A stretch of 37,014 bases of DNA, from positions 1 through 37,014 of IMG/VR virus record IMGVR_UViG_3300042197_004402; one strand, 5' to 3'. The position numbers and the translations under genes are program-made. Below are positions 1 through 37,014 of this stretch, piece after piece. Source of the stretch: a virus. Each line of letters begins with the position of its first letter. Within the stretch, counting starts at the first letter, position 1. Below the pieces are notes generated by a model. That model was not told the origin of the DNA, searched no databases, and worked only from the letters and a program-made list of their open reading frames with translations.

Positions 1-489
1 GATGGGCAGCCCGCTGAGCCTACCGGGCTCGAGACCAGCAGCAGTGTCACTGTGGACGACTCACTGAACGGCATGGGAGTAACTCCCAGAGCCGATGGCT
101 ACACTGTGGGATATCTCACCGGTGATGGCATTCCACCCAACGGAACTCCAGTGACCACCGGAGTGGCATTTCCCATTGGAGCTGCCAGTGGCGATTTCTG
201 CCTGAGACTGGATTATTTCCCCAATCGACTGTTCCGCTATGATGGTAGCCGTTGGGTACGCATCGAAGACAATGTTCGTACCAATCTCAACAATGGTGCC
301 AGCAACAATACCTTGCGAAGCAGTTTCGTCAACAACGAATACACTGTTCCTACCACGGACCAAGGTAACATACCCAGCCGTCAGAGTCTCAGCGAAATAC
401 TCAAACCGCGCGCCGACAACGGTAACGACGGTGGTGACAAACCGCCCAGGCCCAGACCCGGCACTTATCCTGGTCAACGCAATAGATAA
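1..489 (+). CDS. 14: Neck protein gp14, C-terminal part (5' end outside window)
   Basis: The frame is open from base 1 to a TAA at 487-489, so only about 162 C-terminal residues are seen and the true start lies upstream. The GTG at 52 is merely the first start-like codon inside the fragment. The segment NRLFRYDGSRWVRIED followed by a low-complexity Asp/Gly/Pro tail resembles, from memory, the C-termini of gp14 in cyanophage-type T4 phages. gp14 joins gp13 to form the neck that closes the filled head and accepts the tail. The main support is synteny: the next gene is gp15, as in T4. It could instead be another virion protein carrying the same short YDGxxWV module, which also appears at the gp15 C-terminus. 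Confidence 0.6.
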   Translation, partial: DGQPAEPTGLETSSSVTVDDSLNGMGVTPRADGYTVGYLTGDGIPPNGTPVTTGVAFPIGAASGDFCLRLDYFPNRLFRYDGSRWVRIEDNVRTNLNNGASNNTLRSSFVNNEYTVPTTDQGNIPSRQSLSEILKPRADNGNDGGDKPPRPRPGTYPGQRNR

Positions 490-504
490 GGGGAACAAAA
501 AATT
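488..504 (+). promoter_or_regulatory. Shine-Dalgarno and ATT initiation site of gp15
   Basis: AAGGGGA at 488-494 overlaps the gp14 stop codon and is followed, 8 nt after the G run, by ATT at 502-504. There is no ATG, GTG or TTG in frame between the stop at 487-489 and TTG 544. Starting at ATT gives an N-terminus that lines up residue for residue with T4 gp15 as remembered (FFYD and RRF against YFYN and RRY). ATT starts are rare but known, for example infC. Confidence 0.6.
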
Positions 505-1905
505 CAAAATTTCTTCTACGACGATCAGATACGCCGTTTTCTTTTGCAGTTTACCCGAGTGGTCAGCAATTTCCAAGTGGAATACGGTCGAGAAGAGGAT
601 GGCAATGCGGCCGCACTGTTACGGGTTCCGGTACGTTACGGAGACGCCAGCCGTCAGGCTCAGACCATACTGCAGGAAAACAGCCGGAACTCCATGCCAG
701 CCACGCCCATGATGACATTCTACATCGCGGCCTTGAACTATGATCGCCCGCGCATGCAAGAGCCTTATCATGTCAGCAAGGTCTCGGTGCGTCAGCGTAC
801 CTACGACCCGGCCACCGAAACCTATGAGACCACCCAGGGCAATGCATTTACCATAGAACGACTGATGCCAGTGCCCTATCAGTTGACAATCAATCTTGAC
901 ATTTGGACATCAAATACCAACCAAAAACTGCAGTTGCTGGAACAGATGCTGACCTTGTTCAACCCCAGCCTGGAAATACAGAGCACCGACAATTTCATCG
1001 ACTGGACCAGTCTCACTGTGTTGGAACTGGAGTCTGTGACGTGGTCCAGTCGCACCATACCAATCGGCACAGAAAATCCCATAGACATAGCCACAGTGAG
1101 ATTCAACATACCCATATGGCTGTCGCCGCCGGCCAAGGTCAAAAAACTGGGCGTGGTCGAACGCATCATCGCCAACCTCTATGATGCTCAAGGCGACCTC
1201 AACGAAGCTGTGTCCGACAACGATCTACTGCTGGGCACTCGGATGATTTTTACACCGTTCAACTACGGAGTGGTGGTGATCGGTGACAGGATACAGTGTG
1301 TGGAGTCGCAAGATCTCAGCCAGGAACCCAGCAACGACAGTTTGTCCCCGCCTGTCGCACTGTTGACTTCCCCATTGCATTGGCCTGCAGTGATCGGAAT
1401 GTACGGTGTGCTGCGCCCGGGCATCAGTCAGATACGGCTGGAGCAGCCCGACGGAACTGAAGTGATAGGTACCATCGTGGTAGACCCTACCGACGACAAC
1501 TTCGTGATCTTTACTCCTGACATCGACACCATACCGCCAAACACACTGCCTCCCTTGGACGCAGTGGTCGATCCTTTGGCCACGGGCCCGGGCACAGGAC
1601 TACCGCCTGCTGCCAATGGACAACGCTATCTGTTGACCGATGCCACTGGAGATTTTGACAATGTGAGCAATCCTGTGGCCTGGCGTGGATCAAACGGAAG
1701 GCCATTGGTCGCAAAAACCAACGACATCATTGAGTATAGCGATGCCTATGGGTATTGGCGCGTGATGTTCCATGCTGACCAGGAAACTGCGACACAATAT
1801 GTGACCAACATAACCACTGGAATACAGTATCGCTGGACCGGTGATTCCTGGGTCAAGAGCTATCAAGGCATCTATGCCGGAGGACAATGGAGACTGGTAC
1901 TCTAA
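502..1905 (+). CDS. 15: Tail sheath stabiliser / tail completion protein gp15
   Basis: gp15 caps the top of the contractile tail and connects it to the neck. Residues 1 to about 225 carry the gp15 pattern: N-terminal FFYDDQIRRF, VVSNFQVEYGR, LLRVPVRYGD, then YQLTINLDIWTSNTNQKLQLLEQ (split here as a run of the LxLxIxT and ExLxxxFNP region), ending near IPIWLSPPAKV. Automated callers would start at TTG 544, which removes about 14 conserved residues; the strong Shine-Dalgarno at 488-494 and the alignment support ATT at 502. The protein is about 468 residues, much longer than the roughly 270 of T4 gp15. The extra C-terminal part (from about residue 240) is beta-rich and ends in a YRWTGDSWV module like the end of gp14. 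The gene end overlaps the Nudix start by 19 nt. Confidence 0.85.
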   Translation: MQNFFYDDQIRRFLLQFTRVVSNFQVEYGREEDGNAAALLRVPVRYGDASRQAQTILQENSRNSMPATPMMTFYIAALNYDRPRMQEPYHVSKVSVRQRTYDPATETYETTQGNAFTIERLMPVPYQLTINLDIWTSNTNQKLQLLEQMLTLFNPSLEIQSTDNFIDWTSLTVLELESVTWSSRTIPIGTENPIDIATVRFNIPIWLSPPAKVKKLGVVERIIANLYDAQGDLNEAVSDNDLLLGTRMIFTPFNYGVVVIGDRIQCVESQDLSQEPSNDSLSPPVALLTSPLHWPAVIGMYGVLRPGISQIRLEQPDGTEVIGTIVVDPTDDNFVIFTPDIDTIPPNTLPPLDAVVDPLATGPGTGLPPAANGQRYLLTDATGDFDNVSNPVAWRGSNGRPLVAKTNDIIEYSDAYGYWRVMFHADQETATQYVTNITTGIQYRWTGDSWVKSYQGIYAGGQWRLVL

Positions 1906-2327
1906 CAGCAGTGGGAGTGTGGTTCTGCAGTGTCCGGACCGGAAGATACCTCTATCTTCTACGCAATGATCCGCGGCATCCTGGAACATGGGCCTTGCCC
2001 GGAGGAAAGATAGAAACAGGCGAAACGCTGTTGGAGGGCATGAAAAGAGAATGCGTCGAAGAGCTGGGCCAATTTCCCCAGTACCAACGGTTGATTCCCC
2101 TGGAAAAATTTACATCAGCAGATGGACGGTTTGAATACAATACCTGGATCTGTGTGCTTGACTGCGAGTTTATTCCTGCCCTCAACGATGAACACACCGG
2201 TTATGCCTGGATCAATGCAGGATCCTGGCCCAGACCCATGCATCCCGGACTGTGGAGCACTGTGAATATCGATTCTGTACTGCAAAAACTCGATTTGATC
2301 ACTCGCACACTGCAAAAACAATCGTGA
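1887..2327 (+). CDS. Nudix (MutT-type) hydrolase
   Basis: A complete Nudix box is present at about residues 38-60: G, five residues (KIETG), E, seven residues, RE, C, V, EE, L, G. It matches GX5EX7REUXEEXGU, including the metal-binding glutamates. The family hydrolyses nucleoside diphosphates linked to another moiety, such as oxidised dNTPs, dinucleoside polyphosphates or nucleotide sugars; the substrate cannot be read from this sequence. PGTWALPGG just before the box is typical of the fold. ATG 1887 overlaps gp15 by 19 nt and is preceded by GGAGGA at 1879-1884, at short spacing, so translation is probably coupled to gp15. T4-like phages often carry Nudix genes (T4 NudE), but placement in the neck/tail cluster is unusual. 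The gene converges on the tail fibre gene with only 6 bp between stops and no visible terminator. Confidence 0.88.
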   Translation: METGTLTAVGVWFCSVRTGRYLYLLRNDPRHPGTWALPGGKIETGETLLEGMKRECVEELGQFPQYQRLIPLEKFTSADGRFEYNTWICVLDCEFIPALNDEHTGYAWINAGSWPRPMHPGLWSTVNIDSVLQKLDLITRTLQKQS

Positions 2328-2333
2328 CGTTGT

Positions 2334-4946
2334 TTACAGCCGACCTACCACGACGTCGATGACTCCTTCGGCACCGTCAAAGTCCTCTACGCTCTTGCCA
2401 ATCACTGTGCCCATGGCTGGTTGACTGCAAGCCTGTGCACGACCATGGCCGGCGGAGACCATCATGTCGCCCTTGCGCACCGGACCAACCACTCGGGTGG
2501 GCACGCGGCCTGACAGTGCTACCACTGCTGAATATTGAGCCCGGAGACCCGAGTTCATGACGTGAGCCGGAGTGGCAGAAACCACCCCGACCACGCGAGG
2601 GTCCTGGGCTCGATCACACACCGTTACCTCGCAGGGTCCACCCAGCATCAGCACTGTACCAGGCTCATAATCTCGGTCGGCTGCATACAGTTCGGCCAAG
2701 TCCGCATACTGTGCTGAAGTAGCCTTGGCAAATACCGTGTTGAAATACAACGAAGAGCTACCAATGTTGCCCACTCCGTTGCCATTGGCATTGACCACGT
2801 TGCCCAAGGTAACGGTAGCGGTAGATACTGACACATTACCTGCTGATATGTTCCCGCTCACGGTGAGGGAAGTAAGTGTGCCCACTGATGTGATGTTGGC
2901 CTGTGCTGCGGTGGTCACTGTGCCCGCTGTGGTGGCAGTGGTAGCTGATGCAGCCGAAGTGGCAAATGTGGCATTGGCCACTGTGCCGGTGACATTGGCG
3001 CCTGCGATGGCACTGAGTCCTGAGCCGTTGCCCAAGAACACAGCACCAGTGATGTTGCCGGTGGCTGATACTTGACCTCCGGTGAGGACGTTACCGGCTG
3101 ATACGTTGGCCGTTACAGCAACAGAAACACCAGATATTGCACCATTGCCTGTGAGAGTAAGGCTGTTACCGGTGGCATTGCCAATGTTGGGTGTGACCAG
3201 ATTGGCCCCTGACTTGATGACCACAGTGTCCGCCACGATGGCCGTGGTATCATTGTCAACATTGACACTGAACGTGGTACCTGTCAGGGTCAGACCATCG
3301 CCGGCCTGATAGGCCTTGCTGGCCGAAAACTGCGTGAACACCAGATTGTCATAGCCAATGATCAATGGCCCCACCGGAGCTGTCATCACATAGCTCTCTG
3401 CCTCGCCGGTGTTGCCTTCCTGTACAAAAAAGTAGTCCCCGGCATCCGCGCCATTGATGTCGTTGGGAGCATAGGTATTCATGTCTGATGATCGGGTCAT
3501 GATCCAGGCCACAGTGGCATTGCCGGTGTTGGTCACGGTGTACACACCATTGTGAGCTGCATTGGCCTGCTGGTATACCAGCACTCGATCGCTGACAGCG
3601 AGTGTGATACCGTCGATCGTGAGAGCAGAGTTGGCGCCGGCATTGGTCAGCGTGGCTCCGATGCCCGAGTTTACCCGCACCGATTCAGACAGTCCCGAGG
3701 CCGAGGTGATGTTTGATACCGGAACGCCGCTGTAGGTAGTGGTCAGTACTGCAGCACTGGTATTGGGTGCTGAAACTACGAAATAGGCCACATTGGCCAC
3801 GATGCCCTGGAAGGAATTTGAAAACCACAGCTGATCATTGACCTGCAGATTAGCGGCCGTGCTGAAAACCACGGTGTTGCCGGCCACGGTATCAGTCACT
3901 GTGTAGACGTTGCCTCCCTGAGCGTAGGTAGCTGTCAAGGCCGTGGGTGTTTCGACTCGCACCGGAGTGTGGATGGTGATGCCAGTGGATACCGCATCAT
4001 CCACATACTGTTTGTTCGCTGCGTCCTGGGCCTGTAGCGGAGATGCCACACGATTGATGTAACGTGTGCCTAGATCAACGTTGCCCGAGATCACAAAGGC
4101 CACATTGGCTGCCGTGACCGATAGGTCACTGGCCACTAGGCTGTTGCTGACGATGTTGCCACCTGTGACATTGCCGGTGGCCGACACTGTGCCCGACACT
4201 GTGACAATGTTTGCAGCAGAATCAAACACGAACGCGCTGGAAGCCGCTGCGATTCCATCGTTGTTAAAGATAACCTGTGTGTTGGAACCAGGAACTGTTA
4301 GATTGCCAGTGATGTTTCCGGCAAAGTTACCAACAAATGTACCCGATGTCACGATGTTGCCCAGGGCCGTGACGATTCCTGCCGTGACCACATTTCCGCC
4401 AGTGATGTTTCCGGTGGCCTGGACCAGGCTGGTAAAAATGCGATTGTCAATGGCATCCACTATCAACGTGGAATCATCGGCAAACACACTGCCTGTGAAA
4501 TCCGATGTCACATGATCAGCGGTTACCGTGCCGGCCACCGAGACCTCGCCTGCGGTACGGAGGTTACCGGTGTCGATGTTGCCGGTCACGCTGAGGGAAG
4601 GCAATACGCCCAGGCTGGTGGCCACGATGCCAGTCAACAAGCTACCGTTGCCTGTGAAATAGTTGCCGGTGATGTTTCCGGCCACTGAAAGTTCAGTGGA
4701 GGAAAAAACCGCGACATTGGCTGTGCCTGCTACCGACACTGCCACGTTGCCGCCAGGCACAGGAATTTCTACCGCGGTGTTTCCATAAAATATACGGTCA
4801 GCATTGATATTGCCTGCCAGGGTGGCGTTGCCTTGTACTGTGAGGTCCCCGGTTATGACCGCGGCAGCGGTATCCAAGGTAATGACATCAGACTGATTCA
4901 GTGTTTTTACAGTATAATCACCATTGACGCGCTTGAAAGTGGCCAT
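2334..4946 (-). CDS. Long tail-fibre-like structural protein
   Basis: An 870-residue protein built mostly of short Gly/Asn/Thr/Val repeats of the type GNITGGNV, VSGNVSATGN and NATFATSAAS, typical of trimeric beta-helical phage fibres. An NKQYVDDAV motif near residue 313, common in tail fibre and collar proteins, precedes a non-repetitive insert of about 240 residues. The C-terminus (from about residue 745, starting with YADLAELYAAD and including EPGTVLMLGG and GRVPTRV, ending VVVGRL) is a conserved terminal domain that, from memory, is shared by many marine phage fibres; I suspect an intramolecular chaperone or autoproteolytic (peptidase G2-like) role but cannot show it. ATG 4946 has AAGGA 7 nt upstream and a late promoter box at 4964-4971. 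It directly abuts the stop of the upstream gene. Probable receptor-binding or fibre shaft role. Confidence 0.8.
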   Translation of the reverse strand: MATFKRVNGDYTVKTLNQSDVITLDTAAAVITGDLTVQGNATLAGNINADRIFYGNTAVEIPVPGGNVAVSVAGTANVAVFSSTELSVAGNITGNYFTGNGSLLTGIVATSLGVLPSLSVTGNIDTGNLRTAGEVSVAGTVTADHVTSDFTGSVFADDSTLIVDAIDNRIFTSLVQATGNITGGNVVTAGIVTALGNIVTSGTFVGNFAGNITGNLTVPGSNTQVIFNNDGIAAASSAFVFDSAANIVTVSGTVSATGNVTGGNIVSNSLVASDLSVTAANVAFVISGNVDLGTRYINRVASPLQAQDAANKQYVDDAVSTGITIHTPVRVETPTALTATYAQGGNVYTVTDTVAGNTVVFSTAANLQVNDQLWFSNSFQGIVANVAYFVVSAPNTSAAVLTTTYSGVPVSNITSASGLSESVRVNSGIGATLTNAGANSALTIDGITLAVSDRVLVYQQANAAHNGVYTVTNTGNATVAWIMTRSSDMNTYAPNDINGADAGDYFFVQEGNTGEAESYVMTAPVGPLIIGYDNLVFTQFSASKAYQAGDGLTLTGTTFSVNVDNDTTAIVADTVVIKSGANLVTPNIGNATGNSLTLTGNGAISGVSVAVTANVSAGNVLTGGQVSATGNITGAVFLGNGSGLSAIAGANVTGTVANATFATSAASATTATTAGTVTTAAQANITSVGTLTSLTVSGNISAGNVSVSTATVTLGNVVNANGNGVGNIGSSSLYFNTVFAKATSAQYADLAELYAADRDYEPGTVLMLGGPCEVTVCDRAQDPRVVGVVSATPAHVMNSGLRAQYSAVVALSGRVPTRVVGPVRKGDMMVSAGHGRAQACSQPAMGTVIGKSVEDFDGAEGVIDVVVGRL

Positions 4947-5534
4947 TTATAAATCCTTTAGGTTATTTATCCGGTCCAAGAATTCCATCATTGGCATCAC
5001 ACTGTGATTGTGGTGTGAATGAAATTCAGCAATCACGGCAGTGCTATCGCCCAGGACTCTGACAAATCGAATGTGTTGAAAGGTTCGCATGATCTGACTC
5101 AGTTGACGTACCCAGTTGCCTGCAAAGGTCGGTCTAGCCGAACTCTTTTTATAAAATTCAGTATCGGCATAGACATTGTTGAAACCATTGTTGGGCAGTG
5201 GTCCTAGGTCAAATCCCACTAGATAAATCACACAGTTGCCATCCAAGGCGGCCACGGCCGCTGCAATGGGTCCCGAACTGAATCCATAGTAATCCTGGGG
5301 AACAGTCTGTGCACCTCGGCCTGCCAGTGGTCGACGAGTATACATACGGTTTTTTAGTGCGTATCCTTCCTGCTGTATGCGTTCACTGATGGGCCTGTCG
5401 GTGCTGACCAGCACCGTGGGCGCAAACTCTCGATACAAGGCGTTGCAGCCATAGATTGGCCCACGAGATACAAGCTCGTGCAGATTCACTGCCAAGCGAC
5501 TACGTCCGTTTCCCAGTACAAATGCAGCAGGCAT
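4947..5534 (-). CDS. Conserved phage protein, putative MptE/DUF115-like
   Basis: The 195-residue protein begins with FVLGNGRSR, then PIYGCNALYREF and a TVLVSTDRP segment. These are a Gly-rich loop and Rossmann-like strands that I associate with MptE-like (DUF115) or glycosyltransferase-like phage proteins. VIYLVGFDLG near residues 102-111 fits another core strand of that fold. No catalytic residues can be assigned with certainty. Its position between fibre and structural genes, with a glycosyltransferase nearby at 6469, suggests handling of a sugar or other virion modification, which is inference. The ATG at 5532-5534 follows a run of six T and the only Shine-Dalgarno (AAGGA) lies in the 3' arm of the preceding hairpin. 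The stop codon abuts the tail fibre ATG. Confidence 0.6.
   Translation of the reverse strand: MPAAFVLGNGRSRLAVNLHELVSRGPIYGCNALYREFAPTVLVSTDRPISERIQQEGYALKNRMYTRRPLAGRGAQTVPQDYYGFSSGPIAAAVAALDGNCVIYLVGFDLGPLPNNGFNNVYADTEFYKKSSARPTFAGNWVRQLSQIMRTFQHIRFVRVLGDSTAVIAEFHSHHNHSVMPMMEFLDRINNLKDL
4964..4971 (-). promoter_or_regulatory. T4-type late promoter GATAAATA before the tail fibre gene
   Basis: On the minus strand GATAAATA matches the gp55-dependent consensus TATAAATA at 7 of 8 bases. Using the T4 geometry (box at -13 to -6), transcription would begin near 4958, giving a 12-nt leader that starts with the AAGGA ribosome binding site. It lies inside the end of the upstream reading frame. Confidence 0.6.
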
Positions 5535-5567
5535 AAAAAAGTCCTTCCAGTATGTATCTGGAAGGAC
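5535..5567 (-). terminator. Rho-independent-type hairpin that also contains the next gene's Shine-Dalgarno
   Basis: Reading the minus strand, a perfect 10-bp stem (GTCCTTCCAG pairing with CTGGAAGGAC, at 5558-5567 and 5541-5550) with a 7-nt loop is followed by TTTTTT (5535-5540). This is a standard intrinsic terminator for the gene ending at 5585. The ATG of the next gene comes immediately after the T run, and AAGGA in the 3' stem arm sits 7 nt from it. In read-through RNA the folded stem would hide that ribosome binding site. Confidence 0.8.
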
Positions 5568-5584
5568 TCTGGATCACAACAGTT

Positions 5585-6334
5585 TTACGAAGTAACGTTG
5601 TCCACGATGGCCAGTTCCACAGTGGTCTGCGCAGTGCCTGACTTGATCACTGTGCCTTCGTCTGTGAAGAAGTTGGCCGCATAACGAACATCGTTGACCA
5701 CACTGGTAGCAGCATAGTCGCTGCCGCCGGCCCAGTTCAGCAGCCACTTGTTGGTCAGTCGGCTGATAGTGGTAGCCGTGCTGTCGCCCAGGGTATAGGT
5801 AACGGCCATGAACCCGGCAGCTGGAGTGACATCGTCGGCCAGCACGCAGACTCCTATCAAGTTGCAAGTACCATTACCGCTGTTGGAACCTGCAGCAGTG
5901 GCAGTGAACGTTGTACCTACCGCATAGCCAGCTGGCGCACCAAACAGAGACCAGTCAGTGGTGCCCACCGACACGATGATGTAGGAATTGCCAGCCACGA
6001 TGCTTTCGTCTTGTACGGTTGTGGTGGATCCTACCAGATACTTGTGGGCGCCTTTCTGGCGGATGATATAGCCACTGGCCACGCCTTGTCCTGACCCCGA
6101 TGCCAGCTGGATATTGACTGTGACATCCACGCGAGGGAAAGTGGCACTGGGAGTGTCAGTGGGGCCAGCGCCGCCTACCACGCCCAAGAACTGTGTGCTG
6201 TTGAGAGTGTCGGCACTGTTGTAGACCGGGCTGGTCAAGCTACCAAAGTTAGGAAAGCCCAGATCCACGCCAACAGAAGCTCCGCTGTTGCCTGACCCGG
6301 TAGAAAGTTTTTGAATTTTGAGGGGACGTCCCAT
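5585..6334 (-). CDS. Small virion-type structural protein (MGRPLKI family)
   Basis: The likely start is ATG 6334, giving 249 residues beginning MGRPLKIQKL; it has a perfect AAGGAG about 7 nt upstream, whereas the in-frame ATG at 6376 has none. Proteins opening with MGRPLKI next to fibre genes recur in T4-like marine phages, as I remember them. Residues about 120-165 (SIVAGNSYIIVSVGTTDW followed by VGTTFTATAAG) form a beta-rich module seen in many phage structural proteins. The rest is Gly/Ser/Thr-rich with NVDVTVNIQL-like strand patterns. It is probably a minor virion, decoration or fibre-associated protein, and no enzymatic motif is visible. A hairpin terminator follows the stop. A GGTAAATA box lies about 84 nt upstream (6419-6426) as a weak late promoter candidate. 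Confidence 0.6.
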   Translation of the reverse strand: MGRPLKIQKLSTGSGNSGASVGVDLGFPNFGSLTSPVYNSADTLNSTQFLGVVGGAGPTDTPSATFPRVDVTVNIQLASGSGQGVASGYIIRQKGAHKYLVGSTTTVQDESIVAGNSYIIVSVGTTDWSLFGAPAGYAVGTTFTATAAGSNSGNGTCNLIGVCVLADDVTPAAGFMAVTYTLGDSTATTISRLTNKWLLNWAGGSDYAATSVVNDVRYAANFFTDEGTVIKSGTAQTTVELAIVDNVTS

Positions 6335-6410
6335 TTGTTTTCTCCTTGAAAGAAGTCCAATGTGGGTTCTAGCCACTACGCGGTGGTTTCCGCATAAAAC
6401 GCCAGATGCG

Positions 6411-6439
6411 TTGACAAGTATTTACCAATAATCTACAAT
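6411..6439 (+). promoter_or_regulatory. Sigma70-like promoter for the TPR-glycosyltransferase gene
   Basis: TTGACA at 6411-6416 and TACAAT at 6434-6439 are separated by exactly 17 bp: a perfect -35 and a 5-of-6 -10. Start of transcription would be near 6446, about 23 nt before the ATG at 6469. This is the best host-type promoter noticed in the window and points into the only plus-strand gene of this block. Confidence 0.7.
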
Positions 6440-6454
6440 CAGTTCACTGGCCGC

Positions 6455-6462
6455 ATTAAATA
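6455..6462 (+). promoter_or_regulatory. Late promoter-like box ATTAAATA, 6 nt before ATG 6469
   Basis: ATTAAATA matches TATAAATA at 6 of 8 bases including the TAAATA core and ends 6 nt before the ATG. With T4 geometry the start site falls at 6468, giving a virtually leaderless RNA. It belongs to the set of close-spaced boxes described in the findings. Confidence 0.4.
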
Positions 6463-6468
6463 TCTTGC

Positions 6469-7617
6469 ATGAACACACAAGAACTCATCACACTGGGCAA
6501 TGAACACAGAGAACAGCGCCGTTACGAACAGGCCCTGAGCTGTTACGCCGAAGCCTTTGTACAGGATCGACGCTGTGCAGCAGCATTCAACAACTACGGT
6601 AATGTGTTGCGTGAAATAGGCGAGCCAGCTGCAGCCGTACCTTTTCTCGAGCAGGCCCGCGTGCTGGAACCCAACTATGTCACTGCTCACTTCAATCTGG
6701 CCGTGACTCGCATGCTCATGGGAGATCTTGGCCAAGGGTGGCCAGCCTACGAGTCTCGATGGAACTACGAACACTTGGCCGGCACCGAACCACAGCACAG
6801 CCAGCCGCGCTGGCGCGGTGAAGACCTGCAGGGTCGCACCATACTGGTAGTGGGCGAGCAAGGACACGGCGACAACATACAGTTTTCGCGTTTTGTGTAC
6901 AACCTACATCGCCTGGGTGCTCGAGTAAAACTACAGGTCACTGCAGGGCTGGTGCCTGTGTTCCAGAACAGCACTGTGGTCGCTTGGTGCGGGACCTACA
7001 CCGACGACCCCGGCGAGTTTGATGTCTGGGTGCCCATCATGAGCATCCCAGGCATCTTGGGTGTGACCTATGATAATCTCCCGCGGCCAATCAGTTACAT
7101 GCTGGCTCGAGAGGATCTGGTCCACCAATGGCACCAACGGCTGGGGCCAAAAACTCGCATGCGCGTGGGGTTTGCTTGGTCTGGCCGCAGAGATGCCTGG
7201 CTCAATCAGCACAAGGGCATGCCGTTTGAGGTCATGCTGGACTTGATCCAGCGCAATCCACAATACGAGTGGACCAACCTGCAGATCGACGCTGGTCCAG
7301 AGGAAAGTGCGGCCCTGGCCCAGGCCGGAGTGCGGTTGTATCCAGGAACCATCAGCGGGTTCCATGACACTGCTGCCCTGATCGCACACCAGGACGTGGT
7401 GATCTCCGTGGACACTGCTGTCGCACACCTGTCAGGCGCCCTGGGTCGCCCTGTCTGGATTTGCCTGCAGAAGTTTGGTGTGGACTGGCGTTGGTTGCTG
7501 GATCGTGAAGACAGCCCATGGTATTCAACGGCGAGATTGTTCCGACAGCCCGACTTTGATGACTGGCTCTCAGTGACTCACCGGGTCAGTCAGTACTTGT
7601 CGTGGTTCAAGGTCTAG
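6469..7617 (+). CDS. TPR repeat protein fused to a GT9/GT41-like glycosyltransferase domain
   Basis: Residues 1 to about 100 contain about three tetratricopeptide repeats (YEQALSCYAEAF, AAFNNYGNVLREIGEPAAAV, and TAHFNLAVTRMLMGD as the third). A glycosyltransferase-like region follows: ILVVGEQGHGDNIQFSRF near residue 125, RVGFAWSGRRDAW near 222, and DVVISVDTAVAHLSGALG near 309, the last being the nucleotide-sugar binding signature of heptosyltransferase-like and O-GlcNAc transferase-like enzymes. TPR-GT proteins of this sort glycosylate proteins or surface polymers; the acceptor here is unknown. It is transcribed against its neighbours from its own sigma70-like promoter and also has a late-type box, so it may be made both early and late. 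No Shine-Dalgarno is visible. Its TAG stop directly abuts the TAG of the convergent gene. Confidence 0.85.
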   Translation: MNTQELITLGNEHREQRRYEQALSCYAEAFVQDRRCAAAFNNYGNVLREIGEPAAAVPFLEQARVLEPNYVTAHFNLAVTRMLMGDLGQGWPAYESRWNYEHLAGTEPQHSQPRWRGEDLQGRTILVVGEQGHGDNIQFSRFVYNLHRLGARVKLQVTAGLVPVFQNSTVVAWCGTYTDDPGEFDVWVPIMSIPGILGVTYDNLPRPISYMLAREDLVHQWHQRLGPKTRMRVGFAWSGRRDAWLNQHKGMPFEVMLDLIQRNPQYEWTNLQIDAGPEESAALAQAGVRLYPGTISGFHDTAALIAHQDVVISVDTAVAHLSGALGRPVWICLQKFGVDWRWLLDREDSPWYSTARLFRQPDFDDWLSVTHRVSQYLSWFKV

Positions 7618-8052
7618 CTACTGGCACCACGACTGCCGCGCCGCGCCGCGGTATTCTCGAACCAGGCCCTGCTTTATCAGCATCTCACGTAGGCTCCGTC
7701 CGTCCAGCACGACGTCACCCAACACACGACCACCGTACTTGTCCCAGCTGTAGATCGTGACCCGGCGGTCTGTGCTGTGAGCCACTGCTTGCTTGACAAA
7801 CTGAGAGGCCAGCCGGCCCTGACGAAGTTCAGCGGCACATCGGGCTCTGGAGCCTGATTCAGGAGCATCCACTCCCCAGATTCTCACTGCTAGCTCGGGT
7901 CGCAGCGGAGCCGGCAGGTAAGGCGCGGCTATGACCACGGTGTCACCATCCGTGACACGCAGGATCCCAACCTCGTGAGTCACACCATTGGGGGGTGTTT
8001 GTGCCTGGGCCTGCACAGTCAAAAATAACAACACAAGCGTCAGATATTTCAT
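7618..8052 (-). CDS. Exported staphylococcal-nuclease-like (SNase) endonuclease
   Basis: The 144-residue protein starts with a classic Sec signal peptide (MKY, then a Leu/Val core, ending AQAQ at about residue 18). An SNase domain follows: VTDGDTVVI, VRIWGVDAPE (Arg and Asp/Glu positions equivalent to the active-site Arg35, Asp40 and Glu43 of the S. aureus enzyme) and DKYGGRVLGDV, containing the second catalytic Arg (Arg87 equivalent). The family cleaves DNA and RNA with Ca2+. The predicted leader implies release to the periplasm or outside, unlike T4 nucleases that degrade host DNA in the cytoplasm. Two Cys residues, in RARCAAE and at the C-terminus, could form a disulphide after export. The start is 9 nt after the stop of the upstream structural gene and has no clear Shine-Dalgarno, so it probably depends on coupling. 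Confidence 0.88.
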   Translation of the reverse strand: MKYLTLVLLFLTVQAQAQTPPNGVTHEVGILRVTDGDTVVIAAPYLPAPLRPELAVRIWGVDAPESGSRARCAAELRQGRLASQFVKQAVAHSTDRRVTIYSWDKYGGRVLGDVVLDGRSLREMLIKQGLVREYRGAARQSWCQ

Positions 8053-8061
8053 TGCTATTTT

Positions 8062-9840
8062 TTAAGTTAGTTCTTGCCAACCCAGTTCGGCCAACACATC
8101 AGCATTGTTTGCTGTGGCTGCCAGGGCCAGTGTTACTGTGTCGCTGACACCGGCCAATGTTCTACCCAGTTGAAACTGAAAGAAATCAATCGCACTCAAC
8201 TGGGTCAATTCTCTCGCAGCAGCATATCCGGTCTGTACCTCTATCCCGCCAGTCACAGCAGTGGCGGCTGTGTCATATTGTACAGTGCCCGTGGGGCTGG
8301 TACCGGCCCAGGTGGCTCCAGTCAGTGTGGCATTCTGCAACAATGTCCAGCGATAATAGTTAACACTGGGGCTTAGTACATCAACCTGTCTTGGAAATAC
8401 TATGCTGTCCAATCTTGAAGGTGCCAGTCTGATACTGACAATGGGATAATATGTTCCAGCACTGACCAGGCGCCTGGTGGTAGTGCCTGTGCCCGCAGTC
8501 TGCGTGGTACCAAAATTGTTGTAACCACCTTCTGATATCACTGTGCTACAAATCTGTGTCATCATGCTGGCGCCGCTGGTGGCACCTGTGTTGGTTATCT
8601 CATAGCGTATAGGCAAGGTAGCTGTGGTCATATAGACCCGAGTATTGCCTGGCTGATTGGCATGGTTGAATGTATGGCAAGTGATCAACACACCGTCGAT
8701 GATGAATCCAACCCTGACACTGCCCACTCCCAACCACTCCACATCAGCAAACTGTATCTGTGTGCGATCGGGATACAGTGTAATGCCCGAGGGATTGTTT
8801 GTGCCACCTGCACCATTCAATCTATCACCGTTCCAGGCATCTTGTCTGACCCGTTCTTCCACCCCAGTGGATCCCGATCGAATAACAAAGTAGTTGTAGG
8901 TGCCATCATTTTCAAAGAACACACCATCGTTGGCGCCAAACAGGCCCACTCGCTGGCGCAGATTGGTTTTAGGAGTAGCCATACACAATGTGTTGAGTGT
9001 GAGTTGGCTTTTGCCGGGCTGATAAGGAAACACTTTGGTTGATTCTCTTATCACAGAATCACCCGGGGCAGAACCCACGTTGAGTTGGAAACTACTCTGA
9101 CTGCTCACGTAGACCACATTGGCTGTGCCCACATTTACATTGCTGAATTGACCGTGATCATAGTATCTAGCATTGGTATCAAACAATGTATAAGGTTCAC
9201 TCACGCGCAAACGGCCAAAGGCATCTAGTGTTTGACCACCGAATCCTGACACTGCCACCGTGGCATCCTGGGCCAGAACCACATTGGCGTTTCCGGTGAT
9301 GCCCACATTGCCTGTCACAGACCAAGGAGTGGTGCCCTGTGTGACCGTGACATTGCCCAGTATTCCCACATTACCACTGACCGGCAGAGTATTGCCTGTC
9401 AGTACCACATTGCCCAAACTAGTTACACCTACATTTCCACCAGTGATGTTGGCGTTGGCTGTGCCAGTAATGCCCACCGATCCATCTACTGTGATTGATC
9501 CACCGCCGTCAACTATGGTAACATTGCCAGACACCGAAGACACCGCCACCGTTCCAGACACCGCAGCATTGGTATTGCCGGTTATCACCCAGGGTGAGGT
9601 GCCTTGGTACACAGTGACATTGCCTGATTCTACCCGAACTGGTAGGGCGTTGCCCGATATGTCAACATTGCCCAGTGCCAGGATTTCTACGTCGCTGACA
9701 TTGACGTTGCCCACATTGCTAAGAGTCAACTGAGCATCTGTACGCATGTACACATTGCCAGTGGCCGAATCCAGGGCCAAGGCCTGTGTGATGTTGCGCA
9801 GGTACCAGGGTGCTACTTCGGTGGGGTTGGGTTCGGCCAT
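8062..9840 (-). CDS. Virion structural protein with fibre-like N-terminus and FGRLRVS-type C-terminal domain
   Basis: Residues 1 to about 205 are repetitive, with GNV, GNVGITGNAN and VSGTVAVSSVSGNVT-like strands suggesting a beta-solenoid or fibre stalk. From about residue 212 (LDAFGRLRVSEPYTLFD) to the end is a domain I recognise from many T4-like and marine phage structural proteins, including VFPYQPGKSQLTLNTL, LRQRVGLFG, FVIRSGSTG, EWLGVGSVRVGFIIDG and HTFNHAN. It may bind ligands or act as a fibre or whisker head; the function is not established to my knowledge. There is no Shine-Dalgarno before ATG 9840, but an AATAAATA late-type box ends 7 nt upstream. The gene follows the 98-residue protein by 13 nt, and a secreted nuclease follows it. 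Confidence 0.75.
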   Translation of the reverse strand: MAEPNPTEVAPWYLRNITQALALDSATGNVYMRTDAQLTLSNVGNVNVSDVEILALGNVDISGNALPVRVESGNVTVYQGTSPWVITGNTNAAVSGTVAVSSVSGNVTIVDGGGSITVDGSVGITGTANANITGGNVGVTSLGNVVLTGNTLPVSGNVGILGNVTVTQGTTPWSVTGNVGITGNANVVLAQDATVAVSGFGGQTLDAFGRLRVSEPYTLFDTNARYYDHGQFSNVNVGTANVVYVSSQSSFQLNVGSAPGDSVIRESTKVFPYQPGKSQLTLNTLCMATPKTNLRQRVGLFGANDGVFFENDGTYNYFVIRSGSTGVEERVRQDAWNGDRLNGAGGTNNPSGITLYPDRTQIQFADVEWLGVGSVRVGFIIDGVLITCHTFNHANQPGNTRVYMTTATLPIRYEITNTGATSGASMMTQICSTVISEGGYNNFGTTQTAGTGTTTRRLVSAGTYYPIVSIRLAPSRLDSIVFPRQVDVLSPSVNYYRWTLLQNATLTGATWAGTSPTGTVQYDTAATAVTGGIEVQTGYAAARELTQLSAIDFFQFQLGRTLAGVSDTVTLALAATANNADVLAELGWQELT

Positions 9841-9847
9841 GATCTTT

Positions 9848-9855
9848 TATTTATT
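9848..9855 (-). promoter_or_regulatory. Late promoter-like box AATAAATA, 7 nt before ATG 9840
   Basis: Minus-strand AATAAATA (7 of 8 to TATAAATA) ends 7 nt before the ATG, so the predicted start site leaves a leader of about 2 nt. It overlaps the stop codon of the upstream gene. Confidence 0.5.
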
Positions 9856-10150
9856 AGGTCAGGCGCACATAGACCTGTCCTGACACCTGATAGTAGGCAG
9901 CGCCCAGAGCCGTGCCCCCAGCAGCAGCGGCAGCGTCGTCGGCATAGGGACCCGGGATCGCAGGCAGGCTGGTCAAGGCACCTGCGGAGTTGCCTATGAA
10001 CAGGGCGGGAGGATCTGTCTCAAGGTTCACCACCAGCTCGCCCGGGCGTGCCGTACCATTGTAGTTCACAATGGTGGTCTGCGCGTTGTCCTTCATCACG
10101 GCACGGCTGATGCCCGTGATGTCGGTCCAGGGTGGTGGTGTCGTGGCCAT
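9854..10150 (-). CDS. Small structural or fibre-associated protein
   Basis: 98 residues. The segment ARPGELVVNLETDPPALFIG is the short strand-turn-strand module common at the start of phage receptor-binding and tropism-determinant proteins (GELVxNxxxxxLFIG). The end, PYADDAAAAAGGTALGAAYY with VYVRLT, is another motif frequently seen at the C-termini of phage fibre proteins. It probably accompanies the structural protein encoded immediately downstream. ATG 10150 has no Shine-Dalgarno; instead a GCTAAATA box ends 5 nt upstream, inside the end of the homing endonuclease gene. No enzyme motif is seen. It could be a remnant of a longer fibre split by the neighbouring mobile gene, though it reads as an intact small protein. 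Confidence 0.6.
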   Translation of the reverse strand: MATTPPPWTDITGISRAVMKDNAQTTIVNYNGTARPGELVVNLETDPPALFIGNSAGALTSLPAIPGPYADDAAAAAGGTALGAAYYQVSGQVYVRLT

Positions 10151-10155
10151 GCTTA

Positions 10156-10163
10156 TATTTAGC
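10156..10163 (-). promoter_or_regulatory. Late promoter-like box GCTAAATA, 5 nt before ATG 10150
   Basis: Minus-strand GCTAAATA shares the TAAATA core of the T4 late consensus. The 5-nt gap would put the T4-geometry start site exactly on the A of the ATG. It overlaps the stop codon of the homing endonuclease gene. Confidence 0.45.
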
Positions 10164-10956
10164 TGGTGCGGGCGGCACAGTGGTCACCGTGCCAGCGGGC
10201 GTACATGCCTACACTGGTTTCTTTGCCGCAGTGTTCACAAGTTTTCTTTTGCTGGCTAGGGTGCGTGCCTTGGGCCAGTCTCTTGAGATTGCTGGCAGAT
10301 CCAACCCAGGGATTCTTGCCCTCTGCTATCATTCTGCGGTTGTGGTCAGGACCAAGAAAGTTGTGCGTGCCTTCGGCTATGCGTTTGGCATTCATCTTTC
10401 CACCAGCATTAGGACTATTTCCATTCTGCCAGTGATGTATACCTTGCTCGCTGCGCCATTTGCTGGGATTATTTGCTATATTCACATGTGTTCCGCTTGC
10501 CATTGCTACTTTGGCATTTTGTCCATTTTTGTTGGGATTTCGATCACCTACAAGAGGATGTCTTCCTTCCTCTACTAGTTTTAGTTGTGCGTTTTTCAAC
10601 TTCACCGATGCATCTGGATCATTTCTCGACCAGTGATTGTCGCCAGACAGTTTTGCAACTACTTCTGGCCGTTTCATTGGATTATTTTCAGAATCAAAAC
10701 CTACAGGATCCGAAGTGACATTCATACAGCCAGGTTGACCATAGTGCTCGCGTAGGTATTCACCTTCTCGTTGCTTGAGAGTGTCAGCGTTATCCACAAA
10801 CTCCAATATCTCTCTTGTCAGAGTTGATCGATCTTTAATACTTTTTGGCCAAAGTCCGGATCCAATGTATCCATCATCAAGATTTTCAGTGCTGTGCCGC
10901 CCGATATAGTATTTGCCATTCTGGTGAGTGGTCTTGTATATGAAGTGATAGGTCAT
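10159..10956 (-). CDS. GIY-YIG homing endonuclease with NUMOD3-like repeats (Seg-type)
   Basis: The GIY-YIG domain opens the protein: YHFIYKTTHQNGKYYIGRHS, then DDGYIGSG, a conserved Arg in the following helix, and Glu in KQREGEYLREHYG. From about residue 100 come repeated segments such as NPMKRPEVVAKLSGDNHW and NPSKWRSEQGIHHW, a pattern resembling NUMOD3 DNA-binding modules. A C-terminal CEHCG...HGDHC cluster could bind zinc. Such enzymes cut an allele lacking the gene and spread by recombination. I place the start at ATG 10956, which begins directly with the GIY domain; the in-frame ATG at 10983 adds nine non-conserved residues. A GCTAAATA box lies 5 nt before ATG 10956 and no Shine-Dalgarno is present. 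It sits between gp23 and structural genes as a free-standing mobile gene; no intron ends are visible. Confidence 0.88.
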   Translation of the reverse strand: MTYHFIYKTTHQNGKYYIGRHSTENLDDGYIGSGLWPKSIKDRSTLTREILEFVDNADTLKQREGEYLREHYGQPGCMNVTSDPVGFDSENNPMKRPEVVAKLSGDNHWSRNDPDASVKLKNAQLKLVEEGRHPLVGDRNPNKNGQNAKVAMASGTHVNIANNPSKWRSEQGIHHWQNGNSPNAGGKMNAKRIAEGTHNFLGPDHNRRMIAEGKNPWVGSASNLKRLAQGTHPSQQKKTCEHCGKETSVGMYARWHGDHCAARTS

Positions 10957-10961
10957 ACTAC

Positions 10962-10969
10962 TATTTAGC
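10962..10969 (-). promoter_or_regulatory. Late promoter-like box GCTAAATA, 5 nt before ATG 10956
   Basis: The same 8-mer and the same 5-nt spacing occur as at 10156-10163. The T4-geometry start site would fall on the A of ATG 10956, which also supports choosing that ATG over 10983. Confidence 0.45.
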
Positions 10970-11013
10970 ATAGTCGCCCGCATTATGCAATATCAACAGG
11001 CAAAACAACCAAC

Positions 11014-11039
11014 AAAAAACCCACCGAAGTGGGTTTTTT
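11014..11039 (-). terminator. Strong intrinsic terminator after gp23 (bidirectional form)
   Basis: AAAAAACCCAC (11014-11024), loop CGAA, and GTGGGTTTTTT (11029-11039) form a GC-capped hairpin with an A tract on one side and a T tract on the other. On the minus strand it ends the head-gene operon 26 bp after the gp23 stop codon. It is symmetrical and could also stop plus-strand transcription. Confidence 0.85.
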
Positions 11040-11065
11040 GATTTTGATACAACTTCTTGATTTGC

Positions 11066-12262
11066 TTACGAGAACGACAAGTTCGAGACTGCTATCTCTC
11101 CCACATAATCGCCGGCGTTCCCGAATGAGGAGGCCGTATTCGTCAATTCTATGTAGCCATATCGGGTCATAAAGCTCACGACCGGTTCAAACGTGGTGGG
11201 ATCCAGCACAACGCCTGAGCTCATCAGGGGGATGTACGGGCAGTAGAATGCCGGAGCGTCAGCTTCCGACGAACCCTTGTAACCAACCAACACAGGTGTG
11301 GTGTCTGAAGCATACGAATCAACAAACACGCGCATGGCGCCGTTGAGCGTACCGACAAACTTGGTGTTGGTCGGGGCTTCAAAGGTGCCTTCGGTGGTAC
11401 GAGCAAAGGCCGAAGTGGTAGCCGATTGCAGCACTGTGAGTGCAGCCGAGCTAACCACTGCGTAGTTACCAGCACCACGACGTGTGCGCTGAGCGATCAG
11501 GTTGGCCACACGGTTGATCAACACAGCCAGGGCAGCGTGTTCGTCGCCAACGAATGTGGCAGTACCCGAAACAGTGGCTTGGTTGTATGTGAACTCGGTG
11601 TTGGCCAGGCTGCGCAGGCTCAAGAGGATTTCTTGGTCGATTTCAGCCGTGATTTCCTGGGCCAGAGCAGCCATGATTTCAGCTTCGACGTCGATGCCAT
11701 GCATGGCTTGGGCGTCTTGGGCCGATTCAAATGTCCAGCGAGCTTGCAGCTTGCGGGTCTTGGCTTCGACAGCTTGCTTGAGGATCTGCACTGAGATCTG
11801 CTTGCCGCCGGTGCCTTCCATGGTCGCTGTGTTACCGCCGGTGTAGGCAGTGGCAGTGCTCACATTCTGGGGAACAGTTGAGTAAGCAGTAGCGATGGTG
11901 AACGGGCTCAGAGCTTCTTGGCCAGCTGTGACCGAAGTAGCAGCAGCCGACGAATCAGTGAGGTTCTGGGCATAGCGCACGCGCAGAGTGTGGATCTGAC
12001 CCACGGGACCGGTCATGGGCTGCACACCAACCAGTTCGTTGGCGATCACAGTGGGCATGACACGGCGGATCACCGGCAGGATCACACGGTTCAGTGTGGC
12101 GATGTTGCCGGCAGCAGTGGAACCAGCTGATGCGTTTTCTTTGAGGTACCGGCGGGTATTCTCAAGGATAACCTTCATGCTGTTGCGTCGGGTACCGTTC
12201 AGACCTTCGAGCAGGGCCTCTTTGGTTTCTTCCCAACGGCTTTCTAGTAGTTCTTGTGACAT
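11066..12262 (-). CDS. 23: Major capsid protein gp23
   Basis: The 398-residue protein has the gp23 core signature: LPVIRRVMPTVIANELVGVQ followed by PMTGPVGQIHTLRVRY, matching T4 gp23 (RRAIPNLIAFDICGVQPMNSP as remembered). The region AQEITAEIDQEIL and the C-terminal FMTRYGYIE also fit. It is shorter than T4 gp23 (521 residues), mainly in the middle insertion region. A candidate gp21 processing site, Leu-Lys-Glu at residues 40-42 just before NASAGS, fits the (L/I)xE rule and would remove a 42-residue propeptide. ATG 12262 has CAGGAG with 6-nt spacing. The gene follows scaffold gp22 as in T4 and is followed by the terminator at 11014-11039. No late promoter box was seen directly upstream, so it may depend on read-through from farther upstream. 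Confidence 0.95.
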   Translation of the reverse strand: MSQELLESRWEETKEALLEGLNGTRRNSMKVILENTRRYLKENASAGSTAAGNIATLNRVILPVIRRVMPTVIANELVGVQPMTGPVGQIHTLRVRYAQNLTDSSAAATSVTAGQEALSPFTIATAYSTVPQNVSTATAYTGGNTATMEGTGGKQISVQILKQAVEAKTRKLQARWTFESAQDAQAMHGIDVEAEIMAALAQEITAEIDQEILLSLRSLANTEFTYNQATVSGTATFVGDEHAALAVLINRVANLIAQRTRRGAGNYAVVSSAALTVLQSATTSAFARTTEGTFEAPTNTKFVGTLNGAMRVFVDSYASDTTPVLVGYKGSSEADAPAFYCPYIPLMSSGVVLDPTTFEPVVSFMTRYGYIELTNTASSFGNAGDYVGEIAVSNLSFS

Positions 12263-12287
12263 TTAAGTCTCCTGTTTTTCAAAAAAA

Positions 12288-13382
12288 TCAAAGCCCGGCC
12301 AGACGCTTGAGGTCGATAACGTTGCTCTTGGCATCGCTGTCTCCCGGCTGGTTTGGAACTTCCTTATCACCAGTTACTGCTGTGATTGCTTCTGTGATCA
12401 CCCGGTTGGCTTTCACAGAACGATCTTCCAACACTGCTGGTAGATACTTCTCAAACGCGCTCTTTAGACGGGTAGTCTGCACGTTTTCTAGCAAATTACG
12501 CATGACGTCGGCTTTTTCTCTGTTGAGTGGAGCCAACAATTCTGTCATGAGGTCACGACGTTCATTGTGCTCACGTGTCATGCGTATTTCGCGTTCTTTT
12601 GACTCAACCAGCTGCTTGGCGCGCTCGCTGAGTTTGATGGCTTCAGCCAACTTACGATTCTTGTCAGCCAGCAGACCGTTGAGGCGGCGTACTTCTGCGT
12701 TCTCATTGAGGTGCGTGGCACCAAATTCTGCTGCATAGGCTTCAAAAATACGACGTCCAAAGTTGTTCTCGCGAGCAACACGGATGTCTTCTTGCAGTTG
12801 GGTGAGTTCGGCCTTGAGATGACGGCTAACTGATTGGCTCATCTTTTGGGCACTTTCCCGGATGAAACGTGCCTTGAGACTTTCCAACTTGCTGCGTGCT
12901 TCGCGTACCAGGCGTACCTTGGTTTCAACTACATCACGCTTGTCAGCAGCAAATTCCTGGATTTCACGAGCCAGGGCATGCACCACGAAGTTTTCCAGTT
13001 TTTGGACACCTTCGGTGTGCATGCGACGGTCCTGGCGCAGTTCGGTGATTTCTTCGGCCAGTTTTTTCACAAGGAAGTCGTTGAACTTGGTAGCCGACTC
13101 CTTCATCTGGGCCTGGAATTTCACACGATCTTCAGCCAGGGCACGACGTTCGTCGGCCACGGCCTGGACTTCTGCTGTGAGACCTTCAGTTACCATACGA
13201 TCTAGGGCTTCAACCATCACTGTCTTGTCATGCTCATAGCGTTGCGCAAACTCTTCTCTGAGTTCTGCACGCACCTGTTCACGGGCTTCTGTGATCTTGG
13301 TTTCCCAAGCTTCTGAAAGCTCTTTGCCAATTTCTTCCGTGATCAGGTTGCTGTCAAGCAATGGTTTAATAGCATCAAACAT
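12288..13382 (-). CDS. 22: Prohead core scaffolding protein gp22
   Basis: A 364-residue, almost entirely charged alpha-helical protein rich in Glu, Lys, Arg and Ala, with long coiled-coil stretches (for example residues 80-240), as expected for gp22. gp22 forms the internal core around which the gp23 shell assembles and is then degraded by gp21. Identification rests on synteny (gp21-gp22-gp23) plus composition and the N-terminal MFDAIKPLLDSNLI-like start. It is longer than T4 gp22 (about 269 residues). The start has a good AAGGAG with 8-nt spacing, and the gene begins 12 nt after the gp21 stop. Confidence 0.88.
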   Translation of the reverse strand: MFDAIKPLLDSNLITEEIGKELSEAWETKITEAREQVRAELREEFAQRYEHDKTVMVEALDRMVTEGLTAEVQAVADERRALAEDRVKFQAQMKESATKFNDFLVKKLAEEITELRQDRRMHTEGVQKLENFVVHALAREIQEFAADKRDVVETKVRLVREARSKLESLKARFIRESAQKMSQSVSRHLKAELTQLQEDIRVARENNFGRRIFEAYAAEFGATHLNENAEVRRLNGLLADKNRKLAEAIKLSERAKQLVESKEREIRMTREHNERRDLMTELLAPLNREKADVMRNLLENVQTTRLKSAFEKYLPAVLEDRSVKANRVITEAITAVTGDKEVPNQPGDSDAKSNVIDLKRLAGL

Positions 13383-13394
13383 GCCTGCTTCTCC

Positions 13395-14039
13395 TTAGAT
13401 TTTGAGATCTCGGATGAGGCGTTTTATTTCCCCACCCAAATATCTCCGTACCTTGTCGCTTTCGCCTGCTTCCCGAGCCATTTCAAAAATGCGATGTCCG
13501 TGTTTCATGTTGATGAGACCTTCGTAGATCGCCTGAGGATAAGCATTGGGAGCACTGGGTTGTGCGACCACATCAATAGTGACTATTTCAAAGTCACTAA
13601 CATGTCCTGTTCTATCGTCAACGTTGCCGCTGCCACGGCTGCTGACTCCCAGTTTCACACCTGACTGCAGCAAGGTGCGAATCAGTTCGCCCATGGGTGT
13701 GGGCAGAATCTTGAGTTTGCCGCAGCCGGCATGACCATCCATCCACATGCCTTCTACCGAATGGCACACGCGATCAAGGTTGATCTTGAGATCGTCAGGA
13801 TGGTCCACTTCGCCCAGCACTGAGTTACCACTGCGGATCTGCTCGTTGATGGTTTCCACTGCTTTGAAAATCTCTTGCCGTGGGTAGATGCGTTCGTTGG
13901 CGTTGCGCTTGTCACCTTCGATACAGATGCCCTTGAGGTAAAGGTTTTTACCGCCTTTACCCGTGGCATCATCTTCAGTGATAACCTCGATCTGTGCCTG
14001 ACTAAAGGTCAGATCCTCTCTGAGGTACCGTGCGCTCAT
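13395..14039 (-). CDS. 21: Prohead core protease gp21
   Basis: 214 residues, the usual size. Motifs of the phage prohead serine protease fold are present: GICIEGDKRNANERIYPR (residues 37-54), LGEVDHPDD with catalytic His80, and GVSSRGSG with the nucleophilic Ser at 133 or 134, followed by VVAQPSAPNAY. gp21 degrades the internal scaffold and trims gp23 after prohead assembly, preferring sites after (L/I)xE. Order in the operon is gp67/68, gp21, gp22, gp23 as in T4. The start follows the gp67/68 stop by 6 nt, so coupling is likely. Confidence 0.93.
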   Translation of the reverse strand: MSARYLREDLTFSQAQIEVITEDDATGKGGKNLYLKGICIEGDKRNANERIYPRQEIFKAVETINEQIRSGNSVLGEVDHPDDLKINLDRVCHSVEGMWMDGHAGCGKLKILPTPMGELIRTLLQSGVKLGVSSRGSGNVDDRTGHVSDFEIVTIDVVAQPSAPNAYPQAIYEGLINMKHGHRIFEMAREAGESDKVRRYLGGEIKRLIRDLKI

Positions 14040-14045
14040 GGGTCA

Positions 14046-14903
14046 TTAGCCCTTACGACCGCTGGGCAACGGGCTCTTGACATTGACGCCAGTGGCCTGT
14101 GCCAAGTGCGGCTTGGTTGCTGCAGCGGGCTTTTGTGTGCCTTGTGCCGGAGTGTTGCCCACTCGACCAATCATGTCCTTGGCAGTGGGTGCCGGACGAC
14201 CCTGTGCAGTGTCGCCGGTCATCCGGACCGGATCTGCCATGGAGCCACGCGCACCTGTGTTGTTGGCATTGACGCTTTTCTTGTTGACCGATCCTTCTTC
14301 AGCGGTCACGGGCTTGGGGGCTGCCTTGAGGCTCACTGCCTCCATGGCCGGGCGAGGTTCCATGTCCATGTCCATGTCCATGTCCATGTCCATGTCCATT
14401 TCTTCGGTGTCGTCCATTTCAATGGCATCACCACCTTCGTCGGGGCCCATCATGTCGCCGTTGCCGTCTTGATCATCGCCCATGAGCTCTTCAAACTCAG
14501 CCATGAGTTCATCCAGTTTGTCTTCCAGGTCCATGACACGGTCTTCGAGTTCTTCGTCTCCACCAACATCGGCATGATGATCTTCTTTGTCATCCTCGTC
14601 GTCTTGGTCCATGTCTGCTGACATTTCGTCCTCGTCCTCGGCTTCCATGTGCATGTCGCTTTCTTCGTCCATTTCGACGTCGTCGATCAGGTCGTCAGCA
14701 GCATCGCCGCCCATGGCTTCGTCCAGTTCTTCTTCCTCTTCGTGCTTGGCCTCGTCGAGTTCTTCGTCTTCTTGGGCTTCTTCGGCCATGATATCTTCGT
14801 AAATCTCGCGGCTCTTTTCCACCACGATATCGTGGAAAAGCTCGCGAGCCTTTTGTTCTTCATCGTTGATCACATACTCGATCAACTGTTCAAATCTGTT
14901 CAT
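14046..14903 (-). CDS. 67: Acidic prohead core protein (gp67/gp68-like)
   Basis: 285 residues. The N-terminus (FEQLIEYVINDEEQKARELF, then VVEKSREIYEDIM) resembles the helical start of T4 gp67/gp68. It is followed by an extremely acidic Asp/Glu/Met stretch (about residues 43-175) and a low-complexity Lys/Ala/Pro-rich tail. These small internal proteins of T4 help core assembly and prohead shape; in cyanophage-type relatives a single longer acidic protein occupies this place between gp20 and gp21. The acidic stretch ends in six Met-Asp repeats encoded by a hexanucleotide tandem repeat. The start has CAGGAG with 8-nt spacing and a proper late promoter (14934-14941) with a leader of about 25 nt. 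Assignment is by synteny and N-terminal similarity. Confidence 0.8.
   Translation of the reverse strand: MNRFEQLIEYVINDEEQKARELFHDIVVEKSREIYEDIMAEEAQEDEELDEAKHEEEEELDEAMGGDAADDLIDDVEMDEESDMHMEAEDEDEMSADMDQDDEDDKEDHHADVGGDEELEDRVMDLEDKLDELMAEFEELMGDDQDGNGDMMGPDEGGDAIEMDDTEEMDMDMDMDMDMDMEPRPAMEAVSLKAAPKPVTAEEGSVNKKSVNANNTGARGSMADPVRMTGDTAQGRPAPTAKDMIGRVGNTPAQGTQKPAAATKPHLAQATGVNVKSPLPSGRKG
14359..14399 (-). repeat. Hexanucleotide microsatellite encoding (Met-Asp)n
   Basis: TCCATG is repeated six times plus a partial copy, without interruption on the plus strand. On the coding minus strand it gives a run of six Met-Asp pairs followed by Met-Glu inside the acidic core protein. Units are in frame, so slippage would change length without a frameshift. 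Confidence 0.9.
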
Positions 14904-14933
14904 GAGAGAAACTCCTGTAGGAAAGTGTGTTTT

Positions 14934-14941
14934 TATTTACA
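14934..14941 (-). promoter_or_regulatory. Late promoter TGTAAATA for the core/capsid gene group
   Basis: Minus-strand TGTAAATA (7 of 8 to TATAAATA) lies 30 nt before ATG 14903, predicting a leader of about 25 nt that holds the CAGGAG site. A 7-bp stem (14939-14945 with 14958-14964) overlaps its upstream edge. It is well placed to drive gp67/68, gp21, gp22 and gp23. Confidence 0.65.
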
Positions 14942-15005
14942 CAACTCATTGAAAGTCGTTGTGTTAAGGGGCTAAATCGGCAAAATTTGCAAAATTATTA
15001 CAGTT

Positions 15006-15224
15006 TTAGATTGGCGGTGCGGCAGGAGGGGCATATTGAGTGCGGATTTTTTTGAGTTTTTCGTTGTACTCAAATTTGCGCACATCATTCATACGGCGAA
15101 GCTTGTTGAGCTGCCGTAGGGTCAGGCGAGTTTTTCTCAAATCATTGGCACGAGGCTGGCTGTTGTCCTGACCAAGGTCTTGGTAGGCTTCGGGCTCGCG
15201 ATTCCAAATTTCTGTTAGCAGCAT
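15006..15224 (-). CDS. Small conserved protein between portal and core genes
   Basis: 72 residues, basic in the centre: TRLTLRQLNKLRRMNDVRKFEYNEKLKKI, given here only as the region of about residues 32-60, ending in a Tyr-Ala-Pro-Pro tail. A protein of this size with the LTLRxLNKLRRM pattern occupies the same place between gp20 and the acidic core protein in cyanophage-type T4 phages, as I remember them. No function is known to me; a charged helix next to portal and core genes suggests a role in prohead initiation, which is only inference. ATG 15224 has no Shine-Dalgarno, and a GATAAATA box ends 5 nt before it. Confidence 0.7.
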   Translation of the reverse strand: MLLTEIWNREPEAYQDLGQDNSQPRANDLRKTRLTLRQLNKLRRMNDVRKFEYNEKLKKIRTQYAPPAAPPI

Positions 15225-15229
15225 GACGT

Positions 15230-15237
15230 TATTTATC
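15230..15237 (-). promoter_or_regulatory. Late promoter-like box GATAAATA, 5 nt before ATG 15224
   Basis: Minus-strand GATAAATA (7 of 8 to consensus) overlaps the gp20 stop codon. The T4-geometry start site coincides with the A of ATG 15224, predicting a leaderless RNA. Confidence 0.5.
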
Positions 15238-17038
15238 CGCCTGCTGGAATAGCTGGTGAGCCTGAAGCCGGAAGTGCACCGCCGGGTGCCGCTGCTGCAC
15301 CTGGCGCTGTGGGCAGAGCACCTGCTGCAGGCTCGCCGGGCGCAGAGCCTTCCAGTCCGGCCAGATCTTGGCCAGTTTCTATGTCGCTTTCAATACCGCC
15401 CGGAGTAATGCCGATGCTGCGCAGGTCTTGGCCCGATGTGGTCGTGAGTTCAGGCTGATCTCGCTCTTCTTCCCACAGGCGTTCGTTTTCGGCGATCTCG
15501 TCTTTGCTGAGTCCAAGGAACCGTTCCAGCAGGAAACGTTTTGACATATAGGGCAAGGGTTCCAGACTGGAAAAGGCCTGTATGCGAGTGGTATCCAGTT
15601 CGGCCTGACGATAGCTGGCAAAGTTCTGTGGTGGGCAAAATGACAAGGTAAACAGACCCGAATCAATGTTGAACCCGCGCCACTTCAGAAACATTTTGAA
15701 CTCATCGTCCAGTTTCTGGGCGATGGCTGTCTGCAGGCGTTCGCAGTATTGGTTGAAACGGTATTCCTGGATCAGGGCAGTGCCCACGCGGCCGTCGCTG
15801 AGTGCACGATCCGAGTCGTCGGGTCCTGTGGGCAGATAACTGGATGGCACACGCAGGCCACGCGCCATCTTGTTGTTGAAGTACTTGAGGTCGTCGATCT
15901 CGCCGAGATTCTGGCCGCCTGGCAGTGTTTCTACCGATGACCCGCGACCATCTTGGCCTTGTGGGAAGAAATAATCTTCGTTGATACTAAGTGGATTGTA
16001 ACTGGCATCCATCATGTTGGCGCCGCCGCCAGTCACAGTGGGGATTCTGCGCTGGTGCATTTCGTTTTTCACACGTTCCACATATTGCATGGCCAAGTGC
16101 GATGGCATGTTGCCTACGTCGATCTTGAAGATCCTGCGTTCTGGAGCACGGCTCACGCGATAGATCAACACAGCATCTTCCAGGAGTTCTTTCTGTTTGA
16201 ATACCTTGTAGATGTTTTCCAGGATCGATCGACCAAAGGGCCAGAACACATCCAGTCCTTCGTTGAGGCTGAGATGTACCACGTGCTTGGCGTCAATGCA
16301 GGTCTCGTTCATGGCTGTCATGAAGCGAGCGTTGCCCACACCGCCGCCCACGCCACCATTGGGCATGGTATAGTTGGCTGACCCCGAAATGGTGCCTGTC
16401 ACAGGGTTGGTCATGTAGTCCGTGGTGGTCTTTTGTGCGATCGACAGGCTCTGGAAGTTGGGGTTGATATCGCGGATCACGTACTGTTCGGGTCGCTTGC
16501 CTTCGGACTCGTTGACGATCACTCTCACTACCTTTGACATGTCTACCCAGTACATTTCAAAGGTTTCTGGGTCACGCACAAATACCTGATCGCCGTACTT
16601 GATGGCATTGCGAAACAGTTTGAATATGCGTTGGTCCAACTGATTGAGCTTGGTCCACTGTTGCAGTTGTTTGCGGATGATCTGGATCTCGTGGTCCGTG
16701 GGATCGTCGCGGTATTTTACTTCAAACGGTGTGTCGTTGTCCTGATTGATCTGCGTGGAAAACTCTGCTATGATGTCAAGGCAGGCGTTGATCTCCGAAT
16801 CCATGTCCATGTTTTCGTACTGATTGTAGCGCTCGATGCGGTTGGGATGGCCTGAGTACACTTCGGGCAAGCGCGAAGCATAGTTGCGGAACACAAAGTC
16901 CGCGGGCATGCCCATGCTGCTGTCGTTGCGCCCGTAGTTGGGCAATCCGTATTGATTGTGCCCAGAGATCGGACTCATTGAGCCCGATGTGTCTGCGACC
17001 TTGAAGTACTTGCGCCACCCCTTTGATTGTTCTGCCAT
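15233..17038 (-). CDS. 20: Portal vertex protein gp20
   Basis: 601 residues, close to T4 gp20 (524) and cyanophage portals. Recognisable segments include RIERYNQYENMDMDSEINACL near residues 67-87, FKLFRNAIKYGDQVFV near 142, KHVVHLSLNEGLDVFWPFG near 250, LEDAVLIYRVSRAPERRIF near 285 and KMARGLRVPSSYLP near 390. The dodecameric portal sits at one head vertex, nucleates the prohead and is the DNA channel. A Pro/Ala/Gly-rich tail of about 50 residues at the C-terminus is low complexity. There is no Shine-Dalgarno before ATG 17038; GTTAAATA ends 7 nt upstream. It is directly downstream of the tape-measure-like gene (16 bp), whereas in T4 the gene before gp20 is the tail tube gene 19. Confidence 0.95.
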   Translation of the reverse strand: MAEQSKGWRKYFKVADTSGSMSPISGHNQYGLPNYGRNDSSMGMPADFVFRNYASRLPEVYSGHPNRIERYNQYENMDMDSEINACLDIIAEFSTQINQDNDTPFEVKYRDDPTDHEIQIIRKQLQQWTKLNQLDQRIFKLFRNAIKYGDQVFVRDPETFEMYWVDMSKVVRVIVNESEGKRPEQYVIRDINPNFQSLSIAQKTTTDYMTNPVTGTISGSANYTMPNGGVGGGVGNARFMTAMNETCIDAKHVVHLSLNEGLDVFWPFGRSILENIYKVFKQKELLEDAVLIYRVSRAPERRIFKIDVGNMPSHLAMQYVERVKNEMHQRRIPTVTGGGANMMDASYNPLSINEDYFFPQGQDGRGSSVETLPGGQNLGEIDDLKYFNNKMARGLRVPSSYLPTGPDDSDRALSDGRVGTALIQEYRFNQYCERLQTAIAQKLDDEFKMFLKWRGFNIDSGLFTLSFCPPQNFASYRQAELDTTRIQAFSSLEPLPYMSKRFLLERFLGLSKDEIAENERLWEEERDQPELTTTSGQDLRSIGITPGGIESDIETGQDLAGLEGSAPGEPAAGALPTAPGAAAAPGGALPASGSPAIPAGG

Positions 17039-17045
17039 GATAGTT

Positions 17046-17053
17046 TATTTAAC
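17046..17053 (-). promoter_or_regulatory. Late promoter-like box GTTAAATA, 7 nt before the gp20 ATG
   Basis: Minus-strand GTTAAATA keeps the TAAATA core (6 of 8 to consensus) and ends 7 nt before ATG 17038. The predicted leader is about 2 nt. Confidence 0.45.
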
Positions 17054-17054
17054 C

Positions 17055-20000
17055 TTAGTTTGCAGCCAACCGTGCCATTTTCTGGCTGGCATCTGCGGTG
17101 CGACCTTGCAGCGCGGCGATGTTCTGCAGCGTTTCCAGCATCCGTTGCTGGGTGTCCGAGTCTTTGTCCTTCATGGCATCCACCACCTGGGCCATGGCTT
17201 CCCGGAACTGATCCCGCACTTCTCTCAGTGCTGCAGCCACATCTGTGTCGCCTGTGGCCATGACTTCTTTGACCGCAGTGCCTATTTCAAGACCAATGTC
17301 TGGGCCAAACATCTTGGTGCCAAACCGAGCTCCTGCCATGTCAAAGTTCATCAGCATGCCGGTGTTAAGTATTTCTTTCCAGGTCCTGGGATCTGTGATG
17401 GTTTCTGTGGCCGCATCGTAGGCGCCTAGGCTACCTGCGATCTGCTTGAGAGCGGCCAGGTCCGTGGTAATTGGCCCAAGGTTCACTCCAGTGTACTCGT
17501 TTTCGCCAAACGCGCCCTGCCCCATGGCAGCAGCATCTGACAGCTTGATGGTCACCGGAATGGTCCGGCCATCGGGCAAGGGCACCACAGCTTCGGGTCC
17601 GGCTTCGCCTGCGATACTGATGCCCTTGGTAATACCACCCTCGGCAAACATGATACTGTTATCAACCGTGGAAGTTACTGTGGGGTCTACTATTGGACTG
17701 TTTGCAATGAGATTCAGTAGGTCAATTTGCTTGGCGATGTTCTCTGGGCGACTCATTTCTTCTCTAGCAAGGTCGCTGACAGCGTAATCGCGCATTGTTG
17801 CGTCTTTTTCTTTGGGGTCTGTGCGCGGATATAACCGACTCAGTTGTTCGTCAGATAGGAGACTTACACCGGATGTTAGTTCCACCGGAATGGTCCGGCC
17901 ATCGGGCAAGGGCACCACAGCTTCGGGTCCGGCTTCGCCTGCGATACTGATGCCCTTGGTAATACCACCGCGGGCCATCATGGGCAGCTCTTGATTGAAC
18001 ATTGCTTGCTCGTGCTTGCGACGTTCAACCAGTCCTGGCAGCACTTCCATCTCGCCTGGATATGCAGCCTTTTTGGGATCTTTTCGAGCCTTGACATACA
18101 GCATCATTGCTTCTGAGATTTGTTTGTTATCTCGACGCCCTCGGTCTGTGACTTGATCTACTGCTCCTGGACCAGCGTTGTATGCAAAAGAAACCAAGGC
18201 ATCAAACTGCGATTGTGTCCATTTGTACTGTTTGGCGTATTTTGCCACTGCGCGCTCGACGCCTCGATCCCTGACAAAATCGTACATTCGTTTTTCTGCT
18301 TCTTTTTCGTCTATGAGTTTTTTTCCAGCGATTTCGTCTGGATCGTCGGTCCGGGTGCCGTATCCTATGCTCCACTGTGTTCGATCTCGATATGCCTTGG
18401 CGTGAAAACCTTCCTTGTTCTTTATAAAATCAAATGCCGCCGGACTGGCTGTCACTGGAATATTGACTGTGCCCGGACTGGAGGACACTGTGTCGCTGTC
18501 CGGCCGATCGGTGCTGCGATTTTGATCCGGGTCCACAGGCACTGATGACCGTTTGCGTCGAGGTTTGATCGGCGCAGGAGACGGAGCAACTGCCGGTGGC
18601 CTGCCAGGTGGTTGTGATTCAAGATCCTTGATAAGTTGTGCCGAAGGAGCAATAGGAAATGGTGTGGATGCGGCACCTTGAGGCGGTGTGCTTGGTTGTT
18701 CATCACGACGTCTCTGCGCTGGTCTGGGTGAAGCAGGAGCAGGTGCAGCAGGTGCAGGAGCAGGTGCAGCAGGAGCAGGTGCAGCAGGAGCAGGAGCAGG
18801 TGCCGGCCTGTCAGACTTTGACTTAGGGGTTCCGTCGGGGTTCCACCCTGACGCATAGTTGCTGTCCCAGATCTGGGCTTTGAGAGGATCAGAAGGGCGA
18901 GGTTTGACCGGGGTTGAGGCCTGGGCAGGCATGGGTGTGGGCGGTGGCGGGGTCTTTTCGGACCGAGCAGGCGGCTTTTCGCCAAACAGTTCGTAGAGCT
19001 TGTCTTTGCCATAGATCAGCCCGTCGGCAAAGGCCTGAGCGGCCGCAGTCGCTGCCGGCAATCCCACATCACTGACAAACCGCTCCATGGCTTCGTTGGC
19101 ACGGATCTGTGTCTCTCGCAGTCTGGCTTGGTCGACCAGTTGCTTGTCTACTCCTTTGCCTTGTTGGTCCTTTAGCTTCTTCTGATCCTCTTCAATCTCT
19201 GCCAGGATCTTGACTATGTCTTTTTCGGCCAGGCCGCGCAGACGTAGATCACCGGCCAGATCGCCATGCACTTGATTGTAGGTACCAATCAGGCCCATGG
19301 TAGTGCCCAGGCGAGTGGCTGTTTCGCCATGTGCGGACGCGATGCGTTGCGCAGCCTCAGCTGCTCCTATCTGGCCTGCTATGACCTGCTGGGCCGCTCG
19401 CAAGCTCTCGCCCTGGCTGCCCATCAATGACTTTTGTGCAGCTTCGGTCTGTACATTACCGGTCTGGATGTCTGCGAACCCCTGGGCGGCTTCCTTGTTC
19501 TGGCTGTGCAAGATAAGATAGGTTTTTTCTAGCTCCTCGGCTTCCTTGGTCTTGCCTTGCTGTCTGAGTCGTTCCAACTGGGCCGCAAACCGTTCCTGGC
19601 TGCGCACCTGTTCGCGGGCCTTTTCTTGTTCCTGGCGTGCCATGCCTGTGAGTTTGGTCAGGGCGTCCTGCTGTTCAAGATACCGCTGAGCACCCTGACT
19701 CAGTCGCTCGAGATCTGCGGCGCTGTTCACAGTGGTATTGCCAATCAAGCGTTGCTGCTGCACATAGTCAGCCATGACCCCTGTGACTTCGGTCATGTCG
19801 TAGCCCAGTCTCAGGAAGTACTCGCGAGATCCTTCCAGGCTCTTGCCCATGCTGGCCAGCTGCTGGCGCCCTTTGGCCACTCCACCACCAAACAAGGTAA
19901 GTTCCGTGGCATTTTGCGCGATCACCTGCACCATGCCGTCGAGCTCGGTCACTGCGATACCAAGCCGCTTGGCATCTTCAAACACCCCTGTGAGGCCGTC

Positions 20001-20531
20001 GCTGGCTGCGGCACCCGACTTGGCCAGGCCTGAGTAGCTCTTGTAGAGCCGATCAGCCTGTTCATTGGCCGCCTTCATTATGTCAGTAAAACCCTTGGCT
20101 GCCAGCGCAGCGCCTGCTACACCTGCAGTCATAACGGCAGCGCCACTGGCAACTTTTCCTACATTGATCCCTAATGCTGACAGTGCTCCGCCCAGAGGTT
20201 TCAATGCCCGGCCCAAGGGCACCAGTAGACCCAGCACAGTGACCACACTGATCACCCCGCTGGTGAGTTGGTCCAATGAACTGTTAAATGCAGCAGCACC
20301 TTTTTCGCCTTGTGCCATGGCCCGGGCAGCGCCGGTTACCGATCCGGCTAGATCAAACAGGGCGTCCACGGCCTTTTCGCCGGCCTGTTCCAACTGCTTG
20401 GCGTTCTTCGTACTGCCCAGAGCCATGGCTCTAGCAGTCTGGTCTGTGACATAGCCCAGTGTGCGCAGTTCTTCGTTGAACTGTGCTGTTAGACGCGTAA
20501 GTTCTTCCAGTTCGATATTTGGATCGGCCAC
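17055..20531 (-). CDS. Tape-measure-like tail protein with an internal GH24 lysozyme domain
   Basis: 1158 residues with GTG start (20529-20531) and an AGGG site about 9 nt upstream. Residues 1-530 are largely helical with an Ala/Gly/Val-rich hydrophobic segment near 95-150 and coiled-coil, Gln/Glu-rich stretches, as in tape-measure proteins. A Pro/Ala linker spans about 520-690, including a perfect AP-type repeat at 577-600. Residues about 695-850 form a lysozyme of the T4/lambdoid (GH24) type: Glu707 in KEGFHAKAYRD, Asp716 nine residues on, Ser721 where T4 has Thr26, then IGYGTR and QFDALVSFAYNAG. Two copies of a GGITKGISIAGEAGPEAVVP segment follow (about 855-883 and 965-993), a motif typical of tape-measure C-termini. 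Likely roles are setting tail length and cutting peptidoglycan during DNA injection. In T4 these functions belong to gp29 and gp5. Confidence 0.75.
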   Translation of the reverse strand: MADPNIELEELTRLTAQFNEELRTLGYVTDQTARAMALGSTKNAKQLEQAGEKAVDALFDLAGSVTGAARAMAQGEKGAAAFNSSLDQLTSGVISVVTVLGLLVPLGRALKPLGGALSALGINVGKVASGAAVMTAGVAGAALAAKGFTDIMKAANEQADRLYKSYSGLAKSGAAASDGLTGVFEDAKRLGIAVTELDGMVQVIAQNATELTLFGGGVAKGRQQLASMGKSLEGSREYFLRLGYDMTEVTGVMADYVQQQRLIGNTTVNSAADLERLSQGAQRYLEQQDALTKLTGMARQEQEKAREQVRSQERFAAQLERLRQQGKTKEAEELEKTYLILHSQNKEAAQGFADIQTGNVQTEAAQKSLMGSQGESLRAAQQVIAGQIGAAEAAQRIASAHGETATRLGTTMGLIGTYNQVHGDLAGDLRLRGLAEKDIVKILAEIEEDQKKLKDQQGKGVDKQLVDQARLRETQIRANEAMERFVSDVGLPAATAAAQAFADGLIYGKDKLYELFGEKPPARSEKTPPPPTPMPAQASTPVKPRPSDPLKAQIWDSNYASGWNPDGTPKSKSDRPAPAPAPAAPAPAAPAPAPAAPAPASPRPAQRRRDEQPSTPPQGAASTPFPIAPSAQLIKDLESQPPGRPPAVAPSPAPIKPRRKRSSVPVDPDQNRSTDRPDSDTVSSSPGTVNIPVTASPAAFDFIKNKEGFHAKAYRDRTQWSIGYGTRTDDPDEIAGKKLIDEKEAEKRMYDFVRDRGVERAVAKYAKQYKWTQSQFDALVSFAYNAGPGAVDQVTDRGRRDNKQISEAMMLYVKARKDPKKAAYPGEMEVLPGLVERRKHEQAMFNQELPMMARGGITKGISIAGEAGPEAVVPLPDGRTIPVELTSGVSLLSDEQLSRLYPRTDPKEKDATMRDYAVSDLAREEMSRPENIAKQIDLLNLIANSPIVDPTVTSTVDNSIMFAEGGITKGISIAGEAGPEAVVPLPDGRTIPVTIKLSDAAAMGQGAFGENEYTGVNLGPITTDLAALKQIAGSLGAYDAATETITDPRTWKEILNTGMLMNFDMAGARFGTKMFGPDIGLEIGTAVKEVMATGDTDVAAALREVRDQFREAMAQVVDAMKDKDSDTQQRMLETLQNIAALQGRTADASQKMARLAAN
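17553..17639 (-). repeat. 87-bp perfect direct repeat, copy A
   Basis: Identical at every base to 17883-17969, in the same orientation and 330 bp (110 codons) apart, inside the tape-measure-like gene. It encodes the downstream copy of the GGITKGISIAGEAGPEAVVP segment and its PLPDGRTIPV continuation. Confidence 0.95.
17883..17969 (-). repeat. 87-bp perfect direct repeat, copy B
   Basis: Partner of 17553-17639. Identity extends to synonymous positions, so the copies are either recently duplicated or kept alike by gene conversion. Recombination between them would delete exactly 110 codons in frame. Confidence 0.95.
18732..18801 (-). repeat. Tandem GCAGGA/GCAGGT/GCAGCA repeats encoding an Ala-Pro linker
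   Basis: Degenerate 6-bp and 9-bp units on the plus strand (GCAGGAGCAGGTGCAGCAG and variants) give an alternating Pro-Ala run at about residues 577-600 of the tape-measure-like protein, just before the lysozyme domain. It looks like a stiff inter-domain spacer that could vary in length. Confidence 0.85.
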
Positions 20532-20541
20532 GAAAACACCC

Positions 20542-20549
20542 TATAAATA
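20542..20549 (+). promoter_or_regulatory. Perfect late promoter TATAAATA (rightward)
   Basis: An exact match to the T4 late consensus. The predicted start is near 20555, giving a leader of about 30 nt for the gene at 20585. It faces the box at 20563-20570. Confidence 0.75.
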
Positions 20550-20562
20550 AAATACCACTGTA

Positions 20563-20570
20563 TATTTATA
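20563..20570 (-). promoter_or_regulatory. Perfect late promoter TATAAATA (leftward)
   Basis: An exact T4 late consensus on the minus strand. The predicted start is near 20557, giving a leader of about 26 nt for the tape-measure-like gene. With the rightward box it forms an inverted repeat centred at 20556. Confidence 0.75.
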
Positions 20571-20584
20571 GGTACCCAACGACC

Positions 20585-21421
20585 ATGACTGCCAACCCAC
20601 TGCAACAGTTTTTCCGACAACCTGCTATCTACATACGTCTGCCCAGCGGCGGCAACTTTTGGCCCGCTGAGAGCCTGGCATTGCCTCAAAACGGCGAACT
20701 GCCGGTGTTCCCCATGACCGCGGCCGATGAAATCACTTATCGCACTCCGGACGCCTTGTTCAACGGACAGGCCGTGGTAGACGTCATACAGAGCTGTGTT
20801 CCTGCGATCAAGAATGCCTGGCACATTCCCAGCCTGGATCTCAACGCTGTGCTGATCGCCATACGCATTGCCAGCTACGGCCATGACATGGAGATAGGCA
20901 GTGTCTGTCCAAGTTGTGGCACCGAATCGGATTTTTCCCTAGATCTACGATCGGTCCTGGATCAGCTGCGAGCCCCCGACTACAGCCAGGGCCTGGCCCA
21001 GGGTGACCTCGAAATCTCTTTTCGTCCCATGAGCTATGAGCAGCAGAATGCCAGCAACCTCGAACAGTTTGAAAGCCAACAGATCATGCGGTCAGTGCCC
21101 GACTCGGGCCTGAGCGAGCAGGAAAAGTTGCAGCGGATGACACAGCTCATGAAGGCGGTCACGCAGCTGACCATACGTGCGCTCACGGCCACGATTGCCA
21201 GTGTGCGAACTCCTACGGCCATGGTCACGGATTCCGCACACATCCATGAATGGCTGGAAAACTGCGACCGTGCGCTGTTTGCCAAGATCCGCGACCATGC
21301 CGTGACGCTGCGCGCCGACTCCGAACTGCGCCCCATGACATTGACCTGCAGAGACTGCGAACATCAATACCAGCAGGGACTGACCCTGGATCAGGCAAGT
21401 TTTTTCGAACCCGCCTCCTGA
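20585..21421 (+). CDS. 26: Baseplate hub (assembly) protein, gp26-type
   Basis: 278 residues from ATG 20585, which is the first ATG after the late promoter; upstream in-frame codons lie before the predicted transcription start. Motifs are IYIRLPSGGNFW, ELPVFPMTAADEITYRTPDALFNG, VIQSCVPAIKNAW and LIAIRIASYGHDMEI, followed by two Cys pairs, CPSCG near residue 114 and CRDCE near the C-terminus, that could hold one zinc. This pattern is what I know as the T4 baseplate protein family (gp26, with gp51 similar) in cyanophage-type phages. gp26 and gp51 help build the baseplate hub. The gene ends in a T TTT TTC slippery sequence 12 nt before the TGA, with the next ORF in the -1 frame. It is divergent from the tape-measure-like gene. 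Confidence 0.8.
   Translation: MTANPLQQFFRQPAIYIRLPSGGNFWPAESLALPQNGELPVFPMTAADEITYRTPDALFNGQAVVDVIQSCVPAIKNAWHIPSLDLNAVLIAIRIASYGHDMEIGSVCPSCGTESDFSLDLRSVLDQLRAPDYSQGLAQGDLEISFRPMSYEQQNASNLEQFESQQIMRSVPDSGLSEQEKLQRMTQLMKAVTQLTIRALTATIASVRTPTAMVTDSAHIHEWLENCDRALFAKIRDHAVTLRADSELRPMTLTCRDCEHQYQQGLTLDQASFFEPAS
21400..21406 (+). promoter_or_regulatory. Candidate -1 frameshift slippery site T TTT TTC
   Basis: In the gp26 frame the codons are AGT TTT TTC, so the canonical heptamer X XXY YYZ is formed exactly in register. Slippage by -1 enters the frame of the next ORF with no intervening stop. The gp26 stop (21419-21421) is 12 nt after the heptamer. No strong downstream stem or pseudoknot is obvious by eye. 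Confidence 0.5.
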
Positions 21422-21636
21422 TCCTAAGCAACGATGAAATCGCCAAGTACATAGAACAAATGGATCAGGAGGCCAAAACCATCAGAGCCGACTCCATGCG
21501 CCTGGCCTGGCACATGCGTGGTGGTGCGACCTATGCACAGGTCATGATGATGAGCGCCGATGAACGTCGTATCATATCCGATCTGGCCAAAGACAACATA
21601 GAAACCACAAAGAAATCAAAGTTACCCTGGTTCTAA
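21418..21636 (+). CDS. Small gp26-linked tail/baseplate assembly protein (frameshift extension or non-ATG start)
   Basis: A 72-codon ORF in the -1 frame relative to gp26, ending at TAA 21634-21636. Its sequence (NDEIAKYIEQMDQEAK, MRLAWHMRGGATYAQ, MSADERRIISDLAKDN, ending TTKKSKLPWF) matches a small protein that follows gp26 in cyanophage-type phages, as I recall. The conserved part begins around codon 5, but the first ATG (21460) would cut off about ten of those residues. Before it there is only CTG 21418, which overlaps the gp26 TGA, and no Shine-Dalgarno is clear. It is therefore made either from a rare start, by termination-reinitiation at CTGA, or as a gp26 fusion through -1 frameshifting at 21400. 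The start given is the overlap codon and is uncertain. Next gene overlap: TAATG. Confidence 0.65.
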   Translation: MILSNDEIAKYIEQMDQEAKTIRADSMRLAWHMRGGATYAQVMMMSADERRIISDLAKDNIETTKKSKLPWF

Positions 21637-22136
21637 TGGACATCGATCATATCACTCACGAAATCACCGCCTGGTTGGAAACCTTTGTGGAACAACCGCA
21701 TCCGGCCCTGGGTGGATGGCCACCCTGTCCCTATGCACGCCAGGCGCGTGTGCAGGGGCAGATCAAGATTCTGCAGGGCACCCAACTCATGGCCGATGCT
21801 GTGGCGGCCGTAGCCCATGGTCTATGGCAGCAGGAAGTGGTGATCTATTGCTACGATACCTCGGCGATCTCAGGACCTGATTTTGCCCAGACCATCCACG
21901 AGATCAATGAGTTCCTTGAGCCGCATGGTATGTTTGCCTTGGACGATCACCCCGACAATGCCGAAATAGTCAACGGAATCAGTTTCAACTTTGGAGCATG
22001 TGCTCTCATGATCCTGCAACTGCGTGAAAAATTAGATGTAGCAGCACAGACCTTGGCCGCCAAGGGCTACTATCAAGGTTGGCCCGAGGCGTATCTTGAC
22101 CAGCTGTTCCTGGGCCGACGAGATCCCCGCCAATGA
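21636..22136 (+). CDS. Conserved hypothetical protein with a PCPYA motif
   Basis: 166 residues; I do not recognise a characterised family. The N-terminal part has WLETFVEQPHPALGG then WPPCPYARQARVQG (about residues 13-41), a Pro/Cys motif I vaguely associate with uncharacterised marine phage and bacterial proteins. The middle, EVVIYCYDTSAISG, looks like a beta-strand plus loop; the rest is helical (IHEINEFLEPHG and ALMILQLREKLDVAAQTLA). A lone Cys in CPYA could be functional but there is no second Cys pair. The start overlaps the preceding stop (TAATG) and the end overlaps the next start (ATGA), so it belongs to the gp26 transcript and is expected late. Confidence 0.6.
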   Translation: MDIDHITHEITAWLETFVEQPHPALGGWPPCPYARQARVQGQIKILQGTQLMADAVAAVAHGLWQQEVVIYCYDTSAISGPDFAQTIHEINEFLEPHGMFALDDHPDNAEIVNGISFNFGACALMILQLREKLDVAAQTLAAKGYYQGWPEAYLDQLFLGRRDPRQ

Positions 22137-22576
22137 CCTATCAGTTTGCCAGAATAGATCTCAGCCGCACAGATTACCAGCCCACCGTGGAGTGGCGCTA
22201 CGTCGAAAGCCGCGAGCCCGCAGTGCTGGCCCAGCTGGACGAAATCTATAGAACCTACTGTATCTACCGACATTTTGGCAGTGTCATGCCCATGTTTCAC
22301 AGTCGCTACTGTGATCCCATGGCCGACGTCATTGGCTACTACGACTCGGGCCGTCTGGTGGCCTGGAGCCTGATCAGAAGATTTGATCAGCACAATGCCT
22401 TGTGCGATCAGTTTGCCTGGACCTATCATCGACCACGCATGAGACTGGGCATAGAAACCATGAAAACCGAATGCGCCATTTACCGAGCACGAGGTTTTCA
22501 TTATCTCTACCTTGAACAAGCCCACTTGTACAAGCAGGAGATCCAGGGATTTGAACTACTAGGACCTATGACATAA
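22133..22576 (+). CDS. Hypothetical protein, possible GNAT-like fold
   Basis: 147 residues. The central part (ADVIGYYDSGRLVAWSLIRRFDQ, about residues 64-86, written here as a strand-turn-strand) resembles the beta4-beta5 core of GNAT-type acyltransferases. LGIETMKTECAIYRARGFHYLYLE places a helix and strand where the acetyl-CoA binding helix would be, but a clear QxxGxG/A loop is missing, so activity is unproven. It begins by an ATGA overlap with the upstream gene and its stop overlaps the next ATG (TAATG). It probably forms part of a late accessory cluster behind gp26 with unknown target. Confidence 0.5.
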   Translation: MTYQFARIDLSRTDYQPTVEWRYVESREPAVLAQLDEIYRTYCIYRHFGSVMPMFHSRYCDPMADVIGYYDSGRLVAWSLIRRFDQHNALCDQFAWTYHRPRMRLGIETMKTECAIYRARGFHYLYLEQAHLYKQEIQGFELLGPMT

Positions 22577-22911
22577 TGGACTTGTACACTATCTGGGCCG
22601 ACAAGGCCGGCGACATCACTGATACCGAATGGGTAGCAGGCATGCGGAGCTTTTTTGATCATTTGATCTCAGAAGGAAAAATGGAAGCATACCGTATCAC
22701 TCGTTGCAAAATGGGATTCCGAAGCATCGCAGACATGCCCGAATGGATGATTATCATGGAGTTCCAGGACATGGCACAGATGGATGCTGCGTTCCGCCGT
22801 GTGGCCAAGAAAGAAGGTGAGCTAGAAGAAGCTCATCAATCATTCAACCAGTTTGTGGCGGGCAATATCCAACACGCACTGTTTAGAGACTGGCCAGATA
22901 CCAACTTGTAA
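22576..22911 (+). CDS. Conserved hypothetical protein (DUF6614-like, possible ferredoxin-like fold)
   Basis: 111 residues. The pattern LYTIWADKAGDITDTEWV, SFFDHLISEGKMEAYRI, CKMGFRS, PEWMIIMEFQDMAQMDAAF and a C-terminal GNIQHALFRDWPD resembles a family of short proteins from marine alphaproteobacteria that I recall as DUF6614, with the alternating strand-helix layout of small dimeric alpha/beta barrels. No biochemical role is known to me. It is the last gene of the rightward gp26 transcript and is followed at once by a hairpin. A bacterial-looking gene in this place may have been acquired from a host. Confidence 0.55.
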   Translation: MDLYTIWADKAGDITDTEWVAGMRSFFDHLISEGKMEAYRITRCKMGFRSIADMPEWMIIMEFQDMAQMDAAFRRVAKKEGELEEAHQSFNQFVAGNIQHALFRDWPDTNL

Positions 22912-22962
22912 GATGTGCTTCGCACATCTGTTCTTCGCTCGCGCTCGAACTGTTTTTGTTTT
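22911..22962 (+). terminator. Probable terminator region after the gp26 operon
   Basis: AGATGTGC/GCACATCT (22911-22918 and 22922-22929) makes an 8-bp stem with a TTC loop that begins at the last base of the stop codon. A weaker GTTC/GAAC stem (22930-22950) follows and then the T-rich TGTTTTTGTTTT (22950-22961). The first stem is strong, but the T tract is separated from it, so this may be an unusual two-stem terminator or an RNA 3' end stabiliser. Confidence 0.5.
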
Positions 22963-23330
22963 GAGTATCATCCAGATTTAGTGGTCATACTTGCCCGTTG
23001 CCGGGCAAGTTATGGTCGCATCATCCGAGTTCACGCAGCCATTTTGCACGAGAAGATTTGTACTTGCTGCCTGGACAAATACCTTGAGATTGGTCCGTCA
23101 AACACGTACAACGGAGGCGGTTGTGCTGTACCCCCTACTTCAGCCTTGACTCACAACGGAACGTGGTGTGACCCTGTGCAAACAAAGTCGACCACGCCGA
23201 GGTTGTGTCTTTTTCACAGAGCCTCGATCATTTCAGCCTAAGTTAGCTGTTGCCTTTGACACCCAAGATCTGCCGGTAAACGAATACAAGCTCAATGGGG
23301 ACCAGCCCTGTTCACTGGTCACGGAGTCTG
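22912..23330 (+). other. 419-bp stretch without a convincing gene, rich in hairpins
   Basis: This separates the rightward gp26 operon from the end of the leftward gp55 operon. Besides the terminator region it holds a perfect 9-bp stem with TTGC loop (22989-23010, ACTTGCCCG/CGGGCAAGT) and an interrupted stem CGAGG/CCTCG with inner TGTG/CACA (23198-23226). Open frames on the plus strand (22915-23241 and 23168-23353) are Cys-rich, unlike any family I know, and have no ribosome binding site. No tRNA could be built. It may contain a structured RNA or the decayed remains of a gene. Confidence 0.5.
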
Positions 23331-23849
23331 TTATGCCTTACAAAGTTGCTTGACTGTGTGCGAGTTGAGTTCCCAAAACAGGTCATGGTCCATGACGAAC
23401 CAGTGTCCGTTGAGTCCTGAGGTATAGTTGAAATGCCTGGTATAGATGAGAGGGGAATGATTGGGCTGTGCTTGAACTGCTACGTAGGTGCCTTTGCGAT
23501 TGAATTTCATGAACAAGATATTGAAGTCACCAGGATCGCTGGCAGTGACACATTGGTCAATCCAGGAATCCAGGATCCGCACCGAACCCTGGAACAGCTG
23601 GTGGAACGGAAAATCCTGATAACTCTTACATTCAGCGTTCATGCGCGGAAAACTTTCCCCGGGTATGATGTCACCTTTGAATGTGCGTATCTGTCCTTCG
23701 TGTAGGAACTGCTTGCGTTGGGCATTGCGCCCGCCGATGTACGCGCCCGAGCCCGGTGCTCGCATGAACTTCTCACCGTAAAGCTCAGTGAGAAAATCTG
23801 CGATCACACGCTCAAATGAATTGCCTTTGGCTTTGCTGGGACTGGGCAT
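23331..23849 (-). CDS. PD-(D/E)XK nuclease, Hjc/Holliday-junction-resolvase-like
   Basis: 172 residues with the full core of the archaeal Hjc-type PD-(D/E)XK fold: KGNSFERVIADFL with Glu13, RAPGSGAYIGG (residues 30-40), KGDII with Asp60, and NAECKS with Glu73 and Lys75. Asp60, Glu73 and Lys75 form the metal-binding catalytic set. The family resolves branched DNA or degrades DNA. T4 uses gp49, an unrelated endonuclease VII, for junction resolution; none was seen in the window, so this could be the functional substitute, which is inference. Last gene of the operon that begins with gp55 and contains gp46/gp47. The start is 7 nt after the SDR stop with no strong Shine-Dalgarno. Confidence 0.8.
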   Translation of the reverse strand: MPSPSKAKGNSFERVIADFLTELYGEKFMRAPGSGAYIGGRNAQRKQFLHEGQIRTFKGDIIPGESFPRMNAECKSYQDFPFHQLFQGSVRILDSWIDQCVTASDPGDFNILFMKFNRKGTYVAVQAQPNHSPLIYTRHFNYTSGLNGHWFVMDHDLFWELNSHTVKQLCKA

Positions 23850-23856
23850 GGTACAG

Positions 23857-24462
23857 TTATTGTTTATGATCTAGGTTGACCCAGGCAGTGATTTCTTCTA
23901 CACAGGTATTGCCTTGCACACTGAGGCACAGATCGATCATGTCAGCTACATCGCCGAGATCATGGCCATTGCCGGTCCAGGTGGGCCTAGATCTACTAAG
24001 TGGAGTATCCAACCGGTCTATTGTAATTAGACTGGTACGAAACAGCACTTGATTTTGCTTGAATGCTCGAGTCCACTGCTGACTGTGGAACTTTAGTGCA
24101 GCCTTGTTCACACGATAGGTTTCCCAGTTAGGTTCGGGCGCCACAGGCTCTTCGCCGCCCACACTGCCAATGTTGATGATCCATCCTTGTTTGCCAGATT
24201 CTTTCCAGGCCTGTGCCACAGTGTACAAGAGCTTGACTTGACCAAAGTCGGCCCATGATTCCTGGAACGGGCCGTCGAACGCATTGTTAACGAATACGCT
24301 GTACTCGAGGCTCATTGCAGCGATTGCCTCGCGATCCTGTGTGATGTTGTGGTTGGTTTCGCGACTGATACTAACAGCACTAGACTGATCGCTGTTGAAA
24401 CGTTCTAATAAATGTAAACCCAGACCGCGGTTTCCTCCGGTGATTAAAAATTTCTGATTCAT
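23857..24462 (-). CDS. Short-chain dehydrogenase/reductase (SDR)
   Basis: 201 residues, slightly short for a classical SDR (about 250). The NAD(P)-binding TGGNRGLG motif is at 8-15, VNNAF (NNAG equivalent) at 58-62, catalytic Ser in NIGS at 100, and the YxxxK pair Tyr116/Lys120 in ETYRVNKAAL. All catalytic residues are present, so it should be an active NAD(P)(H)-dependent oxidoreductase, substrate unknown. Asn11-Arg12 in the loop hints at NADP preference. It overlaps the radical SAM gene upstream by 4 nt (ATGA), so the two are translationally coupled and likely work in one pathway. Confidence 0.88.
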   Translation of the reverse strand: MNQKFLITGGNRGLGLHLLERFNSDQSSAVSISRETNHNITQDREAIAAMSLEYSVFVNNAFDGPFQESWADFGQVKLLYTVAQAWKESGKQGWIINIGSVGGEEPVAPEPNWETYRVNKAALKFHSQQWTRAFKQNQVLFRTSLITIDRLDTPLSRSRPTWTGNGHDLGDVADMIDLCLSVQGNTCVEEITAWVNLDHKQ

Positions 24463-25589
24463 CTGTTATTGCCTCCTTGATCCCAAACTTTGGTAAACTG
24501 TTCGCCGCAGGTATGCGCACATTCAAAAATCCTGCCCTGCCCGAACCCTGCTTGCCACGAATCGACTAGTTCTTGCCAGAATGCATTCTGAAAAATCTCG
24601 TCTAATGTACGATAGTTAATGTTTAGATTTTGTTCTCCGTGCCGTTCCAATAGAGACTGGATCTGATTGCGCCCGTTAACAAACGAAAAACCATTGGCAC
24701 CTGGCAAGCAATCTGGATCTCGGAATCTTGCATCATATAGATTGTGAGTAAAAAAATTGCACGGCATCAACAGGCCGGTAGCTGATATAGCAACTTTACG
24801 CCCCGACAGCGAATCGCAAGTGATCTTGGTAGTATCAAGATACCGATCAAAGTTACCACCGTGATTTTGCTTGATCCATTCAATTCTAGAAATACTGGCG
24901 TTTTGATAATCCGGGTCTGTGGTTGGTTCTAGATAGTATTCAATACTACCATGTCGGTCTTGTACAGGCCATTGATTGATAATCTGGTTAGTCGCATGAT
25001 TGTAAAATCTGCCAGTGCGCCGCGTCAAGAAATCTCGAAAGCCCATGAGTTGAGCCAATGTGCGAGCCTGATCAACTTGATGCTGATTGTGTCGAAAAAC
25101 TATGAAGTTCCATTGTGCGTTGCCCCCGGCATCAATGAATGCTTGTACATTGGCCATCAATCGCGACCATTGCACATTACGCCGATAGAGATGGTTGGTG
25201 CTTTCGAGTCCATCTATACCAAAATCAATTTTACCATTGGGGCCGATGATGCGAGCCAACTGGGCCCACCAATCAGGAGATTGTACTCCACCATTGGTAT
25301 GCAGATACAACCACAGTTGCGGGTTCTTGGTACGAAAATCTTCAACGATGCCAAGAAACTCCGGATGCACAATGGGATCACCATAGCTTCCGCAAAAAAA
25401 TATCTGACGTAGGCCCCGACAGATGCCAACAGTGAACGTTTCGTTAATGCGTTGTCGTGTCAGCGATACCAGTGGCAAATAGGGATTGCGTGGTCCTCCG
25501 TTGATATTTCGAGGACACTGAGGACACGCTGCATTACAGTGTGTGGTTATCTCAATCTGATATTCGTCTATATATTGGGTATTAAACAT
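24459..25589 (-). CDS. Radical SAM protein with SPASM-like C-terminal cysteines
   Basis: 376 residues. The [4Fe-4S]/SAM motif CxxxCxxC is at Cys18, Cys22 and Cys25 in HCNAACPQC. FFCGSYGDPIVHPEF (about 62-76) corresponds to the GGE region that binds SAM and IDFGIDGLES is the next core strand. The C-terminal third has Cys residues in KITCDSLSG, LLMPCNFF, DPDC and FECAHTCGEQ, as in SPASM or twitch domains that carry auxiliary iron-sulphur clusters. SPASM enzymes modify peptides, proteins or small molecules by radical chemistry. No precursor peptide gene is next to it. Overlaps: 1 nt with the gene upstream and 4 nt with the SDR downstream. Confidence 0.88.
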   Translation of the reverse strand: MFNTQYIDEYQIEITTHCNAACPQCPRNINGGPRNPYLPLVSLTRQRINETFTVGICRGLRQIFFCGSYGDPIVHPEFLGIVEDFRTKNPQLWLYLHTNGGVQSPDWWAQLARIIGPNGKIDFGIDGLESTNHLYRRNVQWSRLMANVQAFIDAGGNAQWNFIVFRHNQHQVDQARTLAQLMGFRDFLTRRTGRFYNHATNQIINQWPVQDRHGSIEYYLEPTTDPDYQNASISRIEWIKQNHGGNFDRYLDTTKITCDSLSGRKVAISATGLLMPCNFFTHNLYDARFRDPDCLPGANGFSFVNGRNQIQSLLERHGEQNLNINYRTLDEIFQNAFWQELVDSWQAGFGQGRIFECAHTCGEQFTKVWDQGGNNR

Positions 25590-26131
25590 CAGATGTCAGG
25601 GACATTGGCAAAAAAATCCTTGGCCTCGTCTAGTATACGTTGGCTAGTTTGGAAGATCGTTCCTTCTAGTTGTGGCCCCTGGCGTCGCTGAGTTATTATC
25701 CAGGGTACAAACGGGTAACAGAACTCCCATTTCCAGGCACCGTTGTGTCCAAGGTATAGATTGGGAGAAATATAATAAGGCAACTGGTAACCATTAACCT
25801 GCTGATCACGCACATAATCCGGATCATAAACTGGATAAAATCGACCTTGCCACAGTTCTTGATTGTGCAATTTGATATCGTCGATACTGATACTTTCAAT
25901 CTGCACAAACTTGTCTATCGCAATAGAACCATTGGAATCTAGAACATGATCATGTGTGGTTTTGCCATAGTGCACGATGATTAACTCGTGTTCACCTGGC
26001 ATGACATCGAACTCCCAGGCTAAATCCGGTGCCGCAGGCCCTTCGTGCAGCACGATAGACTCGTCAATAAGACACTTGACGTTTGGCATGCCCAGCTGAT
26101 CTCCTAAAGTTAATGCAATGTTTAATTTCAT
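25589..26131 (-). CDS. Unknown protein tied to the radical SAM cassette
   Basis: 180 residues; no family recognised with confidence. It starts MKLNIALTLGDQ and has an Asp/Glu-rich beta pattern (GEHELIIVHYGKTTHDHVLD, residues 66-85, with two His), then IDKFVQIESISIDDIKL and FYPVYDPDYVRDQQ, ISPNLYLGHNGAW and a WEFCYPFVPW segment. The strand-rich composition suggests a jelly-roll or carbohydrate-binding-like beta sandwich, which is inference. Start overlaps the upstream radical SAM gene by 4 nt (ATGA), and its stop shares a base with the next radical SAM ATG. Being locked between two radical SAM genes, it is the best candidate for a substrate carrier, binding partner or protein substrate of the cassette. 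Confidence 0.6.
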   Translation of the reverse strand: MKLNIALTLGDQLGMPNVKCLIDESIVLHEGPAAPDLAWEFDVMPGEHELIIVHYGKTTHDHVLDSNGSIAIDKFVQIESISIDDIKLHNQELWQGRFYPVYDPDYVRDQQVNGYQLPYYISPNLYLGHNGAWKWEFCYPFVPWIITQRRQGPQLEGTIFQTSQRILDEAKDFFANVPDI

Positions 26132-27630
26132 TGATGTATGACTCCTGCCAAACGCGCCAACCTCTCTTTGTACTTGTCCATCAATATTCTTAACTGATCG
26201 TCGCCTTTCCAGAAGGTATATCCTAGAGCCACTGCGTGTTCTTGTGCTTGGATACGACGATTGATACGTTCTTTGTAAGTCAACTCGGGGTTTGACTTGC
26301 AGCGCCAGTCTGGTCCTCGCGGCCGGTTGTTGTTGATTCCTACGATATCAAATTTCTTGTAATCATTCCAGATAGGTGTGCCTTCTTCCATGGTAAAGGT
26401 AGTACCAAAGTTTACACCAATGATGGTCCCATCTGCTACATAGCGTTGATAGCGTGTGAGCATATCCAGAGTATCTTGGAAATCCTGTTGAGTTTCTGTA
26501 GGAAACCCTACCACAATAGCAAAATAAGCATTGATTCCATAACGACTGAACATGGCCATATTGTAATCAAGGTCGGCATTGGTAAACCCTTTTTTCATTT
26601 GGGCCTTAATGCGATCACTGCCCGACTCCACGCCGATAACCATAGTTTCCCCGCCGGCCTTGCCCATGAGCTCAAAATCTTTTTCAGGCATCAGATTCTG
26701 ATCACGCACGATATAATGGCTGCTGTATTTGAACGCCCGATCGGGCAGCTCGTGATCTTGATAGTAGGCTATCAGCCTTTGATTGAATACTCGAAAGTCT
26801 TTCACGCTACCGTTGCACAATGCATCGTGAAAGAAAAAATCTTTGACCTGATATTTCTCGTAGTAGTGGATCATTTCATCGGCAAGCCGATCGCCCTTTT
26901 TATAACGGTACCCACCGTGCATGGAAGGTATATCACAAAAAACACAACTACGTATGCATCCGCGGCTGGTCTCCATAGGGAGGACCCCAGACGCATAGCC
27001 ACTCTGATATTTGACTATTTCAAAATCATCAAAGTCCATCATGGGATGATCATTGACATCGCTGACCGGTGCCATGATGTCTGAATCTATGCCTGGAGCG
27101 TCGTATTTTCCGGCTATAAAGGCATCGATAGTGGTTTCGATCTCTCCGCGTATCCAATGTGCTATCAATCCCTGTTTTTTCAGTTCATGTGCAAAACTGG
27201 GGCAAGATGCAAAACTACCGTTTTCTTCGCGTATGAGGCCTTGCCCGCCAATGACCACTGGTGTATGTGTGGCAGAACGCCAGGCTTTTAAGAAATCTCT
27301 GGTAAAGATCTGTGCCTGCCAAGTAAACACACTTACGAACAACCACTGCGATTCTAGATCTAAGATAGTTCGTACCCATTGATCAATCCATTGCTGATAC
27401 AGAGCGTTGACTTCGTTGGGCAGAACAACACTGGGATTAAAAAAGTACTCGTCTATGATCTTCCATTGCGACTCGCCCCATTGGTTGCGCTGCACAGTGT
27501 GGAAATCTAGATTGATATCCAGTATGCGAGATTCTAATCCGCGTTGAGTCAGCAACGATTTGATAATAGCCGGGGCTGCAGCAGGTCTGAGGGCAGCTAC
27601 TCTGGGCACGGTCAGAATTACTGCATACAT
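26128..27630 (-). CDS. Radical SAM protein with B12-binding-like N-terminal domain
   Basis: 500 residues from ATG 27630, the start that gives MYAVILTVPRVAALRPAAAP and follows the gp46 stop by 1 nt; an in-frame start at 27759 would run back through the end of gp46. Residues 1 to about 175 have the Rossmann-like layout of cobalamin-binding radical SAM enzymes (ILDINLDF, FVSVFTWQAQ, PVVIGGQG) but lack the DxHxxG cobalamin motif. The radical SAM core follows: RGCIRSCVFC with Cys225, Cys229 and Cys232, then KDFFFHDALCNGS and ETMVIGVESGSDRIKAQMKKG, both typical of the B12-radical SAM group. These enzymes do methylations and ring rearrangements; the substrate is unknown. The stop overlaps the next start by 4 nt. 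Confidence 0.87.
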   Translation of the reverse strand: MYAVILTVPRVAALRPAAAPAIIKSLLTQRGLESRILDINLDFHTVQRNQWGESQWKIIDEYFFNPSVVLPNEVNALYQQWIDQWVRTILDLESQWLFVSVFTWQAQIFTRDFLKAWRSATHTPVVIGGQGLIREENGSFASCPSFAHELKKQGLIAHWIRGEIETTIDAFIAGKYDAPGIDSDIMAPVSDVNDHPMMDFDDFEIVKYQSGYASGVLPMETSRGCIRSCVFCDIPSMHGGYRYKKGDRLADEMIHYYEKYQVKDFFFHDALCNGSVKDFRVFNQRLIAYYQDHELPDRAFKYSSHYIVRDQNLMPEKDFELMGKAGGETMVIGVESGSDRIKAQMKKGFTNADLDYNMAMFSRYGINAYFAIVVGFPTETQQDFQDTLDMLTRYQRYVADGTIIGVNFGTTFTMEEGTPIWNDYKKFDIVGINNNRPRGPDWRCKSNPELTYKERINRRIQAQEHAVALGYTFWKGDDQLRILMDKYKERLARLAGVIHQ

Positions 27631-27631
27631 G

Positions 27632-29395
27632 CTACGCGATCTCCCGATCGTTACTGTAGCTCGTAAAACCGCCTTCTTTGACCACTCGCAAAATATTTTC
27701 AACGCGACCGACCAGCTCGTCGCGGTGGCTGACCAGCCATACAGATTTGTTTCTTTCACGACTCATTTTTTTCAGCAGCGCCAGGCTATTTTCCACGCCC
27801 GATGTATCCATGCCCGAATCAATAAGCTCATCGATAAACAAGAGATTGATAGGTGAGTAGAGGCTTTCCCACACATCGCGGAATGCCCACGACATCGACA
27901 GGATCAAGCGATTGCGCTCGCCACGCGACAGATTGTCAAAGTCTAGATCTCGTCCCAGTTCAGTGATTTCCACTGAAAGGTCGTTCTGGAATGTGACCTG
28001 ATGTGGCAGACCTATGCGGTCAAGATAGTGTGTGAGACGTGCATTGAGATAGCTGAGATTCTGTTCGATGATCTTTTTGCGTATGAACGAGTCCTTGTTG
28101 GTCAGGAGCTTGAGCAGGAAATCCTGATGGTCCTGCAATCGTGTGAGTTCATTGAGCTGATCATAGCTCACTGACTGCAGTGCTTGATTCTGCATGTCAG
28201 TGATTTGTTCGGCATAGGGATCGATCTCGATGGTTTTGAGAGTGAGCTGTTCCTGTAGATTGTTGACTGTGCTGCGATGATGGATGGCATCTTCCTCGCG
28301 ATCGTAGAATACCCTGGGCTGTGGGCCCAACTCGCCCAGTTTGTCCAGTGCATCAAGATTTTCTATCAACTGTGTTTGTGTTGCCATGTACTGAAGTGCT
28401 GCCTCGGTCAATGCTGATTGTTTGGCAGCTAGTACTTCCTCGTGTTTGGCATCATGCAGGTCTTGTCCACAGGCATAACACCTGTGAGTTTTGAGATCTT
28501 CTATTTCTTTTTCTAGTTTGGCGATGTTTCGCTCTTCGCGAGATTGATCTTGTTCACAGCGTTGGACGAGTTTTTTAATATCGGCGATGTCCTTGGATCG
28601 GTTGTTCCAGGCAGTGAGATCTCTGTGTGCCTGGATTTCTGCATCGATGTCCAAGGTCAACAAATCATTTAGTGCAGTCTGTAACTTTTCGCAATCTTCC
28701 TGATGTTTGTTCTGCCACAGCGTTTGTCTGCGTTTAAGGCTCTCGATTTGCTCTTCTATACGTCGGTTGGCTTCTTGTACCGCACGGACGCGCAGTTCTT
28801 CGGCGGTAATGGCTTCTCGAGTAGCGCGGTTTAGCTCCTTGATACGCTCGGCTCGTTCGCTGAGCTGGGTAATGCCCAAGAGCTGCTCGATGATCACTCT
28901 TTGATCATTGGCCTTGAGGCTGAGAAATGGTTCAGTGTAGGTATTGAGAGCCACCACATGCCGGAACATGTCATGTGTCATGCCCAGCAGGCTTTCGATT
29001 GCAGCCTGAGTCTCTCGGCTGTCGCCCTGACTGTCGTCGGTAGCTACCTGTTCCTCGCTGTTGACGTAGAACTTCAAGACATTGGGCTTGCGCCCACGTT
29101 CTACGCGATATTCCTGCCCGTCGATAGCAAAATCCAGACTGACCAGCATGTTCTTGCCATTGGTCTTGTTGATAAGATTGTCTCGACGGATATTGGTCAG
29201 GGCCTGGCCATACAGAGCATAGCTCAGGGCATTGATAATGGTAGTCTTGCCGGTGCCGTTGCGCGAGCCGTCGCCGCCGAGATCGAGATTTTCTCCCAAG
29301 ACCAAGGTAAGATCTCGGCGGTCGAAGCCAACGGCCTGCGTGGCATTGCCCACACTCATGAAATTTCGTACTGTTAGGTCTCGTATTTGGATCAT
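27632..29395 (-). CDS. 46: Recombination endonuclease subunit gp46 (Rad50/SbcC-like)
   Basis: 587 residues. Walker A GSRNGTGKTT at 43-52, a long coiled coil (about 180-450) interrupted by the zinc hook CYAC at Cys306-Cys309, ABC signature LSRGERNRL at 489-497 and Walker B LLFIDE at 518-523, followed by a conserved His in WLVSHRDEL. With gp47 it forms the SMC-like nuclease that resects DNA ends for recombination-dependent replication and degrades host DNA. In T4 gene 46 directly follows gene 47. Here two genes, a methyltransferase and a radical SAM gene, stand between them. The start overlaps the methyltransferase stop (ATGA). Confidence 0.95.
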   Translation of the reverse strand: MIQIRDLTVRNFMSVGNATQAVGFDRRDLTLVLGENLDLGGDGSRNGTGKTTIINALSYALYGQALTNIRRDNLINKTNGKNMLVSLDFAIDGQEYRVERGRKPNVLKFYVNSEEQVATDDSQGDSRETQAAIESLLGMTHDMFRHVVALNTYTEPFLSLKANDQRVIIEQLLGITQLSERAERIKELNRATREAITAEELRVRAVQEANRRIEEQIESLKRRQTLWQNKHQEDCEKLQTALNDLLTLDIDAEIQAHRDLTAWNNRSKDIADIKKLVQRCEQDQSREERNIAKLEKEIEDLKTHRCYACGQDLHDAKHEEVLAAKQSALTEAALQYMATQTQLIENLDALDKLGELGPQPRVFYDREEDAIHHRSTVNNLQEQLTLKTIEIDPYAEQITDMQNQALQSVSYDQLNELTRLQDHQDFLLKLLTNKDSFIRKKIIEQNLSYLNARLTHYLDRIGLPHQVTFQNDLSVEITELGRDLDFDNLSRGERNRLILSMSWAFRDVWESLYSPINLLFIDELIDSGMDTSGVENSLALLKKMSRERNKSVWLVSHRDELVGRVENILRVVKEGGFTSYSNDREIA

Positions 29396-30099
29396 ATGTT
29401 ATAATGCCTAAGGGCTAAATCAAAGTATTCAGTCATATCAGTAAAAATTGCTAATGTTTTTGCAGAACAAATAACATTGTTTTTATAATCGTTTTCGTTT
29501 TGTACGAAAACAAAATTACTAATGGGATCATTTAGTAGCGCATCCAGGAAAGCGCCGCGATCATTGTCAGGATAATGCCAAAAAATGCTTTGTTCGGCCT
29601 TTAAAAAAGGAACCAACTTAGAGTTACAATTATACAGTTCTTTCAAGGCAGTTGCAACACCGGGCAATTTGTAATCGTCGATGGCCAGCACACCACTTGG
29701 GGACAATAAAGGTAAACAAGATTTAATGTCTTGCCAGACAGTCGCATGATCATGATCACCGTCGATTAGTATAAAATCATATGTACCATCTATTGAAACA
29801 TTGGTCGAGTAATCGTTAATAAACTCAAAGTTATTTTGCGTTTCTGGGTAAATTTCTCTAAGAAGATCTAGTCTATCGACTGGATCGATCGCGAGAACCT
29901 TGGCCTGTGGGTTTGAGTCAAAAAACAAACCCGTGGTCAATCCTTGATATATGCCGATTTCTAAGAAAGTTTTGAACTCAAAAGAACTCAATAATTTCCA
30001 ATATATTAAACCGTCAACGGTTGATCTCATTGATGATGAATATACGACCCTGTCGTATCGTCTATAATTTTTCCAAAATCTCGTATCTTGAAATCTCAT
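29392..30099 (-). CDS. Class I SAM-dependent methyltransferase (Methyltransf_24-like)
   Basis: 235 residues. Motif I is TFLEIGIYQGLTTGLF (about 44-59), the acidic end of strand 2 is VLAIDPVD, and motif IV/post-motif is FILIDGDHDHATVWQDI (about 109-125), whose DGDHxxxxVxxDI pattern is typical of Methyltransf_24 / cephalosporin-hydroxylase-like proteins that often act on sugars or natural products. The substrate is unknown. The coding sequence looks clearly richer in A and T than the flanking gp46 and gp47 genes, as does the adjacent radical SAM gene, suggesting the two arrived together. ATGA overlaps on both sides link it to the operon. Confidence 0.85.
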   Translation of the reverse strand: MRFQDTRFWKNYRRYDRVVYSSSMRSTVDGLIYWKLLSSFEFKTFLEIGIYQGLTTGLFFDSNPQAKVLAIDPVDRLDLLREIYPETQNNFEFINDYSTNVSIDGTYDFILIDGDHDHATVWQDIKSCLPLLSPSGVLAIDDYKLPGVATALKELYNCNSKLVPFLKAEQSIFWHYPDNDRGAFLDALLNDPISNFVFVQNENDYKNNVICSAKTLAIFTDMTEYFDLALRHYNI

Positions 30100-31601
30100 T
30101 CTAATAGATCTTTAAACATTGGAAAAACACAAACAAAAGATTCATTACGATGTGAATCAAGTATCCTGGTCCTAGTCTTGAAATCATTTGCTGCAAATGA
30201 ATAATCATTGTTATTCATCCAAATCAGTACCTCATTCCATTGTTGGGAAAGCCTTGTGCCCGACAAATGTCGAGAGTGCTGTTGGATAGCGTCACAAAGA
30301 CGATGTTTGTGATGCGGGGGCAACATCGCCGGACTGAGAAAATTAGGAGTCGTTAACACATTGACAGCAAAATCGTCCACATCAAAAAGTTGTTGATCAA
30401 CCCAGCTGTTTTGTAGATCGATAAGATTTTCTATGTTAAGACAGCTTACTGTCGATGTGATTCGCATTTTGACATGCGGCACAGCTTTTTTTATAGTGTG
30501 GATGTTGTTTAGGATATCAGGCCAAATAGTGCCATGACGTAGGTATTCGGCTACTGCACCACTGGCATCGATGCTGGCATTTACTGCAACATCGCTGAAA
30601 TAGCACCATCTATCAATCACATCCCACTGTTTGTATGAAAGGGTACTGAGATTGGTGGTGTATCTGATCGCTAAATCTGTGTTTCCTATTGCGATAAGAT
30701 GATCTAAGATCTCATAATGCTCGCCGGTGATCAACGGTTCGCCCCCTGCAAAAAAGATGCTTTCTAGGTCAAGGGGTATCAATGATAGGATTTTTTTCAG
30801 TCGCTGATCTCGGATTTTTTTTGTGGCACGGTCTGATGATATTTTTTCAAAACCTAACACAGCGTTTTTGCCATATAATTCGATGGTCTCCTGTTGGATC
30901 GCGCTACTAAAGTATTCGCTGCACATCCTACATTTAAAATTGCAGATATTGTTCAGTCTGACGTCTATGTCTCGGATCTTTACGGTTTGCCCAGCAGGAT
31001 CAAACACTTGTCGGGCGCTCTGGATTCCATGATCTTCTTTTTCATAACACGTAGCACAGGCTCGATTCCGGAGACCTTGCTGCATGTTGGACCTGATCTC
31101 TCTGGCTTTGATCGTAGTCTGACCATCCATATCTATTTCATCGATATGACCCAGCGGGAATCTATGATCGGCCAGGCAGCAGGGATTGATATTACCATCG
31201 GTGCCTACGTAAAAATGATTCCATAACTTGAGACAAGCTGTGTTTTGATATTTTCTGATAGTTTTATCGTAGACACCATCCACCAATAGGAATCCAATGG
31301 GATTGTTATCCACTGAGTAAAAGCAAGTCACAAAATCAATCTCACGAGCTACGTCTTTGTTACTGGTAATCAACAAAATAAAACAATTTGAAATATCTAC
31401 CAGATTGATGATTTTCTGTATCTCAATTAGCTTTGTTCCTACGCCGTCAACATACGGGTATTCGTCTACGATGTCTTGTCTGATTATAATACGATCTAAA
31501 GGATCAAAATTATCTTTTCTCAAAAATTCGAGCTGTTGCCGTATCTCTAATAGAGATTGAGAAAACAAAACCTCGCCAATGATTTTGTAATTAGATGTCA
31601 T
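30096..31601 (-). CDS. Twitch/SPASM-type radical SAM protein
   Basis: 501 residues. Unusually, an iron-sulphur 'twitch' region precedes the radical SAM core: Cys123 (TACLKLW), HFYVGTDGNINPCCLADH with Cys141-142, LGHI, and CATC at 182-185. The catalytic CxxxCxxC is Cys220, Cys224 and Cys227 in NNICNFKCRMC, followed by FFAGGEPLIT (SAM-binding GGE motif) and IRYTTNLS. This arrangement is the one known as twitch-domain-containing radical SAM protein, common in marine phages. The first 110 residues are specific and unrecognised. The substrate is unknown. It lies between gp47 (ATGA overlap) and the methyltransferase (ATGA overlap), with AT-rich composition unlike gp47. Confidence 0.9.
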   Translation of the reverse strand: MTSNYKIIGEVLFSQSLLEIRQQLEFLRKDNFDPLDRIIIRQDIVDEYPYVDGVGTKLIEIQKIINLVDISNCFILLITSNKDVAREIDFVTCFYSVDNNPIGFLLVDGVYDKTIRKYQNTACLKLWNHFYVGTDGNINPCCLADHRFPLGHIDEIDMDGQTTIKAREIRSNMQQGLRNRACATCYEKEDHGIQSARQVFDPAGQTVKIRDIDVRLNNICNFKCRMCSEYFSSAIQQETIELYGKNAVLGFEKISSDRATKKIRDQRLKKILSLIPLDLESIFFAGGEPLITGEHYEILDHLIAIGNTDLAIRYTTNLSTLSYKQWDVIDRWCYFSDVAVNASIDASGAVAEYLRHGTIWPDILNNIHTIKKAVPHVKMRITSTVSCLNIENLIDLQNSWVDQQLFDVDDFAVNVLTTPNFLSPAMLPPHHKHRLCDAIQQHSRHLSGTRLSQQWNEVLIWMNNNDYSFAANDFKTRTRILDSHRNESFVCVFPMFKDLLE

Positions 31602-32614
31602 AGATTGTTGTATATCTGCAGCAGTAACTTGGGATCGTAGAACTCTGACTCAATCCGTGTGATCTGGTCCACTACGATCTGATCTACCGATTCAAACCGA
31701 ACATCACCGGGGGACAGATCGTCCGATAAGGCCGACTGCTTGTTGGGAATCAAGGCCATTTCTCTGAGACCATGCTTGGAGATATAAGTCTCTTTGATAT
31801 AGTTGGCTTCTTCGTAGGAGATCTCGATGTCCAGTTGCACACGCACATGCATGCGGGATTTCAATATGTCGTCGGCATGATCCATGACATGGCTGAGATT
31901 CCACACGTTGTACAAAGGTTGATCCGGCCATGCGACATATTCGGGCTCCCGACCCCACTCCAGGATCATGGCCCCACGCTGGTCATCGCCCACATCGGCA
32001 AAGTTGTGCGGAAACGCATTGCCGATGTAGGTCACATTGTTTTTGTGCTGGCGTAAGTGGAAGTGTCCCGAAAACACCCGATCATAGTGACCAAAGTGCT
32101 CGGTCTTGAGCTCGCCGTGATCGGGCATCTCTACCATGGCATTCATCTTGAAGTGCGGCAGTTCAAAATGACCAAACATGTATTTGGCACTCATTTTTTG
32201 TATTCGCTTGTGATCGTCGCCTACCAGCCAGGGTGCGATCACAACATCACCTTCTTGAAACCAATCGTTGACTATCACGATGTTGGGAATGTGCCGAGCC
32301 CATTCTGTAGAGTAGATGTCACGGCGATCACGATAGTAGAGATCGTGGTTGCCCGGGATGAAGTAAAATCTATCAAATGCGTTGCTGAGTTTTTCTAATG
32401 CACGCAGACTGTACTGCAAGGTCTGCATGTTAATAGATGCCCGATGATGGCTCCAGTCGCCTAGGAACATGCCGGTTTCGCAGCCTTGCGCCTGGGCAGT
32501 GGCTATGAACCAGTCAACAAACTGTTCACAGTCTTGGTTGTGCATGATGCTGTTGGACTTCAGGCCATAATGGATATCAGTGAACACTGCTGCTTTGCGG
32601 AACAAGTTAGACAT
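31598..32614 (-). CDS. 47: Recombination endonuclease subunit gp47 (Mre11/SbcD-like)
   Basis: 338 residues with all calcineurin-like phosphoesterase motifs in order: FTDIHYG (Asp13, His15), LGDWSHH (Asp53), IPGNHD (Asn89, His90), FGHFE (His149) and SGHFHLRQH (His184, His186). It is the nuclease partner of gp46. The gene follows gp55 by 12 bp and its stop overlaps the twitch radical SAM start (ATGA). No Shine-Dalgarno stands out, so it probably relies on the transcript starting before gp55. Confidence 0.95.
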   Translation of the reverse strand: MSNLFRKAAVFTDIHYGLKSNSIMHNQDCEQFVDWFIATAQAQGCETGMFLGDWSHHRASINMQTLQYSLRALEKLSNAFDRFYFIPGNHDLYYRDRRDIYSTEWARHIPNIVIVNDWFQEGDVVIAPWLVGDDHKRIQKMSAKYMFGHFELPHFKMNAMVEMPDHGELKTEHFGHYDRVFSGHFHLRQHKNNVTYIGNAFPHNFADVGDDQRGAMILEWGREPEYVAWPDQPLYNVWNLSHVMDHADDILKSRMHVRVQLDIEISYEEANYIKETYISKHGLREMALIPNKQSALSDDLSPGDVRFESVDQIVVDQITRIESEFYDPKLLLQIYNNL

Positions 32615-32626
32615 TGGTCAGTTGGC

Positions 32627-33514
32627 TCATTCTTCGTAAGAGGTGGTAACCGGTCCCGACCCTGGCGATGTCTTGCCGGAGTTCTGACGGGTCCATGACG
32701 GGTTGAGTCCGTTCATTTCCAGGATGTCGTCCCGGATGTTTTGATTTTTCTTTTCGATGTTGAGTATGCGCGTGAACGAGTTGGTAATGGCCGCGGTGTA
32801 GTAGGCAAAGGGATTCTGGCTCTTAGACTCGTCAAACTGCAGTCCAATCTGACTGAGCTGCAGCAGGGCCTGCCCACGCATTTCTTCGTTGTAGGTATAG
32901 CCGCGCCAGTTTGAGCGAGTGGCATAGCGTTCGCACAGCTTCATGAACATCTCGGCCAGCCGGCGTGTCATGGTACCGTGATCCTTGGAGAACTCTCCGG
33001 TGTCTAGGTCTCCGCTCCAGTGGCTCTTGCCTACCACGAAGGGCTGTCGATCGTCAGTGATCCTGTAGTGCCAGAACGGAGGAAAGTTCACGCGGATGTG
33101 TGTGGGATCCAGCATGGGAACATCCACTAGATCGGCCAAGACATCGTCGGCGTCGTCCAGCTCCAAGATGTCCTCCACAGTGCGTTTTTTTGCCTGTGAC
33201 TTGGTGACCTTTTTTGGTGCCATGGGAATGTGTGTCCAAGTGGTCACTCGGAACACCAGGTCAGTGTTGGCGATGTGCTTGGGGTCAATGACTTCGCCGG
33301 TTTCGCGCCGTATGCGATCTGCGCGATTTCTCCGAGCTTCGGCCACGGTTCTCAGGTTGATACGATCCACTGACGCCAGTATGATATCGTATTGGTGATC
33401 CTGAGTGGCGTCACGGAAGCTGCAGTAGGTATTTTTGCTGAGGTGTATTTCTTTCAGTAAGTCGCGATTGTTGAGATAGTTGACCTTGGGCCAAGGCCGG
33501 ACAGGATAGGACAT
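32627..33514 (-). CDS. 55: Late transcription sigma factor gp55 (enlarged)
   Basis: 295 residues from ATG 33514, which gives MSYPVRPWPKVNYLNNRDLL, matching the T4 gp55 start (KYNYVNNKELL as remembered); GGAG lies about 11 nt upstream. The sigma region 2-like core is at about 202-256: NWRGYTYNEEMRGQALLQLS then DESKSQNPFAYYTAAITNSF and RILNIEKK, which aligns with T4 gp55 (FSGYTQSWKQEM and KNPHAYITQACFNAF). gp55 binds host RNA polymerase core and recognises TATAAATA. T4 gp55 is 185 residues; most of the excess here is a segment of over 100 residues between the N-terminal helix and region 2, containing a Lys-rich KKVTKSQAKKR stretch and an acidic ILELDDADDVLADL stretch. Opens the long leftward operon. 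Confidence 0.88.
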   Translation of the reverse strand: MSYPVRPWPKVNYLNNRDLLKEIHLSKNTYCSFRDATQDHQYDIILASVDRINLRTVAEARRNRADRIRRETGEVIDPKHIANTDLVFRVTTWTHIPMAPKKVTKSQAKKRTVEDILELDDADDVLADLVDVPMLDPTHIRVNFPPFWHYRITDDRQPFVVGKSHWSGDLDTGEFSKDHGTMTRRLAEMFMKLCERYATRSNWRGYTYNEEMRGQALLQLSQIGLQFDESKSQNPFAYYTAAITNSFTRILNIEKKNQNIRDDILEMNGLNPSWTRQNSGKTSPGSGPVTTSYEE

Positions 33515-33542
33515 TGATGGGCAGTCTCCAGAACATGTACTT

Positions 33543-33570
33543 ATTGTAACACATTGACACCATAGAGCAA
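33543..33570 (-). promoter_or_regulatory. Possible sigma70-like promoter for the gp55 operon
   Basis: On the minus strand, TTGCTC (33565-33570) and TACAAT (33543-33548) are 16 bp apart, and TGT precedes the -10 as in extended -10 promoters. Transcription would start near 33536, about 21 nt before ATG 33514. It fits early or middle expression of gp55 and the recombination genes. Confidence 0.45.
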
Positions 33571-33600
33571 TGGTTCTTAAACTGGGCACTTTACCAAAAG

Positions 33601-33608
33601 GTTAAATA
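33601..33608 (+). promoter_or_regulatory. Late promoter-like box GTTAAATA before the baseplate genes
   Basis: The TAAATA core is kept (6 of 8 to consensus) and the box lies 17 nt before ATG 33626. The predicted 12-nt leader contains AGGA at the right spacing, the same arrangement as at the tail fibre gene. Confidence 0.5.
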
Positions 33609-33625
33609 CATGATAGGAAACTGCC

Positions 33626-34843
33626 ATGGCCGAAGAAGTACGATCACCCCAGCCCCTGAACCCTCAAGTAGATCCCGAGCTACCGCAGGGCACAACCACA
33701 TTCTTTGGCGAACCCACGGTATTTGAACCCATTGGCATACCCACAGACGGTGCCGGAACTGGAACAACCACATTCTTTGGCGACGACAGCCCTGGCAGGA
33801 CCACTACTTTTGTGGACCCCGACGAGGATCCTGGAACTAGAACCACGGCATTCAACGAAGCCGGTGCAGAGGTCGGAACCAGAACATTCTTTGGCGGCCC
33901 AGATCCAGTGGATCCAACAACGGATCCTGCAACAGAACCATCAGCAGAAGAAGCCGCGACTGCCGGTGGACTCAACGAGGAAGCACTGCAAGAAGCCCAA
34001 ACCACTGCGGGACTGGCCGCGGCACAGAACCAGGCCAGCTTGCAACAACAGTACAATCAGACCACGCAGCGGGATTGGCGGGTTAGGATTCAGCTGGCTC
34101 CTGGATCAGACTATCTTTACCGGGTGGAAGAAGGCGCTGCCGGCATCCTGCAGCCGCTGGTGCCCACCAATGGCGTGATATTTCCCTATGTGCCCACTAT
34201 CAATACCAGCTATGTGGCCAACTACGAAAAATACGACCTCACGCACAGCAACATCCGTGGTTACTTTTATCGCAACAGCCATGTAGGGGATATCACAGTG
34301 ACCGGTGCATTTACTGCACAAAACACCCAAGAAGCTCAGTATCTCTTGGCAGTGATCCATTTTTTCCGATCAGTGACCAAGATGTTCTACGGTCAGGATC
34401 CGCAGCGCGGAACACCACCGCCCTTGGTCTATCTCAGCGGGTTTGGCGAATATCAATACAACAATCACTCTTGCCTGGTCAGCAACTTTACCTACAATCT
34501 GCCCAATGGTGTTGACTACATCCGCATCAGCCCCAACAACATGGGACTGAACCTGGCCGAGCGCAGACAAACAACCAGTTCCAATCCCTTTACTGTCAGC
34601 AGCATAGAGAATCGCCTGCAAAATGCCACGGCCGCAGGTCTGCCCGCAGGCGCAGAACCCAGTCGGGCCGATCTTGGCACAGTGGCCCAGACTCAGTCAG
34701 GCACCGCGGCCACTACCTATGTGCCCACGCGCATAGACATCACGGTCACACTGTTGCCTGTGCAGACCCGTAGTCAAGTCAGCCAGCAGTTCAGTCTGCG
34801 CAATTTTGCCAATGGCAATCTCCTGCGAGGAGGGTTCTGGTAA
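33626..34843 (+). CDS. Baseplate/tail-tube-like structural protein
   Basis: 405 residues. The first 110 are low complexity, with repeated TTTFFG and PIGIPTDG-like units rich in Thr, Gly, Pro and acidic residues. From about residue 147 (RDWRVRIQLAPGSDYLYRV) to about 325 is a beta-rich domain: IFPYVPTINTSYVANYEKYD, THSNIRGYFYRNSHVGDITV, TGAFTAQNTQEAQYLLAVIH and FFRSVTKMFYG. This domain recurs in T4-like and other contractile phages as a tube or baseplate component; I cannot decide between tube, tube-initiator and cap roles. ITVTGAFTAQN-type strands and the neighbour gp53 favour the baseplate. AGGA lies 7 nt before the ATG and a late box upstream. The stop overlaps the gp53-like start (TAATG). 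Confidence 0.75.
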   Translation: MAEEVRSPQPLNPQVDPELPQGTTTFFGEPTVFEPIGIPTDGAGTGTTTFFGDDSPGRTTTFVDPDEDPGTRTTAFNEAGAEVGTRTFFGGPDPVDPTTDPATEPSAEEAATAGGLNEEALQEAQTTAGLAAAQNQASLQQQYNQTTQRDWRVRIQLAPGSDYLYRVEEGAAGILQPLVPTNGVIFPYVPTINTSYVANYEKYDLTHSNIRGYFYRNSHVGDITVTGAFTAQNTQEAQYLLAVIHFFRSVTKMFYGQDPQRGTPPPLVYLSGFGEYQYNNHSCLVSNFTYNLPNGVDYIRISPNNMGLNLAERRQTTSSNPFTVSSIENRLQNATAAGLPAGAEPSRADLGTVAQTQSGTAATTYVPTRIDITVTLLPVQTRSQVSQQFSLRNFANGNLLRGGFW

Positions 34844-35142
34844 TGGCCACCTATGACGCGACCAGTCCTTACTATCTCACGCCATACAGTCAGTTTTTCC
34901 TGGATGTCATGGTCAATCGTCCCATACCCAAACAAAACGACGATATCCTGTTTTCCATCAACCTGACCTATCAGTATCGTCCGGATCTCTTGGCCTTTGA
35001 CCTCTACGGTACTCCCACTCTATGGTGGGTGTTTTACCAACGCAACCCCAACACACTCACAGCACCGCCCTTGGATTTTGCCGTGGGCACACGCATTTAC
35101 CTGCCCAAGCTGTCGACCTTGAAATCCACCTTGGGATTCTAA
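34843..35142 (+). CDS. 53: Baseplate wedge protein, gp53-like
   Basis: 99 residues, about half of T4 gp53. The signature YQYRPDLLAFDLYGTPTLWW followed by VFYQRNP corresponds to the T4 gp53 segment with RPEELANAIYGNPQLYWVL, and the end (LDFAVGTRIYLP) resembles a LysM-like close seen in gp53 relatives. gp53 joins the wedges into the hexagonal baseplate. ATG 34843 overlaps the TAA of the gene upstream, with GAGGAGG about 9 nt before it. The short length probably reflects a minimal gp53 core rather than truncation, as both ends are conserved. Confidence 0.8.
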   Translation: MATYDATSPYYLTPYSQFFLDVMVNRPIPKQNDDILFSINLTYQYRPDLLAFDLYGTPTLWWVFYQRNPNTLTAPPLDFAVGTRIYLPKLSTLKSTLGF

Positions 35143-35145
35143 TCA

Positions 35146-37014
35146 ATGGCCCAACCCATAGTTCCTGACACCCAGGCCACCGGTGATGTAGACACAAACA
35201 CCAACCCTCCGGTGGTGCCCTTGTTTATAAGCCAGCAGCCCACGATCTCGGAGACTGTGAGTGGTACTACCACCAGCTTTGGTCAACTGGAGCCGGTACC
35301 TGGCCTGGATCTAGAGCCAGGGACATTTGAAACAGTAGAGGGTCGCACTACCTTGTTTGACCCGGGCACGGGTCCCGCCCAGGGCACTCTCCAGACCTTT
35401 GGCGATTCCGAACCCTTTGTGCCCATTGGTGTTCCAGTGCCGGGCCCTGATGAGCCCGGAGCCGGATCAAGCGACGACAATCCCGGAGACGATGCTGCCA
35501 GCACACAGGCCCAGGTCAATGCCGAACAGCAGACCGATCGCATCGAACCGCAGCCCAATGTGCTGTCTAGATTTTCCAGCTACACCTATTCAGCATCGGT
35601 GTATCTCTTGAACCCACAGCAGTTTGATGTCTTTCAAAAACAAGCCAAAAAAAGCGTCAACGGATATCATCTCCTGTTCCAGAGTGGCGGCGCGCCACCC
35701 AATGTACAAGGACCGCAGGCCAGCACTCAACGCGCAGCACAGACCAATAACAACGGTGCGATTTCGGGCGGTCAGATAGAACCAGCTGTTATCCAGCCCG
35801 ATGGCCGCAACCCTTATTTTGCTGACGATTTTTATATAGACACCATTACCATTGAAAGTCAGCTGCCGGGTCGTTCCACGGCCAGTGCACATTCGGTGTC
35901 GGAACTCAAGTTCACAGTGTGCGAACCCAGCAACATTACCTTGCTTGATCGCCTGTATCTGGCAGTGAAAAACTCGGCTCCAAGAGATGCAGCCAACACA
36001 GTTAACTATGGTGCCGCGGTGTATCTCATGGTCATTAGATTCTACGGCTATGATGCCAATGGCAACAGGCAGATCGTGGGAGCAGCTGATCCCGAGACCG
36101 GACTCACGGATCCCAATGCCGTGGTTGAAAAATTCATACCATTCAAGATCCGATCTATCAACTGGGAGATTGGGAACAATCTAGTGACCTATGAATGGGA
36201 TTGCGCACCCATTGGGCAGCTGATAGCCGGTGGCACGCGGCGCGGCACCATACCGGCCGATGTTGAGCTGTCAGGCACCACCGTGGAGAATCTCCTAAAG
36301 GGCGAAGTGACCTATAGCACTGCTCAAGCCTCCTCAGATGCACCTGGGTCAACCACTACGGCCACACGAACCAACCCAGCAGCCAATGGCGCCAGCGGCG
36401 GCGCGCAACCAGTCAACACACCCCCGGCGCCGGCTGCGGCCAATGCAGCCCCTACACCACGACAGGCCATACGCCAAGGGCTGATCACGGCCATGAACGA
36501 ACTGCAACAACAATATCTGCGCGAAGGCAAGATCACTTACGCAGACGAATACGAGTTGGCGTTTGCCAATGGTGCCGAGTCTATTGCAGCAGCCACAGTG
36601 GTCAAACCTGGACGCAAGGTCAACAAATCGGCCACGGCCACTCCACGCGGCACACAAGACACCCAGGTCCTTAGCCCAGACAAACAGAACATGGATGTGA
36701 CCACACGCAATGTTCCGATCACCGCTGGCATGCAGTTGCTACAGGCCATTGACTTGATCATACGCAACAGCAACTACATCACTGATCAGGCCGACCAAGT
36801 GCGCACTGAGAGCACAGCCAAGACCGAGCCCAACCCCAAGCGTCCCGGACGCAAGTTCTATTGGTACAATATCCTGACCACGGTCAGTCCCTTGCAGTTT
36901 GATCCTTTGCGCAACGACTATGCCTATCGAGTAAAGTACACCGTGGTGCCCTATAGGGTCACAGACTTCTTGAGCGTGTACTTTGACAAGCCTCCGTTTC
37001 TTGGAGTACACAAG
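35146..37014 (+). CDS. Large virion structural (baseplate-type) protein, 3' end outside window
   Basis: The frame runs open from ATG 35146 to the window edge, 623 codons, with no stop. The N-terminal 120 residues are acidic and Gly/Pro/Thr-rich with units such as TTTSFGQLEP, TTLFDPGTGP and TFGDSEPFVPIGVPVPG, clearly related to the start of the protein encoded at 33626. From about residue 143 (SRFSSYTYSASVYLLNPQQF) come beta-rich domains with LKFTVCEPSNITLLDRL and FKIRSINWEIG, a Pro/Ala/Asn linker, then KFYWYNILTTVSPLQFDPLR and YRVKYTVVPYRV near the cut end. Similar large structural proteins accompany gp53 in cyanophage-type T4 phages. It lies 3 nt after the gp53-like stop and is expected to be co-transcribed with it. 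Confidence 0.75.
   Translation, partial: MAQPIVPDTQATGDVDTNTNPPVVPLFISQQPTISETVSGTTTSFGQLEPVPGLDLEPGTFETVEGRTTLFDPGTGPAQGTLQTFGDSEPFVPIGVPVPGPDEPGAGSSDDNPGDDAASTQAQVNAEQQTDRIEPQPNVLSRFSSYTYSASVYLLNPQQFDVFQKQAKKSVNGYHLLFQSGGAPPNVQGPQASTQRAAQTNNNGAISGGQIEPAVIQPDGRNPYFADDFYIDTITIESQLPGRSTASAHSVSELKFTVCEPSNITLLDRLYLAVKNSAPRDAANTVNYGAAVYLMVIRFYGYDANGNRQIVGAADPETGLTDPNAVVEKFIPFKIRSINWEIGNNLVTYEWDCAPIGQLIAGGTRRGTIPADVELSGTTVENLLKGEVTYSTAQASSDAPGSTTTATRTNPAANGASGGAQPVNTPPAPAAANAAPTPRQAIRQGLITAMNELQQQYLREGKITYADEYELAFANGAESIAAATVVKPGRKVNKSATATPRGTQDTQVLSPDKQNMDVTTRNVPITAGMQLLQAIDLIIRNSNYITDQADQVRTESTAKTEPNPKRPGRKFYWYNILTTVSPLQFDPLRNDYAYRVKYTVVPYRVTDFLSVYFDKPPFLGVHK

Follow-up and report, generated by a model that had tools for sequence, protein, structure and literature searches.

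The stretch of DNA analysed here (hereafter the window) is the whole IMG/VR virus record IMGVR_UViG_3300042197_004402 (37,014 nt) and comes from an uncultivated phage related to T4. It carries a gene that starts with ATG at 20585, ends with TGA at 21419-21421 and encodes a protein of the gp26 type, followed by a small ORF in the -1 frame (Table 1). The product of the first gene belongs to the PF12322 (T4_baseplate) family (3e-15; 56.9 bits vs a curated cutoff of 24.5) and matches phrog_150 (baseplate hub; 1.5e-16), which also includes gp26 and gp51 of T4. Its AlphaFold model (pLDDT 87.7) matches gp26-type proteins in BFVD. All of 46 homologs keep two CxxC pairs (residues 108/111 and 255/258), which suggests that the gp26-type protein may hold a zinc site.

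Table 1. Features of the gp26-type locus and of its neighbour in the window
Feature	Position	Strand	Remarks
Tape-measure-type gene with embedded lysozyme domain	17055-20531	-	Adjacent to and divergent from the gp26-type gene
gp26-type ORF, short form (TAC-N-like), 278 aa	20585-21421	+	PF12322, phrog_150, model, CxxC pairs
Slippery heptamer T_TTT_TTC	21400-21406	+	Zero-frame register; exact in 95/95 and 66/66 intact loci
-1 frame extension (TAC-C-like)	21406-21636	+	76 codons and stop; protein conservation in homologs, helical model
Spacer, heptamer to hairpin	21407-21412	+	6 nt
Hairpin 5' arm GCCTCCTGATCC	21413-21424	+	Includes the zero-frame stop TGA (21419-21421)
Hairpin 3' arm GGATCAGGAGGC	21462-21473	+	Perfect complement of GCCTCCTGATCC; 37-nt loop

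Read directly from the window, the last zero-frame codons of the gp26-type gene (21398-21421) are AGT TTT TTC GAA CCC GCC TCC TGA. They include the heptamer T_TTT_TTC, which follows the X_XXY_YYZ pattern in the zero-frame register, lies within the overlap of the two ORFs and precedes the TGA by 12 nt. In the -1 frame, the junction reads TTT TTT CGA ACC CGC CTC CTG ATC and the frame then stays open until the TAA at 21634-21636. An earlier note on this DNA had pointed out the heptamer in the register of -1 slippage, its distance to the stop and the next ORF in the -1 frame with no intervening stop; all these details of the junction proved correct. Such an arrangement would encode a short and a long isoform that share their N-terminal domain, the predicted long form comprising 350 aa (274 + 76). 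T_TTT_TTC per se is not rare in the window (12 copies observed vs 4.7 expected). A chance occurrence of the heptamer at the junction was considered and rejected: the 12 copies make a lone copy uninformative, and the conservation described below exceeds chance.

Relatives of the gene were located through pattern searches of IMG/VR contigs, and tblastn led to 66 phage records, including those of the large phages Atu_ph07, Phosso, PBECO4, PA5oct and GAP32. In a first set of 95 loci (the window, 87 IMG/VR loci and 7 named phages; identity down to 27%), whose junctions were read locus by locus, the exact heptamer is found in register in every case and a long -1 ORF is present unless a contig end interrupts it. 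A second set, mostly of the cyanophage type and leaving out two loci (one at a contig end, one with a gene broken far upstream), carries the heptamer in all of its 66 intact loci. Ah1, S-SM1, Vibrio 2.275 and RaK2 likewise carry T_TTT_TTC. The earlier note had proposed an alignment of relatives and had taken a loss of the heptamer as a sign against frameshifting; the heptamer is kept where the ORFs overlap in both sets, and no loss was encountered among relatives of the jumbo-phage and IMG/VR type, whether close or distant. Among 30 representative homologs with mutual identity below 60%, the residue ahead of the heptamer varies between S, N, A, R, D and H, but its codon ends in T every time. 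For this set, the joint probability of the heptamer given codon usage is about 10^-30, a figure that treats the lineages as independent and is overstated, as they are related.

The -1 frame is free of stops for 62-79 codons in the homologs, and the tail that it encodes is conserved among them at the protein level. Differences between the tails of the window and of its relative L001 fall on the first, second and third positions of the -1 codons in 10, 6 and 30 cases (position 3 thus accounting for 30/46). The -1 frame is under protein-coding selection and has no start of its own. The model of the tail is helical (pLDDT 87.5), and no fold match to it was found.

A feature that the earlier note had missed lies just downstream of the heptamer: a 12-bp perfect inverted repeat whose 5' arm runs across the zero-frame stop. 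With its 6-nt spacer, this stem falls within the distance of about 5-9 nt past the heptamer expected of a downstream stimulatory structure; the pairing is not universal. The hairpin has a minimum free energy of -24.1 kcal/mol (z -5.1), and 0/200 shuffles fold as low. A scan of 74 sequences, covering 300 nt upstream and 200 nt downstream of the site, gave a mean folding z of -1.65 exactly at the hairpin and of about -0.7 to +0.6 elsewhere, the mean at the hairpin being -2.89 in the window's clade and -0.94 in the others. Compared with shuffles that preserve the -1 protein by using synonymous codons, 81 sequences also fold better (mean z -1.4), 30 of them individually at p <=0.05. Within a clade of 27 sequences, seven core pairs are nearly always retained and two of them are changed on both sides, a modest covariation. 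The GCCTCCT/AGGAGGC pairing is restricted to the window's clade, and the folds of other clades are different or indistinct; in the distant Atu_ph07, Phosso and L088, the same 5' segment pairs with another 3' segment. A single universal stem was rejected, since this pairing occurs only in the window's clade. A search of Rfam found no family matching the hairpin element. This conserved stimulatory hairpin may add to the published picture of frameshifting in T4-like phages.

The neighbouring gene on the opposite strand encodes a product that matches PF00959 (5.8e-19) and, more weakly, a tape measure profile (phrog_1292; 1.3e-5). These profile and domain matches agree with the statement of the earlier note that the gene pair sits beside a tape-measure-like gene. 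As is usual for genes of tail assembly chaperones (TAC), the gp26-type gene lies beside the tape measure gene, adjacent yet divergent. A tape-measure-type neighbour occupies the same position in jumbo phages, and that of RaK2 has been called similar to tape measure protein. Genes for the portal and a large virion protein, then the gp26-type gene and the small ORF, follow one another in this order in Phosso, PBECO4, XaC1, GAP32 and Kaldavass, and PA5oct has the same gene order with the small ORF unannotated. SP-15 has its gp26-type gene flanked by the tail tube and tape measure genes on the same strand, i.e. at the position of G/GT. Within the tape-measure-type protein of the window, the phage lysozyme domain is internal and has a Pro/Ala-rich linker at its flank; the motifs GEAGPEAVVPLP and GGITKGISIAGEAGPEAVVPLPDGRTIPV each occur twice in this protein.

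Given the invariant heptamer, the conserved -1 frame and the lack of a usable second start (see below), the locus very probably relies on -1 programmed ribosomal frameshifting to produce a tail assembly chaperone in two forms, one short and one long, and the frameshift put forward in the earlier note is thereby supported. The following model can be proposed. Most ribosomes would read the gp26-type gene up to its TGA and synthesize the 278-aa gp26-like short form. A minority would pause while their P and A sites hold the TTT and TTC codons of T_TTT_TTC, assisted by the 12-bp hairpin 6 nt downstream; both tRNAs would slip one base back, and reading in the -1 frame up to 21636 would give the 350-aa long form with its helical C-terminal domain. 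By analogy with gpG/gpGT of lambda (PMC5009743), the domain common to both forms would cover the product of the neighbouring tape measure gene, and the long form, made less often, would use its C-terminal domain to bring in tail tube subunits or to initiate the tube. In T4, genes 26 and 51 encode the short and the long form, respectively, a correspondence that the sequences show via the cyanophage relatives; likewise read from sequence are the heptamer, its register, the open -1 frame, the conservation of these features and the hairpin. We infer both the occurrence and the efficiency of slippage, as well as the chaperone function; for the latter, the model draws on the T4 and lambda literature, because neither sequence search nor fold match found a solved structure for the family in the PDB.

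Frameshifting might also be real and serve something other than a tail assembly chaperone, the long form being a component of the baseplate hub. The families matched by the gp26-type protein do carry baseplate hub labels, and older T4 genetics put gp26 in the hub (PMC3004832). However, in the table of the same review, gp26 and gp51 figure as chaperones of hub assembly, and gp51 is described there as required yet missing from the final particle (PMC3004832). Furthermore, the portal and tape-measure neighbours of PA5oct bear ESI-MS/MS notes whereas its gp26-type protein bears none, and two isoforms produced by -1 frameshifting beside a tape measure gene are the pattern of chaperones (PMC5009743). 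A hub component thus appears unlikely, and a chaperone remains the preferred reading.

As for the frameshift itself, the small ORF could instead be an independent gene, with translation restarting at the overlapping stop (coupled re-initiation) from CTG 21418 or ATG 21460. The two ORFs overlap, public records annotate the tail as a gene of its own, some relatives have an ATG at codon 4-5, and Cygsa01 shows a TAATG overlap without the heptamer. In the window, however, in-frame ATGs are found solely at 21250 and 21460, and the only CTG near the junction, 21418, overlaps the TGA. An ATG, GTG or TTG occurs within the first 14 codons in only 24 of 78 distinct tails, at scattered positions, and in none is there a Shine-Dalgarno-like motif upstream. 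This survey bears out what the earlier note had seen in the window, namely a small ORF with neither a proper start nor a Shine-Dalgarno sequence and with CTG 21418 as its only candidate. The same note had held that a proper start in relatives would speak against frameshifting; the window's family shows none beyond these scattered codons, and Atu_ph07, Phosso and PBECO4, where codon 4 or 5 is an in-frame ATG, nonetheless retain the exact heptamer. Re-initiation would also leave unexplained a heptamer that is invariant across phages less than 60% identical, and T4 gp51 has the matching domain in one chain. Such a separate gene is therefore very unlikely. An independent start at the stop codon was rejected, as the start is not conserved and a Shine-Dalgarno sequence is absent; ATG 21250 was rejected as an internal out-of-frame start, as the upstream -1 frame has stops in L003, L006 and L007. 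Still less probable is slippage of the RNA polymerase on the run of six T, which would give a mixed mRNA population and is known from some phage and bacterial genes: six T are short for this process, the run is always T6 then C in the register of tandem tRNA slippage, and there would be no need for a hairpin at the ribosomal spacer distance.

The window and T4 share the protein family (PF12322, phrog_150), but T4 has two separate genes without the heptamer where the window has one gene and a frameshift. T4 gp26 ends with EFFELL-stop at the position of the slippery site, its gene reading GAG TTC TTT GAG there, and gp51 continues past this point with a similar C-terminal motif. The -1 tail of cyanophages (2.8e-30), that of Ah1 (8.2e-15) and the end of T4 gp51 (1.2e-23) all match phrog_634. 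The window tail does not match phrog_634, and its profile comparison with gp51 is weak (E 8e-5, probability 61%), covering its C-terminal 35 residues, aligned in register as expected. The tail that the earlier note described as part of one T4 chain is thus found in gp51, strongly via the cyanophage relatives and weakly for the window tail directly, and not in gp26. In a tree that has long branches and is unrooted, gp26 and gp51 group together against the frameshift types (support 98/99), with the frameshifting Straboviridae phage Ah1 adjacent, which is the pattern expected from the duplication of a frameshifting ancestor. Chances appear about even that the hairpin, with its 5' arm at a fixed distance across the zero-frame stop and a 3' partner that shifts between clades, is ancient and selected, and that T4 genes 26 and 51 are a duplicated frameshifting gene of which each copy kept one isoform. 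T4 also has an annotated internal product, 26' (L017 5803-6090; 95 aa), which covers the C-terminal part of gp26.

Vladimirov and co-workers reportedly assigned T4 genes 26 and 51 in 2022 as TAC-N and TAC-NC, and the abstract of their study is said to name both genes and to describe frameshifting as conserved in several T4-like groups. The window locus would work like the lambda gpG/gpGT pair; this likeness concerns the mode of action, and a search for homology gave no PDB sequence or fold match, all matched families being of the gp26 type. The lambda pair differs by its protein family as judged from sequence and by a heptamer other than T_TTT_TTC, and in the window, the gp26-type and tape measure genes are transcribed divergently. 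Frameshifted TAC genes of T4-like phages (cyanophages, Cinqassovirus, RaK2-like and other jumbo phages) share T_TTT_TTC, its position and the -1 tail with the window. Compared with them, the window is distinguished by the uncultivated state of its phage and by a GC-rich hairpin whose partner arm is unlike that of distant groups.

In their passages on T4-like TAC genes, PMC10274946 and PMC12846349 cite Vladimirov, Gautam and Davidson 2022 (Virology 566:9-15) and mention poly-T slippery sites in TAC-N genes as well as T4-like phages in which one short and one fused long gene replace frameshifting. Since frameshifting of T4-like chaperone genes has already been published, the window locus is a further case of a mechanism known for phage tail chaperones, those of T4-like phages included; what is new here is the case in an uncultivated T4-related phage. 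The TAC locus of Pakpunavirus Adele and of Andersonviridae similarly has a poly-T slippery site ending TAC-N and an open -1 frame, but with the motif GTTTTT and in another phage family (PMC12846349). A 2016 review names T4 as the exception among long-tailed phages to an otherwise conserved G-T frameshift (PMC5009743). As the gp26-type family uses a frameshift across cyanophage-type and jumbo phages, the two-gene arrangement of T4, long listed as the exception to G/GT (PMC5009743), can be studied as a duplication that replaced recoding.

In many phage records, the tail of the long form has its own entry, either as a hypothetical protein or under the name gp51; a joined CDS would be the proper annotation. 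The record of S-SM1 (L105 2573-2755) treats part of the -1 tail as an independent 60-aa protein, named gp51 (baseplate hub assembly catalyst), which has the look of the C-terminal portion of a fusion made by frameshifting. In the window, the stop of the tail and the start codon of the following gene overlap (TAATG, 21634-21638; gene 21636-22136, weak DUF6875 match, phrog_10325); this overlap, absent in L001, suggests that the next gene may be coupled to the frameshifted ribosomes. Lastly, three gp26-type genes deviate at the site: that of the Pseudomonas phage Cygsa01 (L110, about 2290-2330), whose TAATG overlap joins it to the small ORF, that of RAS14 (L107), with T_TTT_TTT in place of T_TTT_TTC, and that of SP-15 (L106), with GAA TTT TTT CAC and no T_TTT_TTC. 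These genes may use re-initiation or another type of slippage.
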